This document shows positions 1 to 64,000 of a DNA stretch of 64,000 nt, piece by piece. Every line of letters starts with the position of its first letter. Within the stretch, counting starts at the first letter, position 1. This stretch comes from an uncultured Verrucomicrobia subdivision 3 bacterium (GTDB taxonomy: Bacteria; Verrucomicrobiota; Verrucomicrobiia; Limisphaerales; UBA11358). The stretch covers positions 62,001 through 126,000 of the forward strand of contig CAIXUZ010000036.1 of NCBI GenBank assembly GCA_903922735.1, given 5' to 3'. The notes under the pieces are model-generated. The model was not told the DNA's origin, searched no databases, and was given only the letters and a program-made list of their open reading frames with translations. The translations under genes were made by a program, and so were the position numbers.

Positions 1-236
1 GTACGCGCGGTGCCGAGGATCGAGCCGCCTTTGAGGTGGATGTCCTTCACGTCGCGGATGGACAGAGGCTTGATCTGCGTGGTGTCGCCTTGCGCGATGT
101 ATTTGAAGCCATCGCGAAAGCCGATGACTTCGTAGCCTTGATTGATGCCCTCGATGGTGGCCGCCGAGATGACGCCGTTCAGTCCGGGTGCCGGACCACC
201 GCCGACCAAAATTCCAAGTCTGCCTTTAACGCTCAT
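1..236 (-). CDS. Phosphofructokinase (PPi-type group), N-terminal part, cut by window edge
   Basis: Reading leftward from an ATG at 236, 78 codons stay open to the window edge. The peptide has a nucleotide/diphosphate-binding glycine loop (GGGPAPGLNG, residues 12-21) and later GGSILGTART, which are the first two conserved blocks of phosphofructokinases. A Pro in the first loop and GTxRT in the second resemble the pyrophosphate-dependent or mixed group III enzymes more than bacterial ATP-PFK. The product would phosphorylate fructose 6-phosphate in glycolysis. It is divergent from the GmhB-like gene, whose start lies 105 bases away. The donor (ATP or PPi) is decided by residues beyond the edge, so it remains open. 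Confidence 0.8.
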   Translation of the reverse strand, partial: MSVKGRLGILVGGGPAPGLNGVISAATIEGINQGYEVIGFRDGFKYIAQGDTTQIKPLSIRDVKDIHLKGGSILGTAR

Positions 237-341
237 ATTTTGAATATTAAGTTGATGACCGTGAGATGGGCGCATAGTGCCCGCATTGGGGAAAAATTCA
301 ATTCCATTCTTGCCGCAAACCCCTCACAATTTGTCCGCATC

Positions 342-887
342 ATGAACCGCGCTGTATTTCTCGACCGCGATGGCACGCTCATCGTCGAAAAAAACTACCT
401 GCACCGACCCGAGGAGGTGGAGATTTTTCCCGGCGCCGGTCCGGCGTTAAAAAGGCTGGTGAACGCGGGTTTCAAGCTCATCATCGTCACGAACCAGTCC
501 GGCATCGGGCGCGGCTACTACACTCTGGCCGATGCGGAGCGCGTGAACAACCGCGTCTGCGCCGACCTCGCCCGCGACGGTGTGCGTTTTGAAAAAACCT
601 ATATCGCCCCCGAGGCCCCCGACCAGCCCAGCCGCGGACGCAAGCCGTCACCGCAGTTTTTATTCGATGCGCGGGACGAGTTTGATTTGAATCTCGCGGG
701 AAGCTTCATGGTCGGCGACAAGTTAATTGACCTCGAATGCGGCTGGAATGCCGGTGTCAAAAAAAGCATACTCGTCCGCACGGGCTACGGAGCGGAGGAA
801 GAAAAATTGTCGCCGACTGCGATTACCAGCGCGGTGGCGGTCAATAATTTGGCAGAAATGGCAGAGTGGGTTTTAAACTGCCAATAA
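342..887 (+). CDS. gmhB: D-glycero-D-manno-heptose 1,7-bisphosphate 7-phosphatase-like HAD hydrolase
   Basis: A 181-residue HAD-III phosphatase. The nucleophile motif DRDGT is at residues 8-12 (Asp8 and Asp10), TNQSGIGRG follows, and a late MVGDKLIDLECG supplies the Mg-binding acidic residues. In LPS core synthesis this enzyme removes the 7-phosphate in the ADP-heptose pathway, which fits the heptosyltransferase-type gene at 4660. The reading frame is open back to base 36, but that part overlaps the divergent phosphofructokinase; the ATG at 342 begins exactly at the family start. Oddity: the usual zinc loop with its Cys and His residues is replaced by a Pro/Arg-rich stretch without cysteines, so a histidinol-phosphatase-like role is possible. 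Confidence 0.83.
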   Translation: MNRAVFLDRDGTLIVEKNYLHRPEEVEIFPGAGPALKRLVNAGFKLIIVTNQSGIGRGYYTLADAERVNNRVCADLARDGVRFEKTYIAPEAPDQPSRGRKPSPQFLFDARDEFDLNLAGSFMVGDKLIDLECGWNAGVKKSILVRTGYGAEEEKLSPTAITSAVAVNNLAEMAEWVLNCQ

Positions 888-966
888 TTCCGCAGATTGC
901 GCCGGTTTTCGCAGACATTTTCTGCGCCCTTAAAATCTGCGTTCATCTGCGAAATCTACGGTTAAA
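888..966 (+). repeat. Short intergenic repeat rich in ATCTGCG / CGCAGAT
   Basis: Between the GmhB-like gene and glmS the heptamer ATCTGCG or its reverse complement, sometimes one base off, occurs about five times in 80 bases, including a CGCAGA...TCTGCG inverted pair near 910-926 and a direct pair at 935-951. It looks like a copy of a small dispersed repeat rather than a promoter. No glmS ribozyme core is apparent in this leader. Confidence 0.4.
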
Positions 967-972
967 CGTTTT

Positions 973-2904
973 ATGTGTGGAATCATCGGATATGTCGGAA
1001 AAAAAGCGGCCTCGCCCATCCTGCTGGAAGGACTGCGGCGGCTGGAATATCGCGGCTACGACAGCGCGGGCGTAGCAGTTTTGGACAAAGCAAATCTGGC
1101 CGTCCGAAAAAAACTCGGCAAAATTGACGAAGGTATTGCCCGTCTGCTTAAAGCCGATCCCGTCGCCGGCAATCTCGGCATTGCCCACACACGCTGGGCT
1201 ACGCACGGCGCTCCGTCGGACAAAAATTCCCATCCGCACCTTGACGCTTCCGGCAAGATTGCCGTCGTCCACAACGGAGTCATCGAAAACTACGACTTGC
1301 TCAAGCAGAAGTTGATTCAAGCTGGTCACAAGTTCAAATCGGACACGGACACGGAAATCCTCGCGCACCTCATCGGCGACTATTACGAGAAGCGACTTGC
1401 TAAAAGCTGGTGGGACGAGCGTCCTCGCGAGCCGAAAGCAACGAATGGCAGCGGCTCGCCGGGGGCCTCGCCCCACCAGCCGCCAAAGGGCGACACGCTC
1501 ACCCAAGCCGTCTGCGACGCGCTCCGCGAAGTCATCGGCACCTACGGACTCGCGGTCATCTGCGCGGATTTTCCACACACGATTGTGGGTGCGCGCCGCG
1601 GTTCGCCGCTCACCATTGGGATCGGCAAAGATGAGAATTTTTTGACCAGCGATGCCAACGCCATCGTCGCCCACACCAAAAAAGTCGTTTATCTGAACGA
1701 TTACGACGTGGCGACCGTCACCCCGGAAGGTTTCGAGGTTTTTAATCTCGGCGCGGACACAGCCAATGTCCAGATTAGCAATTTGGAATTTTCTCAGGAG
1801 GACGCGGCCCGCGGCAAACACGCGCACTTCATGCTCAAGGAAATTTACGAGCAGCCACAAACAGTGCTGAACGCGCTGCGCGGGCGGCTGGATTTTGAGG
1901 GTGCGACGGCCAAGTTCGGCGGCTTGAACATGACGGCCGCCGAACTGCGCGGCATCGACCGCATCGTCATTGCCGCCAGCGGCACGAGCTGGCATGCAGC
2001 GCTCGTCGGTGAATATTTGATCGAGGAGCTGGCGCAACTGCCGGTCGAGGTGGAGTTCGCGCACGAATTTTGTTACCGGAACTGTCCGCTAGATAAAAAC
2101 ACCGTCCTGCTGGTGTTATCGCAGTCCGGTGAGACGGCCGACACGCTCGCCGCGCTGCGCGAAGCCAGGCGGCGCGGTCATCGTGCGCTGGCCATCGTCA
2201 ATGTCGTCGGCAGCACGATCGCCCGCGAATCCGACGGCGGCATTTACATGCATGCCGGGCCGGAGATCGGCGTCGCCTCGACCAAGGCATTCGTTTCCAC
2301 CATCACGATTTTGACGCTGCTCGCCGTGCATTTGGGGCGGATGCGCCATCTTTCCGCCAAGCGCGCCTTGGACGTCTTGCGCGGACTGGAGGCGTTGCCG
2401 AAGCAGATTGAAAAAATACTGACACAAAACCATTTGCTGAAAAAGCTCGCGAAGAAGTATGCCAAAGCGGACGATTTCTTTTTTCTGGGCCGCGGCTATA
2501 CGTTCCCCATCGCGCTGGAAGGCGCGCTGAAATTGAAGGAAATCTCCTACATTCATGCCGAAGGCTATTCAGCGGCGGAGATGAAGCATGGACCCATTGC
2601 CTTGATAGATGACAAAACCCCGACGGTTTTCCTCGTGCCGCAGGATGCGATGTATGACAAGACGATGGCAAATCTCGCCATGATTCGGGCGCGTAAAGGC
2701 CCGATCATCGCGCTGGCCAGCGAAGGCGACAAGGCGATCAGGAAGGTGGCGAACGATGTGATTTACCTGCCGGCAACTCTTGATTTGCTGAATCCGATAC
2801 TCGCCAGCGTGCCGCTGCAATTGTTCGCTTATCACATCGCTGTCGCCCGCAGATGCGACGTGGACAAACCCCGCAACCTTGCCAAAAGCGTGACCGTAGA
2901 ATAA
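973..2904 (+). CDS. glmS: Glutamine--fructose-6-phosphate aminotransferase (isomerizing)
   Basis: Makes glucosamine 6-phosphate from fructose 6-phosphate and glutamine, the entry to peptidoglycan and LPS amino sugars. The N-terminal glutaminase domain starts MCGIIGYVG, with Cys2 as the nucleophile once Met is removed. Two SIS domains follow (about residues 320-450 and 490-620) with ASGTSWHAA and LVLSQSGETADT, and the enzyme ends with the invariant KPRNLAKSVTVE. At 643 residues it is about 30 longer than usual. The excess is residues 145-169 in the glutaminase domain, encoded by a palindromic repeat (1406-1480). Without it, GDYYEKRLAK would join GDTLTQAV as in ordinary GlmS. The tRNA-Leu gene follows 16 bases after the stop. 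Confidence 0.96.
   Translation: MCGIIGYVGKKAASPILLEGLRRLEYRGYDSAGVAVLDKANLAVRKKLGKIDEGIARLLKADPVAGNLGIAHTRWATHGAPSDKNSHPHLDASGKIAVVHNGVIENYDLLKQKLIQAGHKFKSDTDTEILAHLIGDYYEKRLAKSWWDERPREPKATNGSGSPGASPHQPPKGDTLTQAVCDALREVIGTYGLAVICADFPHTIVGARRGSPLTIGIGKDENFLTSDANAIVAHTKKVVYLNDYDVATVTPEGFEVFNLGADTANVQISNLEFSQEDAARGKHAHFMLKEIYEQPQTVLNALRGRLDFEGATAKFGGLNMTAAELRGIDRIVIAASGTSWHAALVGEYLIEELAQLPVEVEFAHEFCYRNCPLDKNTVLLVLSQSGETADTLAALREARRRGHRALAIVNVVGSTIARESDGGIYMHAGPEIGVASTKAFVSTITILTLLAVHLGRMRHLSAKRALDVLRGLEALPKQIEKILTQNHLLKKLAKKYAKADDFFFLGRGYTFPIALEGALKLKEISYIHAEGYSAAEMKHGPIALIDDKTPTVFLVPQDAMYDKTMANLAMIRARKGPIIALASEGDKAIRKVANDVIYLPATLDLLNPILASVPLQLFAYHIAVARRCDVDKPRNLAKSVTVE
1406..1480 (+). repeat. 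REP-like palindromic element inserted in frame inside glmS
   Basis: A 75-base imperfect palindrome. The outer arms 1406-1419 and 1467-1480 pair at 13 of 14 positions. The inner arms GCGAGCC (1427-1433) and GGCTCGC (1453-1459) pair perfectly. It is 25 codons long, keeps the glmS frame and encodes a Trp/Pro/Gly-rich segment beginning SWWDERPREP. Length divisible by three and placement at a surface loop of the glutaminase domain explain its tolerance. Confidence 0.8.
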
Positions 2905-2920
2905 TGTTTTGATTGAGGTT

Positions 2921-3004
2921 GCGCGCGTGGTGGAATGGCAGACACGCCAGACTTAGGATCTGGTTCCGCAAGGATTGGAGGTTCAAGTCCTCTCGCGCGC
3001 ACCA
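2921..3004 (+). tRNA. tRNA-Leu (anticodon UAG)
   Basis: An 84-base class II tRNA with encoded CCA. The acceptor stem GCGCGCG (2921-2927) pairs with CGCGCGC (2994-3000), followed by A73 and CCA. The anticodon arm is CCAGA-CTTAGGA-TCTGG, giving anticodon TAG. The variable arm TTCCGCAAGGA is long, as in tRNA-Leu, and the T-loop is GGTTCAAGTCC. It reads leucine CUA, and probably other CUN codons. Confidence 0.96.
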
Positions 3005-3108
3005 CATGTTGGTTGGGTTATATTTTTAAAAATTACATTTTATAATTCAGTTTGCGGTGGACTTGTGTGGCATGGCATATTGTGGTTTCAAAAATTTTAT
3101 ATTAAGCC

Positions 3109-4653
3109 ATGACGAATCCCGCCGCCGCGATGAAGATGCTGATCACTTATGCGATCTGCATTCCGTTGGCGATTTTTGTTGGGTATCTTCTTACCAACCC
3201 GTTGGACTATGGAACATTGGGATTTCTGACTTTTGTACTGGCCGCTTTGATATCGCCAATTTTTATCAAATGGCACTATCCTATTCTGATTTTTGGACTT
3301 GGGTGTCCAATAAGCTTGTTCTTTCTGCCGACCCGGCCGCCATTGTGGCAGGCCGTTGTGGTCTTAAGCTTATCTATTGCGATCGTTGAGCGGACTTTAA
3401 GCAGCAGCCGGCGGTTTATCAGTGTGCCGACTATGACGGTGCCATTAATGTTTTTGCTTGGAACCATTCTCCTTACCATGGAATTGACCGGCGGCATCGG
3501 TTTTCACCAGTTGGGATCAGCAGGGGGCGGCGGTAAGAAATATGTCTATTGTTTTACCGGCATCGCAATGTTTTTTGCTCTCGTTAGCCGGGGAATTCCA
3601 AAAAATAAACGCAACTTATATATATTTCTATACTTTTTTTCAGCAACCTTGAACATTTTTGGCGATATTGGACCAATGCTTCCGCAGCCGTTCAATTACA
3701 TCGGCCTGCTGATTCCGCCCTCGTCAGCGGCTTTTCAAAGTGATGCCGACATTAGGATCATCCGTTTCGGGTTGATTTCCAGCGGCTGCAGTGCGGTTCT
3801 TTTCTGGATGTTGGCCAGGCATGGGATACGGGGAATATTCTTCGGCGGGAATATTTGGCGATTCCCGGCGTTTTGCTTTTTGGTGATGGCCTCACAGCTA
3901 GGCGGGTTTCGCAGTGTATTGATTAATTTTCTGCTGATTTTTATTATTCTATTTTTTTTAGAGCGCTTGCACCGGACCAAATTGCTTTTCGTATTTCTGC
4001 TGGCAGGGACAATGGCATGCGCATTGGTCGTGCCTTTTGCCGGACATCTGCCCAAGGTGATGCAGCGGAGTCTGGCGGTTCTGCCTTTTGTAAACATAAA
4101 TTCAGAGGTGCGAATGGACACCGAAGGTTCAACGGAGTGGCGTTTAAAGATATGGCGAGCCCTCCTGCCACAGATACCACAATATCTACTGCTGGGCAAA
4201 GGCTACTCTTTTTCGGAGGCGGATTGGGAATATATGGGCGGCGGGGCTTTCGGCGGAGGTCAAGCTAACGCGGCAGCGCAATTGGACTCCTCGCAGCAAG
4301 CCCTAGCTCTCTCGAGTGATTTTCATAGTGGCCCATTGTCCACATTAATCGGATTCGGCATCTGGGGAGCCATCGGCATGATCTGGCTCGTGTCAGCAAC
4401 TTTGTGGTTACTCTATCGGAACTATCGGTATGGTGACCCTGAATTGCATACGATCAATGCTTTCCTATTAGCCAATTGCATCACTGCGGTCATTATTTTT
4501 CTTTTCATCTTTGGTGCCTTTCAAAATGACATTGGCACTTTTGCCAAATTGGCGGGGTTAAGTGTCGCCTTAAACTGGGGGGTGTGCCGTCCGCAGGCCA
4601 AGCCAGCCACCATGCAGCGCATCAAACCGTTACCGCAACCACGAGCCGCCTGA
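3109..4653 (+). CDS. O-antigen ligase/polymerase-like polytopic membrane protein
   Basis: 514 residues with about ten to twelve hydrophobic segments spread over almost the whole length and one large polar loop around residues 320-410, the layout of the O-antigen ligase (WaaL)/Wzy family. Such proteins join or polymerise lipid-linked sugar chains at the periplasmic face of the inner membrane. The family has little sequence identity, so the call rests on topology, length and position directly before a heptosyltransferase-type gene (6-base gap, likely one operon). The first half is clearly more AT-rich than its neighbours, as is common for surface-polysaccharide genes that move between strains. 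Confidence 0.62.
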   Translation: MTNPAAAMKMLITYAICIPLAIFVGYLLTNPLDYGTLGFLTFVLAALISPIFIKWHYPILIFGLGCPISLFFLPTRPPLWQAVVVLSLSIAIVERTLSSSRRFISVPTMTVPLMFLLGTILLTMELTGGIGFHQLGSAGGGGKKYVYCFTGIAMFFALVSRGIPKNKRNLYIFLYFFSATLNIFGDIGPMLPQPFNYIGLLIPPSSAAFQSDADIRIIRFGLISSGCSAVLFWMLARHGIRGIFFGGNIWRFPAFCFLVMASQLGGFRSVLINFLLIFIILFFLERLHRTKLLFVFLLAGTMACALVVPFAGHLPKVMQRSLAVLPFVNINSEVRMDTEGSTEWRLKIWRALLPQIPQYLLLGKGYSFSEADWEYMGGGAFGGGQANAAAQLDSSQQALALSSDFHSGPLSTLIGFGIWGAIGMIWLVSATLWLLYRNYRYGDPELHTINAFLLANCITAVIIFLFIFGAFQNDIGTFAKLAGLSVALNWGVCRPQAKPATMQRIKPLPQPRAA

Positions 4654-4659
4654 ACCATC

Positions 4660-5655
4660 GTGAAACCCAGATTGCTCGTCCTCGAATTATGGGGTCTTGG
4701 CGACCTTGTTATCGCCACGCCATTTCTGCGCGCCGCGACGGAAAAATTTGAAGTTACACTGCTCGCCAAACCGTTCGCATTGGAACTCGCCCCGCGACTC
4801 TGGCCAGAGGTGAAAGTGGTGCCGTTCATTGCGCCGTGGACTGCTTTTCACGCGAAATACCATCTCTGGCAGTGGCCGTGGCAGGAGATGCTGCGGTTGC
4901 AAAACTTCTTGTCGGCACAACATTTTGATTACGCCGTTTCAGCCCGCTGGGATCCGCGCGATCATTGGGTGTTAAAAATCATCGGCGCCACGGAACGGAT
5001 CGGCTTTTCACGCCTCAAAAGCGCCCGATATCTGACCCAGGAACTTACCCGCCCCAGTCCGCTGGCCCACCGGAGCGAATTCTGGCGGGTTGCCGGCCAC
5101 GCGCTGGGGTTGACCTTGCCGTCGCGCGAGGAAATCGTGCCGCCATCCCGCACTCTGTCGTCCGTGGCGTTGCTTCACAGCGGGGCCCGGCTGCCGGCAC
5201 GGGTTTGGCCACTGGATTATTTCCAGCAAGTAGCCATGCGCCTGCGGCGGAAAAATATCACCGTGCAGATTGCCTGCGACTCCAACCAGCTCGATTGGTG
5301 GCACAGCCGCAGCGAAAATGCCATCTGCCCCAAAACCGTCACCGAATTGTTCGCCCAAATCGATCGCGCCGGCATCTTTATCGGCAACTGTTCCGGTCCC
5401 GGCCATCTGGCGGCCATCTGCGGCGTGCCGACATTTACGCTTTACGGCCCATCCTTGCCCGAATGGTTTGCCCCCATGCATCCCGAGGCAGAAAAATTTG
5501 AGGGGAAATCCTGCCCATACAAACCGTGTTCAGATTACTGCCGCTTCTCAAAAGCATTCTGCTTGGGCGACTTGACGGCAGAGAATGCGTGGCCGCGCGT
5601 GGAAAAATTTGCGGACAAACATTTGGCCGCTGGCCTGAAAATTTCTCCGGCCTAA
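4660..5655 (+). CDS. Glycosyltransferase family 9 (ADP-heptose:LPS heptosyltransferase type)
   Basis: 331 residues starting at a GTG six bases after the preceding stop. The N-terminus VLELWGLGDLVIATPF matches the GT9 opening motif. The C-terminal half carries the ADP-sugar-binding block around NCSGPGHLAAICGVPTFTLYG. GT9 enzymes transfer heptose (or another sugar) from ADP-heptose onto lipid A-core in the cytoplasm. Together with the GmhB-like phosphatase and the ligase-like gene it forms a small LPS-core group. The acceptor cannot be told from sequence. A Cys-rich stretch near the C-terminus (four Cys in about 20 residues) could bind metal. Confidence 0.82.
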   Translation: MKPRLLVLELWGLGDLVIATPFLRAATEKFEVTLLAKPFALELAPRLWPEVKVVPFIAPWTAFHAKYHLWQWPWQEMLRLQNFLSAQHFDYAVSARWDPRDHWVLKIIGATERIGFSRLKSARYLTQELTRPSPLAHRSEFWRVAGHALGLTLPSREEIVPPSRTLSSVALLHSGARLPARVWPLDYFQQVAMRLRRKNITVQIACDSNQLDWWHSRSENAICPKTVTELFAQIDRAGIFIGNCSGPGHLAAICGVPTFTLYGPSLPEWFAPMHPEAEKFEGKSCPYKPCSDYCRFSKAFCLGDLTAENAWPRVEKFADKHLAAGLKISPA

Positions 5656-5859
5656 CGGCAGATTTCTTAATACCGGAGGCAACCCCGGCACATTACAGAC
5701 GCGCCGCCGCCTAGCGAGGAGTCGTCTTTTAAAACGAAATGTGAAGCTTTAAAATTAATGCTGCGGATGTAGTTTTAAATCCGCCGTGACGCTGATATCA
5801 AATGGTTCGTATTTCGTATTGTTTGGCTGACAACAAAAATCCGAATCAATTCAATAAAC

Positions 5860-6840
5860 TCAAGGGATGGTTAAAATTTCCGGGCGTAGCTGACCGATGA
5901 ATTGGCTTGGCATTCGCTTGTCATAAGAACCTTCGATGGCCTGCTCCAAACCTACATGGCCGTCGGCGAACGTCACATTTGCCTTTTGCGCGTGGCGGAA
6001 GTGGGCATTCGGATAATTGTTAGCGCTGGCGTAATTAGTCTGCAAATCCAGGTAATACCACTCTTTCACCTCAGCGTCGGCTTGGAGGAAATCGTCGACC
6101 GAGGCCGCGTCAGCAAACACAGCGGTTTCCGTGGGGCGACTAATCCGTTTGACGTTTATCGACGGCTGAGCGGGGCTGCCGAAGAGGTAACGATTACAGC
6201 CGTAGCTGAAAATGGTGTTGGTACCTTTTGGTTTGAACTGCGGATTGGCCGCCTGATTCAGCACCGGGCAAAGCCGCACATCAATGCCATGCAAATAAGG
6301 AAACAATGCGCCGGAGGATAAATCAAACGCTCGCTGGCCATCGATACCCGCCTCCAACCAGCCGAACCACCAAGTCTTGCCTTTCATGTTGGCGCTGGTC
6401 CAGAGCGGAAATCCGTTTCCGTTATTGTCATCCCAATATAATTGCACGGCGACACCCAATTGGCGGAGGTTGCTCATGCAATCGGCACGCTGGGCGGTTT
6501 GCTTGGCTTTGCCCAGTGCCGGTAACAACATCGCCGACAGGACGGCGATAATGGCGATGACCACGAGCAATTCAATCAGGGTAAAACCCGGCGCGCGGCG
6601 GGTGGGGTGAACGGAATCCCGTTGCAATAATTCACGGCTCAATTGAAAACTGCGAATGCAATTCCGACAGATGCACGCGCGATTTCGAAAATTTTCCGGC
6701 ACCCGCGCGAGGAGCGCGCCATCGATCTCCTCCTGCGCGCACCAGCACTGGCCCTTGTAAGTGGCGGGCGAACAGATCTGGCACTCATTCACCGCGCCGC
6801 ACAAAGGGCAGGCTGCCGGATTGAAAAACCTGTCGGTCAT
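5860..6840 (-). CDS. Cysteine-rich CWC-like domain fused to an H-X9-DG pseudopilin
   Basis: 326 residues. Residues 11-61 contain nine cysteines arranged as CPLC, CQIC, CWC and CICRNC, resembling the small cysteine-rich CWC family. A type II secretion/type IV pilin signal then begins at Gly85-Phe86 ([20 protein letters not shown]), with the required Glu five residues after the cleavage point. The C-terminus has [15 protein letters not shown], the H-X9-DG hallmark of pseudopilins abundant in Planctomycetes and Verrucomicrobia. A prepilin leader is normally under 30 residues; here it would be 85. A TTG codon would allow an internal start about 13 residues before the cleavage site. Its start overlaps the stop of the upstream gene by 4 bases, so both are translated from the riboswitch-controlled message. 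Confidence 0.78.
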
Positions 6841-7811
6841 GGCTGGTCAGCGCGGATGCGATAAAAGGCTTGGGCTGCCGGCGGTTCTGGGTCGGCAAGA
6901 TTCAATCTGGCATTGTTGCCTGGAATGCAGTTGGTCACGGTCGTCCAATGTTTTAAATCCGACGAACGGTCGAGGGCATACAGCCAATTGGTGCAGCTCA
7001 GGAATTGAGCCTGCCACCGGCCGCTTTGGAGATTACCAGTCAGGTTTTTGACCAGCGCAGTGATGCTTGGATCCGGCAAAGCCGGCGCGTGTTTGTGCAC
7101 GAAATAGGGCGAGACGGTGTCGTATTCAAATTCGCCGGCAGCGACGGTGAGTCCAATCCACGAGCCGTTGGTAAGTTGCCGGCTGCTGATACCCCAGTTG
7201 AATTCCCATTGGCCATGAACGCCCAGCGAATCCGGGTTGTTGGCGTTGTCCGGGATCCAAAAGTCACCGATGCCACGCACGGGGCAATTCAGGAAACCAC
7301 CCGCATCGCCCTGTTCGGTCCAAAGTTCCCAGCTAGGGCCATACCATCCGCTCCAAAACAAGTCGTTCGTGTTCACCGGGGCCGCCGAATCTGGATCCAC
7401 GGTGGCGTTGGTCAACAATCCCTTCGAGAAATAATTGATGTTCGTGCCATCGGTTATTCCGGTGCCATCACCGCCGCCAAGGTGATAACCGATACCATAA
7501 AGCCCCAGTCCATATACCGGATGGATGCTTACCACGGAGTAAAGGCGTGGATCCGCCGCCATGACAGCGATAAACATCTGTTCGGCTGAAACCGTGCCAT
7601 TAAAGCGGTAGCCCCACACAAGAGATTTATCCGCGATGGGCGTGGGCACGGTGGAGCCGTAGGTGGATTCTGGTGCGCTCCATTCAATGACCAAGGCGGC
7701 ACGGTTGGTGCCGGTGCCGGTCCAGAACTGGATATCGTTCAATGAGACGGCCGAGGATTTCGAAACGAGAAACAGACCAACCAACGCCAGCCACGAACTA
7801 ATTCTTTTCAT
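6837..7811 (-). CDS. Secreted protein of unknown function under cobalamin riboswitch control
   Basis: 324 residues with a Sec signal peptide (cleavage near residue 21, after SSA). The mature part has distinctive blocks [36 protein letters not shown] and [12 protein letters not shown], then an Asn/Thr-rich region. A short C-terminal module resembling those at the ends of other exported proteins here ends in [10 protein letters not shown] cannot name the family. Because its leader is a cobalamin riboswitch, it should be made when B12 is scarce, so binding or scavenging of corrinoids at the cell surface is a reasonable inference. No TonB receptor or Btu transporter is in the window. It is the first gene of an operon with the CWC-pseudopilin gene. 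Confidence 0.75.
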
Positions 7812-7895
7812 TATACCGATCTTTCAATTTTGTTCGCGGAAAAATATTTCAAGCGAACAGTTTTTATTGGGAAGACCAGCGCGCAGCCTGAAAAT

Positions 7896-7933
7896 AAAAA
7901 ACCTTCAGACTCCGGCAAAACGGGGAATGAAGG
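7896..7933 (-). terminator. Rho-independent terminator in the riboswitch expression platform
   Basis: On the minus strand CCTTCA (7933-7928) pairs with TGAAGG (7907-7902) around a GC-rich interior, followed at once by six T. It lies between the cobalamin aptamer and the ATG at 7811, so ligand-dependent premature termination is the likely mechanism. A second 8-bp hairpin (7946-7968) lies between aptamer and terminator. Confidence 0.75.
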
Positions 7934-8028
7934 CATTCGACGAGTCCTGCCGAAACTAGATCGGCAGGCTGGCTCCATCCTTCTCTTTGCGGAGAAGTGC
8001 CCCGAAGCGTTCGAGGCTGACGAGCGCG

Positions 8029-8162
8029 GTCAAATCGGTATCCTGACTCAGGCTTCAAACCTTTTCCCGCCTTCCCGTTCCTGCGAACAGTGGCAATGGG
8101 AATTGTAGCCATTACAGTGGCGCAACCGTCCCGGATTTTCACCGGGTTCCCTGACATTTGAC
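8029..8162 (-). promoter_or_regulatory. Cobalamin (adenosylcobalamin-type) riboswitch aptamer
   Basis: Read leftward, this has the conserved cobalamin-riboswitch blocks in order: GGGAACCCGGTGAAAATCC, then GCGCCACTGTAATGG, then GAAGCCTGAGTCAGGATACC. A perfect 7-bp P1 helix closes it (GTCAAAT at 8162-8156 with ATTTGAC at 8035-8029). It controls the operon 7811-5860. Cobalamin binding normally reduces expression. Confidence 0.93.
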
Positions 8163-8257
8163 TGCGATAAGCGGAATTGCTTCCGCCATTTCAAAGAACG
8201 CGGCCATCTTACTCGCAAAACGTTTTAACCCAAGTGAAATTTTTACGCGCGGAAAAC

Positions 8258-8286
8258 TTGCGCGGCCTCCCCGCAATTTACATAAT
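8258..8286 (+). promoter_or_regulatory. Probable sigma-70 promoter of mdh
   Basis: TTGCGC (8258-8263), a 17-base spacer and CATAAT (8281-8286). The -10 ends 16 bases before the mdh ATG, so the leader would be only about 10 bases and lacks a Shine-Dalgarno sequence. Confidence 0.45.
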
Positions 8287-8302
8287 ACGGCCTCTTAAAT
8301 TT

Positions 8303-9298
8303 ATGAGCAAAACTCCTATTCGTATCGCGATCACCGGCGCTGCCGGCCAAATCGGCTACTCCCTCCTGTTCCGCATCGCCTCGGGCGCGGCGTTCGGCTC
8401 CGATCAACCGGTCATCCTGCATCTGCTCGAAGTTCCCGATGAAAAAGCCATGGCCGCGCTAAACGGCGTCTGCATGGAACTCGATGACTGTGCATTCCCG
8501 TTGCTCAAGGGCATTGTGGCCACTTCGAATCTGGACGAAGCCTTCAAAGGCGTGAATTGGGCGCTGCTCGTCGGCGCCGTGCCACGCAAGGCGGGCATGG
8601 AACGCAAAGATCTGCTCGGCATCAACGGCAAGATTTTCACCGGCCAGGGCAACGCCATCGCCAAGAACGCCGCGAGCGACATCCGCGTGCTGGTCGTTGG
8701 CAACCCCTGCAACACCAACTCGCTCATCGCCGCCAACAACGCGCCCGGCGTCCCGAAGGAACGTTTCTTCGCCATGACGGCGCTCGACGAAAATCGCGCC
8801 AAGACCCAGCTCGCCCAAAAAGCCAGCGTGGATGTCACCGCCGTCACAAACCTCGCCATCTGGGGCAACCACAGCGCCACGATGTATCCTGATTTCTTCA
8901 ACACCAAGATCAACGGACGCCCGGTGCCCGAAGTCATCAGCCACCGCGAATGGCTGGAGAAGGATTTCATCGCCACCGTGCAGCAGCGCGGGGCGGCCAT
9001 CATCAAGGCACGCGGCTTGAGCAGCGCCGCCAGCGCCGCCAATGCGGCCTGCAACACCGTCTACAAACTCACGCACCCGACACCGGCCGGCGACTGGTTC
9101 AGCGTGGGCGTGCATTCGGACGGCAGCTACGGCATCGAAAAGGGGCTGATTTTCAGCTATCCCATCCGGAGCAATGGCAAGGATTTTGAAATCGTTCAAG
9201 GCGTGCCGCTCAACGAATTCAGCAAGGCGAAAATCGCCGCGACCGAAGCCGAACTCAAGGAAGAGAAATCGCTCGTCACGGATTTGCTGCCGAAATAA
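8303..9298 (+). CDS. mdh: Malate dehydrogenase
   Basis: 331 residues; interconverts malate and oxaloacetate with NAD(H) in the TCA cycle. The NAD-binding loop GAAGQIG is at residues 12-18, [10 protein letters not shown] near 131-140, and the catalytic His is at 190 in [12 protein letters not shown], preceded by the LDENRAK block. [17 protein letters not shown] and the long C-terminal region mark the cytosolic-type MDH seen in many bacteria and eukaryotes rather than the lactate-dehydrogenase-like type. The frame is open 42 codons further upstream, but similarity begins at [12 protein letters not shown], so the ATG at 8303 is chosen. It is single-gene, with a terminator right after. Confidence 0.95.
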
Positions 9299-9313
9299 TC
9301 AAGGCTTCCGCAA

Positions 9314-9362
9314 CAACCCCCCGGTGGCGGTGTTCTGAAACCGCGACCGGGGGTTGTTTTTT
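9314..9362 (+). terminator. Rho-independent terminator after mdh
   Basis: A strong hairpin with CAACCCCC...GG on the left and CCGGGGGTTG (9347-9356) on the right, followed by six T, starting 15 bases after the mdh stop codon. Confidence 0.8.
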
Positions 9363-9551
9363 GGCGGAAAGTTTGCGTGGTTCCATCTCGCCGCTAAACA
9401 AACAGTGAATGGAGCCACAGGTGATTTATACTGGGGAATTTCGATACCAGCAGTTGGCTGCATCCGCTGCATCAGTTCCGTTTGCCGATTCGTTGTTTGA
9501 CCAAAACCATGCGGCAACCTAAACTTGCCGTCCATTTTTGGATTAATATTT

Positions 9552-11150
9552 ATGAAAATCATCATCTGCGACCCAGTGTCGCCCAAAGGCATCGCGTTGC
9601 TACAGCAACGTCCCGAATTTAAAGTCGTCGTCCTCCCCAAGCGCCTGTCCGAGGCTGAACTGCTACCCATCGTCGCTGATGCGACTGCCCTCGTTGTCCG
9701 TTCCGAAACCAAAGTCACCCAGAAAGTCATCGCAGCGGCCAAGCAGTTGCGCGTCGTCGGTCGCGCCGGCGTCGGCGTGGACAACGTGGATATCGAAGCC
9801 GCCACACAGCACGGCGTGGTGGTGATGAACACCCCCGGCGGCAACACGGTCACGACGGCGGAATTGAGTTTCACCATGCTGCTCTCGCTCGCGCGCAAGG
9901 TGCCGCAGGCACACGCGACGATGGTTGCCGGCAAGTGGGACCGCAAATTGTTTCAGGGCGTGGAACTTTCTGGCAAGACCCTCGGTGTGCTCGGCATGGG
10001 CCGCATCGGCACGGAAGTCGCCAAGCGCGCCATCGCGTTCGGCATGCGCGTCGTGGCCTACGATCCGTATCTCACCGAAGACCGTGCAAAAGCCATCGGC
10101 GCGGAATTCGCGCCGGAAGTGGACCATGTTTATCGCGAGGCGGATTTCATCACTGTCCACATGCCGGTGACGAAGGAAACCAAGGAAATGTTGAACGCCG
10201 CCGCGTTTTCGAAGATGAAACCCGGCGTCAAAATCGTGAATTGCGCCCGCGGCGAAATCATTTGCGAAGCCGACCTGATCGCGGCGTTGGAATCCAACAA
10301 GGTCGCCGGTGCGGCCCTGGACGTTTTCGCCGTCGAGCCGCTGCCCGCCGACCATCCTTATCGCAAACAGGCGAATCTCATTCTTACCCCGCATCTTGGC
10401 GCCAGCACCGAAGAAGCGCAGGAAAAATGCGGCATTGAAGTCGCTGAAGTCATCGCGGGATATCTGCTGACCGGCGAAGTTCGCAATGCCGTGAACCTGC
10501 CGTATCTTGATGCAAAGACCTACGAACAGGTGAAGCCGTATCTGCCGCTCGGCGAGGCGCTGGGCAAGTTGGTGGCGCAGCTTTCACCGGCGACCGCCGA
10601 CAAACTGCACATCACTTTTGGCGGCAATGCGCGGCATTTGCCGAATGTTGACCCGGTGACGCGCGCGATTCTGCGCGGCTTCCTTTCGACGAGCAATTTG
10701 AAGGACGTGAACAACGTCAATGTCCGCAGCGTGGCGCAGAGTATCGGCGTCACGGTTGAGGAAAAGAAATCGGACGAGCCGGTGACGTTCAACGAATGGG
10801 TTCACGTCCAAGCCCTGGCCGGAAACCGGAAGCTGGTCTCGGCCGGCGGCACATTCTTCGGTTCACCGAACAACCCGCGCATCGTGCGCATCTTCAGCCA
10901 GCCGGTGGAAGTTCCCATCACGGGCACCTTGCTGCTGTTGAACAACGCGGACAAGCCGGGCATCGTCGGTCATCTCGGCACGCTGCTCGCGAAGCACAAA
11001 GTCAACATCGGGAGCATGAGCCTCGGCCGCGACACGGCGGGCGGACGGGCATTGACGGTGTTGAGCCTGGACAGCGAGCCGCCGCAGGCGGTGCTGGATG
11101 AGCTGAAAAAAGACAATGACATCAGCAATGTAAAGGTGGTAAAGTTGTAA
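9552..11150 (+). CDS. serA: D-3-phosphoglycerate dehydrogenase
   Basis: 532 residues; oxidises 3-phosphoglycerate to phosphohydroxypyruvate, the first step of serine synthesis. Order: substrate-binding domain, NAD-binding domain with LGMGRIG (147-153), catalytic Arg in NCARGEII and His in LTPHLGAST, then an intervening ASB-type domain (about 320-450). A C-terminal ACT domain (from about 455, LLLLNNADKPGIVG) probably senses serine. This long form is the one found in Bacillus, mycobacteria and animals. The ATG at 9552 gives MKIIICDPVS, the normal start; the frame opens nine codons earlier at a less likely start. Confidence 0.95.
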   Translation: MKIIICDPVSPKGIALLQQRPEFKVVVLPKRLSEAELLPIVADATALVVRSETKVTQKVIAAAKQLRVVGRAGVGVDNVDIEAATQHGVVVMNTPGGNTVTTAELSFTMLLSLARKVPQAHATMVAGKWDRKLFQGVELSGKTLGVLGMGRIGTEVAKRAIAFGMRVVAYDPYLTEDRAKAIGAEFAPEVDHVYREADFITVHMPVTKETKEMLNAAAFSKMKPGVKIVNCARGEIICEADLIAALESNKVAGAALDVFAVEPLPADHPYRKQANLILTPHLGASTEEAQEKCGIEVAEVIAGYLLTGEVRNAVNLPYLDAKTYEQVKPYLPLGEALGKLVAQLSPATADKLHITFGGNARHLPNVDPVTRAILRGFLSTSNLKDVNNVNVRSVAQSIGVTVEEKKSDEPVTFNEWVHVQALAGNRKLVSAGGTFFGSPNNPRIVRIFSQPVEVPITGTLLLLNNADKPGIVGHLGTLLAKHKVNIGSMSLGRDTAGGRALTVLSLDSEPPQAVLDELKKDNDISNVKVVKL

Positions 11151-11195
11151 CTCTGTTTTTGAACTTAAACGAAACTTGTTAGTCCAATTGACCAA

Positions 11196-12290
11196 ATGAA
11201 ATTGAAATTGATCCTTTCCGCCGCGCTGATGGCCGGCGTGATCTCCGTCACGGCGGCCACTGAAACCGCCGCACCTAAAAGTGCAAAGGCTGCGGCCACC
11301 AACGCCGATCCTCAGGCCGCCATGACGGCGCTGTTTGGTGATCCGGTCATCGTCAAGGGCAGCGGCTTTGAGATCAAACGCAGTGAATTGGATGAAGTTC
11401 TTGCCGGTGCGAAGGCAAACGCCGCCTCCGCCGGGCAGACGCTGCCGCAGGATTTTTCCGTCGGGGTTTTGAACCAGTTGATCACGATCCAGTTATTGCT
11501 CCAAAAAGCCACGGAGGCTGACCGCGCGGCGGGCAAGACGGACGCGGATCTCCAATTCACCAATCTGGTGAAGCGCTTTGGATCAATGGAAGCGTTCGAA
11601 CGCCAGCTCAAAGCGGTCGGCATGACCATGGACAACTTGCGCGGCAAGGCCATGCAGGAAGCCGTGGCCAAGACTGCGCTTAAGCGGGAGTTAAAAATTG
11701 CCGTGACCGACGCGGATGCGAAAGATTATTACGCCAAAAACCCGGCGGATTTTGAGCAGGCGGAAATGGCGCACGTCCGCCATATTTTGCTGATGACCAT
11801 TGATCCAGCCACGCGCACGCCGCTTTCCACCAACGCCGTTGCGGCCAAGCGGAAACAGATTGAAAGCCTGCTCAAGCGGGTAAAAGACGGCGAAGATTTT
11901 GCCAAGCTGGCGAAGGAATTTTCTGAAGATCCAGGCTCCAAGGGAAACGGCGGGGAGCTGCCGGAATTTCATCGCGGCGAAATGGTGCCGGAGTTCGAGG
12001 CGGCGGCTTTCTCGCTGGCCAAGGACCAAGTCAGCGATATTGTCGCCAGCGCTTTTGGCTTTCACATCATCAAGGGAATTAACAAGACGGCCGCGAAGAA
12101 AATTGACTATGCCATTGTCGCCGCCGACCTCAAGGAAGTTCTGGCCCGGCGGCAAATCGCCAAGCTGGCGCCCGACTATGTGAAAAAACTGCGCGCGGAT
12201 GCCAAGTTGGAAATTCTCGATCCGACGCTTAAAGCTTTGAGCGAAAAAGTTGAAGCGGCCGCCATGGCTCCCTCAGGAAACAGCCAGTAA
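11196..12290 (+). CDS. Exported parvulin-type peptidyl-prolyl isomerase (SurA/PrsA-like)
   Basis: 364 residues with an N-terminal signal peptide (cleavage near residue 20). An alpha-helical chaperone region (about 55-175) is followed by a complete PpiC/rotamase domain (about 185-295): VRHILLM at its start, LAKEFSEDPGSKGNGGELPEF in the middle and ASAFGFHIIKG at its end. Such proteins help outer-membrane or secreted proteins fold in the periplasm, which fits a genome with many exported beta-rich proteins. The next gene begins 44 bases later on the same strand and could share the transcript. Confidence 0.88.
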   Translation: MKLKLILSAALMAGVISVTAATETAAPKSAKAAATNADPQAAMTALFGDPVIVKGSGFEIKRSELDEVLAGAKANAASAGQTLPQDFSVGVLNQLITIQLLLQKATEADRAAGKTDADLQFTNLVKRFGSMEAFERQLKAVGMTMDNLRGKAMQEAVAKTALKRELKIAVTDADAKDYYAKNPADFEQAEMAHVRHILLMTIDPATRTPLSTNAVAAKRKQIESLLKRVKDGEDFAKLAKEFSEDPGSKGNGGELPEFHRGEMVPEFEAAAFSLAKDQVSDIVASAFGFHIIKGINKTAAKKIDYAIVAADLKEVLARRQIAKLAPDYVKKLRADAKLEILDPTLKALSEKVEAAAMAPSGNSQ

Positions 12291-12334
12291 GCGGACTTGC
12301 CAAAACCGGCGGATGCGGCCATGTTGAACTTGTT

Positions 12335-13165
12335 ATGAAAATTAAGATTGCCATCATTGTTCTGGCCATTGCCTGCGTCGGTTTGGGGATCGGTCTTTTC
12401 GCCATTAAGAAGCAGGCGGAAGAACAGCAAACAAAAGATGCCGCCACCATTTCTGACCTCTCTGGACAGGTGGTGAACGCCAAGAAGCAAATTGATGATC
12501 TCGGTCAGGTCAATATCGTCCTCACGAATGATTTGGCTGCCAGCCGCCAGCAGCTTGCCCAGCTTTCCAACAGCCTGGCCTCCGCCGCTGCGGCTTTAAC
12601 CGATACCCAGTCTTCGCTGCTGAGTGCCCAAAACCAGATCACCAACCTTAACACGCACATCGCCGACCTTGAGGTGCAAAACAAAGTGCTCGACCAGCGC
12701 GCCAGTGAGCTGACCAATGCCTTGGCGCAATTGACCGGGAACATTGAAAAAACCCAAGCCCAGCTCGCCATTGCGGAAACCAATCGGATCTTCATCGAAC
12801 AGGAACTACAAAAGCAAATGGCCAAGAAGGCGGAGCTGGAACACAAATTCAACGATTTGGACACGCTTCGCGCCCAGGTCAAGAAGCTTCGTGATGAAAT
12901 GTTCGTCGCACGCCGGCTTCAGTGGATGAAAGAAGGCACCGGCCAAAATAAAAAAGGAGCCGAGCTATTGATCCAGCGCAGTGTGACGTCCGCACCGGCA
13001 CCGGTGGCTGCCCCCGTCATCGCCACTAACAAGCCGGCTGTCGTCCGTCCATCAGTTCGCACCGCAACGCCGGGTTCCAGCTACGATCTTAACGTCGAGG
13101 TTGGATCGGATGGCTCCGTCAAAGTCATACCACCGCTCGGTGCGACGAACAGCCCCGCACACTGA
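12335..13165 (+). CDS. Membrane-anchored coiled-coil protein
   Basis: 276 residues. One N-terminal membrane segment (about residues 4-22, IAIIVLAIACVGLGIGLFAI) is followed by a long Gln/Asn/Leu-rich coiled coil to about residue 195. A low-complexity Ala/Pro/Val tail comes after. I recognise no enzymatic domain. The layout suggests a periplasmic spacer or scaffold attached to the inner membrane. It sits between the foldase and the FmdB-like gene on the same strand with short gaps, so an operon is likely. Confidence 0.7.
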   Translation: MKIKIAIIVLAIACVGLGIGLFAIKKQAEEQQTKDAATISDLSGQVVNAKKQIDDLGQVNIVLTNDLAASRQQLAQLSNSLASAAAALTDTQSSLLSAQNQITNLNTHIADLEVQNKVLDQRASELTNALAQLTGNIEKTQAQLAIAETNRIFIEQELQKQMAKKAELEHKFNDLDTLRAQVKKLRDEMFVARRLQWMKEGTGQNKKGAELLIQRSVTSAPAPVAAPVIATNKPAVVRPSVRTATPGSSYDLNVEVGSDGSVKVIPPLGATNSPAH

Positions 13166-13194
13166 AGTGTGCCAGCCCGTCTCCGCCTGCGGCT

Positions 13195-13494
13195 ATGCCG
13201 ACCTACGAATATATCTGCAAAAAATGTGGCCACGAATTTGAGGCCATTCATTCCATCGCGGCTGAGCCGCTCAAAAACTGCCCGGAAGAGGCTTGCAGCC
13301 GGAAGAAATGGGGCCGCGGCAAAGTCTCCAAAAAAATCAGCGCGGGTTCCGGCCTGCTCTTCAAAGGCAGCGGGTTTTATATCACCGACTATCGCAGCGA
13401 AGGCTATAAGTCATCGGCCAAAAAAGATTCAAGCGATTTCAAACCCACGGCCAAGCCGGAAACAAAACCCGTAAAAAAAGCAGACCCAAAATGA
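13195..13494 (+). CDS. FmdB-family zinc-ribbon protein
   Basis: 99 residues. MPTYEYICKKCGHEFEAIHS is the classic FmdB/CxxC start, with a second cysteine pair in the CPEEACSRK stretch and GSGFYITDYRS after it. A Lys-rich tail follows. The family is thought to be regulatory, but its molecular role is unknown. The stop overlaps the next start as ATGA (13491-13494), showing translational coupling. Confidence 0.88.
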   Translation: MPTYEYICKKCGHEFEAIHSIAAEPLKNCPEEACSRKKWGRGKVSKKISAGSGLLFKGSGFYITDYRSEGYKSSAKKDSSDFKPTAKPETKPVKKADPK

Positions 13495-14930
13495 ACCCGT
13501 CGTTGCCTTATGGGTGCATTGCAACCTGGCACCGGTGGACGGGTTCAGCAAGTCAACGATTCAACCGTTTCGCGGTTTTTATTCCCCTGCTGTTTTTTTT
13601 TGCGACCGGTCACGCGCAATCTCCGTGGCCGGAACTGGCCTTCGCACGCAGTGTTTCCGGCCAATTCATAGTCGCTGGTTCGATGGAGCCATCGCCGCTC
13701 CTCCATCGTCCGGAGCTGGCGACCAATGTGAGTCTCGTCCGCCTGGAACCGGCATTGCTTGCCGTCGCCGTCGAGCGGTTAAAAACTTCGCTCTGGAATG
13801 AAATCGGCTTGCGATCAGATACGCCGTGGTGTGGCAAAATCATGCTCAAGCTTCGCCCCGCACGGTCCACGGACGATGGTGTCACAATCGTTTCCCAACC
13901 GTCTTCCCGGACTTGGAATTACCGGGTGGAGTTGCCGGACGTTCTGCCACGCACGCGCTATGTCCGCGCGCTCACCGCAGTGGTTTTGCTGGAGATCGCC
14001 AACCGCAATGCCGCCGTCTCCGGTCATTCCGCAGAAATTCCCGCGTGGCTGGTCGATGGCCTGGCACAACAGGCGTTGGCGGTAGAACAAGATAAGCTCA
14101 TTTTGTCCGCAGCTTCAAAACCCTTCAGTAGTGCGATGCAAAACCTGGTGGTAAAACCTCAACAGGTCATCAATCCGCTCGCCGAGGCGCGGCATACGCT
14201 GCAAAATTCCGCGGCGCTCACATTCGACCAGTTGAGCTGGCCGTCCGACGTGCAGGTGGACGGTGCTGACGGAGGTGTCTATCACGCCAGCGCCCAGTTG
14301 TTGGTCAGCGAACTGCTGCGATTGAAAGACGGTTCCACCAAACTGCGCGACATGCTGGCCCAGCTTCCCCGGGGCCTCAACTGGCAGACGGCTTTCTTCT
14401 CCGCGTTTCGCGAACATTTCCACCAGCCGCTGGGAGTGGAAAAATGGTGGTCGCTGCGGGTGATTGCGCTGGCCGGCAACGATCCCGGCCCGCGCTGGAA
14501 TGTCGCCGCCAGCTGGACCAGATTGACGGAATTATTAAGCGTGCCGGTGGAATTCCGCAGCAGTTCGAATTCCCTGCCCACGCGCACGGAAATTTCCCTG
14601 CAATCCGCCATCCGCAATCTAGACTCGCTCCAGCAGCCAGCCGTGCTGCAGATCAAACTGCGTGACCTGGAGCTGGCGCAATTCCGGCTGGCACCGCCGT
14701 TGGCTACGCTGGCCGATGGTTACCGGGGCGCCCTCGTTAATTATTTGGATAAAAAAAAGCCGGTGCCAGCCGTTTCCGTTACCGGCAAGCACGCGGTTGC
14801 AAAGCGCCGCAATGATCCACTCGAGGACACGTTAACAAAACTGGATGCTTTGGACGTTACGCGGCGTGAAACCGGGATCCGGTTGAAGCTGGTAGAAATG
14901 CCGAAGAATTTGCGCCTGGCCACGCCATGA
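13491..14930 (+). CDS. Exported protein of unknown function, possibly with a peptidase-MA-like fold
   Basis: 479 residues with a late hydrophobic export segment (about residues 28-41, FAVFIPLLFFFATGHA), so it is probably secreted or membrane-tethered. The segment AEIPAWLVDGLAQQAL recalls the helix after the active site of M1/MA-type peptidases, but I see no convincing HExxH motif, so it may be non-catalytic. It overlaps the FmdB-like gene by four bases. Confidence 0.6.
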   Translation: MNPSLPYGCIATWHRWTGSASQRFNRFAVFIPLLFFFATGHAQSPWPELAFARSVSGQFIVAGSMEPSPLLHRPELATNVSLVRLEPALLAVAVERLKTSLWNEIGLRSDTPWCGKIMLKLRPARSTDDGVTIVSQPSSRTWNYRVELPDVLPRTRYVRALTAVVLLEIANRNAAVSGHSAEIPAWLVDGLAQQALAVEQDKLILSAASKPFSSAMQNLVVKPQQVINPLAEARHTLQNSAALTFDQLSWPSDVQVDGADGGVYHASAQLLVSELLRLKDGSTKLRDMLAQLPRGLNWQTAFFSAFREHFHQPLGVEKWWSLRVIALAGNDPGPRWNVAASWTRLTELLSVPVEFRSSSNSLPTRTEISLQSAIRNLDSLQQPAVLQIKLRDLELAQFRLAPPLATLADGYRGALVNYLDKKKPVPAVSVTGKHAVAKRRNDPLEDTLTKLDALDVTRRETGIRLKLVEMPKNLRLATP

Positions 14931-14939
14931 GCCGTCAAC

Positions 14940-14967
14940 TTGACAGACCCCAAACCCGATTTATAGT
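14940..14967 (+). promoter_or_regulatory. Near-consensus sigma-70 promoter of the kamA-like gene
   Basis: TTGACA (14940-14945), 16-base spacer, TATAGT (14962-14967). Transcription should start about seven bases on, at the TTG at 14974 or just before the ATG at 14980, leaving almost no leader. Confidence 0.65.
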
Positions 14968-14979
14968 GCGCCATTGAAA

Positions 14980-16218
14980 ATGAAGGCTGAAAAATCATCC
15001 AAGGACAGCGGGGAACCGCCTTCGGCACACCCGGCTCAGGGGTTGAAATCATTCTTTTCCTCCGGGCGCGGTTTCTGGCACGACGTTTCGGACGCCGACT
15101 GGAATGACTGGCGCTGGCAGCTCAAGCACCGCATCACCACGGTCGAACAGTTGCAGAAATTTTTCCCGACGCTCACACCGGAAGAGCTCGCCGGGGCCAA
15201 GCTGGCGAATCACAAACTCGCGCTCGGCATCACGCCGTATTTTTTCAACCTCATTGATCCGATGGATGAAAACTGCCCCATCCGGCGACAGGTCATCCCC
15301 CGGGTCGAAGAAACTCACACTGCGAACTGGGAAATGAGCGACCCGTGCGGCGAAGATTTGCATTCGCCCGTGACCGGCCTCGTGCATCGCTATCCTGACC
15401 GCGTGCTTTTTCTCGTGACGGACCGTTGCGCGAGCTATTGCCGCTACTGCACGCGTTCGCGGCTGGTGAGCAACGCCAGCGGCTACGATTTTCATCCCGA
15501 ATACGACAAGCAGATCGCTTATATCGCCGCGCATCCGGAAATCCGCGACGTGCTGTTGAGCGGAGGCGATCCACTGCTGCTGAGCGACGAGAAGCTGGAG
15601 AATCTGTTGAGCCGGCTGCGCGCAATTCCACACGTCGAGTTTCTCCGGATCGGCACGCGCATTCCGATTTTCCTCCCGCAGCGCATCACGCCGGAACTGT
15701 GCGCGATGTTCAAGCAGTTTCACCCCCTGTTTGTCAGCATCCACTCAAATCATCCGCGCGAACTTACGACGGAAACGTGCGAAGCGCTCGCCCGCCTGGC
15801 CGACGCCGGAATTCCGCTCGGCAACCAGACGGTGTTGCTCAAGTCCGTCAACGACGACGTGGAAGTGATGAAGGCGCATCTGCAGAAGCTGCTCATGTGC
15901 CGTGTGAAGCCTTATTACATTTACCAGTGCGACCTCATCGCCGGCTCCGCGCACCTGCGCGCCAGTGTGCGCAAGGGCATCGAGATCATGGAAAAACTGC
16001 GCGGCCACACGACCGGCTACGCGGTGCCGACCTATGTCATTGACGCGCCCGGCGGCGGCGGCAAGGTGCCGGTCAGCCCGGAATATGTTTTGAGCCGCAA
16101 CGCCGACCGCGTGGTCATCCGCAACTTCGAGGGGAAAATCTTTGAATACCCGGAGGCCACGGACGGCACGCCGCTGTTCAAGGCGCCCAAAGAAATTGAA
16201 GCAGCAGAGCTGGTTTGA
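14980..16218 (+). CDS. Lysine 2,3-aminomutase family radical SAM enzyme
   Basis: 412 residues. The radical-SAM cluster motif CASYCRYC (CxxxCxxC) is near residue 150. LLSGGDPLLLSD and the PLP-lysine motif DAPGGGGKVPV follow. The two aspartates that hold the substrate lysine in clostridial KamA are present in SVNDDVEVMK and YQCDLIAGSAHLR. The reaction would be lysine to beta-lysine, used for compatible solutes or modification. Unlike the clostridial enzyme, the chain ends soon after the PLP lysine and lacks the Cys-rich zinc tail. TTG at 14974 is an alternative start two codons upstream. It appears to be transcribed alone. Confidence 0.87.
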   Translation: MKAEKSSKDSGEPPSAHPAQGLKSFFSSGRGFWHDVSDADWNDWRWQLKHRITTVEQLQKFFPTLTPEELAGAKLANHKLALGITPYFFNLIDPMDENCPIRRQVIPRVEETHTANWEMSDPCGEDLHSPVTGLVHRYPDRVLFLVTDRCASYCRYCTRSRLVSNASGYDFHPEYDKQIAYIAAHPEIRDVLLSGGDPLLLSDEKLENLLSRLRAIPHVEFLRIGTRIPIFLPQRITPELCAMFKQFHPLFVSIHSNHPRELTTETCEALARLADAGIPLGNQTVLLKSVNDDVEVMKAHLQKLLMCRVKPYYIYQCDLIAGSAHLRASVRKGIEIMEKLRGHTTGYAVPTYVIDAPGGGGKVPVSPEYVLSRNADRVVIRNFEGKIFEYPEATDGTPLFKAPKEIEAAELV

Positions 16219-16400
16219 AATTTGCAATCGCGGAAAAGAAAACTGTGAAACTGAAACTGTCTGACACTATCGGTCTGCTTGGGAGAAGGCCGGGATGAGC
16301 AACGTGCGCTAAACCAACTATTTCCCCGGCGCCAAGAATTTCCAGCTCCGGCAGAAGTGAAACCCTTGCAGCCATCGGCGTTACGGCGGGCGGAAATGAG

Positions 16401-16462
16401 GTTTTAAGTTGAGCTTAAAACGCGTTTCCAGCATCATTAGCGCACAGAGGTTTGCACCTCTG
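16401..16462 (+). promoter_or_regulatory. Two tandem hairpins in the 300-base leader of the PPi-phosphofructokinase gene
   Basis: The gap 16219-16522 has no gene. It holds two perfect stems: GTTTTAAG/CTTAAAAC (16401-16421, 5-base loop) and CAGAGGT/ACCTCTG (16445-16462, 4-base loop), 61 bases before the start. The first could end the kamA transcript, though its T tract is poor. Confidence 0.35.
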
Positions 16463-16522
16463 AAAGAAAGATCAAAGGATTGGTTCCCATTCCCGAAAAT
16501 CACATCACCAAAATAATTATTT

Positions 16523-17755
16523 ATGAGCAAGAATGTAAAAAAAGTAGGAATCCTGACAGCGGGCGGCCTGGCTCCATGCCTGAGCGCCTCCATCGGTTAC
16601 TTGATCGAAACCTACACTCGCAAGGCGCCGAAGGTGGAGATCATCTGCTATGTGAACGGTTATATGGGCCTGCTCCAGGGCAAAAGCCTGAAGGTGACTG
16701 CCCAGGCGCGCAAGAACTGGAAGGCGTTCGTCGAACACGGCGGCAGCCCCATCGGCAACAGCCGTGTGAAACTCACCAACGTGAAGGATTGCGTGAAGCG
16801 CGGGCTGGTCAAGGAAGGCCAGGACCCGCAGAAGGTCGCGGCCGACCAATTGATCAAGGACGGCGTGGACGTGTTGCACACCATCGGCGGCGACGACACG
16901 AACACCGCCGCCGCCGACCTTGCGAAGTTTCTCAAGACGAATAATTACGATCTCACAGTCGTGGGCATGCCCAAGACGATTGACAACGACGTGATTCCGA
17001 TTCACCAGAGCCTGGGCGCGTGGACGGCGGCCGAAGAGGGCGCGCATTATTTTGCCAACGTGGTGGCCGAGCACAACGCCAACCCGCGTATGCTCATCAT
17101 CCACGAAGTGATGGGCCGCAATTGCGGCTGGCTCACGGCGGCGACGGCGGAGGAATACCGGAATTTGATGAAGGAAATGAACTTTGTGCCGGAACTTGGC
17201 TTGAGCAGCGAACGCCGCGGCGTCCACGGCATTTTCATTCCCGAGATGGCGCTCAACATCAAGGCCGAGGCCGCCCGCCTGCGCAAGATCATGGACAAGC
17301 AAGATTGCGTGAACCTGTTCGTCTCCGAAGGTGCGTGCGTGTCGGACATCGTCGCCCAGATCGAAGCCCGCGGCGAAGAAGTGCCGCGCGATGCCTTCGG
17401 CCATGTGCGGCTGGACAAGGTCAACGTCGGCGCGTGGTTCGCCAAGCAGTTCGCCGAGATGATCGGTGCGGAGAAGACGCTCGTCCAAAAGAGCGGATAC
17501 TACAGCCGCGCGGCCGCCGCGAATGCCGCCGACCGCAAGCTCATTCAACGCTGCGCCGTCAAGGCGGTGCAATGCGCCTTCGCCGGCAAGGGTGGCGTGG
17601 TGGGCGAAGATGAAGAACGCGGTAAACAGCTCCGCGCGATCGAATTCGAGCGCATCAAGGGTGGCAAGCCGTTCAACATCAAAGCCAAGTGGTTTATGAA
17701 ATTGCTCAAGGAAATCGGCCAGCCCATGGGCAAAGCGGTCGAAGTGAAGCACTGA
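16523..17755 (+). CDS. pfp: Pyrophosphate--fructose 6-phosphate 1-phosphotransferase
   Basis: 410 residues; reversible phosphorylation of fructose 6-phosphate using PPi. The first loop is GGLAPCLSASIG (from about residue 14). GGDDTNTAAA has the Asp that in PFK families selects PPi over ATP, and MPKTIDNDV has the PPi-type Lys. The substrate block MGRNCGWLTAATA matches the MGR motif. The length fits the short (group III-like) PFP class. It is transcribed alone with a strong terminator. A second phosphofructokinase-family gene starts at 236 on the other strand. Confidence 0.9.
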   Translation: MSKNVKKVGILTAGGLAPCLSASIGYLIETYTRKAPKVEIICYVNGYMGLLQGKSLKVTAQARKNWKAFVEHGGSPIGNSRVKLTNVKDCVKRGLVKEGQDPQKVAADQLIKDGVDVLHTIGGDDTNTAAADLAKFLKTNNYDLTVVGMPKTIDNDVIPIHQSLGAWTAAEEGAHYFANVVAEHNANPRMLIIHEVMGRNCGWLTAATAEEYRNLMKEMNFVPELGLSSERRGVHGIFIPEMALNIKAEAARLRKIMDKQDCVNLFVSEGACVSDIVAQIEARGEEVPRDAFGHVRLDKVNVGAWFAKQFAEMIGAEKTLVQKSGYYSRAAAANAADRKLIQRCAVKAVQCAFAGKGGVVGEDEERGKQLRAIEFERIKGGKPFNIKAKWFMKLLKEIGQPMGKAVEVKH

Positions 17756-17775
17756 TCATCAGTTCGTTATTTCAA

Positions 17776-17816
17776 CGGGAGGTGAAGCGGCCGCAAGGCG
17801 CTTCCCTCCCGTTTTT
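17776..17816 (+). terminator. Rho-independent terminator after pfp
   Basis: CGGGAGG-T-GAAGCG (17776-17789) pairs with CGCTTC-CCTCCCG (17799-17811) with one bulged T, followed by five T. It begins 20 bases after the stop codon. Confidence 0.88.
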
Positions 17817-17971
17817 CGCTGGTATAGAAGTTGTGTATACGCGGGTCGTCATTCGCCCCATCCACCCGCGCCTCTCAATTCCCAAACCTCGTCAGGGCGG
17901 CAGATTCGGCCGTTTTGCCATAACAATCTTTCAGCATTCGCATTTTGCCGGGATTCGAGTAAAGTTGGCCT

Positions 17972-18772
17972 ATGAAAATTCAGTTGTTTCTGGTTGTGGC
18001 CGTAGTCAGCGCTGTTTCAACCGCCTCCCCTGCCCGCGCCGGTTTTTTTGATCAGTTAAAATCAACATTCACGACCACCAATTCCTCCGCCACTAATTCT
18101 CTGCTCTCGTCGGCAACCACGGCGGCCTTGTCGCAGGAGCAGATGGTGAGCGGCTTGAAGGAGGCGCTCGGCAAAGGCATCGAGCACGCCGTTGCGACGC
18201 TCGGATGCAACAATGGGTTTCTCACCAACCGGAATGTGAAAATCCCGATGCCGGAGAAATTGCAGAAGGTGGAATCGGTCCTGCGCGCCGCCGGTCAGAA
18301 CCAGATGGCGGATGATTTCGTCACCTCGATGAATCGCGCGGCGGAGCAGGCGGTGCCCGTCGCCGTCTCCATCTTCGGCACCGCCATCAAACAAATGAGC
18401 ATCGCCGACGCCAAAGCCATCCTCGCCGGGCCGGACGACGCGGCCACGCAATTCTTCCGCCGGGCCACGCAAACCAACTTGCAGGCGAAGTTTTATCCCA
18501 TCGTCCAAAAAGCCACGGATCAGGTCGGCGTCACGGCACAATACAAGGCAATGATGGGCAAGTTCTCGGCCGTGGATACGGTCAGCAGCCTGTTCGGCAG
18601 CAAGTCTGCGACAAAACTCAGCACGGGGGACGTGGATGCCTACATCACGGACAAAGCAATGGACGGCCTGTTCAAGCTGGTGGCCGCCGAGGAGAAAAAT
18701 ATCCGCGCCAATCCACTGGCCCGCACAAGCGATCTGCTGCAAAAGGTTTTTGGTTCGGCGGCAAAGAAGTAG
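17972..18772 (+). CDS. Exported DUF4197 protein
   Basis: 266 residues with a signal peptide ending near residue 23 (PARA/GFF). The mature chain is helical and carries DUF4197 blocks: LSQEQMVSGLKEALGKGIEHA, VKIPMPEKLQKVES, AKAILAGPDDAATQFFRRAT and a terminal NPLARTSDLLQKVFG. The family is widespread in Gram-negatives, periplasmic and of unknown function. It looks like a single-gene unit followed by a GC-rich palindromic stretch near 18850. Confidence 0.87.
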   Translation: MKIQLFLVVAVVSAVSTASPARAGFFDQLKSTFTTTNSSATNSLLSSATTAALSQEQMVSGLKEALGKGIEHAVATLGCNNGFLTNRNVKIPMPEKLQKVESVLRAAGQNQMADDFVTSMNRAAEQAVPVAVSIFGTAIKQMSIADAKAILAGPDDAATQFFRRATQTNLQAKFYPIVQKATDQVGVTAQYKAMMGKFSAVDTVSSLFGSKSATKLSTGDVDAYITDKAMDGLFKLVAAEEKNIRANPLARTSDLLQKVFGSAAKK

Positions 18773-18935
18773 CAAAGCCCCTCGCCAGATTGTTTGAGCT
18801 ACGAACGACGTCCACCCTTGGCGAGCAACCTTTCCATCGCCCCCCGTCCCCCCGGGGGCGGCCGCTGCCGCTTGGCTGCGGGGGCTGACCGGAACACCCG
18901 GTAACATTTTGCCAGCCTGATGCGTCATATTTACC

Positions 18936-20342
18936 GTGAATCCCGACCGTTTATGGCGGAAAAACCGCATTGCTCGCATTTATGGCGCGGGCCTGTGCCT
19001 GTGCGTGGCGGCCAGCACGCAGGCAACGCTCACGGTGAACAGTGGTTCGCTCGGCCTGTTGACATCTCCCGGGGCCACCAATCACATCTGGGCCGATGCT
19101 TCGCCGACCAACATGGTATTCGACCGTTGGGTAGGCAACACGAACGCGCTTGCCGATGTCTACGCGTGGCATACGACCGCCGTGATGCCGACCAATTCCG
19201 CAACCGTCACGGCCACTTACAAGCCAGCGCCCATCTGGCCAATCTCGACGAACATTCTCAACGGCCTCAAGGCCTCGAATCCCAACGCCATTTTTCTCGT
19301 TTATTATTTCCCGCCGAATCCGGCGGGCTTGATTTTTTGCTTCCACGGAACGGGCGGTTCGGCCGAGCGGATTTTCGGCAACAACAATGTGGAGTATTAC
19401 CAATTCCTGCGCGACTCGGTTGTGGCGGGCTACGCCGTGGCCGCGCTCGACAGCACTGATCGCGTGAACAAGCAGTGGGACGGCGATTCTTCGAGCACGA
19501 ACGTGGACGTGCTCAACGTGAAGGCTTCGATCAACTACTTCATCAGCCTAGGCCTGATGACGACCAACACGCCGAAGTATTCCACCGGCATGTCCGACGG
19601 CGGCGGGTTTGCCCCCAAGCCGGCTTATTATCTTGGTTTCAACGCATGCAGCATCTGGTGCGCGGCGGGCGCGCCGCTCGCCGCGTTCAACATCTCCACC
19701 GTGCCGACAATCTGGAGCCTGGCGCGGAACGACGATCTCTACGATCACACCACATTTCTTCAGGATGCGCAGACCGGATTGGCCAGCTTGGACGCTCAAC
19801 ACCCGCCGGTGTTGGGCGAACTGCGCGAAAACACGCCCTCGCCGGTGTATCCGCGGCGGTTCATGCGCATTCCGGGTTTTACCGCAGCGAATTCGCAGAC
19901 GATCTACAATGACCTCAAGAGCGGAGGCTTTCTCGATGCGCAGGATTATCTGCTGACCGACCCGAACACCAGCGGCTGGATCAACGTGCTGCCCGCAGGC
20001 TTCGCGCCCTATCAAAGCGACATCGAGGATCAATTGGACTGCTGCTACACGGCGCACCAGTTCTTCAGCGATTACAACAACAAGGTACTCCGTTTTTTCG
20101 GCGCGCAGCATCCTCCCGTCGCCGGTCGCGGCGGAATCAGTGCGTTCAACTTCAACACTAATGGCACCTTCCACCTTACGGTTGCGGCGAATCCGGGGCA
20201 AACTTACCGCGTTCAAGCGAGTTCAAATCTTGTAGCTTGGAGCAACCTATTCACCAATTCGAATGCGGCGGGCACATTTGACTTCTCGGATAATGCAGCG
20301 ACCAACCAAATGAAACGTTTCTATCGAACCGTTTCGCCGTGA
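18936..20342 (+). CDS. Exported alpha/beta-hydrolase-like protein with InlB-type repeat domain and C-terminal FYR module
   Basis: 468 residues from a GTG start. A signal sequence (about 14-32) precedes a beta-repeat (about 33-90: DASPTNMVFDRWVGN... ending SATVTATY), like the divergent InlB B-repeat of other surface proteins. An alpha/beta-hydrolase domain follows with LIFCFHGTGGS as oxyanion-hole strand and YSTGMSDGGGF, where Ser in GMSDGG would be the nucleophile. The end is the module shared by several exported proteins here, closing in RFYRTVSP. It is probably an esterase or depolymerase acting outside the cell; the substrate is unknown. Confidence 0.72.
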   Translation: MNPDRLWRKNRIARIYGAGLCLCVAASTQATLTVNSGSLGLLTSPGATNHIWADASPTNMVFDRWVGNTNALADVYAWHTTAVMPTNSATVTATYKPAPIWPISTNILNGLKASNPNAIFLVYYFPPNPAGLIFCFHGTGGSAERIFGNNNVEYYQFLRDSVVAGYAVAALDSTDRVNKQWDGDSSSTNVDVLNVKASINYFISLGLMTTNTPKYSTGMSDGGGFAPKPAYYLGFNACSIWCAAGAPLAAFNISTVPTIWSLARNDDLYDHTTFLQDAQTGLASLDAQHPPVLGELRENTPSPVYPRRFMRIPGFTAANSQTIYNDLKSGGFLDAQDYLLTDPNTSGWINVLPAGFAPYQSDIEDQLDCCYTAHQFFSDYNNKVLRFFGAQHPPVAGRGGISAFNFNTNGTFHLTVAANPGQTYRVQASSNLVAWSNLFTNSNAAGTFDFSDNAATNQMKRFYRTVSP

Positions 20343-20355
20343 GTTTCAGCCGCCG

Positions 20356-21099
20356 CTATTCCACCGGAACGAAGGAGCAGCACGGGCCAACCTGAATCTC
20401 ATTCGCCGCCAGCCGGGTATCAACGGCGTATTTCCGCCAGAGCCACGCGGCGACCACGGAGTTGCGCGCCTGCACCAGCGCCACCGCTTCCTTGTCCCTC
20501 ATTTCAGGCAGCGCGGCCACAAACCCGTCCAATTCGGCGGCGGCGTCAGCGGGGTTATCCTCATCCGATACCTCAACATCAGGCGGGAAATCCGGCGCGG
20601 GACGCGGACTGAGAATGCCGATGAGAAAGAAAAATTGTTTGGCCGGCGACCAATTCAGGCCGGAGCGGATGTCTTCCGGCAAGTCGCTTTTCAGCGACTC
20701 GATGTCGAGGCTGACTTTTCCCGGCGGCACGACCTCGTTGATTTCCACCCAGTAGCCTTGTTCAAAATCGTCCACGGCGGTCGCCTGCAAGCTGTCGTTC
20801 ACCTGCCGGGAAATCTGCGGCCAGTCCATCGGCTGATCACCCGTTTCGGCGAATAGTTGATCCACAAACTGCGCCGCGACAATTTTTTTGATTTCCACTC
20901 TGGCCGGGTGTTCTCCTGCAGGCGGCGGATGGCACCAGGCCTCAAACCGTTTCTGCGCCGATTCCGGGTCGCCGCCTTAAATGATGGCGCTCGCGCAGCC
21001 ATCCCAAGTCTGGAACGTGTCCACCATCTGCCCGCCCCGGGCGGGAGCCGGGAGAACCTGTGATTGGGTGACGCCGGCGATAAAAAGATATCCGTTCAT
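20356..21099 (-). pseudogene. Gene of unknown function interrupted by an in-frame TAA
   Basis: The minus strand is open from ATG at 21099 to the stop at 20356 in one frame except for a single TAA at 20979-20977. Forty codons lie before it (starting MNGYLFIAGVTQ, ending DGCASAII) and 206 follow (GGDPESAQKRFEAWC onward). The composition is consistent across the stop, and one base change, TAA to AAA (Lys), restores a 247-residue protein. If the stop is real, translation could restart at the GTG at 20898, giving 180 residues. The protein is soluble and acidic and contains VEIKKIVAAQFVDQLF. I recognise no family. Confidence 0.55.
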
Positions 21100-21315
21100 G
21101 TCGGGTTTTGTTTGGTTGCGTAAAATTGAAGCAATGATTCCCACCGTGAGCGATAAAAAATATTTTCAGAGGCGCTGTTCAATACCGCGACCGCACCCAG
21201 AACTCACACCCAACCTTTCCTGCCGTCACCCGGTTTTTCCCGCACTTGGTTCGGCGCTTAAATGTTCGACGTCCGGGAGGACTATCCTATCCTTGCGGAA
21301 AATGGTTTGAGACGC

Positions 21316-22941
21316 ATGCACCGCTTACTGCTGTTTATCCTCGCGACAGTTTTGCCAAGCGCAGCCCCCGGCGAAACCCAGAAGGCCGAGATGGCGGGCT
21401 ATCTGCTGGTCGCCACGGAAAAAGTCCCGGATGAATTCAACGCCGGGTTCTCGCTCTATACGGCGGCGTGGCCGTTGTTACAGCAATATCCGGGGCATCG
21501 CTTTCAGACCGGACTCTTCGGCACCTGGATGCACGCGCAGCATGAGGGCAAACCGCCGCCGAACCTTTACTCGGACATCGAAGGCGGGCTGGGCTGGTGG
21601 CGGGACACACGCTTTCCGACCGAAGCGCCGAAGTTCATCATGGGCGGCGTGGCGGCAAATTTCTCCGCAATCGCCAACGGTCCGGCGCACGGATGGGGAA
21701 CCTGGGAGAAACCACGCGGGTTGTATGGCGTGGCGCAGCTGAGTCCCTGGCTGTTATTCCCGATGGATGGATTGAACTTGAAGCAGGGCACCTGCGGTGA
21801 TTTGTTCGGCTACGGTTACCTGCCGCTGCCGCTGACGAAAGCGAAAGCAACGACCGACGGCAAACCGGTGCCGACCGGCGACAACTGCTGGACGCTTTTC
21901 CTGAGCACGAAGAACTTCAAAGGCCCGGTGGGTTTCTTCACGCCTTACTTCTGGTCGCAGCCGGCAGAGTTGCAGCCTGAACTGGCGGGGCAGCTGCTGG
22001 ATTCGCGGCCGGCGCGGCCCAATAAATCGTTCCAGATGGAAACCCAGTATCTACCCGGAACGCTGACGACAAACGAGCACGGCGGGACCTACGCGCGGGT
22101 GGCACCAACCTCATTCCCTGTTGGTCCGGATGGCAACACGGTCGTGCTGCACCGGCTCACGGCCTACACAAAGCAGGCTTTGTGGGACGCGGTGAACGCA
22201 TGGTTTACGGGCGGCCCGGAAGTCAGCGGAGCGATCAATCCCGCCGGGGCGCACGTGCAGAGTTTCCGCACCAACGGCGGTTCGACCTGGAAAATCTATG
22301 CGGAGACAACGCCAAAGGAAAAGAGAGTGACGCTGGCGTGGAACTCGTTCGCCACGCCGATGGTCCCTGATCCCACGACTTACGGTTACCACTGGAACGA
22401 GCCGTTCGTCAAAAGGGTCAGTGAGGCAAACGGCTCGCGAGTGGTACTGCCCGAATACTTCCAGCTTCAGAACAACGGAAAGAAAGAACAATGGGGCGTC
22501 GTCAAGCCTGCGGAAGTGCCGGCCAATCTGGGGTTCGCCAAACTCAAGTTTGACCGCCCCAAAGAAGAAGCCCCCGAGGCTTACGACACGCCCGAAGCCC
22601 CTGAAAGCTCATTCAAGAAGCCCGGTCCGGTCGCCGGACCGTTCAAGGCGCATCTCGGCGATGGCAGCGTGGTCACGTATTATTGGTATCGCTTCGCCGA
22701 CCAACCTGCATTGCTCAACGCAGACCTGACCCGGGAAGAACGCGAACAGATGCAGGCGAAGGTGGAGAAGCTGCATCGCCGCTGGACAAAGGACCGCGAT
22801 TACCTCGCGCCGCCCACCGCCGGCAAACTCGCCGCGCTCGATCCCGCGCAGCTCGTCACCCCACCCAAAGGTTTTGAAATCGGCTACGTGCCCATTGCAA
22901 CGAGACAGGAATTGGATGCTACCGGTTCCACCAGGAAGTAG
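21316..22941 (+). CDS. Secreted protein of unknown function
   Basis: 541 residues from an ATG at 21316, which places a signal peptide at the N-terminus (MHRLLLFILATVLPSAAPG); the open frame extends 18 codons upstream without export features. The mature protein is Trp/Tyr/Pro-rich with blocks such as FGTWMHAQHEGK, GLGWWRDTRFP, CGDLFGYGYLPLPLT and VGFFTPYFWSQP, suggesting a beta-rich extracellular domain. I cannot assign a family. The downstream YHYH gene starts 69 bases later on the same strand, so they may be co-transcribed. Confidence 0.68.
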   Translation: MHRLLLFILATVLPSAAPGETQKAEMAGYLLVATEKVPDEFNAGFSLYTAAWPLLQQYPGHRFQTGLFGTWMHAQHEGKPPPNLYSDIEGGLGWWRDTRFPTEAPKFIMGGVAANFSAIANGPAHGWGTWEKPRGLYGVAQLSPWLLFPMDGLNLKQGTCGDLFGYGYLPLPLTKAKATTDGKPVPTGDNCWTLFLSTKNFKGPVGFFTPYFWSQPAELQPELAGQLLDSRPARPNKSFQMETQYLPGTLTTNEHGGTYARVAPTSFPVGPDGNTVVLHRLTAYTKQALWDAVNAWFTGGPEVSGAINPAGAHVQSFRTNGGSTWKIYAETTPKEKRVTLAWNSFATPMVPDPTTYGYHWNEPFVKRVSEANGSRVVLPEYFQLQNNGKKEQWGVVKPAEVPANLGFAKLKFDRPKEEAPEAYDTPEAPESSFKKPGPVAGPFKAHLGDGSVVTYYWYRFADQPALLNADLTREEREQMQAKVEKLHRRWTKDRDYLAPPTAGKLAALDPAQLVTPPKGFEIGYVPIATRQELDATGSTRK

Positions 22942-23010
22942 CCAGTAGCCGGCGCTGCCATCGGCGCGCCCGTTGACCTCCGGCTGCGGTCGTCGTAGCC
23001 TTGGCCCGCC

Positions 23011-23877
23011 ATGAATTGCCAACCGTTTCTGTTGAGTGCCGTCATCGGCTCATTGTCATTCGCGGCCTGGGCGGAGAGCGCCACCAATCGCGTTTCCATT
23101 TCCGTCGAGGGCGATACCCGCGTGATCCGCGCCAATGGCATTCCCGATCATGCGACCGGCCGTTTCCCCAGTCGCAGCAACCCTAATTCCATTGCGGAAA
23201 AGGAATATATTTTCCGTGTACCGCTCAAGCCGCAGGTGGCCGCGAAACCGACAGCAACGGGCTTTGCGTGGTTCGGCGTGGCGATCAACGGCGTGCCGTT
23301 CGAACCGGGCACGCAAGAATTCTGGAGTGATGACCGCAGCTCGGGCTGGAATTTTGAAGCGATCGGCGGCGAGTCGAATCTGGGTATCGACCAGAATCTC
23401 GCGCATGTGCAGCCAAACGGTGCCTATCATTATCATGGGCTACCGCATGGCCTGATAGACCAGCTTGGCGGCGAGGGCAAGCGAATGCTTTTGGTGGGTT
23501 GGGCGGCGGACGGTTTTCCCATCTATACCAGCTATGGCCACAGCGAGGCAAAGAATGCGCGGAGCCCGTTGCGGAAAATGAAACCCAGCTACCGGCTTAA
23601 GGCGGGAATGCGACCGTCGTCCCCGAACGGCCCGAATGGCAAATACGACGGTAATTTCACGGCGGATTACGAATATGTTCCCGGCCTCGGCGACCTGGAT
23701 GAATGCAACGGGCGCTTCGGAGTGACACCCGAATTTCCCCAAGGCATCTATCATTACCACATCACGGATAAATTCCCGCTGATCTCGCGTTACTGGAAAG
23801 GCACGGGCGATCCGAGTTTTCAAAAACACGGTCCGCCGCCGGGATTCCGGCCAAAGAAGACGCGCCGGCCGGAGTGA
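23011..23877 (+). CDS. Exported YHYH-domain protein
   Basis: 288 residues with a signal peptide (to about residue 21). It has two YHYH tetrads, GAYHYHGLPHGL in the middle and GIYHYHITDKFP near the end, in the arrangement of the YHYH family. Other conserved blocks are VGWAADGFPIYTSYGH and LDECNGRFGVTPEFPQG. The family has no established activity; paired His/Tyr clusters suggest metal binding. A second member is at 36493-37671. Confidence 0.85.
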   Translation: MNCQPFLLSAVIGSLSFAAWAESATNRVSISVEGDTRVIRANGIPDHATGRFPSRSNPNSIAEKEYIFRVPLKPQVAAKPTATGFAWFGVAINGVPFEPGTQEFWSDDRSSGWNFEAIGGESNLGIDQNLAHVQPNGAYHYHGLPHGLIDQLGGEGKRMLLVGWAADGFPIYTSYGHSEAKNARSPLRKMKPSYRLKAGMRPSSPNGPNGKYDGNFTADYEYVPGLGDLDECNGRFGVTPEFPQGIYHYHITDKFPLISRYWKGTGDPSFQKHGPPPGFRPKKTRRPE

Positions 23878-23883
23878 GGCGGC

Positions 23884-23911
23884 TTGCACTTTTTTCAACC
23901 CTTCATATTTT
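23884..23911 (+). promoter_or_regulatory. Probable promoter of the NamA-like gene, leaderless arrangement
   Basis: TTGCAC (23884-23889), 16-base spacer, TATTTT (23906-23911), then only nine bases to the ATG at 23921. Confidence 0.5.
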
Positions 23912-23920
23912 GTCAGCCTT

Positions 23921-25003
23921 ATGGATAAAACCATTTCCGTCCCGCACCTGTTTCAACCGCTCACCATCCGCTCGGTGACATTGCGTAACCGTATCGGCGT
24001 CTCGCCGATGTGCCAATACTCGGCCACGGACGGCTTCGCCAACGACTGGCATTATGTTCACTACGGCTCGCGCGCGGTCGGCGGCGCGGGGCTCGTCCTC
24101 GTGGAGGCCACGGCGGTCGCGCCGGAAGGCCGCATCACGCCGGGCTGCCTTGGGCTATGGAGCGACCAGCACATCGAACCGCTGGCGCGCATCGCAACAT
24201 TCGTTAAGAAACACGGCACGGTGGCGGGCATCCAGATCGCGCACGCCGGACGCAAGGCAGCGGCGGCGTTGCCGTGGAACGGCGGCAAACATCTTTCCGA
24301 AGCCGAAGGCGGCTGGCCGACGATGGCGCCGAGTGCGATTCCGTTTGGCGGCGACTTACCAAAAGTGCCACGGGTGATGACGGAGGCGGACATTGAACGC
24401 GTGCAAAATGATTTCGTGGCGACGGCGAAACGCGCTTTGGCGGCAGGTTTTAACTGGCTGGAACTGCACGCGGCACACGGCTACTTGTTCAACGAATTTC
24501 TCTCGCCCCTCACCAACCAGCGCACGGACAAATACGGCGGCAGCTTTGAAAACCGCACGCGATTGCTGCTCGACACGACGCGGGCGGTGCGGGAAGCATG
24601 GCCGGACGAGCTGCCGCTTACGGTGCGCCTCTCGGCCATTGATTGGAAGGATGGCGGCTGGCAAATCGAGGACAGCCTCGCGCTGGCGAAGCGGCTCAAG
24701 GCGGCGGGTGTGGATTTGATTGATACGAGTTCCGGCGGGCTCGTGCCGGATGCGAAAATAAAAGTTGAGCCGGGCTACCAAGTGGCGTTTGCAGAACGCA
24801 TCCGCCGCGACGCAAACATCGCGACCGCCGCCGTCGGCTTCATCACGGAAGCGAAGCAGGCAGACGACATCGTGCGCGAAGGCCGGGCGGACGTGGTGTT
24901 GCTGGCGCGGGAATTTCTGCGCGACGCCTACTGGCCGGCGCATGCGGCGAAAATTCTCGGCCAGAAAATCACGCCACCCAATCAATATCTGCGGGCTTGG
25001 TGA
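23921..25003 (+). CDS. NADH:flavin oxidoreductase of the Old Yellow Enzyme family (NamA/YqjM type)
   Basis: 360-residue FMN-dependent TIM barrel. LRNRIGVSPMCQYSA contains the active-site Cys typical of the YqjM subgroup. IQIAHAGRKA gives the flavin/substrate His region, and LHAAHGYLFNEFLSPLTNQRTDKYGGSFENR is the family signature. The enzyme reduces activated C=C bonds with NAD(P)H, commonly in detoxification. It has its own promoter and is followed by the GH28 gene after 65 bases. Confidence 0.9.
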   Translation: MDKTISVPHLFQPLTIRSVTLRNRIGVSPMCQYSATDGFANDWHYVHYGSRAVGGAGLVLVEATAVAPEGRITPGCLGLWSDQHIEPLARIATFVKKHGTVAGIQIAHAGRKAAAALPWNGGKHLSEAEGGWPTMAPSAIPFGGDLPKVPRVMTEADIERVQNDFVATAKRALAAGFNWLELHAAHGYLFNEFLSPLTNQRTDKYGGSFENRTRLLLDTTRAVREAWPDELPLTVRLSAIDWKDGGWQIEDSLALAKRLKAAGVDLIDTSSGGLVPDAKIKVEPGYQVAFAERIRRDANIATAAVGFITEAKQADDIVREGRADVVLLAREFLRDAYWPAHAAKILGQKITPPNQYLRAW

Positions 25004-25068
25004 GTTCCCCTCCGGCGGCGGAAGGTGAATAAGTTTTCCGACACCATAAAATTGGATATGATTGCTCC

Positions 25069-26748
25069 ATGAACCGCAGAGAAATGCTCGCCACCATCGG
25101 CCTCATGGCTGCCGGAAGCCCACTCTTCGCCACCCCGGCCATGACCACAACCGCCAAAAACACCAAGCCCGGCTTGCGAATTTATGACGTGACGGAATCG
25201 GGCGCCACCGGGGACGGCAAGACGCTGGACACGGCTGCCATCAACCGAACGATTGACGCCTGTACCGCCGCTGGTGGCGGCACGGTTTATCTGCCGCCGG
25301 GAACCTATCTCTCCGGCATGGTGATTTTGCGGAGCAACGTCACGTTGTATTTGGAAGCGGGAGCGACCTTGCTCGGCAGCAAGAACATTTCGGATTATTC
25401 GTCGCAGGCGGGACCGCCGACCAACGGTGACGCCAATCAAAAGCATTTGATCTTTGCCCGCGACGCGGAAAACGTCGGCGTGGCCGGGCCGGGCCGGATA
25501 GACGGCCAGGGTCCGCTATTCTGGGTGCCGAGCGGCCGCAAACCGGTACCGCCGCAAGAAGCCTGGCGCGACGTGGCCACTTACGACTGGAAACCGCTGG
25601 CACGTCCCTCGCCGATGCTGGAATTTTACAACTGCAAAAACCTCCGCATCGAGGATGTACGGATTGAAAATGCGCCGGGCTGGACGCTGCGGCCCATCCA
25701 CTGCGACAACGTGTTCATCCGCGGCATCAGCATCAAAAACCCGGTCATTGGCCCAAACTGCGACGGCATTGACCCGACGTGCTGCCACAACGTGTTCATC
25801 TCGGATTGCCTGATCGACACCGCCGATGACGCCATCTGCCTCAAGAGCGAAAATCCCTACGGCGAAATATTGCGCGTGTCGAAGAACATCACCATCACCA
25901 ACTGCGTGCTGTCGAGCTGCTGCAACGGCTTGAAGTTTGGCACGGCAACGCGCGGCGGCTTTGAGAACGTGACGTTCTCCAACTCGGTGATTTTCAACGA
26001 CGACGTGCCGCTGGCGGCGCGCGTCATATCCGGCATCGATCTGGCCATCGTGGACGGTGGCTGGATGGAAGGCGTGGTGATTTCCAATATCCGGATGCAG
26101 CGGGTGCGCACACCGATTTTCATCCGGCGCGGCAACCGGACCCCGCGTCCCGACGGCACGCCGGGCACCGTGCGCGGCGTGATGATTGAAAACCTCCACG
26201 CGACGGGCTCCATGCTCACCAGTTCGATCACCGGTTTGCCCGGATTTGAGGTGGAAGACGTGACGTTGTCGAACATCCGGATCGAAAGCGACGAAGGCGG
26301 TTCAGCGGCATGGGTGAACCGGAAAATTGAAGAAATCCCCAAATCTTATCCGGAAGCGCGCAACTTCGGGCGGCTGCCGAGTTACGGTCTTTATTGCCGG
26401 CATGTGACGGGGTTGCGCCTGCGCAACGTCGAGTTCAAATCCGTGCCACCCGAGGCGCGGCCGGCGATTTTCTGCGACGATGTGAAGGACCTGGACATTA
26501 CCGGACTGCGCAGCCAGCCGATTGCAGGCACGCAACCGGTTGTGAAACTGATCCAGTCAAAGCAGGCATTTTTAAGCAATTGTTCCGCGCCGGCTGGAAC
26601 AAAAACCTTCTTGGAAGTGTCAGGCGACCAGACCGAAGGCGTGGTTTTGACCGGCAGCAATCTTCTGGCGGCGGAACAGGCCGTGCAATCAAGCCTCGAG
26701 GTACCCAAATCCGCCGTCACCGCGACCGGAAACATCAGCAAATCCTGA
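25069..26748 (+). CDS. Exported GH28-family glycosidase (polygalacturonase-like)
   Basis: 559 residues. The N-terminus MNRREMLATIGLMAAGS is a twin-arginine-like or Sec export signal. The parallel beta-helix begins with YDVTESGATGDGKTLDTAAIN, the usual GH28 opening. The catalytic motifs are GPNCDGIDPTCC (NxDG) and TADDAICLKS (the Asp pair), followed by LKFGTATRGGFENV. GH28 enzymes hydrolyse galacturonic-acid linkages in pectins. A weak promoter (TTTTCC-17-TATGAT, 25034-25062) ends six bases before the start codon. Confidence 0.88.
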   Translation: MNRREMLATIGLMAAGSPLFATPAMTTTAKNTKPGLRIYDVTESGATGDGKTLDTAAINRTIDACTAAGGGTVYLPPGTYLSGMVILRSNVTLYLEAGATLLGSKNISDYSSQAGPPTNGDANQKHLIFARDAENVGVAGPGRIDGQGPLFWVPSGRKPVPPQEAWRDVATYDWKPLARPSPMLEFYNCKNLRIEDVRIENAPGWTLRPIHCDNVFIRGISIKNPVIGPNCDGIDPTCCHNVFISDCLIDTADDAICLKSENPYGEILRVSKNITITNCVLSSCCNGLKFGTATRGGFENVTFSNSVIFNDDVPLAARVISGIDLAIVDGGWMEGVVISNIRMQRVRTPIFIRRGNRTPRPDGTPGTVRGVMIENLHATGSMLTSSITGLPGFEVEDVTLSNIRIESDEGGSAAWVNRKIEEIPKSYPEARNFGRLPSYGLYCRHVTGLRLRNVEFKSVPPEARPAIFCDDVKDLDITGLRSQPIAGTQPVVKLIQSKQAFLSNCSAPAGTKTFLEVSGDQTEGVVLTGSNLLAAEQAVQSSLEVPKSAVTATGNISKS

Positions 26749-26831
26749 CAAGGGGTTGGCTGATTGACGATTGGGAAATAGGTGTTTCCGCCCGGCAGAT
26801 TTGATGCGACACTTGAGCCTCGGTTTTTATC

Positions 26832-27563
26832 GTGAACATTTCATCCGCCATCTTTCACAGCAGCGCGCCGGACCTGGCGGCGTGCCCGGACGAGTCGCTG
26901 CCCGAGTTCGCCTTCATCGGCCGCTCGAACGTGGGCAAATCGTCGCTGCTGAACATGCTCGCGGGCAAAGCCGGGCTGGCCCGCGTCTCGCCCACGCCGG
27001 GGTTCACCAAGCTCATCAACTTCTTCACGGTGGACAAGACCTGGCGGCTGGTGGATTTGCCGGGCTACGGCTACGCGGAGGGTTCGCGGAAACACGTCTC
27101 GCAATTCAATCGCGCGGCGGCCAATTACATCAAGCACCGGCCGAATCTGTGCTGCGTGTTTCTGCTGATTGATTCCGGCCTGGAACCGCAGCCGATTGAT
27201 CTGGAGTTCGTGCAATGGCTCGCGAGCCACGCGCTGCCGTTCGTCATTGTGTTCACGAAGACGGATCGCGGCACGCCGGAAGCGGTGGCGGCGAACATCG
27301 CGGCGTTCACCGAGCGCATCGCGGCCTGGTTCGAACAGTTGCCGGAGGCTTTCCAATGTTCATCCGAAACCGGACACGGCCGGAGCGAGCTGCTCGGCGT
27401 CATCGGCAAGATTGTTGACGCCGGCCCGGCCGTGGACGAACCGAAGCCACCCACCGTGCCGCTGCCGCCGGAAATCGAACCGCCATTCCGCATGCAAGTG
27501 CGCGCGGGACGCGAAAAAAATCCGCACACGAAAAAGCAGCTCAAAAGCACCCGGCCATGGTGA
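26832..27563 (+). CDS. engB: Ribosome-biogenesis GTPase EngB/YsxC
   Basis: 243 residues from a GTG. GTP-binding motifs in order: GRSNVGKS (G1), TPGFTK with G2 Thr, DLPGYGYAEGS (G3), FTKTD (G4), SSETGHGRSEL (G5). EngB helps assemble the large ribosomal subunit. The chain extends about 40 residues beyond the usual end with a Pro- and Lys-rich tail. Starting at VNISSAIFHSSAPDLAACP matches the family beginning. Confidence 0.95.
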   Translation: MNISSAIFHSSAPDLAACPDESLPEFAFIGRSNVGKSSLLNMLAGKAGLARVSPTPGFTKLINFFTVDKTWRLVDLPGYGYAEGSRKHVSQFNRAAANYIKHRPNLCCVFLLIDSGLEPQPIDLEFVQWLASHALPFVIVFTKTDRGTPEAVAANIAAFTERIAAWFEQLPEAFQCSSETGHGRSELLGVIGKIVDAGPAVDEPKPPTVPLPPEIEPPFRMQVRAGREKNPHTKKQLKSTRPW

Positions 27564-27585
27564 TGATTCAGCCGGGGGACTAGTT

Positions 27586-28026
27586 TCAACCCAGTTCAGC
27601 CAGCGCGTCCTCCACAGCGGCTTGAATCTTGCGCGGACCGTCGCCGCCCAGCTTCCGGTCCACTTCTTCCAGGCGGCGAATCAAGTCGAGAACTTCTTTC
27701 CGCGCATACGGGCCGCCCGCCGCAGCGCAAAAGTGTGTACGGCAACCGAACGGGCGGTTGGCGTAAATCAGGCAGCGGCCGGTTTCACGCTTGAGCAGCG
27801 AACAGGCGCCATCGGCGGATTCGGGAATTTCCTTGCGGCCGGTGGCGCGAAAACCTTTGGCCGCGACGAGCGCCTCGCCTTTGGTGAGCTGGGGCGTGAG
27901 CCCGGTGAGCTGGAACCGGCAGCATTCGGTACGCGCCTGACAGGAGCGCGCCAAAGGCCGCTTAGCCAGTTCCGCATACACCGCCCGGACTTCATCGAGG
28001 GCTTGTTGTAATTCTTCCCGCCGCAT
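27586..28026 (-). CDS. YkgJ-family cysteine-cluster protein
   Basis: 146 residues. Cysteines lie in SCQARTECCRF, GACSLL, GRCLIY, GCRTHFC, the pattern of the putative Zn/Fe-chelating YkgJ (CxxxxxxCC...) family, which has no fixed function. Convergent with engB, with 22 bases between the stops. Confidence 0.85.
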   Translation of the reverse strand: MRREELQQALDEVRAVYAELAKRPLARSCQARTECCRFQLTGLTPQLTKGEALVAAKGFRATGRKEIPESADGACSLLKRETGRCLIYANRPFGCRTHFCAAAGGPYARKEVLDLIRRLEEVDRKLGGDGPRKIQAAVEDALAELG

Positions 28027-28033
28027 TTTGTGT

Positions 28034-28062
28034 TAAAATTAAAAGATGCAGATTGATGCCAA
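28034..28062 (-). promoter_or_regulatory. Probable promoter of the YkgJ-like gene
   Basis: On the minus strand TTGGCA (28062-28057), 17-base spacer, ATTTTA (28039-28034), then seven bases to the ATG at 28026. This is the same short-leader layout as several plus-strand genes here. Confidence 0.45.
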
Positions 28063-28166
28063 AATGTCTCCGGGCAATCCAGTGAAAAAGCCGGCAGTTT
28101 TTTAACGTTCGGCGGCAAGGAATTTTTTTATTGGCGCGTTGCGGTGGATGCCTTATTTGTCTGGGG

Positions 28167-28892
28167 ATGAACCAACGTATTTTGCCGCTATTACTGGCAC
28201 TCACTATCACTTCCACCGTTCAACTCGCCGCCGCCGGCGACGCCAATACGCTCTCCGCCAAGGAAAAAGCCGCCGGCTGGCAATTGCTGTTTAACGGCAA
28301 AGACTTAAGCGGCTGGCACAATTTCAAGAAGGAGGGCGTCCGCCCCGGCTGGCAGGTGAAAGATGGTGCACTGATCTGCGTGGACCCGCACAACGCCGGC
28401 GACATCGTGACCTCGAACCAGTTCGACTGGTTCGAACTGCAACTGGATTACAACATCTCGGAGGCCGGCAACAGCGGCATCATGTATCACGTGACCGACG
28501 AGGGCAACGCAGCGTGGGCGACCGGTCCAGAATTCCAACTGGAGGACAACGTCAAGGCGGCGGACAAGATCCGTTGCGGCTGGCTTTACGGCTTGTATCA
28601 ACCGCCGGTGGACCCGAAGACCGGCGAAATACTCGATGCCACGAAACCCGTCGGCGAATGGAACCATGTGCGCCTGCTGATCTCGCCGGAGAAATGCGTG
28701 CATGAAATCAACGGCGTGAAATATTTTGAATACGTCCTTGGCAGCGAGGATTTCACGAACCGCGTGGCGAAGACGAAATTCGCCAAAATGCCGCTCTTTG
28801 CCAAATCCAATGTCGGCTATATCGCGCTCCAAGGCGATCACGGTTCGGTTTCATTCCGCAACATCAAGCTGCGCGCGCTCAAGACCCCTTAA
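28167..28892 (+). CDS. Exported DUF1080 (3-keto-disaccharide hydrolase-type) protein
   Basis: 241 residues from an ATG at 28167, which places a signal peptide first (to about residue 23). The remaining chain is one concanavalin-like DUF1080 domain: GWQLLFNGKDLSGWHNF, SNQFDWFELQLDYNISEAGNSGIMYHV, a TGPEFQLEDN metal/substrate strand and a closing VSFRNIKLR. The family includes 3-keto-glycoside hydrolases and is highly expanded in Verrucomicrobia and Planctomycetes. The frame opens 12 codons earlier, but that part would disturb the signal peptide. Confidence 0.87.
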   Translation: MNQRILPLLLALTITSTVQLAAAGDANTLSAKEKAAGWQLLFNGKDLSGWHNFKKEGVRPGWQVKDGALICVDPHNAGDIVTSNQFDWFELQLDYNISEAGNSGIMYHVTDEGNAAWATGPEFQLEDNVKAADKIRCGWLYGLYQPPVDPKTGEILDATKPVGEWNHVRLLISPEKCVHEINGVKYFEYVLGSEDFTNRVAKTKFAKMPLFAKSNVGYIALQGDHGSVSFRNIKLRALKTP

Positions 28893-28948
28893 ACCGCCAA
28901 GACGACAAGACCGCCCAGGGGGAAATCGGAGGCCAGAGGTCGGACCAG

Positions 28949-29192
28949 ACCACGGGACTGTGCTTATCCGGTTGCTTGCCAACTTGGGCGCAGATTGTTT
29001 TTTTGAAAATAGCCCAGCGCTTGAGCGCTGGGAAGCATGCCCCGCGTAACCGCAAGTCCCTTAGGGATGAAAGAACTTTTCTGCCGTCCTTCCGGGACTG
29101 GGCCGTTTCACACCCGCAAACCCAGCACTGAAGTGCTGGGCTATTCTCGGAAGATCGTATGGCCAGCAACCGGATAAGCATACCACGGGACT
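28949..29192. mobile_element. MITE-like element with 21-bp inverted repeats and 11-bp target duplication
   Basis: The terminal inverted repeats are 28961-28981 and 29160-29180, matching at 20 of 21 bases (TGCTTATCCGGTTGCT-T/G-GCCA). The 11-base sequence ACCACGGGACT lies directly outside both ends (28949-28959 and 29182-29192), as expected of a target-site duplication. The element is about 222 bases and has no transposase. Inside is a second inverted pair, 29008-29032 and 29121-29145 (AATAGCCCAGC.CTT.AG.GCTGGG), each of which is itself a hairpin. Duplications of 10-12 bases are known for IS4-type transposases, which would have to act in trans. Confidence 0.72.
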
Positions 29193-29954
29193 ACGGACGA
29201 CACAGAGAACAGAAACTTGAGACCACAACCATAAGCCATGTCGCGTTTTGTCGTGTCTTGTCGCGTTTTGGCGTTTTTGTCGCCTCTTTTCTGGCGTGCG
29301 CGGGGGCGACGGGTACCGAAGATGGAAGATGGCAGTTGTAAGATGGAGGCTGGTGAGCCACGGTTTCTTTACCAGACGGAGGGCGGATTGTTGTAAGTGG
29401 TTGATAGATCATCTAAAACTTTACCGGTTCTTTACCCTTTTTCATTTTTCAGATGGTAAAGTTTCAAAAGGAATCAGCGCCCCACCGATCCAGCCGGCCT
29501 TGGCCAACGGCGGGTGAAAGTGACCCGAGCGCACCAGACCGCACCAAACCGCACCAAAAAATTTAATTTTTAAGTTATCCAGGTTGCCGGGCGAAGGGGG
29601 CATGCTCCACCCGGGCAGCCCAGGACGCGCTGCGGGACAAAATCCAGATGTCAAAGAACGGCCACGCACGCCGCGCGGAAAACCGCCACCCGCCGCCGGC
29701 AAGGCAGCGCCAGAGAGACCGGCGGCAGGCGGGCCCCAGTTCCGAGGCCGCCGAACTAAGTGTATTATTATAATTAGATACATATATGTCAAGTGGTTTT
29801 TTATATATCCATGAACCGAGGTAAAAGGGGATCCTAAAGACGGGCGGCGGTGTAAACTTCCCCAGTTTCGGCTTGCCGCCTACCGCTTGCACCGCAGCCG
29901 TAACACTCCTCAAGCATGAACGATGTTTGAGGAAGTTCGGGAATAGTGTGGAGT

Positions 29955-30074
29955 ATGCATAGTAAAGAACTGACCCGAACTGACCCCTTTTCCCTTTTTC
30001 TGAACACCCTGGACAGCGTCGTCATCATTACCGTGCGCGAACAGGCGCAGACGCACGAGTTTAAGTTCGAATGA
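29955..30074 (+). CDS. Possible 39-residue small protein or gene remnant
   Basis: ATG at 29955 opens a 39-codon frame ending TGA at 30074. The second half (LNTLDSVVIITVREQ...HEFKFE) has normal amphipathic protein composition, while the first half is encoded by the GAACTGACCC tandem repeat. It could be the tail of a lost gene. No family recognised. Confidence 0.2.
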   Translation: MHSKELTRTDPFSLFLNTLDSVVIITVREQAQTHEFKFE

Positions 30075-30100
30075 ACGGTTAAATGCCGTGACTGGATTCT

Positions 30101-30115
30101 CCGGCCATAGGCCGG
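30101..30115. repeat. CCGGCC-ATA-GGCCGG palindrome beyond the large glycosidase gene
   Basis: A perfect 6-bp stem with a 3-base loop, 60 bases past the stop of the minus-strand gene ending at 30175. There is no T tract, so it is more likely a REP-type palindrome or mRNA-stabilising hairpin than a terminator. Confidence 0.4.
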
Positions 30116-30174
30116 ATGCTACAAGTGTTTGTCCCTTTCGCGTGGTGGGCGCGGTTCGCAGTCAACGGGAAACA

Positions 30175-33100
30175 TCACGGTGAGACGACGCGATAATAGC
30201 GGCAAGGGTAGCTGGTTCGATCAAAATTGGTGTGACTCCCGATTCCGCCGGCATTGAAAACATTCGTGTAGATGTCGTCCCAGTTTCCGCTCACAAGATT
30301 GGTGGTGGCTTGTAATCGGAATTGGCTGTTCGCCGTTCCCAAAATATTTAAGACCAGGCTGGCATTGGTCGTGGCGCCGGCCACATTCGTCCCGGAAACA
30401 ATTGATAGCACGATATTGCTGGTGGTGGTGGCCGGGCCGGCATTCGCGAGAACGATTTTCAAAGCCGGTCCCGCCCCACCCTCGTTGGCGGTGAGCTTCA
30501 GTCCGTCGGGCTGGACATCGCCCGGAGTCATGGCGGGCAAGGTGATGTCCCAGCGGGGGTCTTGCACCACCAGGATGGAGAAATCGGCATTAGCCTGGCT
30601 GCGCAGAAAGTCCGTCAAATCAATCAATTTTTCGGAGGCATTGGTGGTGCTGACCACGAGCTGGCCGACGATGCTGGCGTTGGTGCCCACGCCTTGAATG
30701 ACGCTGTTGAGGATATTTGAGCCGGCGGGAATATTTTGCTTGAGGTTCGGCGCGCTGCTCCAAGTGACGGTTGATTGGGACCAATTCGTGCTGTTCAGAA
30801 AATAAACGTGCGCCTGCGCCAGGCCATTGCCGGTGGCACAGGCGGCATTCAGGGAAAGCAGGGCAAAATCAAGGAGGTTGAAGTTGGTGACGGGCAGGTG
30901 AAATTTCAGGAGGACGGCGCTGCGGTTGGCGGCATTGGCGGGGTCGTTGCGCACCGTCAGCGTGGGCGCGGAATCGTAATGGACGGTGCGGTTGGTGCCA
31001 TCGCACACCTGGGCATTCTCCGTGGCGGAGATGACCTGTTCGGCTTGTTCCGGCCGGCTGGAAGCCGTGAGCAGCCAGATGGTATTGGAGTTTTGCAGGG
31101 CCGGAATGATCCCATTGGTCGGTCCGGGCAGCCATAGGAAGCCCGTCCCGTAATTGGTTTCGCTGACTTCCTCCAGCAGCAAAAGATTCCCCGCCGGCAG
31201 GTTCAAGGCGCTCAAGTCAAGGTTCAGGGAAACCGCGCCGGTCGAGTTGTTGACGGAATAAAGGTAATAACGCTGCGTCGCGGGGTTGTAGCTTGCCTGC
31301 GCCACCAGGTTCGTGGCCGGGCCGTTTGCCGGCACCGCCAACCGGCTGCGCCCGCGGGCGAACGCCTGGTTGAACAAGCGAAACACCTCGCCCGCCTTTG
31401 TAATGCCGCCGATGTTGTAGGGCGCGTTGTTGTTGTCAACGTAGTGCAGGGCATTTTTCAGGACCGGATAGTTGCCCGGCGTATTGGCCACCTGGCTGAA
31501 CATGAAGCAATACATCTCGCTGATGTTATTGGCCATCAAGCTGGCCGCGGTGGCGCCGAAGTAAGTGTATTCGCGCGGCATATCCAGGATGTTGGTGATC
31601 AGGTCGTAATTCCCCTCGGTGTAATTGTTGAATTCAGAGATGGCCACGGGCCATGGAGTTTCGGGAGCGATCGCGCCCTGGATGCCGGCAATGAGACTGG
31701 CCAGATCCATGCCGAATTGTCCGGCGGTCCGGCCGTCGCCATATTCATGGTAGTCGAACATTTGAACCAACGAGTAATTGGTGTCGGCGGGCGCAAAAAA
31801 ACCGTTATGCCGGTTGGTCAGCACCAGTTCGCCCCAGGTGGGAAAAGTGGCGACCCCGCTGGAGACCGGCGCGTGCAAGACGGGCGTCAGCGACTTGCCG
31901 TAAAGCCCGTTGACGTCCGACAGCGCCCGGGCAATGGCGTCCGCCGCCAGTTGCAGACGCAGCAAATAATCGGTCTGGGTCAGGTTGGTGGACAGATCCG
32001 GCTCATTATACATCTGGTAGGATTGCACATTAAAATTGCACCCCAAATAGAACGCCTCCGCATAATAATGATGCCAAACGCCCCACATCCCCGCCCAATC
32101 ATTGGTATCGGCGATGGGCATCCAAGCCGGATTGGCGGAAAATTGGGCGCACACCTGGATGCCCAGTCCTTGCAGGTAAGTCAAGGCGGGAGCCACAAAC
32201 AGGTGAACCAGCGGATTGGCGTTGTTGGTATTGAAGTTGTTCGTAATCACCTGCCAGTTGATATAATTCGTGTTGAATTGATTGGTATGCATCGCCGCGC
32301 GGCAGGCAAAAAAGGAAACCTGATTGCTCACGCCGGCCAGTTTGGCGGCATTGGTGATCACTTTGACAGGCTCAATGGCACTGGATAACCAAAAGACCCG
32401 CGCACCGGTCACCCCCGCGTAACGCCACCAATCCCGCGTGTTGCTGCCGGGATAAAAATGGCCGGTGTTGTAGCCAATCAATTGAGGCGTCGGGCCAAGG
32501 ATGTTAGTCTGGACCGCCAGGGTCACGTATTGACCCAGCGTAAAATTTCCCAGCGCGGTGATGCCGGTGGCGGTGTAATTCGGCGGGGAAACCGTCACCG
32601 GATAAGCCACAGCCGGCGTCCCCTGCTGGATAATCGCACCGTTGGCCGAAGACAGAAAATCGTTGGTGTTCAAAGTCAGGCTGCAGATGAAGGGATCGCC
32701 GCCAACCTGTGAAATAGCCCAGTAACGGTTCGTGAATGGGCTGACGCCGGCCGGCGGCAAACCGCCCAGGTTTGATTCGACCTGTTGCACCGTAACGGTG
32801 CTGACGCCGGTCAAGGCCGTATAACTTAACGTCACGGGACGATAACGCCCGCCTGCCCCGGTCGGAAAATTTTGCGCGCCAACCGTGTTGTAAATCATCG
32901 CCAACGGCCCGTTGACAAAGGCATTCGTCGCCCCCCCGGCAATGCTGCCGCCGGCCGCCAGGGTCAAGCCATTGCCCGCGGTGGTGGTCAACTGCCCGGA
33001 TAGCAGCGCCACGTTGGTGGCCATTACTCCCGCGCTCAAGGTGACGCCGACAGAATTGCTGATGCTCAAACTGTTCACATTCGTAGGCAACCCCGCCGTC

Positions 33101-33801
33101 ACCTGAGCCGACGTGCCGCAGAAAAAATAATTCGCCCCCGGACTCAAATTGACCGGCCCGATAAAATTGAAAGTGCCTGTGATGCCATTGATGATCCCGT
33201 TGGAATTGGCCGTTATCAGCGTGCTGCCGGGAGTGAGCGTAAAGGTGCAGAGGGAATTGCCATTGCCATTGACGACCTGGGTGCCGGTGATCAGGCTGCC
33301 GTTGTTGGTGTTGGCCTCGGTCGAATTATTGAGAAACTTCAACGCCGTCGTGAGCTTGGAAATATCCAGACTGGCCCCCGCCTGAATGGTCAACCGCAAC
33401 TTGCCGCTGGAGATATCGGCCGACCCGGCCCAGTAGCTGGTCCCAGCAAAGGTGAATTGATTTGCCGTGGTCGGGCTGAAAACGTGAATCGTTCCGGAAT
33501 TGGTCAGGTTGCCGGCCAACGTCAGCACACAGCGGTTGCTCGTCTCCGGACCGCCCACTTGCAGCGTCCCGCCACTGGCAATCGTCAGGGAACCGACGCC
33601 GGTGGTGTCCGCATTGGTCACGCTGAAACCATTTTGGATTACCACCGTGTCCGTGTTGGTGGGAATCCCCGTTGGCGTCCACGTCGCCGGGTTGGTCCAA
33701 TTGCCGCTGGCCGCACTCTTGTAAACCGTGGCCCATCCATTTTGCAGGCACCCCGCAAGCAGGAGAAACAGCACCGCGTGGCGAATGGCTTTTGCCTCCA
33801 T
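30175..33801 (-). CDS. Large exported modular glycosidase-like protein
   Basis: 1208 residues. Signal peptide to about residue 25. A beta-helical repeat region (about 26-435) opens with SGNWTNPATWTPTGIP, like the G8-type module. A TIM-barrel-like region (about 440-860) has QMYNEPD, a typical acid/base NEP motif, and later PVAISEFNNY, a plausible nucleophile Glu, as in clan GH-A enzymes. A CBM96/DNRLRE-like domain (about 935-1105) has TLTVRNDPANAANRSAVLLKF. The end is a C-terminal module closing CRYYRVVSP. It would hydrolyse an extracellular polysaccharide; the GH family and linkage cannot be fixed by eye. It appears monocistronic. Confidence 0.7.
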   Translation of the reverse strand: MEAKAIRHAVLFLLLAGCLQNGWATVYKSAASGNWTNPATWTPTGIPTNTDTVVIQNGFSVTNADTTGVGSLTIASGGTLQVGGPETSNRCVLTLAGNLTNSGTIHVFSPTTANQFTFAGTSYWAGSADISSGKLRLTIQAGASLDISKLTTALKFLNNSTEANTNNGSLITGTQVVNGNGNSLCTFTLTPGSTLITANSNGIINGITGTFNFIGPVNLSPGANYFFCGTSAQVTAGLPTNVNSLSISNSVGVTLSAGVMATNVALLSGQLTTTAGNGLTLAAGGSIAGGATNAFVNGPLAMIYNTVGAQNFPTGAGGRYRPVTLSYTALTGVSTVTVQQVESNLGGLPPAGVSPFTNRYWAISQVGGDPFICSLTLNTNDFLSSANGAIIQQGTPAVAYPVTVSPPNYTATGITALGNFTLGQYVTLAVQTNILGPTPQLIGYNTGHFYPGSNTRDWWRYAGVTGARVFWLSSAIEPVKVITNAAKLAGVSNQVSFFACRAAMHTNQFNTNYINWQVITNNFNTNNANPLVHLFVAPALTYLQGLGIQVCAQFSANPAWMPIADTNDWAGMWGVWHHYYAEAFYLGCNFNVQSYQMYNEPDLSTNLTQTDYLLRLQLAADAIARALSDVNGLYGKSLTPVLHAPVSSGVATFPTWGELVLTNRHNGFFAPADTNYSLVQMFDYHEYGDGRTAGQFGMDLASLIAGIQGAIAPETPWPVAISEFNNYTEGNYDLITNILDMPREYTYFGATAASLMANNISEMYCFMFSQVANTPGNYPVLKNALHYVDNNNAPYNIGGITKAGEVFRLFNQAFARGRSRLAVPANGPATNLVAQASYNPATQRYYLYSVNNSTGAVSLNLDLSALNLPAGNLLLLEEVSETNYGTGFLWLPGPTNGIIPALQNSNTIWLLTASSRPEQAEQVISATENAQVCDGTNRTVHYDSAPTLTVRNDPANAANRSAVLLKFHLPVTNFNLLDFALLSLNAACATGNGLAQAHVYFLNSTNWSQSTVTWSSAPNLKQNIPAGSNILNSVIQGVGTNASIVGQLVVSTTNASEKLIDLTDFLRSQANADFSILVVQDPRWDITLPAMTPGDVQPDGLKLTANEGGAGPALKIVLANAGPATTTSNIVLSIVSGTNVAGATTNASLVLNILGTANSQFRLQATTNLVSGNWDDIYTNVFNAGGIGSHTNFDRTSYPCRYYRVVSP

Positions 33802-33922
33802 GTTGATTCGGCGTCAGCCACTTCACCGGCCCAGCGTTTCCCGGTTATCCCGCAGCTCAATCGTCAAGCTGGGTTTTATTAAAAAAGACCGGCGGGTGAT
33901 GCTCATGGCCAATGAATAAAAC

Positions 33923-33943
33923 ATTTGCCGCCGGGCGGCAAAT
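33923..33943. promoter_or_regulatory. 21-base perfect inverted repeat upstream of the modular glycosidase gene
   Basis: ATTTGCCGCC-G-GGCGGCAAAT, about 120 bases upstream of the minus-strand start at 33801. With a one-base centre it cannot form a normal RNA loop at full length, so a binding site for a dimeric regulator is likelier. The rest of the gap 33802-34131 holds only this and the terminator-like hairpin at 34066-34105. Confidence 0.4.
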
Positions 33944-34065
33944 CTATAAGTGGCTCGGCGGTTTCCTAATTTCAAGGTGGCGTGCCTCGCGCTGCCAGGG
34001 GCGTCGGGGCGCAGTGCGGCTTGCCTCACCGCCGGCGGCACGCGCCGCAGAGGACGTAATGTTAA

Positions 34066-34105
34066 ATCAAACACTCCGCGCCGGCAGGAGCGCCGACGCG
34101 GAGTG
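34066..34105 (-). terminator. Terminator-like hairpin after the EF-hand gene
   Basis: On the minus strand CACTCCGCG (34105-34097) pairs perfectly with CGCGGAGTG (34080-34072), with an additional inner GC stem, followed by TTTGATTT. It lies 27 bases past the stop at 34132 and would end the whole 37882-34132 operon. Confidence 0.55.
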
Positions 34106-34131
34106 GCATCTATTCGCGGGTGAAAGGGGTC

Positions 34132-34545
34132 TCAGGCGCCCTGACCATGCCCGCCTTTGCCCCCGGAACCGCCGGCGCCACCGGCGCCACCTTTGCCCTG
34201 CCCGCCATTGCCACCCTGGCCCGAACCACCCTGCGGGCGATGGGACTTGAATTCCTCAAGGCTCAACACGCCATCGCCATTTTTGTCCATAGCCTTGAAG
34301 TTGGCTTCCGCCTTGGCCGGATCCTGTTGAGCCCGTTTGCTGGCTTTGAATTCATCAAGGCTCAATACGCCGTCGTTATTCGTATCAAGCTTCTTAAAGA
34401 TTTCTTCAGGGGTCGGCCGTTTCCCCTGACCAGCCCCCCCGGAACCGCCGGCACCGCCGGAGGTCGAACCGGACGGTTTGTCCTGGGCAATTGACAGCGT
34501 GGTGGCAACAGCCAGCAGGCTGATGGTCGCGATTACTGTTTTCAT
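34132..34545 (-). CDS. Exported EF-hand protein with glycine-rich tail
   Basis: 137 residues from an ATG at 34545 that begins a signal peptide (to about residue 20). Two canonical calcium-binding EF loops, DTNNDGVLSLDE (54-65) and DKNGDGVLSLEE (87-98). The last 35 residues are almost only Gly with Gln, Lys, Ser and His. The frame is open another 51 codons upstream, but that part overlaps the upstream gene and has no export signal at its front. Last gene of the minus-strand cluster; 64 bases separate it from the Spy-like gene. Confidence 0.83.
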   Translation of the reverse strand: MKTVIATISLLAVATTLSIAQDKPSGSTSGGAGGSGGAGQGKRPTPEEIFKKLDTNNDGVLSLDEFKASKRAQQDPAKAEANFKAMDKNGDGVLSLEEFKSHRPQGGSGQGGNGGQGKGGAGGAGGSGGKGGHGQGA

Positions 34546-34609
34546 GGTTATTTGATTGTTTGCAGGTTTTGTTATTTTGCGGGTGCCACAGTTTCGTTGA
34601 GCAGACGGT

Positions 34610-34993
34610 TCATTCAAGGGGCGGACGTTGCGGTTTCTGGCCATCGGGGCCGCCCTGGCTATCAGGACCACCCTGACCACCGGGGCCGCCCTGGCCACCG
34701 CGCTGCGGCGGGCGCATGTTTTTCATTTTTTCGAGCTGGTCCGGCGTCAGGATGCTTTCCAGCTTCGCCTTGGTCTCGGCTTCGAGCGCGGCTATCTTGG
34801 CCTTTTGTTCATCCGTCAATTTGAGCTGTTCCTGGGCCCGGGGCGGCAGCAGGTGAAATCCGGGCGGCTTGCCGGAGTTGCCTTCGCGTTGCGGCGGCCG
34901 CTGATCATTGGATGCCGGCGGCGCGTCTTGCGCCGTGAGGAGGCAGGTGGAGGCACCGAGTGCCAAGGCGAGGAGGGTGAGTTTTGTTTTCAT
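34610..34993 (-). CDS. Exported Spy/CpxP-like small protein with Gly/Pro-rich tail
   Basis: 127 residues with a signal peptide (to about residue 21). The centre, LTDEQKAKIAALEAETKAKLESILTPDQLEKM, is the LTxxQ-type helical hairpin of periplasmic stress proteins such as Spy and CpxP, which act as chaperones or metal-responsive regulators. The last 35 residues are a GGQGGP-type low-complexity tail. Confidence 0.72.
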   Translation of the reverse strand: MKTKLTLLALALGASTCLLTAQDAPPASNDQRPPQREGNSGKPPGFHLLPPRAQEQLKLTDEQKAKIAALEAETKAKLESILTPDQLEKMKNMRPPQRGGQGGPGGQGGPDSQGGPDGQKPQRPPLE

Positions 34994-35137
34994 AATTTAA
35001 TTTTCTTTGTTTCTTGTTTGTGGGTGTGAATCACTGTCACGCCCGAACTCTAGCACAGCCAACCTTAAGCAGACATGAAGCGAAATATTTTTTTGCGCGG
35101 CTGAAATTGAAACCCCGAAAAACGGTAACTTTTCATT

Positions 35138-36472
35138 TCAAAAGCCCGATCCATCGCTTCGTCCTAGCGGTCTGGGCCGGCCTGGACCGCCGGCGCCGGG
35201 CTTCGGGCGGGCGGACACGGCGGGCAACTCCGGTTTCAACCCGGCCAGCATGGCGGCGAGACGCTGCGCGATGTCAGAATGGCGAGTGAGCAAGTCGGTA
35301 GTCTCGCCGGGATCCGTGGCCACCTGGAACAGAGAGCGTTTACCGTCACTCGTCTCAATGAGCTTCCAGTCTCCGTCAAAAACGGCGAAGTCGGCGGCCG
35401 CGATGACAAACATTCCGCGATCCCGCACCCGCCCCGCCTGAAGAGCATCCCAGAGATTTTTGCCATCCAGCCGGGATGATTCTTTCACCGTCACACCCGC
35501 CGCCGCCGCCAGCGTGGGAAACAAATCATGAACCGCCAGCGGCTGCCGGCTGACAGTGCCGCCTTTGATCTGCCCGGGCCAGCGCAAGAGACACGGCATA
35601 CGGATGCCGCCCTCGAACACCGTGGACTTGCCGCCGCGCAACGGAGCGTTGCTCCCGCCGCCGCGCCCGCCCGCGCCGTTGTCGGAGAAGAACAAGACGA
35701 TCGTATTCTCACGCAAGCCCGATTCATCGAGCGCTGCGAGAATCCGGCCGATGGAAGTGTCCATGGCTTCGGTGACGGCGGCGTAAGTTGCCTCCGCCGG
35801 CCGGAGATTTTTATATTTAGCCACCAATTCCGCCGGCGCGCCGTGGGGGATGTGAACCGCATTGAAAGCGACCTCCATGAAGAACGGGTGCTTCACATCG
35901 CGCTGCTGCAATTGCCGGATGGCTTCACTGGCAAGCAGGTAGGTTGAGTAGCCTTCCTCGTTCAGGGTCTGGCCATCGCGCTGCCAGTCCAATTCGCCCC
36001 GCTGGTCGGTGTGCTTGAAATAATCTATCTGCGGGCCGAGAAAACCATAGAAATGGTCGAAGCCATGTTTCTGGGGCGTACCGGATCGGCCGAGATGCCA
36101 TTTGCCGATGAGCGACGTCCGATAGCCGGCGGAACGCAGCGCCTCGGGAAGGGTGGCGATTCGTTCCGGAAGATTCTGGCCCGGGCCGACGACATCCCCG
36201 ATGCCGAAGCGACGCGGCATCTGTCCCGTAAGCAACGCCGCACGCGTCGGACTGCAAACCGGGTAAGCATAGAAACGCTGCAATTCCACGCCGTCCTTCG
36301 CGAGCCGGTCCAGCTGCGGCGTGGGAATGTGCCCCTGGTGAAAACCCACATCGCCCCAGCCCAGATCGTCCGCGACAATCACGAGAAGGTTCGGCGCAGC
36401 CTTGCGTTCCTGGCCGTAGCCAATGCCGGCGCAACTGACGATTGCGGCAGCTAATAAAATGCGGGAATTCAT
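35138..36472 (-). CDS. Exported sulfatase (S1 family)
   Basis: 444 residues from an ATG at 36472 that opens a signal peptide (to about residue 20). ADDLGWGDVGF carries metal-binding Asp35/36. CSPTR at 73-77 is the CxPxR motif whose Cys becomes formylglycine, followed by AALLTGQMPRRFG. Sulfatases of this type remove sulfate esters from algal or host polysaccharides. An anaerobic-type maturase or formylglycine-generating enzyme must be encoded elsewhere. The C-terminus is an unusual Pro/Gly/Arg-rich tail, echoing its operon partners. The frame runs 65 codons further up, into the YHYH gene. Confidence 0.9.
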   Translation of the reverse strand: MNSRILLAAAIVSCAGIGYGQERKAAPNLLVIVADDLGWGDVGFHQGHIPTPQLDRLAKDGVELQRFYAYPVCSPTRAALLTGQMPRRFGIGDVVGPGQNLPERIATLPEALRSAGYRTSLIGKWHLGRSGTPQKHGFDHFYGFLGPQIDYFKHTDQRGELDWQRDGQTLNEEGYSTYLLASEAIRQLQQRDVKHPFFMEVAFNAVHIPHGAPAELVAKYKNLRPAEATYAAVTEAMDTSIGRILAALDESGLRENTIVLFFSDNGAGGRGGGSNAPLRGGKSTVFEGGIRMPCLLRWPGQIKGGTVSRQPLAVHDLFPTLAAAAGVTVKESSRLDGKNLWDALQAGRVRDRGMFVIAAADFAVFDGDWKLIETSDGKRSLFQVATDPGETTDLLTRHSDIAQRLAAMLAGLKPELPAVSARPKPGAGGPGRPRPLGRSDGSGF

Positions 36473-36492
36473 AATCAGTCTTGTGGGTTTGA

Positions 36493-37671
36493 TCAATTGC
36501 GCGGCGGCGGCCCGCCACCGGGCGGTCCGGGACGCGGGTTTCCGCCGCGCCCTCCTGCGCCACCCGGAGGGCCGCCGCCAGATTGCTTGGTTGCGTCGCA
36601 CACCTCTGCATCGCCCAACGCCGCCGTGCCGAGCGGGCCTTTGAAACCACCCAGAATGTAGGGCCAACGGCTGCTGACGTGGTAGTGATAGCCGAGACCA
36701 TCGTGATCGTGACCGTTGATGGCATCGAGATTCTTCGGCTGACTGCCATCGGGTTCGGTCGGGCCGCGAATGGCAAAACCATCCAGCGCAAAGCCCACGA
36801 TTTTGCCCGACGCATCATTTTCCATCACCGAAGGCGCCCGATGGTAATGATACTCGTGGCCGAAGCCGGTATGCCCGCCATGCGGATCAAGCGGCGCGAG
36901 GTTGTGAAAGGCCGTGATGCGATTGACCGGTTCGGGCGGAAAAAAACGCACACCATTGAGGCTGATGCCCACGCCGGAACGCGGCGAGAACCGCGCCTGC
37001 CGCAGCATCGTGGGCGACGCGGAGGCTTTGGGGTTTTTGGGGAGAAAGACGGTGACGATTTGCTCGACGGGCTTCAATTCGATGACGGAGTTCACCACGC
37101 CGTTTGATTTTGCCTGGGCAAAAGTCCAGCCGCCAAGTTCCTGGCGCGCGACCTTGTCGAACTCCGTTCGATTCCTGGTGCGATGCACCGTGCCGTCCGC
37201 GTCGAACATGTCCCAACCGCGCGTGTTCAAAAGACGGAGATAATCCCCATCCACTCGGTAAATCTTTTTATCCACGGTATCCTCCCAGTAGCCGCCCTGG
37301 TCCCTGATCGTCACCGGCGACCACGGCCCGGTCTCATGATCCGGCGGCAGCGAGCGCACGACGATCTTATAAACCGCGGCCTTCGAACCGTCGCTGAGTA
37401 TACCCGTCATCTCCGTGATGGGTTTCACCAACGCCCTGGGATCAAACAAGAGCGGGGGCGTGTTCTTGCCGGCGCTGGCGGCGGCAATGGCATGCTTCAA
37501 GTTTGCCTGCGCCGCCGCGGGCGACAATTGGGAGGCGGCAGAACGGGTGGGCGCGTTGGTGATGCCAAGGTCGTCTTCATGACCCAAATGGGCGCGAGCC
37601 GTGTGGTTGGATAAGCAGCCGGCGACACACGCGGCAGCGAGGACGCCCGTCAAAGTGGAAGTGGGTTTCAT
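36493..37671 (-). CDS. YHYH-domain lipoprotein with Gly/Pro-rich tail
   Basis: 392 residues from an ATG at 37671. The N-terminus has a lipobox (VAGC, Cys19), so it is probably lipid-anchored. YHYH tetrads occur in HEYHYHRAPSV and GLGYHYHVSSRWPY, with VGFALDGFAIRGP between them, as in the shorter homologue at 23011. The last 30 residues are Gly/Pro/Arg only. The stop lies 20 bases before the sulfatase start, so the two are very probably co-translated. Substrate or metal is unknown. Confidence 0.83.
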   Translation of the reverse strand: MKPTSTLTGVLAAACVAGCLSNHTARAHLGHEDDLGITNAPTRSAASQLSPAAAQANLKHAIAAASAGKNTPPLLFDPRALVKPITEMTGILSDGSKAAVYKIVVRSLPPDHETGPWSPVTIRDQGGYWEDTVDKKIYRVDGDYLRLLNTRGWDMFDADGTVHRTRNRTEFDKVARQELGGWTFAQAKSNGVVNSVIELKPVEQIVTVFLPKNPKASASPTMLRQARFSPRSGVGISLNGVRFFPPEPVNRITAFHNLAPLDPHGGHTGFGHEYHYHRAPSVMENDASGKIVGFALDGFAIRGPTEPDGSQPKNLDAINGHDHDGLGYHYHVSSRWPYILGGFKGPLGTAALGDAEVCDATKQSGGGPPGGAGGRGGNPRPGPPGGGPPPRN

Positions 37672-37696
37672 TGGGTTATCTTTTGAGGGGCAGGCT

Positions 37697-37882
37697 TCAA
37701 GGTAATTGAACGCCAATGCGGTAGAACCGCTGCGCACTGCCAGTATTTGCATCGTACAACGAATCCACGCCGATGTTGCCGGGTATAGCATTCACAACGA
37801 ACCAGGTTTGGGCGGCGTAAAGCTTGACGGCTGGCAGACAAGCCATCAGCAACGCAATCAAGAGCTGATAGCATTTTCTCAC
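37697..37882 (-). CDS. 61-residue signal peptide joined directly to a C-terminal FYR module
   Basis: A clear export signal (residues 1-23, ending KLYA) is followed by only 38 residues that match the end of the module found on large exported proteins here (TWFVVNAIPG...GSAQRFYRIGVQLP). It may be the remnant of a larger gene after an internal deletion, or a real mini-protein. It begins the minus-strand cluster and ends 25 bases before the YHYH lipoprotein start. Confidence 0.5.
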   Translation of the reverse strand: MRKCYQLLIALLMACLPAVKLYAAQTWFVVNAIPGNIGVDSLYDANTGSAQRFYRIGVQLP

Positions 37883-38075
37883 GGTTTTATCTTACGCGAG
37901 CCAACCTTAAGGGAAGATGAAGCCGCGTGTCCGCGAAGTCATCGTCCAAATGAGGGTGATGCCGCTTATCATTGGATATTCGGGAGAAGAAAGGTGACAA
38001 AAAACGGATTTGAATACCTGAGGAGATGGAAGATAATCACGAAATGGCCCGTGCTATTCGCAGGCAATTAACCTG

Positions 38076-41000
38076 ATGAGAATTCCCAGTTCATACCTTC
38101 TGGCAGGCTGCCTGACCCTGATTGGCATCCCGATGGCAATAACCCAGCCGGTACTGCCGGCGGGGGAAGGCAAACGCATTTTCGACGTCCGCAACTACGG
38201 CGCGGCAGGCGACGGCACCACGCTCAACACCGCGGCCATTCAAAAGGCGATTGACGCGCTGTCCACCAGCGGTGGCGGCACGCTTTGGATTCCCCGGGGC
38301 CAGTTTTTATCGGGCGCAATTTTTCTCAAGCCCGGCGTCAATCTACATCTGGACCAGGGGGCGGTGCTTAAAGGGTCCACGAACATCGAAGACTATCCGG
38401 TCCGGAACACGCGCATTGAGGGGCATTTTCAGGTCTGGATTCCAGCCCTGATCAACGCCAGCAACGCGGATCATCTCCGCATCACCGGTGCAGGCACGGT
38501 TCAGGGTGGCGGCAAACCATTTTGGGACGAGTTCTGGAAGCGGCGCGGCGCGGACAAGACGACCAAGAACCTTGATGTGCGCCGGCCGCGAAATATTTTC
38601 ATCGAAGACTCGATGGATGTGGAAGTCAGCGGCATCTCGCTGCGCGACTCGGGGTTCTGGAATTTGCATCTGTTCCGCTGCCAGGATGTGCTCGTGGACA
38701 AGGTGGATATCCGCACGCCAAGCCACGCACCCAGCACCGACGGGATTGACGTGGACAGTTGCCGGAATGTGACCGTGCGCGGTTCTTACCTTTCCGTGGA
38801 TGACGATAATATCGTTCTGAAAGGCAACAAGGGGACTTCCGCGCTGGACGACAAGACAATCGGGCCGGACGAGCACATCCGCATCTCCAACTGCACATTT
38901 GGCCTGGGCAATGCCGCGCTAACCCTCGGCAGCGAGGCAACGCTAGTGCGCGACGTGATCATGGAAAACTGCACTCTCACCGGGACGGGAAAAAACTGCA
39001 TCTTAAAACTCAAACTTCGCCCCGATACAGAACAGCATTATGAAAACATCATGGTCCAAAACATCACGGTGAATAACCCGGAGGCCCAGTTGATTTCGAT
39101 CCAAGGCTGGACACAATACTTTGACTTGCAGGGCCGGCCGGCCCCCAGCCAGTTAGTCACCAATGTGACGCTGTCCAATATCACCGGCACGTTGCATGAT
39201 TTCGGACAAGTGGCCGGCCCCGCCAAAAGCAGCGTGTCAGGCCTCACATTCAAGGATATCAACGTCACGCTGAAAAATTCCGAGGTGGTGATAAAAAATG
39301 TGAAGGATTTGAAATTAAGCAACGTGAAGATCAATGGCGTTAAATACACGGGTGACCAGCCCATTGCCGATGATCCCTTTGCCTGGCCGCCCATCACCGC
39401 GCAAACCAAACCGTGGGCCTACAACTGGTGGATGGGCAGCGCCGTGGACAAAACCAATCTCACCCAGGAACTCGAACGCTATGCCGCCGCCGGCCTTGGC
39501 GGCATTCACATCATTCCGATCTACGGCGCGAAAGGTTTTGAGGACAAATACATTGATTATCTCTCGCCAAAATGGATGGAGATGATGGGCTGGGCCGTCA
39601 GCGAAGCGCGCCGGCTCGGCATGGGCGTGGACATGACCACCGGCAGCGGCTGGTGCTTCGGCGGGCCGCAGGTCAAGGATCAGGATGCGAACGCCAGCGT
39701 CGTGGTGAAAACCTACGAAGTAAAAGCCGGTGAAAAGCTGACGCAAAAGTTCAACCGCAAATCCACGCAAGCCCTGGTCGCTTTCGGACCGGAAGGCAAA
39801 GTCATTGAACTCACCGACAAGATTTCAGCAGATGGCGAGGCGAGCTTCTCCCCGCCCAACGGCACTTGGACCGTTTACGCCATTTCCCAAAAACCTTCCG
39901 GCCAGAAAGTCAAACGCGCCGGTCCCGGCGGCGAAGGCTGGATGCTCAACCTGATTTACGCGCCAGCGATGGATGACTATCTCAAGCCGTTCACCGCCGC
40001 CTTCGCCGACTACACCGGCCCGAAACCGCGCGCCCAGTATCACGACTCCTACGAGTATCGCTCCGACTGGTCACCGGATTTCTTTGCACAATTTGAGAAG
40101 CGCCGCGGCTATCGCTTGCAAATGGAACTACCCGCGCTATTCAGCAAGGAAGACAACGACCACGCCGCCCGCGTGAAGTGCGACTACCGCCAGACCGTCA
40201 GCGAAATCATGGCCGAGGAATCGTTGCCCAAGTGGGTGAACTGGTCGCACGAACACGGCTTCCTCACGCGCAACCAAGCGCACGGCTCGCCCGGCAACTG
40301 GCTGGATCTCTACGCCGCCGCCGACATTCCCGAGACCGAGATGTTTCATACTGACCGCAACAAACTCATCTCCAAATTTGCGTCGTCCGCCGCGCACGTC
40401 ACCGGCAAACCGCTGGTCAGCGCCGAGACCGGCACCTGGCTGGAGGAACATTTCACCGAGAAGCTGTCCGACGTGAAATATCTCATGGACGACCTGTTTC
40501 TTTCCGGCATCAACCATCTGTTTTATCACGGCTGCTGCTACTCGCCCGATGAAGCCGGCTGGCCCGGCTGGCATTTTTACGCCTCGCTGGAGATGAACCC
40601 GCGCAATTCCATCTGGCGCGACGCCCCGGCGCTCAACGCCTACGCCGCGCGCGTGCAGTCCGTCCTGCAATCCGGCCAACCCGACAACGACATCCTGCTC
40701 TACTGGAACACGGGCGATTTCTGGATGCAGCCCGGCGACAAGCTTCTGCCGCAACTCACTGTCCACGCCCGCGACTGGTTCGAGGGCCAGCCCATCGGCA
40801 AGACCGCAGAAAGACTTTGGATTGAGGGTTACGCCTTTGATTACATTTCCGATTCTCAGATAAAAACGATCAAAATCATTGATGGAAAAATCAAGATGCC
40901 CGGTGGCCAATATCGGGTCATCGTTGTGCCGGAAAGCAAATTCATTCCGCTCGAAACTTTCAAACAACTGCTCGCGCTGGCGGAAAAGGGCGCGACGGTG

Positions 41001-42083
41001 ATTTTTGAAAGAAGACTTCCGACCGATATCGCTGGCGCTGGCAATTTAGAAGAAAAGCGATCTGATTTCAAAAAACGAATTGAACAACTTCAAAAAACTC
41101 TGCGGGAGCCGGCTTTTCTGAATGATTTAGAAGCGAAGATTGGGAACGGATATATCTTTGTTGGTTCCGTCGTAATTTCGCGGCCGATGAATCCAGTTCC
41201 AGAACCCATGTCGGGTATCGGATTGTCATTCATTCGCCGCTCATTTGCTGGTGGTTGGAATTATTTTATCGCTAACCGGTCAGAAACAAATTTCGAAGGC
41301 TGGGTCATGCTTAACCAAGATCCCAAATCTGTTATCGTTCTTGACCCGATGACTGGTAATTCGGGTATCGCATCAGTAAAACACTCGGATGGCTTACATT
41401 TGTCGCGGGTTCACCTGCAACTGGCTGCTGGCAGCACCGTGATTTTGCGAACGTTCACTGATAAAAAGGTAGAAGGCCAGGCGTGGACTTACTGGAAGCC
41501 CCAGACACCAGACGACAAACCCCAGATTCTGGCCGGCCCATGGAACGTGAAATTCATCGGCGGCGGCCCGACGCTGCCCGCAGATTTTCAAGCCGCCAAG
41601 CTCGCCTCGTGGACGACGTTCCCCGACACGAACATGCAAGCCTTCGCCGGCACCGCCAAATACAAGGTTACCTTCGACGTTCCCCCGGAGCGCGGGTCGA
41701 TGACCCGCAGCAATTCCGCAAGGAAAGACGCGCTGCAGCTCACAGAGCCGCGCTCCAATTATTTCCTCGACCTCGGCGACGTGCGGCAGAGCGCGCGGGT
41801 GCGGGTGAACGGCAAGGATTACGGCACGCTCATCACGCCTCCGTTCCGGGTGGTGGTGGACAATCTGAAACCGACCGGCAACACGCTGGAAGTGGAAGTC
41901 ACCAGCGTCGCCGCCAACCGCATCCGCGACCTGGACCGGCGCGGCGTGAAGTGGAAAACCTTCCGCGACATCAACATCGTGAGCCTAGATTACAAACCCT
42001 TCAACGCTTCCCATTGGCCGCTCACCGATTGCGGCTTGCTTGGCCCGGTGACATTAACCCCGGTCACGCCAATGAAGAATTGA
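38076..42083 (+). CDS. GH28-GH106 fusion enzyme (putative rhamnogalacturonan hydrolase/alpha-L-rhamnosidase)
   Basis: 1335 residues with a signal peptide. Residues about 30-430 form a GH28 beta-helix: FDVRNYGAAGDGTTLNTAAI, TDG at 221-223 (Asp222), Asp243-Asp244 in SVDDDNIVLKG, then TLGSEATLVRD. From about 440 (PWAYNWWMGSAVDKTNLTQELERYAAAGLGGI) it becomes a GH106-type rhamnosidase, with HDSYEYRSDW and FEKRRGYRLQMELPALF. A C-terminal beta-sandwich (about 1180-1320) has YFLDLGDVRQSARVRVNGKDYG. Both domains act on pectin: GH28 on galacturonic acid, GH106 on rhamnose. The fusion would suit rhamnogalacturonan I. Around 40840-41400 the gene is more AT-rich than its flanks. Confidence 0.82.
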   Translation: MRIPSSYLLAGCLTLIGIPMAITQPVLPAGEGKRIFDVRNYGAAGDGTTLNTAAIQKAIDALSTSGGGTLWIPRGQFLSGAIFLKPGVNLHLDQGAVLKGSTNIEDYPVRNTRIEGHFQVWIPALINASNADHLRITGAGTVQGGGKPFWDEFWKRRGADKTTKNLDVRRPRNIFIEDSMDVEVSGISLRDSGFWNLHLFRCQDVLVDKVDIRTPSHAPSTDGIDVDSCRNVTVRGSYLSVDDDNIVLKGNKGTSALDDKTIGPDEHIRISNCTFGLGNAALTLGSEATLVRDVIMENCTLTGTGKNCILKLKLRPDTEQHYENIMVQNITVNNPEAQLISIQGWTQYFDLQGRPAPSQLVTNVTLSNITGTLHDFGQVAGPAKSSVSGLTFKDINVTLKNSEVVIKNVKDLKLSNVKINGVKYTGDQPIADDPFAWPPITAQTKPWAYNWWMGSAVDKTNLTQELERYAAAGLGGIHIIPIYGAKGFEDKYIDYLSPKWMEMMGWAVSEARRLGMGVDMTTGSGWCFGGPQVKDQDANASVVVKTYEVKAGEKLTQKFNRKSTQALVAFGPEGKVIELTDKISADGEASFSPPNGTWTVYAISQKPSGQKVKRAGPGGEGWMLNLIYAPAMDDYLKPFTAAFADYTGPKPRAQYHDSYEYRSDWSPDFFAQFEKRRGYRLQMELPALFSKEDNDHAARVKCDYRQTVSEIMAEESLPKWVNWSHEHGFLTRNQAHGSPGNWLDLYAAADIPETEMFHTDRNKLISKFASSAAHVTGKPLVSAETGTWLEEHFTEKLSDVKYLMDDLFLSGINHLFYHGCCYSPDEAGWPGWHFYASLEMNPRNSIWRDAPALNAYAARVQSVLQSGQPDNDILLYWNTGDFWMQPGDKLLPQLTVHARDWFEGQPIGKTAERLWIEGYAFDYISDSQIKTIKIIDGKIKMPGGQYRVIVVPESKFIPLETFKQLLALAEKGATVIFERRLPTDIAGAGNLEEKRSDFKKRIEQLQKTLREPAFLNDLEAKIGNGYIFVGSVVISRPMNPVPEPMSGIGLSFIRRSFAGGWNYFIANRSETNFEGWVMLNQDPKSVIVLDPMTGNSGIASVKHSDGLHLSRVHLQLAAGSTVILRTFTDKKVEGQAWTYWKPQTPDDKPQILAGPWNVKFIGGGPTLPADFQAAKLASWTTFPDTNMQAFAGTAKYKVTFDVPPERGSMTRSNSARKDALQLTEPRSNYFLDLGDVRQSARVRVNGKDYGTLITPPFRVVVDNLKPTGNTLEVEVTSVAANRIRDLDRRGVKWKTFRDINIVSLDYKPFNASHWPLTDCGLLGPVTLTPVTPMKN

Positions 42084-42215
42084 TTGAGAATTAATCTCAC
42101 GCCAACAGGCCAAGGCGCAAAGCCGCCGCTGCGGGGTGAAAGAGTTTTCCAGCTACCATTGGGCGAGGTGGCGTGAAGCTGGCGATGGCACGAGCGTTTT
42201 TTGGTTTTCCGCGTA

Positions 42216-42244
42216 TTGCGCCGCACCGCAATTCCGGCTAGCTT
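42216..42244 (+). promoter_or_regulatory. Probable promoter of the ubiD-like gene, leaderless arrangement
   Basis: TTGCGC (42216-42221), 17-base spacer, TAGCTT (42239-42244), then nine bases to the ATG at 42254. Confidence 0.4.
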
Positions 42245-42253
42245 CGCAGGCGT

Positions 42254-43786
42254 ATGGCTTTTGATTCTTTTCGTGATTTCGTCAACGCCCTCGACCGGGC
42301 AGGCGAACTCAAACGCATTTCCTCGCCCGTCGCCACCGAACTCGAAATCACCGAGATCGCCGACCGCGAAATGAAATCGCCCGACGGCGGCAAGGCGCTG
42401 CTGTTTGAAAAGCCCACCGTCAATGGCGTCGTCTCGCCGTTCCCCGTGGCCATTAACACGCTTGGCTCGCACAAGCGCATGGCCATGAGCATGGGCGCGG
42501 AGTCCGTGGACGAGGTCGCCAACGAACTTGGCGCGCTCATGAAAGCCAAGCCGCCGACCAGTTTCAAGGAAGCCATCAAGCTGCTCGCGCTCGCGCTGGA
42601 TCTGCGCCACGCGAAACCGAAGACAGTGAAGAGCGGTTCGTGCAAGGATGTGATTCAGCTGGTTGAAGGTTCCAAGTTGAAAGTTGAAAGTTGGCCGAAA
42701 GCGCCGGACGTGAATCAACCTTCAACCTTCAACCTTCAACCTCCAACCTTGGCAAACTTGCCGATCTTGCGTTGCTGGCCGCTGGACGGGGGACGTTTCA
42801 TCACGCTGCCCTGCGTCGTCACCAAAGATCCCGACACCGGCGAACGTAATGTCGGCATGTATCGCATCCAGATTTACGACGACCAGACCACCGGCATGCA
42901 CTGGCAGTTGCAGAAAGTCGCCGCGCGCCATGGCCGTCGCTATTACGAACGCGGCGAGCGCATGCCGGTCGCCATTTTCATCGGCGGCGACCCGATGTTT
43001 CCGTTTGCCGCCACCGCGCCGCTGCCGGATGGACTGGACGAATTTCTGCTCGCCGGTTATCTGCGCAAAAAATCCGTCGAACTGGTGAAGTGCGAAACGA
43101 ATGACCTCGAAGTTCCCGCCAACGCCGATTTCGTCATCGAAGGCTACATTGACCCGACCGAACCGCTGCGCGACGAAGGGCCGTTCGGCGATCACACCGG
43201 TTACTACACGTTACCCGAGCCGTATCCGGTGTTCCACGTCACGGCCATCACACATCGCAAGGACGCGGTGTATCCGGCGACGATTGTGGGCATTCCGCCG
43301 ATGGAAGATTTTTACATCGGCGGCGCGAGCGTGAAATTGTTCCTGCCGATCTTCAAAATGAATTTCCCCGAGATCGTGGACATCGCGCTGCCGGCGGAAG
43401 GCGTGTTCCACAACCTCGTGTTCGTCAGCATCAAGAAGACCTATCCGATGCAGGCTTACAAGATCATGCACGGCCTCTGGGGCATGGGGCAGATGATGTT
43501 CACCAAATACATCGTGGTGGTGGACGCCGATGTGAACGCGCACAACACCAACGAAGTTTTATTTCACCTGACAGCAAATACCGACCCGCAACGCGACAGC
43601 ATCTTCACCAAAGGCCCGTCCGACGTGCTCGACCACGCGACGAGCGAAATCGCCAGCGGCAGCAAGATGGGTTTTGACGCGACGAAGAAAATTCCCGGCG
43701 AAGGTTTTAAACGCGCCTGGCCGCCGTTGATCAAGATGGATGAAGCGGTGAAAGCGAAGATGGAGAAGCTCCTCCGTGAAAAGTGA
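42254..43786 (+). CDS. UbiD-family prenylated-FMN-dependent decarboxylase
   Basis: 510 residues. FDSFRDFVNALDRAGELKRI opens the family. The prFMN/Mn-binding region is TGERNVGMYRIQIYD with the later GDHTGYYTLPEPYPVFHV, which contains the catalytic Glu/Asp neighbourhood (DEGPFGDHTG). UbiD enzymes decarboxylate aromatic or unsaturated acids; in quinone synthesis they act on 4-hydroxybenzoate or the futalosine-route intermediate. Residues 137-166 are not family sequence: they come from an inverted simple repeat (42661-42750) that inserted in frame before LPILRCWPLDGG. A UbiX partner is not in the window. Confidence 0.88.
   Translation: MAFDSFRDFVNALDRAGELKRISSPVATELEITEIADREMKSPDGGKALLFEKPTVNGVVSPFPVAINTLGSHKRMAMSMGAESVDEVANELGALMKAKPPTSFKEAIKLLALALDLRHAKPKTVKSGSCKDVIQLVEGSKLKVESWPKAPDVNQPSTFNLQPPTLANLPILRCWPLDGGRFITLPCVVTKDPDTGERNVGMYRIQIYDDQTTGMHWQLQKVAARHGRRYYERGERMPVAIFIGGDPMFPFAATAPLPDGLDEFLLAGYLRKKSVELVKCETNDLEVPANADFVIEGYIDPTEPLRDEGPFGDHTGYYTLPEPYPVFHVTAITHRKDAVYPATIVGIPPMEDFYIGGASVKLFLPIFKMNFPEIVDIALPAEGVFHNLVFVSIKKTYPMQAYKIMHGLWGMGQMMFTKYIVVVDADVNAHNTNEVLFHLTANTDPQRDSIFTKGPSDVLDHATSEIASGSKMGFDATKKIPGEGFKRAWPPLIKMDEAVKAKMEKLLREK
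42661..42750 (+). repeat. Inverted heptad-type simple repeat inserted in frame in the ubiD-like gene
   Basis: The left arm (42661-42694) is built of GGTTGAA/AAGTTGA units and the right arm (42715-42750) of CAACCTT units repeated about five times, so the arms are imperfect reverse complements around a 20-base centre. It is translated as a Lys/Ser/Pro/Asn-rich loop. Confidence 0.75.
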
Positions 43787-43797
43787 CTTTTAGCATA

Positions 43798-44784
43798 CTA
43801 AGAACTTCTTCCCGGCGGCGTTGTTCTATCGGCTGAGGCATCGCTTTCGGAAGTGGTTGCCCCGTCGAGATTGGAGGGCGGCGTTTTGGCTTTCAGATGT
43901 TTTTCGAAAAACGAACTGACCATCGGCTCGATCTCAGGTCCGCCGAAGCCACGGCCGTGGCCCGCGCCTTTGACGGTGTGAAAGTGGACGCTGACGCCGG
44001 CCCGCTTCAACGCGTCGAACAGCAACTGGCTCTGATTGATCGGCACGGTCGGGTCCTTGTCGCCGTGTACGATGAGAAACGGCGGATTAGCCCGGCTGAC
44101 AAACATGATCGGATTGGCGCGTCTGGCCAAGTCCGGTTTCTCCATGATGAGGCCGCCAAGCAACTTGGACTCGGCCGCAGTGGCTCCCGGCGTATTCACA
44201 GGTGCCAGGAAATCCGTCGGGCCATAGTAATCGCACACCGCCTGCACGCGGCTGGATTGGTCGAGGTTGGCGCCCACATCGAAGGCTTTTACATCGCCAC
44301 TGGTACCGAGCAACGCGACCAGATGTCCGCCAGCCGAGCTGCCCCAAACGCCGAAGCGATTCGGGTCGAGATGGTATTCCCTGGCGTGGGCGCGCAACCA
44401 GCGGATGGCGGCCTTGCAATCCTCGATCTGCGCGGGAAACGGCGCGTGCTGGCTGAGCCGGTAGTTGATGCTGGCCACCGCGTAGCCGCGCCCGGCATAG
44501 CCGTTGCGCAGCGGCGGACAGCCATCTTTGCTGCCATTCTGCCAGCCGCCGCCATGCACCCAGATGATGAGCGGCAAAGACCCGTCCGTCTTTTCCGGCA
44601 CATACAAGTCGAGCTTGTGGCGCTCGTGTCCGTCGGCAACGTAGACGAGGTCGCGATGCGCCTGCACGCCTTCGGGAACGCGCACGAACGGCACGGTCCG
44701 ATGCGGTGGGGCCGGCTGCGCAAAGGCGGGCGCAACGATCATTGCGGAGATGAAAAGAATGAAGTGCAAAACGGATTTTTTCAT
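43798..44784 (-). CDS. Exported alpha/beta hydrolase (carbohydrate esterase/lipase-like)
   Basis: 328 residues with a signal peptide (to about residue 22). The oxyanion-hole motif is WVHGGGWQNGS, the nucleophile Ser lies in VWGSSAGGHLVALL, PFLIVHGDKDPTVP supplies the Asp and GAGHGRGFGG the His. This is the BD-FAE/acetyl-esterase layout, often removing feruloyl or acetyl groups from plant polysaccharides. Convergent with the ubiD-like gene. Confidence 0.85.
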   Translation of the reverse strand: MKKSVLHFILFISAMIVAPAFAQPAPPHRTVPFVRVPEGVQAHRDLVYVADGHERHKLDLYVPEKTDGSLPLIIWVHGGGWQNGSKDGCPPLRNGYAGRGYAVASINYRLSQHAPFPAQIEDCKAAIRWLRAHAREYHLDPNRFGVWGSSAGGHLVALLGTSGDVKAFDVGANLDQSSRVQAVCDYYGPTDFLAPVNTPGATAAESKLLGGLIMEKPDLARRANPIMFVSRANPPFLIVHGDKDPTVPINQSQLLFDALKRAGVSVHFHTVKGAGHGRGFGGPEIEPMVSSFFEKHLKAKTPPSNLDGATTSESDASADRTTPPGRSS

Positions 44785-45065
44785 GGGCTGGTTTTATGAT
44801 GCGCTGCCGGCGTTCCCAATTCAATCAAATGAAACTTAACGGGGCCCAAAATCAAGCCCCGGCGAGGGTGGAAATTGGGGCTTGGTTTGTTCCTTCATCT
44901 CCATCGCCCCGGCGGGATCAGCACACCGACTGACTCAATGCCGTTCGTGAAACCTGCGGTGTAATGGAGCAAATCATCTGGCTGAGGCGATGATTCAGGC
45001 ATACCACCATTGCCAGCGATTCCGATTTCCGGTATGAATTCCAGATCACAGCCCCCATTTCATCC

Positions 45066-46217
45066 ATGAAATCCGTTCTATTATTACTGGCCGCTTTGGC
45101 GACCTCGTTCACTTTTACAATCCCAGCGTTGGCCGAAACCCCGGTTTCGGCAGTCCCGCTGCTAATACCGTTCGTGGACAAACACGAACTTGCCGGCGCC
45201 GTCGCGCTGGTCGCGGATAAAGACAAGGTGCTGGCGGTGGAGACGGTCGGCTATGCGGACATCGCCCGGGGGAAGAAAATGGCCCCGGATGCGCTGTTCT
45301 GGATCGCCTCGCAGTCGAAGGCGATGACCGCGACGGCGGTTTTGATGCTGGTGGATGAAGGTAAAATCGCGCTCGATGACGCGGTGGAAAAATATCTGCC
45401 AGAGTTTCGCGGCCAGATGATGGTGGCAGAGAAGAACACCAACCATGTGCTGCTCCGGAAACCCACGCATCCCATCACCATCCGCGAAGTGCTCAGCCAC
45501 ATGAGCGGATTGCCGTTCAAATCCGCCATCGAAGAGCCGACGCTGGACAGCCTGCCGCTCGCCGCCGCCGTGCACAGCTACGCGATGACGCCGCTCCAGA
45601 CCGAGCCGGGAACGCACTATTTATACTCCAACGCCGGGATCAACACCGCCGCCCGCATCCTTGAAGTGGTGAGTGGAATGAAATACGAGGATTTCATGCA
45701 GCAGCGCCTATTCGACCCACTCGGCATGAAGGACACCACGTTCTGGCCGACCGCGAAGCAGGTGCGACGCCTGGCAAAAGCCTATCGCCCGAATGGCGCC
45801 AAGACGGATCTCGAGGAGTTTATGGTCACCCAGCTTCATTATCCGCTCACTGACCGGACGCAGCGTTTCCCGATGCCGGCGGGCGGACTTTTTTCCACGG
45901 CGCGGGACACGGCGCTGTTTTGTCAGATGCTGCTCAACCGGGGGGATTTGAAGGGCCGGCGGTATTTGAGCGAATCAGCGTTTCAAGAGCTGACCAAGCG
46001 GCAAACGCCAACAAACGTGAATAACAGCTACGGCTTCGGCCTGAACATCGGTTCGGATTCGTTTGGACACGGCGGCGCCTATTCGACCGGCATGGAGATC
46101 CGGCCTCAGCAGGGACTCATCCTGATCTGGATGGTGCAACACAACGGCTTCCCCGGCGACGGCAAGAAAGCCCAGGATGCGTTTAAAAACTGGGCGAAGG
46201 AACGCTTTGGAAAATAA
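45066..46217 (+). CDS. Exported serine hydrolase of the beta-lactamase (class C/esterase) family
   Basis: 383 residues with a signal peptide (to about residue 23). SxxK is in FWIASQSKAMTATAV, the YxN motif in LYSNAGINTAARI, and the HxG motif in FGHGGAYSTGMEI, so all three catalytic elements of the penicillin-recognising fold are present. It is more like esterase or D-aminopeptidase relatives (EstB, PBP4*) than a true AmpC. An ordinary beta-lactamase role is not supported by context. Confidence 0.87.
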   Translation: MKSVLLLLAALATSFTFTIPALAETPVSAVPLLIPFVDKHELAGAVALVADKDKVLAVETVGYADIARGKKMAPDALFWIASQSKAMTATAVLMLVDEGKIALDDAVEKYLPEFRGQMMVAEKNTNHVLLRKPTHPITIREVLSHMSGLPFKSAIEEPTLDSLPLAAAVHSYAMTPLQTEPGTHYLYSNAGINTAARILEVVSGMKYEDFMQQRLFDPLGMKDTTFWPTAKQVRRLAKAYRPNGAKTDLEEFMVTQLHYPLTDRTQRFPMPAGGLFSTARDTALFCQMLLNRGDLKGRRYLSESAFQELTKRQTPTNVNNSYGFGLNIGSDSFGHGGAYSTGMEIRPQQGLILIWMVQHNGFPGDGKKAQDAFKNWAKERFGK

Positions 46218-46239
46218 ACTCTCCCACCCGCTGAAATAA

Positions 46240-47298
46240 TCAGTCTTTTTTGTTGAAGGCGCGGTGGGCCACGCGGTCGCTTTTGCGGCGGTGCTGCCAG
46301 CCGGCCTGCTTTTCGGATTCGCGGAGATAGCTGATTTCGAGCTGGAGTTTGACGAAGCTCTCATGCCGTTCACGGGGCAGCGTGCCGGAGGCGACGGCGG
46401 CGAGCACGGCGCAATTTTTTTCTTTCGTATGCGTGCAATCGCGAAAATGGCACCCCGACGCGAGGGCCTCGATTTCGGGAAAGGTTTCCTTCGCGCCCTG
46501 GCTGGCATCCCAGATGTGGAATTCCCGCATGCCGGGCGTATCAATGACCACGCCGCCCTTGGGCAGAAAGATCATCTCGCGCCACGAGGTCGTGTGCCGG
46601 CCTTTGGCATCCTGCGTACGCACTTCCACCGTCGGCATCAGGTCTTCGCCGTAGAGCCGGTTGATGAGGCTGGATTTGCCAACGCCGGAAGTGCCGATGA
46701 AGACCACGGTGTCACCGGGTTTTATCAGAGCCGCCAGTTTTTTCACACCGCGCCCCGTGAGCGCGCAAGCCGCCAGCACGAGGGCATCGCCCGCCACGCG
46801 GGTGGCCTCGGCCAGCTTGACGGCGAGGTCGTCGCACAAATCAATCTTGTTGAGAATGACCACCGGACGCGCACCGCTTTCGTGCGCCATGACGAGCATC
46901 CGTTCCAAGCGCGCGGCGTTGAACGTGGAGTCGGCGGCGGTCACGAGGAAAACAGTTTCGACATTCGTGGCAAGGATTTGCGCGGTGGTGTCACGGCCGC
47001 TGGTCTTGCGAACGATCTGGGTGCGGCGCGGCAGGATTGCGTGGATGGTGGCCTTCTCCTCGTTGGGCACGAGTTTGATGGCGACCCAATCGCCGACCTT
47101 GGGGAGAACAGTGTGATCGCGCCGAGATTCGTGGATGAACTTGCCAGTGACTTGAGCGGTGAGTTCCGCATCCACCGTCCAGACGCGGTAGAAATGCTTG
47201 TCTTCCACCGCCACGCGCGCAGGCACAAAACCTTTGGCGAGGTGCGGCGCAAACTGTTCGTCGCGCTCCGCGTTCCAGCCCAGCTTGGTCAGGCCCAT
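46240..47298 (-). CDS. rsgA: Ribosome small-subunit-dependent GTPase A
   Basis: 352 residues. An OB-fold is followed by a circularly permuted GTPase: NKID (G4) comes first, then GTSGVGKSSLINRL (G1) and DTPGMREF (G3). A C-terminal zinc domain has CHFRDCTHTKEKNCAV. RsgA checks 30S assembly and releases RbfA. It is convergent with the serine hydrolase gene. Confidence 0.95.
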   Translation of the reverse strand: MGLTKLGWNAERDEQFAPHLAKGFVPARVAVEDKHFYRVWTVDAELTAQVTGKFIHESRRDHTVLPKVGDWVAIKLVPNEEKATIHAILPRRTQIVRKTSGRDTTAQILATNVETVFLVTAADSTFNAARLERMLVMAHESGARPVVILNKIDLCDDLAVKLAEATRVAGDALVLAACALTGRGVKKLAALIKPGDTVVFIGTSGVGKSSLINRLYGEDLMPTVEVRTQDAKGRHTTSWREMIFLPKGGVVIDTPGMREFHIWDASQGAKETFPEIEALASGCHFRDCTHTKEKNCAVLAAVASGTLPRERHESFVKLQLEISYLRESEKQAGWQHRRKSDRVAHRAFNKKD

Positions 47299-47435
47299 AG
47301 GCGGCAGTTGATCATAATTTCCGGCATCGCTGAAGCGTAGCGATTGCGAAGCGTATCATCAACGCGCGAATCAATTACTGCGGACAACTTGAATTTTCCA
47401 AAACCGGGTATATTTTGCGACGCGTTAATTAAACC

Positions 47436-47807
47436 ATGTCGCATCCCATTCACAATCACGGTAAAGGCGAAACGGGCAAACCCACGCCAACGTTCAGCAA
47501 AGTTTTCCGGTGGCAGCCCAAATAAACAAGCGGCCCCATGCCGGTGCGCGTTGAGGTCGCCGGCTCTTTCAACGGCTGGCAGCGCGCCGCCATGAAACGC
47601 GACCGCATCTCCGGTCTCTGGCAAGTCACACTCCATGATATTCCCGCCAACCGCACTCACAAATACATGCTGCTGGTGAACGGCCGGCCGGTAAAAGACC
47701 CGCACGCCGACGGCCTCGCCGTGCCACAAACAGCGGAAGAGACGCAGCATCAACTGGTAACACCGCGCGGCTCACGCGTTTTCATGCTCGCCAGCCAAAC
47801 GAAATAG
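47436..47807 (+). pseudogene. Glycogen-binding (AMPK/CBM48-like) domain gene interrupted by an in-frame TAA
   Basis: ATG at 47436 opens 29 codons (MSHPIHNHGKG... ending SKVFRWQPK), then TAA at 47523-47525. The same frame continues TSGPMPVRVEVAGSFNGWQ to the stop at 47807. The second part alone is an 89-residue frame from ATG 47538. It is a glycogen-binding domain: VEVAGSFNGWQ, then LWQVTLHDIPANRTHKYMLLVNGRPVKDP, which has the Trp and Lys positions of AMPK-beta/CBM48. Changing TAA to AAA (Lys) would give one 123-residue protein. Either the gene is broken, the start has moved to 47538, or the base is a sequencing error. Confidence 0.6.
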
Positions 47808-47865
47808 ACAATCGTTACCCCCTTAACACACGCACCGTTTATTAGCCTACAGGAATTCAATTGCA

Positions 47866-50553
47866 TCACTCGATTCTAACGCGAAAGAATTCGTTGGTCG
47901 CACCACCAAGGCTGAGGCTGCGCGTCATGGTTCCGTCAATGCCGGTCAGGTTGGTGTGCGGCGCGCGGCTGGTCCAGGCGGGCGGGTTTAGGGTGGGCGT
48001 AGATTCGACCGTGTAGTGCGCGGCGCCCACGGCGGGCCAGGTGAGATTGCAAACACCATTGGTCACGCTGACGGCGCTGACAACCGGCGGCGGGTTGCTG
48101 ATGGTGTAGGTAAAGGTGGATATCGGTCCGAGGCTGGCGACGGAATTTCCCGGCATGAGTTTGATGACCACGGTTTTGTTCTTGGGCACGCCATTGGAAA
48201 TGATGGTGAGCGGAATGTTGAATGGCGTGGGCACAAAGCCGCCATAGAAGTTGATAATGCCGCCGTGCAGCTTGTAGTCCACACCGTATTCGGCAGTGCT
48301 GCTGTTATCAATCGTGTAGGGAAACGATTGCAGACCGGGCCAGTTCGTCAGGCCGACGGGCAGCGTCATCACCACGGGAATGTTGACTGTGCCCACGGCG
48401 TCGTCGCTGTTCGTGCTGCTCGACGTGAAGCCGGTGAGCGGCATCGCCCCCGGAACATCCACGAAGAATGAGAGGGTGAAAACATCATCCACCACCGTGT
48501 AGGGCTTCGGGAAATCGGACGAGACGGTGTAGGCGGGATTGGCCGCGGTGGCGGTCAGCGTCACGAGTGAGCCATCGGCGATGTTCAACTGCCAGCCGCC
48601 GTTGGTTACGACAATATTTTGTGTGCCGTCGCTCACGGTGAGCGTGCCGTCATTCGTGATATTATAACCGCGTCCAGCAATATAGACTCCGCCGGAAATG
48701 GATCGCGTAGATCGCATGCGAGTGAAATTCACACCGGCAAGACTACGGGCATCGACCCAGTTGGTGCTGATGGCTTGGCCGTTTACGTTGGTAAATGTAT
48801 AGCCCTGGCACATGGCGGTGAGATGGTAAAAAACATTCGTGGCGGGAACGGCGATGAGATATTTACCGTCGGCGGCGGTCAGGCTGGAGCCGGCAAAGCT
48901 CGCTGAGCCGTAAGCCACGCCGGAAAGGTAATTGTTCACGATCGCGCCAGCGAGCGGGTTGCCCAGTTCGTCCTTCACCGTGCCGCTGAGAGTGGCGGGT
49001 GCGGGCAGGCCGTTGGTAATCGTCACGGTGGCGGACACGGTTTTGGTGTGGCCTTTCAGGTCGGACACCGTGCAGCGGACATAATTGATTCCATTTTGAC
49101 TCCACAAATGGAATCCGTTCGTCGCGAACCGGGCGTCCCCATTCACGCCGCCAAAGTCCGTGCCGCCAAGAGTTTGGTTGTCGTCGAACTCCCAGTAATA
49201 CGCCAGCGTGTCGCCATCGGGATCGGTGGCGGTGGCGGTGAAAGTCTGCCCAACGCCCGCGCCAAGCGTGAGGTTGGTGGGCGAGAGTGAAAGCGTCGGC
49301 GCTTGATTACCAGGGAACGGACCGAAGTTGGCTTGCACGTCCAGCGACTCGGGCGTCGTGCCGCCTTTTTTCAGCGGCGTGAGGTGGAGGTTTGCTTCGT
49401 GGTCGGAATAAGTGCGGCCGATTTGTAATTGCGCGTCGTGCATGGTGGCGAACGTGGCGTTGGTCGGCCCACGGCTGCCGGGCGTCATGTCCCACAACAC
49501 CGTCGCGCCGCTGGAGGCGCGCGGTGAATCCGCGCCAAAGTGAACTTCGAGTCCGCCCTGCGACCACTTGGCGTCAGGCAGGTTCGTGATGGCCTGCCGG
49601 AAATCGAGCCAGTAGCAGTAGCTCGCATCGCGTGCGACCCGCAACGCGTAATTTTTTCCCACGTCCACCGCGCCCTGGTCAAAAGCGTGAACGCGGTAGA
49701 GGCCAGAATTGGTCACCGTGAGGATGTTGCTGGCGTTGAGCCAGCCGAGTTCATATTTGAAATAGGTATTCACGTCGCGGTCCGGCGGCGGCGCGGCCGT
49801 ATGCGTGCCTTCCTTCCAGCCCATGAGGCAATAGACATCACCGTAAGCGTTGAAAAAATAGGTCCCCGATTTCACCGGGGAATTGAAGGTGGTACGCGAG
49901 TAGCCGTTTGCGTGCTGCAAGCCGAGGCAGTGACAAAGCTCGTGCGGCAGCGCGTTGAAGTAATCGAAACAGATGGCCGTGCGCCCGCCATCCGACGCCG
50001 CGCCCGCCTGACCGGGAACGTAGCCAAGAGCGATGACATCGAGGTCATAGTTGGCGCTTTCGTAGAGCGCCGCCTGACCATTCGCGAGGCCGACGGCACG
50101 GGCTTTGGCACGCGCATCGTCCGCCAATGACCCCGGATCACCCCAAGCCGTCCACTTGGGGTAGGGCGTGCCAGAAAGAATGTTCGTATAGTAGTTGGTT
50201 GAGACGCCGAGATTGATCAACGGCAGGACGGTGAATTCCACCGAGAGCTGGCCGTAAGATTGTTGGAGGAAAAAATCATTGATTTCGGTCTGCAGCGTGC
50301 CATTGGCGAGGTTGTTCCAGCCCGTGAGACCATAGGCGTCGGAATTTGTCGGGCCGTTCGCATCGGTGAAGCGGACGGGGATGACGAGAATTTTCTTATG
50401 GCCCTTGGTCCAGGTTGACCGGGCCGTTTCGGCTGCTCCGCTTCGGGAAAGCACCCCAATCAGCACCAGCAGCGTGATGAAAGTCAGGTGACGAAAAGTT
50501 ATTGGGTGATTTTCGGTCGCCGTTTTAAGGAGACGTTTTTGGCCGAGATACAC
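47866..50553 (-). CDS. Exported M6-type metalloprotease with PKD-like and accessory beta domains
   Basis: 895 residues; export signal at about 21-40. The catalytic zinc motif LPHELCHCLGLQH (HExxHxxxxxH) is near residue 208, typical of M6/immune-inhibitor-A-like proteases. It is followed by a PKD-like domain (about 415-510, DPDGDTLAYYWEFDD), a carboxypeptidase-regulatory-like domain (from about 515, LSGTVKDELGNPLAGAIV), a Calx-beta-like region and a C-terminal module ending in FFRVRIE. Secreted protein-degrading enzyme. Confidence 0.83.
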   Translation of the reverse strand: MYLGQKRLLKTATENHPITFRHLTFITLLVLIGVLSRSGAAETARSTWTKGHKKILVIPVRFTDANGPTNSDAYGLTGWNNLANGTLQTEINDFFLQQSYGQLSVEFTVLPLINLGVSTNYYTNILSGTPYPKWTAWGDPGSLADDARAKARAVGLANGQAALYESANYDLDVIALGYVPGQAGAASDGGRTAICFDYFNALPHELCHCLGLQHANGYSRTTFNSPVKSGTYFFNAYGDVYCLMGWKEGTHTAAPPPDRDVNTYFKYELGWLNASNILTVTNSGLYRVHAFDQGAVDVGKNYALRVARDASYCYWLDFRQAITNLPDAKWSQGGLEVHFGADSPRASSGATVLWDMTPGSRGPTNATFATMHDAQLQIGRTYSDHEANLHLTPLKKGGTTPESLDVQANFGPFPGNQAPTLSLSPTNLTLGAGVGQTFTATATDPDGDTLAYYWEFDDNQTLGGTDFGGVNGDARFATNGFHLWSQNGINYVRCTVSDLKGHTKTVSATVTITNGLPAPATLSGTVKDELGNPLAGAIVNNYLSGVAYGSASFAGSSLTAADGKYLIAVPATNVFYHLTAMCQGYTFTNVNGQAISTNWVDARSLAGVNFTRMRSTRSISGGVYIAGRGYNITNDGTLTVSDGTQNIVVTNGGWQLNIADGSLVTLTATAANPAYTVSSDFPKPYTVVDDVFTLSFFVDVPGAMPLTGFTSSSTNSDDAVGTVNIPVVMTLPVGLTNWPGLQSFPYTIDNSSTAEYGVDYKLHGGIINFYGGFVPTPFNIPLTIISNGVPKNKTVVIKLMPGNSVASLGPISTFTYTISNPPPVVSAVSVTNGVCNLTWPAVGAAHYTVESTPTLNPPAWTSRAPHTNLTGIDGTMTRSLSLGGATNEFFRVRIE

Positions 50554-50668
50554 GCCTTAAAACTAGAGCCGGAACCTACGCCGGTCAAACGGAGACTGGT
50601 CCATTAGCTTCGCTACCTTCAGGCGGGTTCCAGATAAGAATCCCCGGCGCGCCACCACAAATCCGCCG

Positions 50669-51673
50669 TCACTTTTCCACTGATTCCAGCGACAGCGGTC
50701 GGTCGTGGTTCAGGAAATGCCCGCACACACGCCAAAAATCCGCCGTCGCCGGAACGCGGCGAATATCGTGCAGGAATTCCGCGCCAATGCCTTCGCCGAT
50801 GAAGTTTGTGAACTTCTTCATCCGCTGCACCTGTGCGGATTCTTTCACGCCGGGCGTAATTTCGTTGTCCCACAATTCGCGGAGGTAAGCCAGCACCTCG
50901 CGGCCCGTCGGTGATTTCACCGGCTCGCCACGCAACTCCGCACGGATCTGCTCGAACAGCCACGGGTTGCGGATGGCGCCCCGCCCGATCATCAGGCCGC
51001 GAACTTTGGTTTCCGTGAGCAATTGTTTCGCCTGCGTGGCGCTGAAGACATTCCCATTCAACAGAACCGGGCAGCGCATTTCCTTCGCCGCGTGGGCGAT
51101 CAAATCATAGCGCACACCGGGCCGATACATCTGCGTGACGGTGCGGGCATGGACGGTAAGCAGATCAATCGGATGCTTCGCAAACAACGGCAGCAATGCG
51201 TCGAACTCCGCCGCCGACTCGAAACCAATGCGCGTCTTGACCGTGAACGGAATCGTAACCGCGTCGCGCAAGGCGCCGAGAATGGCATCAATCTTTTTCG
51301 GCTCCCGCAGCAGGCCGCCGCCCGCGCATTTGCGATAGACGATGGGCGCGGGGCAGCCGAGGTTCAGGTCGATTGCGGCGACGGGAAATTTTTGCAGCAG
51401 CTTGGCCGTGCGGACGAGCGCGGGAATGTCGTTGCCGATGATCTGGGCAACGACGGGTTTGCCGGTGGGGTTTTCGGTGATGGATTGGAGAATCCATTTC
51501 TCCGGTCGCGAATCACCATGCACGCGGAAATATTCCGTCCAATAGACCTCCGGCCCACCGTAGCGATCGATGACGCGCATGAATTCCAGCGTCGTCACGT
51601 CCTGCATCGGCGCGAGCGCCAGCAAAAGCGCATCGCTACGGAGCAGGGCGGAAAAGGTTTCAGACAGATGCAT
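50669..51673 (-). CDS. dus: tRNA-dihydrouridine synthase
   Basis: 334-residue FMN enzyme reducing uridines in tRNA D-loops. The barrel opens with LALAPMQDVTTLEFMRV. The active-site Cys is in DLNLGCPAPIVYRKCAGGGLL. FTVKTRIGF, LTVHARTVTQMY and GLMIGRGAIRNPWLF (phosphate/FMN binding) follow. Which D positions it modifies cannot be told. Confidence 0.93.
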   Translation of the reverse strand: MHLSETFSALLRSDALLLALAPMQDVTTLEFMRVIDRYGGPEVYWTEYFRVHGDSRPEKWILQSITENPTGKPVVAQIIGNDIPALVRTAKLLQKFPVAAIDLNLGCPAPIVYRKCAGGGLLREPKKIDAILGALRDAVTIPFTVKTRIGFESAAEFDALLPLFAKHPIDLLTVHARTVTQMYRPGVRYDLIAHAAKEMRCPVLLNGNVFSATQAKQLLTETKVRGLMIGRGAIRNPWLFEQIRAELRGEPVKSPTGREVLAYLRELWDNEITPGVKESAQVQRMKKFTNFIGEGIGAEFLHDIRRVPATADFWRVCGHFLNHDRPLSLESVEK

Positions 51674-51733
51674 GCGGGCGACAAGTTAAACGGGTTAAAA
51701 CGGGGAAACACGAATAATTCTCACTTTTGATTC

Positions 51734-51762
51734 TTGCCTTTAAGGCGCAGGTCCACAAATTA
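51734..51762 (+). promoter_or_regulatory. Promoter of the sulfatase gene, matched by the one 1500 bases on
   Basis: TTGCCT (51734-51739), 17-base spacer, AAATTA (51757-51762), ten bases to the ATG at 51773. The surrounding ATTCTTGCCTTTA and TAACG blocks recur at identical distances before the ROK gene at 53273. Confidence 0.55.
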
Positions 51763-51772
51763 ACGGCAGCCC

Positions 51773-53179
51773 ATGAACCAGAAAATTTGCGCCCGAATTG
51801 GCAGCCTGTTCATCCTGTTCGCGCTGGCCACCCAGGCGGCTGCCGACACGCCAAAACCCGCCGATCAACCCAACATCCTCATCATCGTCTCGGACGATCA
51901 GGGTTATGCGGATATCGGCTTTCAGGGCTGCAAGGACATCCCCACGCCGCATCTGGACCGGCTGGCGGGCGAAGGCCTTCGTTTCAGCAATGGCTATGTT
52001 ACGCATGCGTTTTGCAGCCCCAGCCGCGCCGCGCTGCTGACGGGACGTTATCAGCAGCGTTTCGGTCATGAACAGAACCCCTGGTATGATGTGAACGACC
52101 ATCGCGAGGGTTTGCCCACGACCGAGAAACTGCTGCCACAATTTCTGCGCGAGGCCGGCTATGTCACCGGCTGGATCGGCAAATGGCATCTGGGGGCGGC
52201 CCCGGAATTTCGTCCGGAAAACCGCGGTTTCGTGGAGACCTTTGGCTTTCTTGGCGGTGGCCATCATTACCTCAATTGGAAGCCGACCCTGGTTGGACCT
52301 GGGCCGGAATACAACGAGCCGATTTTGCGGAACGGCCAGCCGGTGGACGTGACTAATCATCTCACGCAGGCCTTTGGCGATGAAGGAGCCGCCTTTGTGC
52401 GCCGGCACAAAAGCGATCCATGGTTTCTCTACCTTGCCTTCAATGCGCCGCACAATCCGCTGGAGCCGACCCCGGAGCGGTTGGCGCAGTTCAAATCCAT
52501 CGCCGATCCCAAGCGCCGGAAATACGCCGCGCAAGTAAGCCTGATGGACGACGCCATCGGCAACGTGCTCGCCGCGCTCCGCGAATCCGGCCAGACAGGA
52601 CGCACGCTGGTTTTCTTTTTCAGCGACAACGGCGGCCCGCTGGGAGCCGCCGGCAACGGGTCGAGCAATCTGCCGCTGCGCGCGGGCAAGGGCACGGTTT
52701 ATGAAGGCGGCATCCACGTGCCGTTCCTCATGAGCTGGCCGGGGAAATTACCCGCTGGTCGCGGGTATGATTTGCCGGTGAGTTCGCTGGATGTCTTTCC
52801 CACCGCCCTGGCGCTGGCGGGAGTGTCGATGCCAACGAACACGATCCATGACGGCGTGAATCTGCTGCCATTTCTCACCGGTGCAAACACCAACACCCCG
52901 CATTCGCAACTATTCTGGCGCATGGGCGGAGGCAAGCAGTTCGCCATCCATGAAAACGATTCCAAACTGGTTCGCATCCAAAATCAGCCGGATGAACTTT
53001 ACAACCTCGGCACCGACTTGGGCGAAAGCAAAAACCTGGCAGATGGGCAGACCAATAAATTGAAGACACTGAACGCCGCCGTGAATGACTGGAACAAGCA
53101 GCTCGTGCCGCCGGCCTTTTCCGGTTTGGCCGGACACACGGCGCATCCGAAAAACCCGAAACAATTGGCCGAGCCGTGA
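51773..53179 (+). CDS. Exported sulfatase (S1 family)
   Basis: 468 residues; signal peptide to about residue 24. Metal ligands in SDDQGYADIG (Asp41/42). CSPSR at 81-85 is the formylglycine motif, followed by AALLTGRYQQRFG. NAPHNPLEPT and SDNGGPLGAAGNGSSN carry later active-site residues. Same broad family as the gene at 35138 but clearly diverged and without the Gly-rich tail. Confidence 0.93.
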   Translation: MNQKICARIGSLFILFALATQAAADTPKPADQPNILIIVSDDQGYADIGFQGCKDIPTPHLDRLAGEGLRFSNGYVTHAFCSPSRAALLTGRYQQRFGHEQNPWYDVNDHREGLPTTEKLLPQFLREAGYVTGWIGKWHLGAAPEFRPENRGFVETFGFLGGGHHYLNWKPTLVGPGPEYNEPILRNGQPVDVTNHLTQAFGDEGAAFVRRHKSDPWFLYLAFNAPHNPLEPTPERLAQFKSIADPKRRKYAAQVSLMDDAIGNVLAALRESGQTGRTLVFFFSDNGGPLGAAGNGSSNLPLRAGKGTVYEGGIHVPFLMSWPGKLPAGRGYDLPVSSLDVFPTALALAGVSMPTNTIHDGVNLLPFLTGANTNTPHSQLFWRMGGGKQFAIHENDSKLVRIQNQPDELYNLGTDLGESKNLADGQTNKLKTLNAAVNDWNKQLVPPAFSGLAGHTAHPKNPKQLAEP

Positions 53180-53233
53180 CGAGTGCCGCAGCGCACTAGC
53201 CAACGCGGCGGGCCGGGCCGACGCGAATAATTC

Positions 53234-53262
53234 TTGCCTTTAGGGCCATTCCCCGCATTTTA
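53234..53262 (+). promoter_or_regulatory. Promoter of the ROK kinase gene, twin of the upstream sulfatase promoter
   Basis: TTGCCT (53234-53239), 17-base spacer, ATTTTA (53257-53262), ten bases to the ATG at 53273. ATTCTTGCCTTTA starts 43 bases before the start codon, exactly as at 51730. Confidence 0.55.
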
Positions 53263-53272
53263 ACGCCTCATC

Positions 53273-54313
53273 ATGAGCAAAAAAGTTTTCATCGGCACGG
53301 ACAGCGGCGCGACCACCACCAAAATGTGCGCCGTCTGGGAAAATGGCGAGCCGGTCTCGAGCAAAGTGTTGCAGCGCCCGACCCATACGGAAAAAGGCCG
53401 CGAAGCGGTCATCACCTCATGGATCGCCGGCGCCAGCGATTTTCTGGCGCAGAATCAATTACAATGGTCGGATGTCGCCGGCGTGGGCCTCTCGATCCCC
53501 GGACCCTACGAACGCTACGGCGTTTTCAGCATCACGTCGAACCTGCCCGCCAGCTTCTCCGGCTGGGATGTTTATTCCGATTACCGCGACGCCCTCGCCA
53601 AAATAGCCGGGCGTCCCCTGCCCCTGGTCTGCGGCAACGACGGCAATTTCGGCGGCGTGGCCGAAGCGCGACTGGCACGCGGCAACAGCAAAGCCACCGT
53701 CCTGATGCTCATGCCCGGCTCCGGCCTCGGGGCGGCGTTCATCGGTGCCGACGGACTCAGCCTCGACGGCGACACCCTCGCCGGCATGGAAGCCGGCCAC
53801 ATGCCCGCGCCACTGCAACTGTTCGGCCTGACCGGCAAGCCCTTCACCTGCGGCTGCGGCCGCGACTGGGGCTGCGTGGAGGCTTACACCACCATTTCCG
53901 GCCTGCCGCAATTGCTCGCGGAATTCCTCAAACGGCATCCCGGCCACGAACTCGCCACCTCCACCGCGTCCACCAAGGAAAAGGTTCTTTCCCTACGCAC
54001 CCGCGCGCAAAAAGGCGACGCCCTGGCCTTGGAGATTTTCGATTTTCAAGCCCGCGTCATGGGCGTCCATGTGGCCAATCTCGTCATGGCTTTGGATACC
54101 AGCATTGTCGTCATCGGCGGCGGGCTGATGGATCACGAGGCCACAACACCGGAATTTCGCGAGCGTTACATGCGCATCATCCGCGAAAACGCCCGGCCCT
54201 ATCTCTGGGCGCCGCAGCGCGACACCGTCAAGGTGGTGGCGGCGGAACTGGGCGAACTCTCGCAAGCCATCGGCGCGGCGGTCGTCGCGATGTATCATAG
54301 CCAAAAGGCTTGA
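53273..54313 (+). CDS. ROK-family sugar kinase
   Basis: 346 residues. The ATP loop FIGTDSGATTTKM opens the actin-like fold. GNDGNFGGVAEARLARG contains the catalytic Asp (GND). The zinc signature FTCGCGRDWGCVEAY and VVIGGGLMDH complete the ROK pattern. It would phosphorylate a hexose or amino sugar in the cytoplasm; the substrate cannot be read from sequence. The shared promoter layout with the sulfatase suggests common expression during glycan use. Confidence 0.88.
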   Translation: MSKKVFIGTDSGATTTKMCAVWENGEPVSSKVLQRPTHTEKGREAVITSWIAGASDFLAQNQLQWSDVAGVGLSIPGPYERYGVFSITSNLPASFSGWDVYSDYRDALAKIAGRPLPLVCGNDGNFGGVAEARLARGNSKATVLMLMPGSGLGAAFIGADGLSLDGDTLAGMEAGHMPAPLQLFGLTGKPFTCGCGRDWGCVEAYTTISGLPQLLAEFLKRHPGHELATSTASTKEKVLSLRTRAQKGDALALEIFDFQARVMGVHVANLVMALDTSIVVIGGGLMDHEATTPEFRERYMRIIRENARPYLWAPQRDTVKVVAAELGELSQAIGAAVVAMYHSQKA

Positions 54314-54350
54314 ACAACACGGCGGTGTTCGGATTTAGATTTGAATTCGC

Positions 54351-56828
54351 CTACGGGCCGAGATCAATCGGATTGACCCCGCCGTTCAATTTTTGTTCCC
54401 GCCCCTGCCAGACAAACACGCCGGTGATTTGTGCCGGTAATTCAATCACTCCGCGGCAGCGACCCGCTTTAAACGTCAGATCCAGCGTGATGTAGCCATC
54501 GGGATGCGGCGTTCGACATTGAATCTTGGGCAATTCACCCGGCTCGGGCGCAATCCGGACAGTGCGAAATCCCGGCGAAGCGGGGCGGATGCCGGCGATG
54601 CTGGCGTGCAGATGGAAAAGTGGGTGACTGCCCCAGGCATGACAATCCGAGCGCGTATTCCCCGGTTGTTCCACCGGTGTCTTGAGTCCTTGTTTGACCA
54701 AATCTTTCCAGAAACCCAAACGCTCCAGGATAAGATCGCCGCGCCCGAATTTTTGCCAGGTTTCCATCAGATAAAAACTGAAGTAAATGGTTGTGCGCTT
54801 GAGATCCGGCGCCGTCAACAATTGTCCGAAGCAGCGCTGCGCCGAATCTCCGGTCAAAGTATCGCTGAGCAGCGCCAGACACTGGCCGTGTTCGCTGAAC
54901 TCGGTGTGAGCCAGATTGTCGGCCATGAGGCCGCGTGATTCGTCCCAGAATTTTGCGCGCGCGGCAGCGGCGGTGCGGGCGGCCTTTAGTCGCAGGCGTT
55001 GCGCCAGCAACGGTTCGCCCAAAGAATCCTCCACGGCGGCGGATTTTTGCAGGGCATAGACGTAGAGCAGGTTGTTGAGGGCCGAAACGCCGTTCACAGC
55101 ATCGGGCGCATTGCCGGTCGTCCACTGCGGCACCCAATCCATGAAGGGCCAGCCGGGCAGATTCTCCAGCAAGCCATCGCCGTTCACATAAGGCTCAAAA
55201 TGCTCCAGCATCGAACGCAGGCCAATCGCTCGCGCACGCACGAACTCCGGATCATTCCGCCAGAAAGCATAGTCATTGAGCATCAGCGCCCAGATCAACG
55301 AGAAGGTCGGCGAGTGCTGGGCTAAATAGGCAGGATAGCGCTCATTGACAAAGCCCCAGTTCCGGCGCGAGAAATCAAACAGCTCCAGAGCGCGCCGGGG
55401 CAAGCGATCATCGCGGGTCATCGCATACGTGGTGAGCATTTCCAGGCGCGTATCGCCGTCATACATGAGCTGCTCGTAAAACGGGCAGTCCATGTAGGTT
55501 TCGTGCGCGCACATCTGAATCCCGCGGGTCGCCAACGCGATCACATCGGGGAGCAGTTTATCGCCGTCATCAAACCGGCTTTCGTTATCAATAGGATAGC
55601 GGCTTTCGTCCAAGGCCAGGCGGTGAATGGTCAGCGGTTCCGCCCCCGTCTTGATGGACAGCAGACACCAACGGCCAGCCCGCCACCAAAGGGTGGAAAA
55701 TTTCTGGTGCGGCTTTCCGCCCGGCAGAAAGGTATCGGTCATCCCGCGGAAGGTCTTGCCGATGAACTCGTCACGCCGGCCTTTGGCCTCGGACTTGGGC
55801 AGGTAAAGCGATTCTGCCCAGCCCCATGCCAGTTTCGCCCCCGCGCCGCCGCTGACTTCGCATTCCGGATAGGCGCAGTAATAATTATCAAGATCCCAAA
55901 GCAGAAACTGCTCGGTATTCGCGGGGACAACCAATTGCTTCCGGCCATCAATGAGCGATTGCCATTGCGGCAGGTCGGGATGCCGCGCTTGCTCCGCCTT
56001 CACGACCTCGTCCTTTCCCAGCGCGCCGCTGCCCAGCGCCACGGCGCGGCCGACGGTGATTTCGCGATCCAACTGATCAGGCAGAATTGTGGGGAAAAGC
56101 TTCCAACCCGGAGCGCTTTCGCCATACGGATTACTGTTGACCGGAGCCCGGATGACTTGCGCCTTAAGATAATTGCCTTCCTTCCATTGCGGGCCGCAGT
56201 CGTGCGCGGTCAATTGGGCGCCCACAAAGAAAATGCCCGGCGTGAACTCGTAGCCGGCAAGTTTGGCAACCTCCCACGCGGCCTTGCCGGTGGTCAACGA
56301 CCGGTCGTAATCCGACTCGGCCTTAAGAATGAACCCGCCCCGCCACGACATCTGTGCCACCGGGGCGTAGGGCCCGATGCTCCACACCAAAGCCTCCAAG
56401 CGATGGCTGCCCGGCGCCAGCCGCAGGTCATAGGTGGCATAGGACCAATGTTCGACATCCGACCGGTCCGGCCCCCGCGCGATGCGGTTGCCGTCCAAAA
56501 ACAATTCAAACCGTTCGTCGGCGCTGACATGGATGCGCACCGGCGCAGCCGTGGCCTCAAACGACCGCCGAAAACGCAACAAAGCCGGCTCGCGCCAGCC
56601 GCCGGCAAAAACATCGGCGCGCGCCGCCTTCGCGGCCGGCATGAATTCCGGATGCCAGATCCAGGCGGCCTCGTCAATGGGCTGGAGCTGGAGAATCCCG
56701 GTGTTCCCAAGGTGAAATCGCGGGGGCAGAAATACTTTTTGAACCACGGGGAAATTTTCGGCCGCGCCAGCAGATAACATCATCGAGGCGATGACCAGAC
56801 TCAGGTGGAATTTCAGGTAAACTTTCAT
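54351..56828 (-). CDS. Exported GH78-type alpha-L-rhamnosidase
   Basis: 825 residues; signal peptide to about residue 23. N-terminal beta-sandwich domains (about 50-400) include a carbohydrate-binding region with RIHVSADERFELFLDGNRIARGP. The (alpha/alpha)6 catalytic barrel carries CAHETYMDCPFYEQLMYDGDTRLEM (about 480-505), which contains the acidic residues of GH78. The DCPxxEQxxYDGD arrangement is diagnostic. A C-terminal beta domain follows (ending VFVWQGREQKLNG). It releases terminal alpha-L-rhamnose, complementing the GH106 fusion. Confidence 0.87.
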   Translation of the reverse strand: MKVYLKFHLSLVIASMMLSAGAAENFPVVQKVFLPPRFHLGNTGILQLQPIDEAAWIWHPEFMPAAKAARADVFAGGWREPALLRFRRSFEATAAPVRIHVSADERFELFLDGNRIARGPDRSDVEHWSYATYDLRLAPGSHRLEALVWSIGPYAPVAQMSWRGGFILKAESDYDRSLTTGKAAWEVAKLAGYEFTPGIFFVGAQLTAHDCGPQWKEGNYLKAQVIRAPVNSNPYGESAPGWKLFPTILPDQLDREITVGRAVALGSGALGKDEVVKAEQARHPDLPQWQSLIDGRKQLVVPANTEQFLLWDLDNYYCAYPECEVSGGAGAKLAWGWAESLYLPKSEAKGRRDEFIGKTFRGMTDTFLPGGKPHQKFSTLWWRAGRWCLLSIKTGAEPLTIHRLALDESRYPIDNESRFDDGDKLLPDVIALATRGIQMCAHETYMDCPFYEQLMYDGDTRLEMLTTYAMTRDDRLPRRALELFDFSRRNWGFVNERYPAYLAQHSPTFSLIWALMLNDYAFWRNDPEFVRARAIGLRSMLEHFEPYVNGDGLLENLPGWPFMDWVPQWTTGNAPDAVNGVSALNNLLYVYALQKSAAVEDSLGEPLLAQRLRLKAARTAAAARAKFWDESRGLMADNLAHTEFSEHGQCLALLSDTLTGDSAQRCFGQLLTAPDLKRTTIYFSFYLMETWQKFGRGDLILERLGFWKDLVKQGLKTPVEQPGNTRSDCHAWGSHPLFHLHASIAGIRPASPGFRTVRIAPEPGELPKIQCRTPHPDGYITLDLTFKAGRCRGVIELPAQITGVFVWQGREQKLNGGVNPIDLGP

Positions 56829-57032
56829 ACTTCAATCAACAAGTCGGGGTTTCATTGTGGCCATCATGAAGGACGGCAAAATTGCTGTTTGGTGCCCCGC
56901 ATATTATGGCGCGACCCCAAAAGGTCAAGTTATGCGGTTAATCTCATAGACTTGTCTGAAACCAGATTTGTTTATCGCTCAAGTTTGTTAAAAATCCATC
57001 CGTCTTGTTTCCTTAACCGGCTGTTTGCGCAG

Positions 57033-57061
57033 TTGAACTTGCCTGGCACATCGGCTATTTT
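57033..57061 (+). promoter_or_regulatory. Probable promoter of the leuC-type gene, leaderless arrangement
   Basis: TTGAAC (57033-57038), 17-base spacer, TATTTT (57056-57061), then nine bases to the ATG at 57071. Confidence 0.5.
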
Positions 57062-57070
57062 CTTGGTTCT

Positions 57071-58444
57071 ATGACGTTGACAGAAAAACTTCTCGCCCGC
57101 GCATCCGGCAAGGCCAGCGTGCAGGCCGGCGACAATATCTGGGTAAGCGCCGACGTGCTCATGACGCACGACGTGTGCGGGCCGGGCACCATCGGCGTGT
57201 TCAAGCGCGAGTTCGGCAAAACCGCGAAGGTCTGGGACAAGCAAAAAATCGTCATCATCCCCGACCACTATATTTTCACCGCCGATTCGAAGTCGAACCG
57301 CAACGTGGACATCCTCCGCGAGTTCGCCGGCGAACAGGGATTGCCGTATTTTTACGACGTCATAGACGACCCGAAAGGCCACTGGGTCTATGACGCGGTC
57401 AAGGGCAACATGAAGCGGCAATACGGTTCGCGCTACGCGGGCGTCTGCCATGCGGCGCTGCCCGCGAAGGGCCACACGCGCCCCGGCGAAGTGCTATTCG
57501 GCACCGACTCGCACACCTGCATGGCGGGCGCGTTCAACCAGTTCGCCACCGGCATCGGCAACACGGACGCGGGCTTTGTGATGGGCACGGGCAAATTGCT
57601 CATCAAGGTGCCCGAGACGATGCACTTCCGCCTGGAAGGCAAATTGCAACCCGGCGTCATGGCAAAGGACATCATCCTCCATTGCATCGGCGAGATCGGC
57701 TTCGACGGCGCGACCTACCGCGCGATGCAGTTCGACGGCGCGGGCATCGCGACGCTGTCCATGGATGACCGCATGACGATTGCCAACATGGCCATTGAAG
57801 CCGGCGGCAAGAACGCCATCTTCGAATATGACGCGCGCACCGCCGAATATGTGGATGCCCGCGTGAAATTGAACGGCACGAAAGCCAGTTATACGCCGGT
57901 GACCCGCGACCCGAACGAGAAGTTTGTTTACGAACTCGTCGTGGACTTGAGCCAGCTGGAACCAACGGTCGCGTGCCATCCCGATCCGGGCCAGCGCAAG
58001 AAGGCCAAGGAAATGAACCAGAAACTCGACCGCGCCTACGTTGGCTCCTGCACCGGCGGCAAGACGAGCGACTTCGTGGAATTCGCCCGCGTGCTGCGCG
58101 GCAAGAAGGTGGTCATCGACACCTTTGGAGTGCCGGCGACGCCGGATATCGTAAACGACTTGCAGACAACCTACTGGGGCAACTCGACCATCTGGCAGAT
58201 CCTGGTGGATGCGGGGGTGCAGATGACCGAAAACGCCGGTTGCGCCGCCTGCCTCGGCGGTCCGGTGGACACCTTCGGCCGCATCAACAAATCCGGCATC
58301 AATTGCATCAGCGCGACGAACCGCAATTTCCCGGGCCGCATGGGTGACAAGGAATCGAAAGTATTCCTCGCGTCCCCGGCGACGGTGGCGGCGAGCGCGC
58401 TGACCGGCAAGGTCACCGACCCGCGCGAGTATTTGGGGAATTAA
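57071..58444 (+). CDS. leuC: 3-isopropylmalate dehydratase large subunit (aconitase superfamily)
   Basis: 457 residues. Iron-sulfur ligands are in GTDSHTCMAGA, VGSCTGGK and NAGCAACLGG. The family opening TLTEKLLARASGK and the SDTHxC-like HTCMAGAFNQFATGIG are typical of the LeuC/homoaconitase branch. It isomerises isopropylmalate in leucine synthesis. The separate small subunit (LeuD) is not in the 226 bases that follow, so it must be elsewhere; homoaconitase or a methanogen-type homologue is a possible alternative. Confidence 0.86.
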   Translation: MTLTEKLLARASGKASVQAGDNIWVSADVLMTHDVCGPGTIGVFKREFGKTAKVWDKQKIVIIPDHYIFTADSKSNRNVDILREFAGEQGLPYFYDVIDDPKGHWVYDAVKGNMKRQYGSRYAGVCHAALPAKGHTRPGEVLFGTDSHTCMAGAFNQFATGIGNTDAGFVMGTGKLLIKVPETMHFRLEGKLQPGVMAKDIILHCIGEIGFDGATYRAMQFDGAGIATLSMDDRMTIANMAIEAGGKNAIFEYDARTAEYVDARVKLNGTKASYTPVTRDPNEKFVYELVVDLSQLEPTVACHPDPGQRKKAKEMNQKLDRAYVGSCTGGKTSDFVEFARVLRGKKVVIDTFGVPATPDIVNDLQTTYWGNSTIWQILVDAGVQMTENAGCAACLGGPVDTFGRINKSGINCISATNRNFPGRMGDKESKVFLASPATVAASALTGKVTDPREYLGN

Positions 58445-58670
58445 TCCGGCTTGAATCAAACCTTCACCGCTGGTGAGGTCGCGGCAGCGACGCACATGCG
58501 GTGATTGTTATAACGCCGGCTGAAACCTTCCAGTTCGCCGATGAGCATGATGGCCGGCAACAATGCAATGCCGCTGCATGCCATATCTGCGATCGAATGT
58601 TCATGGCTTGGTCATGGTTTTGGAGTTGAATTAGTGTTTTGGAGAAAGTGGCAAGACTCCAAATTTCTAG

Positions 58671-61600
58671 CTATCTACCAGCGTCCAATTTTTTTACGGA
58701 TTCAGTTATCACGATGGCAATATAATATGCGTCGCCAAGTTTTCCGTAAGAAAGCAAAGTTCCTGCTCTCCATTGGTTGAGGGGGGATATTTTAATATTG
58801 CCTAAAACGGTGATGTTTGGCCTGTAAAGTATTCCATTCACCACATTGGTAAGTTTTTCCCCGCGAAACAAACCAGATAATGAAATCTTGCGATCGCCAT
58901 TCCCCAGAAAGGATGGAACGATTTCGTTATACTGCCGAACTTTTCGTTCTTCAGTAACATCTTGATAACAATAAAGCCCATACAATGCATTGGCATCGTT
59001 TGCCTTTAAGGCGGCTTCAAATGCGCTGCGCAATTCTTCAGCTGAAGCGGGAGGGGCTTTGGGGCTTTCTGAGATTTGTGCCCGTGACTGCGGCGGTTTA
59101 AAACTAAGCGGCAGTCTGCCGATTTCTTCTTGTCCGCGCTTTGATTTTATCGTCATGGCAAAGCCAAAATTGGGTATGTCTTTTTGCTTAAAGCTGAACC
59201 AGATGCCATACGATTTGCCGGGTTGCAAACAACCCCGATCTAATGATTGCACAAATAGAGTTTCGACGTATGGGAATCGCGACTGGAGTGAAGGGAAATC
59301 CGCCAGGTCCACGGTGGAGTAATCCCTGAATCCGTCTGAATTGCCTGTTTCCGGAACGATATACCATTCCATTGTGCCACCTGGGATCATATAATCCTTT
59401 TGCGCTTCCGTTTTTGCCATGTTGAAAATCCATTCAAAGTCGCCGTCTATCCACTCGGGGGCGGTGAACCGAAAACCGGAATAATATTTACCCTTATATT
59501 CCATCAGGTTCTGCTGGACCGGTAACTGTTGGATCGCCGCCTCGCCATTGGCACCCTTTTGAAATTGGACTGGCACGAACTTTGAAAAGTTTTGCTGCAA
59601 AAAAGCGCGTCGCTCTGCCACTTCATCTACCACTTTGATTCCCGAACGACTGGATTCCGGTAGCTGTTTAAGAAAACCCGATTTATCAATGCAAAACAGG
59701 TCGCCTTGGTTGCTCGGAATTTGCTGCGCCAGAAAGATGATCCTGTTTGGGGTGGGGAAGATTCCTTGAATCGGATTATTATTCAGGGTGATCACTTCGC
59801 CCAGGAGCTGTGAAGTGGCAACATTGAGCAAGACCAATTTTCCTGTCATGCAGCCTATCCAAAGCCAGTCGGGGTTGGTTGGATCGAAGGCCAGTGCTTC
59901 GCCCGTGTTTGCCATTTCATTACTGGAAATATTCACGCATTGCCATTTTTTGGTGGCCAGTTGGTAAATCCCCACACACCGTTGTGGCATTACGATGGCA
60001 AAATATTTTGAGTTCATGGCTACCGCCCGGTCATTTAGCACATGGGTGACAGCGCGTTCCATATAACCTTCCGGCACTTCGTTTTTCCAGGAGCGGGACG
60101 CCATATCAACTTGCTGCATGATCATGGAACCAACCCAGAGGGTCTTGGCATCCAGCATTACGATGGATAGAGGCAGGTGGGGTGACACAATGCCGGTGAA
60201 TTTGTCCGTGGCCAGGTCCAACCATCCAAACTTGCCTTCCCGGATCGTGCCGGCCCCGATGAACAATTTTCCGCCCGCCAACCGCAGTGCGGAAATGCCG
60301 CCTTGGGGTAAGCCATCCTTGACCCCGTATTCTCGGACTGCTGCACCTCCCCCGGTGATGCGAAACAGGCTGTCGCTCGTTCCAAGCCAAAGGCCATTCT
60401 CATCGACTTCGATGGCCCTGATGGGATGTTTCCACGGGCTGGGCAGCCTCACGAACGTCAGCTCTCTGGTTTCGCTGTCGTAACATTGCACTGATGTGTC
60501 GGTGGCGAAAAAGATTTTATTCTTCCACGCTTTGGTGGCCTTTATGTGGCCTAAAGTTGCTCCCCATTCCCATGACGCTCGAATAGTTGCAACCGTGGCG
60601 GCCCGGGGCACGATATTTGTTATTATTTGCAGCCTTGCCTGCTTGGCAAGCCAGGTTTCCGAAGCGGCATCTCTGCTTGCTTTGCTCGGCAACGACTTCG
60701 CCTCACCAAGCTCGGGGTGTTCGACGATTTCCGCCCCGATCGGGAGTCGCTTGATCGACAATCGCCCCGTCCGGAAATCCTCCAGCCAGTTTTTGGCCAT
60801 AATCGCATATTTGGGATCGCCGGAGGCCGCCACCTCTTCCAGCAACTTCTCCCCGCGTATGCTGTCGGCGTCATTTTGCGATTTATACAACGCCCTGCCC
60901 ATCTTCCACTTTGATTCCATGTCCTTGCCCATAAATAGGAGGATGGATTGCATCATGGTTCGGTGCACTTCGGTGGAATGTTGTTCCTTCTGGGCCAGCA
61001 TCACCGGATCCACCTGGAGCTTCCGTTTTCCGCCATCAGGGTTGGTGACCGTTATGAACTTTGGGTTGTTTGTCGAAACCACCGGCGGCATCGGTCCGTC
61101 CCGGCCTTGCTCCAATTCAGCCATCCGGGCCGTGAGCATTTTTATCTCGCCGGCGAGCGCCTGGGCCAGCGTCGGCGAACCGGAAGTGGCGAGCGCCTTT
61201 TGCACGGTGTTCAGCACCTCCTTTTCCAATTCCTTGCCCGGCGGTTTGGAGAAACTGAACAGCTCTTCGCCGCCCCCCATTTTTTGGATGCGGACGGTCA
61301 CGCTCAATTTGTCCTGCGTGTCGTGAAACCATTTGCAGCCGCCGTCGATGATCCAAAAGGCGGGTTTTAGCCTCACCCGATTGCTGGAGGTGCTGGTGAG
61401 CCCGGCGTTCTGAAATTCGAATTCAGTATAAATCGGCCCGATCGCCGCGCGCTCAACCACACCGTAACCGGCCGCCAGCAGATGCTTTTCCAGCAGGGCC
61501 ACCAGCCGCGGAGCCCAGTTCTCCTTGTTGGCGGTAATGCTCATGTCCTGGAATTTTCCCAGCGCAATGAATTCGCTGGGTTTCGAGCGCGCGCGCGCCT

Positions 61601-62087
61601 GGACCAGAAAATCGGCGATGGCTTTGGCGGTGGCGGAATAGTTGGTTTGATTAAAGGGCACGCATTGTAAATCCACGACGACGCTGTCTTGTATATTGAT
61701 GACCTTGACCCATATTTGCGGGCCGGTGTCGGTCTGGGCAAACGATCCGCTGACCAGCCAGTCGCAGGATAAAAAATGGCCCATCTTAATCACGGCATTG
61801 GCTGACATCCGTCCGCCTTCGGCTAGGTGTATTTCGCTCCAGATGGCATTCACCTTGTCGCGTTCGACCATTTGGAACCGGCTTTCTGAAGACAAGGCGG
61901 CGGTGATCATGTCCGGCAGGGTGGTGGCGGCCTTTTCCAGCGCGGCATTTCCGGCGGGGGCAAAAATCGGGCCGATCGCGAGACGGAGCATGTTTGTCTC
62001 AGCAGCATCGCCGCTCGCCCCCCATAACAGCAGGACGCAACAAATAAAGATCCAGCACCAGTTAATTGTGATGATTTTACGTTTCAT
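58671..62087 (-). CDS. Exported CsgG-like/beta-propeller protein of unknown function
   Basis: 1138 residues with a signal peptide (to about residue 29). Two CsgG-type alpha/beta units lie at the N-terminus: LAIGPIFAPAG...FQMVERDKVNAIW with CDWLVSGSFAQ (about 34-150), and a second, IALGKFQD...GYGVVERAAIG (about 173-230). A helical region follows to about 510. Then comes a two-component-regulator-like propeller (about 520-830; LWLGTSDSLFRITGGG, YGVKDGLPQGGISALRLAGGK). The C-terminal 250 residues match nothing I know and end in an SnoaL/NTF2-like stretch (SAFEAALKANDANALYGLYC). Partner of the small gene just upstream. Confidence 0.62.
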   Translation of the reverse strand: MKRKIITINWCWIFICCVLLLWGASGDAAETNMLRLAIGPIFAPAGNAALEKAATTLPDMITAALSSESRFQMVERDKVNAIWSEIHLAEGGRMSANAVIKMGHFLSCDWLVSGSFAQTDTGPQIWVKVINIQDSVVVDLQCVPFNQTNYSATAKAIADFLVQARARSKPSEFIALGKFQDMSITANKENWAPRLVALLEKHLLAAGYGVVERAAIGPIYTEFEFQNAGLTSTSSNRVRLKPAFWIIDGGCKWFHDTQDKLSVTVRIQKMGGGEELFSFSKPPGKELEKEVLNTVQKALATSGSPTLAQALAGEIKMLTARMAELEQGRDGPMPPVVSTNNPKFITVTNPDGGKRKLQVDPVMLAQKEQHSTEVHRTMMQSILLFMGKDMESKWKMGRALYKSQNDADSIRGEKLLEEVAASGDPKYAIMAKNWLEDFRTGRLSIKRLPIGAEIVEHPELGEAKSLPSKASRDAASETWLAKQARLQIITNIVPRAATVATIRASWEWGATLGHIKATKAWKNKIFFATDTSVQCYDSETRELTFVRLPSPWKHPIRAIEVDENGLWLGTSDSLFRITGGGAAVREYGVKDGLPQGGISALRLAGGKLFIGAGTIREGKFGWLDLATDKFTGIVSPHLPLSIVMLDAKTLWVGSMIMQQVDMASRSWKNEVPEGYMERAVTHVLNDRAVAMNSKYFAIVMPQRCVGIYQLATKKWQCVNISSNEMANTGEALAFDPTNPDWLWIGCMTGKLVLLNVATSQLLGEVITLNNNPIQGIFPTPNRIIFLAQQIPSNQGDLFCIDKSGFLKQLPESSRSGIKVVDEVAERRAFLQQNFSKFVPVQFQKGANGEAAIQQLPVQQNLMEYKGKYYSGFRFTAPEWIDGDFEWIFNMAKTEAQKDYMIPGGTMEWYIVPETGNSDGFRDYSTVDLADFPSLQSRFPYVETLFVQSLDRGCLQPGKSYGIWFSFKQKDIPNFGFAMTIKSKRGQEEIGRLPLSFKPPQSRAQISESPKAPPASAEELRSAFEAALKANDANALYGLYCYQDVTEERKVRQYNEIVPSFLGNGDRKISLSGLFRGEKLTNVVNGILYRPNITVLGNIKISPLNQWRAGTLLSYGKLGDAYYIAIVITESVKKLDAGR

Positions 62088-62163
62088 TTTTGCCCTGCTT
62101 TCTCATTAATTTTTTCAAACTCATCTAGCTGCGCAAACATCCCCAGCCACGCTTATTTAGATT

Positions 62164-62574
62164 TCATTTCCCAAGTTTTGGGATCAAGCGTTCGGCCAAT
62201 TCGCCAGCCCCGTTTTGCAGGGCACTTTTTCCGGCGATATGTTCGGCCAAATCCACGGCCACACTGGTCTGGCGCTCGGAAACCAGAATGTTTGCGGTGG
62301 CAACCTCACGCACTTTGATTTCCACCCGGGACTTGCAGGAAATGAGGTTTCCTTTTTGCAGACCGTAGGCGCTGAAGGCTTCCCCCGAGATTTCAATGTC
62401 CGGCTTATCCGTGGAGCCGCCATCGGCAAGCTTGAAACCGCATTGTTTCAAAATCAAAGACAATTCGGTCTCGGCCCCGGGAAGGATACGTAATTGACTC
62501 TGTGCCGAAAAGCCAACGGCAAGAAAAAACACAAACACTGCAGTCACCCATGATGTTTTTTTTGCAAAACTCAT
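62164..62574 (-). CDS. Small exported protein, partner of the CsgG-like protein
   Basis: 136 residues from an ATG at 62574 that starts a signal peptide (to about residue 25); the frame opens 19 codons earlier without change in sense. The mature part (DIEISGEAFSAYGL, CKSRVEIKVREVATANIL, ERQTSVAVD) resembles the duplicated-strand domain in curli-assembly or FlgT-like periplasmic proteins. The CsgG-like gene starts 76 bases after it; co-transcription is likely. Function unknown. Confidence 0.6.
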   Translation of the reverse strand: MSFAKKTSWVTAVFVFFLAVGFSAQSQLRILPGAETELSLILKQCGFKLADGGSTDKPDIEISGEAFSAYGLQKGNLISCKSRVEIKVREVATANILVSERQTSVAVDLAEHIAGKSALQNGAGELAERLIPKLGK

Positions 62575-62841
62575 AAATCCCTTCACTTGCAGCGAATTCA
62601 CCTTAGCTAAACTAATCGCCAAATCAATCATTTTCTAAAAAGCGAATGGCAACGGATTTTTCCTGTCCTCGACCGGCGAGCTATTGCCGACCTGCACTTT
62701 TTGATTCTTCAAATACTGTCCGGGTAAACCGCCGCTGGATCGGCTGCCCATGAAAAGAATCGAAAATTCAAAAACCAAATAAAGCCGGTCGATTTTTCCC
62801 TAATGCAAAGCGTTAAAAGCCTAATGTAAACCTTATAAACA

Positions 62842-64000
62842 CTATTTTGCCAGGCCCGCCCCCGGCAGATAGACCGTGAAGGTCGTGCCCTGGCCGGGTA
62901 GCGTGTGGCAGTGCAACGCGCCGTTGCCTTCCTTGATGAGCCGCTGGACGATATTGAGCCCGAGGCCGGTGCCCTGGCGCGGGCCCTTGGTGGTGAAGTA
63001 GGGCTGGAAAATTTTCGGCAGCACTTCCGTCGGGATGCCCGGGCCGGAGTCGCGCACCCACAACTTCACCAAGGGCACGGTATTTTCCAGGCTTTCAACA
63101 TTGAGCAAGCGGTCGTTCGGGCCGTCCTTGAACTGCGTGAGGTCCAGCGGCACACCCAGAACTTCGCCGCCCATCTCGACGCGATGCGGCGTCGGCGAGC
63201 ATTGAAACGCGTTCACCGTAAGATTCAGCAAAATCTGGATGACATCCGTGCCATTGATCTTCACCGCGACATCGCCGCCGAGGGGCTTAATGGCAAATTC
63301 GTTTTCCTGGAAGCTCGGATGAACGCGCACCAACTGCTCGAGATCCCGCAGGAGCTGATTGACGCCCACCGGCGTCGTTTCACCGGTGCGCCGCCGCAGA
63401 AAGCTGAGATAGCGCCGCTGGATTTCGATGCAGTTGGCCGCCTGGCGTTCCATCAGGCGCAACCGCTCAAGGACGAATTCCAAATCTTCGACCTCAAATC
63501 CCGACTCCCGGTTGAGTTTCTTGATGAGCAACTGGATAAATCCGTAGATGACCGTGAGCGGGCCGTTGATATCGTGAAGGATGCTCGCGTAAATGTCGTT
63601 ATGCGTCTTGGTGATCTGCTGCTCGACGGTGCGGTTCTGCAATTCCGTGATCAGCTCGCGGACTTTTTCCGCGCTGGTGTGGATTTCGCTTTCAAGCAGA
63701 CGGCGCTGCATGGCCTGATCCACGGCGGAGCGAATGGTGGCGATATCAAACGGCTTGTTGATGTAGTCACATGCGCGGAGCCGCAACGCCTGCCGGATGG
63801 TGTCCGTCGTCTCAAACGCCGTCATCATGATCGCTTCAATCTCCGGCCGCACAAACCGCAACCGTTCCAGCACCTCAATGCCGGACATTCCGGCCATGCG
63901 GATGTCCAGAATCGCCACGTCCACGTCGTTTTGCTGCGCCAACTCAATCGCCGTCGGCCCGTCCTCCGCCATCAGCAGATCGTATTTGTCCTTGAATATC
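62842..64000 (-). CDS. Response-regulator receiver/histidine-kinase hybrid, N-terminus cut by window edge
   Basis: The frame enters from the right edge (codons for IFKDKYDLLMAEDGP lie at 64000-63955), so the true start is outside. What remains is a CheY-like receiver with phospho-Asp in VAILDIRMAGMSG and its TAFETTDT and KPF positions, a linker helix, a HisKA-type dimerisation domain with the His in ASILHDINGPLTV, and an ATPase domain with LNLTVNAF (N box), VRDSGPGIP (G1), TGLGLNIV (G2). Receiver-first hybrids with no membrane segment act as soluble relay kinases. It is transcribed toward the CsgG-like pair, but 267 bases separate them. Confidence 0.9.
   Translation of the reverse strand, partial: IFKDKYDLLMAEDGPTAIELAQQNDVDVAILDIRMAGMSGIEVLERLRFVRPEIEAIMMTAFETTDTIRQALRLRACDYINKPFDIATIRSAVDQAMQRRLLESEIHTSAEKVRELITELQNRTVEQQITKTHNDIYASILHDINGPLTVIYGFIQLLIKKLNRESGFEVEDLEFVLERLRLMERQAANCIEIQRRYLSFLRRRTGETTPVGVNQLLRDLEQLVRVHPSFQENEFAIKPLGGDVAVKINGTDVIQILLNLTVNAFQCSPTPHRVEMGGEVLGVPLDLTQFKDGPNDRLLNVESLENTVPLVKLWVRDSGPGIPTEVLPKIFQPYFTTKGPRQGTGLGLNIVQRLIKEGNGALHCHTLPGQGTTFTVYLPGAGLAK

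Follow-up and report, generated by a model that had tools for sequence, protein, structure and literature searches.

The window, the whole 64,000-nucleotide stretch of DNA that was analysed, carries four successive minus-strand open reading frames (ORFs) that encode a YHYH-domain exported protein (36493..37671, 392 aa), a Cys-type S1 sulfatase (35138..36472), a Spy/LTXXQ-like exported protein (34610..34993, 127 aa) and an exported two-EF-hand protein (34132..34545, 137 aa). The ORF calls place these genes 20, 144 and 64 nt apart, in agreement with the close spacing reported in a preliminary description of this DNA, and the strong terminator placed there beyond the last gene is a 15-pair GC-rich stem followed by a T-rich tail (34072..34105, minus strand; stem 34105-34072), 3' of the EF-hand gene. 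A GH28/GH106 gene flanks the locus. Position 37882, previously given as the end of the segment, corresponds to the GTG of a different, 61-codon ORF (37882-37697) read in another frame, and the YHYH gene itself starts at 37671 or possibly earlier, at 37791. The lipobox (CVAGC) that fits the earlier description of its product as a lipoprotein was not seen in the orthologues read.

The sulfatase combines a PF00884 match (214.7 bits) with a Cys-type C-x-P-x-R signature (VCSPTRAALLTG), and its nearest solved relatives are carrageenan and GalNAc sulfatases. Assignment of two EF-hands to the last protein holds, as it scores 60.7 bits against EF-hand_7 (PF13499; cut-off 30) and both loops feature canonical ligands. 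The Spy-like protein falls marginally under the PF07813 (LTXXQ) cut-off (24.0 versus 24.3 bits) and scores 22 bits against the Spy equivalog NF007769, for which 174 are needed; we use the label "Spy-like" because LTDEQ and LTPDQ motifs are present, even though these curated cut-offs are missed. Its orthologues are found across the genus (82% in G003), and in G003 the EF-hand gene is kept as a neighbour of a Spy gene whose product itself bears an EF-hand.

All four proteins genuinely end in Gly/Pro-rich tails (additionally rich in Arg in the sulfatase and in Gln in the Spy-like protein), with G+P fractions over the last 30 residues of 0.73 (YHYH), 0.43 (sulfatase), 0.57 (Spy-like) and 0.60 (EF-hand); 44 ORFs of the window average 0.16, and none besides these four exceeds 0.33. 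The YHYH protein at 23011, formerly cited as tail-less, also has a P-rich end (0.33). Tails recur on YHYH as well as sulfatase proteins across about 30 genomes, are cationic (K/R) in many genomes, and correspond to inter-domain linkers in fused relatives; they are old, and not a recent simple-repeat expansion at this locus. Among sulfatases, G/K/P/R-rich ends were found on 39 of the 47 adjacent to YHYH genes versus 12 of 81 others (p=8.5e-14, with orthologues that are not independent). The YHYH tail (approximately residues 365-392) is disordered in an AlphaFold2 model (pLDDT <50). Inspection of the four proteins revealed no sorting motif (PEP-CTERM or LPXTG type) and no hydrophobic segment in the tails, which argues, together with disorder and their use as linkers in fusions, against the sorting role once suggested. 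These low-complexity G/P/K/R tails may instead serve as flexible tethers or adhesive linkers. Their sequences alter rapidly.

Alignment of upstream regions revealed a candidate regulator box, a direct repeat, ahead of the YHYH gene (37906..37922, minus strand; CTTCAT-CTTCC-CTTAAG, with a -10-like TAAGAT at 37894-37889) and another ahead of the Spy-like gene (35064..35080, minus strand; CTTCAT-GTCTG-CTTAAG, with a -10-like TAGAGT at 35052-35047). Both conform to CTTCAY-N5-CTTAAG-N11-TANNNT, in which tandem CTTAAK-like half-sites are separated by a 5-nt spacer and the first half-site has C for A, an architecture that resembles PmrA/OmpR-type response-regulator sites. Two provisional motifs, an ECF-type -35/-10 pair with a 19-nt spacer and TTAAGGTT-N7-STARAKT, were superseded by the direct repeat following this alignment. 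Since one box-driven promoter (35080-35047) lies inside the 144-nt gap and the other (37922-37889) is upstream of the YHYH gene, the proposed single operon was abandoned; the promoter boxes predict that the four genes form two transcription units, YHYH-sulfatase and Spy-EF-hand. The box is conserved upstream of Spy orthologues in the genus.

The perfect box (CTTMAYN5CTTAAG) occurs at only six sites in the 4.48 Mb genome of this organism, compared with one for the reversed control pattern, and all six precede regulon-type genes. These include both units described above, a second YHYH gene of this kind, an FGE-like/arylsulfotransferase-multicopper-oxidase unit, and the region that separates a divergent FGE-like gene and two-component system. 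Across ten genomes of the genus there were 52 box sites versus 18 reversed controls (about 1.8 per genome), and 27 of the 30 boxes examined lead into regulon families or MbnP (regulator 8, YHYH 9, Spy 7, MbnP-type 2, FGE-like/ASST 1); no glycoside hydrolase or transporter was recognised among the box genes of the genus. The box-bearing set includes multicopper oxidase and MbnP, and in relatives the same box-bearing cluster features an MbnP-di-haem peroxidase fusion. MbnP was not found adjoining the window genes, and its tie to YHYH is one of regulation and neighbourhood only. Class-wide, the box with a -10 element was found upstream of 5 of 37 YHYH genes versus none of 410 others (p=3e-6), while the strict box is absent upstream of most distant YHYH genes. 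In the orthologue set, all 17 box hits precede either YHYH genes or genes that contain GKGG and occupy the place of the PEBP gene; a PEBP match was obtained on one of the latter. The box offers a simple handle to find further regulon members.

An OmpR/PmrA/CopR-type regulator and a CopS/CusS-like sensor kinase probably act through this repeat; their genes sit on another contig (G000:C50), so regulator binding to the window boxes is an assumption. With the repeat (CTTMAY-N5-CTTAAG) positioned 11 nt ahead of the -10 box, the regulator would function as a class II activator, switching on its own genes, the YHYH-sulfatase and Spy-EF-hand units, the second YHYH gene and the FGE-like/arylsulfotransferase-multicopper-oxidase unit. 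The regulator has an 88% identical orthologue in G005. Kinase and regulator both match heavy-metal families best in NCBIfam (TIGR01386/TIGR01387), although the G005 orthologues score below the curated cut-offs, at 284.2 versus 292.55 bits for cztS_silS_copS and 230 versus 279.2 for cztR_silR_copR. Relatives of the regulator include PmrA/BasR, and in G005 a Spy-like gene is divergent from a two-component system. The most likely inducer would be a transition metal, with copper as the first candidate, or metal-linked envelope stress. A sulfatase is not readily explained as part of a copper response, which counts against a metal signal.

The YHYH protein exceeds the PF14240 gathering cut-off (38.9 versus 25 bits) with a match that covers profile positions 4-109 of 193 rather than the full model. 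Distant sulfatase-linked homologues show similarly partial coverage, which suggests that they form a divergent PF14240 subfamily. His, Asp and Tyr residues are invariant in YHYH proteins. AlphaFold2 modelled the core with confidence, unlike the tail; a structure search with this model detected no solved relative, and its sole viral match, I3UL96_3, superposes poorly. YHYH domains of phage tails have been predicted to be Zn-dependent hydrolases (PMC7824862), the one functional statement found in the portions of the literature available to us, where no link between YHYH and sulfatases was found.

Wherever an orthologous locus could be read for YHYH and sulfatase alike (about 30 loci), the sulfatase is directly downstream of YHYH or fused to it. 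Class-wide, 19 of 42 distant YHYH genes have a sulfatase on their own strand no more than 150 nt away; roughly half of YHYH genes lack a sulfatase neighbour. Natural fusions join EF-hand, YHYH and sulfatase (L037), YHYH and sulfatase (L057), YHYH and EF-hand (about ten genomes), and Spy and EF-hand (a sister species). Scattered, tail-less homologues would have spoken against the association first proposed; the genome survey instead found them adjacent and tailed, and adjacency, tails on both partners, fusions and a common box support the notion that the proteins act together. The exported YHYH protein, rich in His and Asp, may be a metalloprotein and a functional partner of the sulfatase next to it; EF-hand modules would accompany both, either on chains of their own or as fused domains. 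The AlphaFold2 model of the L037 fusion (pLDDT 60, pTM 0.55) folded the YHYH part poorly and yielded no usable YHYH-sulfatase interface, probably because its alignment held close relatives alone. Because the YHYH-sulfatase pair is missing from congeners, it was probably gained next to a native Spy-EF-hand unit, probably recently and from Opitutae/Verrucomicrobiaceae-like relatives.

Gene order, tails, fusions, box distribution and nearby regulator genes are all observed, and the most likely reading of these sequence features is a metal-responsive (perhaps copper-responsive) envelope regulon with a YHYH-sulfatase pair whose function we infer. On balance, we lean towards two neighbouring units of one regulon, driven by a two-component system and likely metal-responsive, in which YHYH and sulfatase work together. 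Regulator binding, a metal signal, physical association and catalysis would be parts of this reading, as would a putative surface complex with metal or calcium binding. The gene set is small, widespread in Verrucomicrobiota and apparently undescribed.

Polysaccharide utilisation is a less likely but substantial alternative. Here YHYH and the sulfatase would act jointly on a sulfated glycan, with YHYH as a metal-dependent hydrolase or binding module; the two-component system would respond to this glycan or to products of its degradation rather than to a metal, and the tails would bind the anionic polymer. The carrageenan and GalNAc-sulfate enzymes nearest to the sulfatase, the flanking GH28/GH106 gene, the cationic tails of many genomes and the prediction of a Zn-dependent hydrolase in phage tails (PMC7824862) are consistent with this. 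However, the box genes of the genus (Spy, MbnP-type, multicopper oxidase, FGE-like and YHYH) include no recognised glycoside hydrolase or transporter, no glycan enzyme other than the sulfatase is prominent beside YHYH in the clusters examined, and the sensor kinase is akin to metal sensors.

It is doubtful that YHYH is a copper-dependent sulfatase partner of unprecedented fold, which would activate, protect or oxidatively assist the sulfatase in a surface assembly held by EF-hands and tails and, throughout Verrucomicrobiota, controlled by a two-component system that senses copper. Slightly less probable still is a role for YHYH in maturation or metal delivery, by which it would help to activate the Cys-type sulfatase through a new formylglycine route or as a helper in formylglycine formation. 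Strict pairing, fusions and an invariant His-rich site fit such a role, as do the FGE-like domains of the regulon, given that FGE is a copper enzyme (PMC4505483). By eye, however, the two FGE-like domains of the regulon read RGGNWYNGENGHGRVSNR and RGGTWWNGNSANDYDYGHAR, without the active-site Cys pair of true FGE; PF03781 genes occur in 15 of 15 genomes checked (a broad family whose members are not proven active), leaving no obvious maturase gap, and roughly one YHYH gene in two has no sulfatase beside it. A missing sulfatase maturase was thus weakened as a candidate role for YHYH. Equally improbable is that tails of this composition are common to GC-rich secreted proteins throughout the lineage and that the genes cluster in the ordinary way with no joint function, for although tail sequences change fast and 12 of 81 other sulfatases have similar ends, such tails are confined within the window to these four genes, are enriched beside YHYH (among orthologues that are not independent), and are accompanied by repeated fusions and a common promoter box.

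YHYH proteins are widespread, and the association of this orphan domain with a box, a two-component system, sulfatases, MbnP and multicopper oxidase provides a testable pathway. If the metal-responsive reading is true, extracellular sulfate-ester chemistry would be linked to metal supply in sulfatase-rich bacteria.

Several known systems are comparable. Cpx/Bae-Spy and Zra-ZraP are envelope stress systems, for which relatives were found; they share with this locus a Spy-like exported LTXXQ protein predicted to be under a two-component system (and divergent from one in G005), but the protein here is just under the LTXXQ cut-off, far under the Spy equivalog, and has EF-hands and a G/P tail added. 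CusRS/CopRS/CzcRS (TIGR01386/TIGR01387) are the best NCBIfam matches and the box genes include multicopper oxidase and MbnP, whereas kinase and regulator here are both under the curated cut-offs. The PmrA/BasR box consists of two head-to-tail CTTAAG/CTTAAT-type half-sites with a 5-nt spacer (PMC3973317), and our candidate box is similar in half-site type, spacer and regulator kinship; PmrA/BasR targets lipid A modification genes, in contrast to YHYH, Spy, sulfatase, MbnP and multicopper oxidase genes in a different phylum. Phage-tail and bacterial YHYH proteins (PF14240) share the conserved His/Asp/Tyr motif and a predicted metal site (PMC7824862), whereas the sulfatase-linked form matches the first half of the model only and is cellular, exported and sulfatase-paired. 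Finally, the MbnP-di-haem peroxidase fusion in the box cluster of relatives is comparable to the MbnP/MbnH, CorA and MopE copper proteins (PMC3912023, PMC3423442).

The four genes lie on contig C36, which the window enters at base 62001. The draft genome they belong to (G000) measures 4.48 Mb, and both its relatives and the homologues named here are affiliated with Verrucomicrobiota. The preliminary description of four consecutive minus-strand genes for exported proteins with Gly/Pro tails was borne out: a YHYH protein (37671-36493), a sulfatase (36472-35138), a Spy/LTXXQ-like protein (34993-34610) and a two-EF-hand protein (34545-34132) are encoded with gaps of 20, 144 and 64 nt, in that order, and a strong terminator (34105-34072) follows the EF-hand gene. 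Gly and Pro make up 43-73% of the last 30 residues of these proteins, against a mean of 16% over 44 window ORFs, where the highest other ORF reaches 33%. The locus adjoins a plus-strand gene (38076-42083) for a single 1335-aa protein in which GH28 polygalacturonase-like and GH106 rhamnosidase-like domains are fused.

The four genes had also been read as a single operon, which did not hold. A box first spotted through two occurrences of TTAAGGTTGGCT lies 5' of YHYH (37922-37906) with a second copy in the 144 nt that separate sulfatase from Spy (35080-35064), in both cases as CTTCAT-N5-CTTAAG, 11 nt and a -10-like hexamer (TAAGAT for YHYH, TAGAGT for Spy). Because the same box, with a -10-like hexamer, precedes both genes, the locus is better described as two units, with possible read-through from the first into the second; Spy orthologues within the genus have kept the box as well. 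Downstream of the YHYH box and ahead of YHYH itself lies a 61-codon minus-strand ORF (37697-37882) with a signal-peptide-like start and the ending QRFYRIGVQLP, typical of large secreted proteins, which may be the internally deleted remnant of a gene once under this box.

Across the whole G000 genome, perfect CTTMAYN5CTTAAG occurs at six sites, compared with one for the reversed control pattern. Two are those before the window YHYH and Spy genes, while the others are on contig C50: before the second sulfatase-type YHYH gene of the genome, before an FGE-like+arylsulfotransferase gene that is followed by a multicopper oxidase, and between two divergent genes, one for an FGE-like+PEBP protein and one for a two-component response regulator. 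On C50 (locus L178, 6267-13302), the second YHYH gene stands behind the multicopper oxidase and the 1193-aa FGE-like+arylsulfotransferase fusion, and both units are box-bearing. Ten genomes of the genus hold 52 box sites versus 18 controls, and the 30 genus sites examined precede genes for the regulator (8), YHYH (9), Spy (7, in four cases with a small receiver-like gene in between), MbnP-type proteins (2), FGE-like/ASST (1), one recurrent family (2) and an unrelated gene (1). In the relative G014, a recurrent exported family (YTIVDTGQTKCFDNRNEIAPPKPGQPFYGQDAQF) is directly behind the box (L263 and L273). Class-wide, box and -10 precede 5 of 37 YHYH genes and none of 410 other genes (p=3e-6). 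Among the orthologues there are 17 such matches, every one of them before YHYH or GKGG-stretch genes at the position of the PEBP gene, an identity established for one of the latter. A looser scan permitting one mismatch found the box at 31/70 YHYH genes, many near-identical orthologues included. On sequence grounds, co-regulation of the box genes is well supported.

A survey for the shared gene set and tails, suggested earlier, showed that YHYH-sulfatase pairing and tails recur. The same chromosomal slot of the sister species G003 has Spy and EF-hand without the pair. That slot reads GH28/106, Spy, EF-hand and the orthologue of window gene 28131, with an oxidoreductase gene where the window has YHYH-sulfatase. 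The genus has its own native Spy (the G003 orthologue is 82% identical), full-length YHYH is absent from all 35 other genus genomes, and Opitutae and Verrucomicrobiaceae hold YHYH orthologues of up to 80% identity; the pair was probably gained beside a native Spy-EF-hand unit, and its box may either have arrived along with it or derive from the Spy promoter. In a genome scan, a sulfatase is directly downstream of YHYH or fused to it at every orthologous locus readable for both genes (approximately 30 of 31; L066 is incomplete and the YHYH frame of L067 is split). A class-wide set of 42 YHYH genes, picked solely for similarity to YHYH, includes 19 with a sulfatase on the same strand no more than 150 nt away, the two frequently overlapping by 4 nt; by estimate, roughly one such neighbour would be expected by chance given 2 to >40 sulfatases per genome. 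YHYH-adjacent sulfatases fall in at least two deep clades of a tree, and the pairing is therefore old or has arisen repeatedly. Fusion and adjacency together support a YHYH-sulfatase association. At an Opitutae locus (L179, 10557-12452), downstream of the pair are genes for PEBP and for a HupE/UreJ_2-type membrane protein, whose family includes metal permeases.

The fusions also bear on the tails. In one relative (L037), a single 890-aa chain runs from EF-hands through YHYH and a Gly/Pro stretch to sulfatase, and no second signal peptide was seen in it; another (L057) has a YHYH-sulfatase fusion. In about ten distant YHYH proteins a G/P/K linker leads to EF-hands, and in many cases the chain continues with a PEBP domain and a conserved domain of ~200 aa; in G003 an EF-hand lies within the Spy protein itself. 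As a low-complexity stretch joins domains in fusions, the simplest reading is that the tails are inter-domain linkers. G/K/P/R-rich ends mark 39/47 YHYH-adjacent versus 12/81 other sulfatases, a comparison whose p-value is only indicative, as orthologues are not independent; several of the 12 sit in YHYH clusters. The ~200-aa C-terminal domain of many YHYH proteins (L072, L085, L101, L107 and others) has 75% mean column identity (alignment A2) and the motif YADNWFxLYINGRL, and gave no Pfam match in L072 and L085, the two tested.

An AlphaFold2 model of YHYH is mostly confident over a core of ~75-360 with a disordered tail, and neither Foldseek nor VIA-align returned a solved relative. D262, H267, Y274-H277, D297 and D316 are among the residues invariant in 73 YHYH sequences, and H321, H329 and H331 are nearly so, which makes a putative metal site plausible; the prediction published for YHYH domains of phages agrees with this (PMC7824862).

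For the two-component system, orthologues in the relative G005 (61% identical to G000 for the kinase, 88% for the regulator) best match the heavy-metal subfamilies CopS/CusS and CopR/CusR, both below curated cut-offs, with PmrA next for the regulator. In G005 this system and Spy are encoded divergently, and in G034 the neighbours of the system are two YHYH genes and a fusion of MbnP with di-haem peroxidase; related kinases occur in the flanks covered at seven YHYH loci. Single-chain fusions of MbnP and di-haem cytochrome c peroxidase (MauG/MbnH-like; L245, 8715-10505; L204, 7009-9042) are near a box-bearing two-component system, the L245 copy adjoining two YHYH genes. At L243, an FGE-like+PEBP/YbhB-like fusion (5708-7585) is divergent from the two-component system; the genes behind it encode an arylsulfotransferase, a GGGGKRK-tailed sulfatase and one more protein. 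The subfamily resemblances, with MbnP and multicopper oxidase among the box genes, give moderate grounds for metal as the signal.

We propose that a two-component system sensing metal or envelope stress would deploy a secreted YHYH metalloprotein and its sulfatase partner, accompanied by Spy-like and EF-hand proteins with flexible tails and by other redox and metal proteins. Alternatively, the gene set may be a sulfated-glycan utilisation module. A role for YHYH as sulfatase maturation partner is not favoured, since the FGE-like domains of the regulon, inspected by eye, are without the Cys motif of true FGE. The proposed control by a metal- or stress-sensing system can be compared with known sites: like an OmpR-family response-regulator site, the box has two half-sites, an 11-bp period and overlap with the -35 position, and in its half-sites and 5-nt spacing it resembles the PmrA site (PMC3973317).
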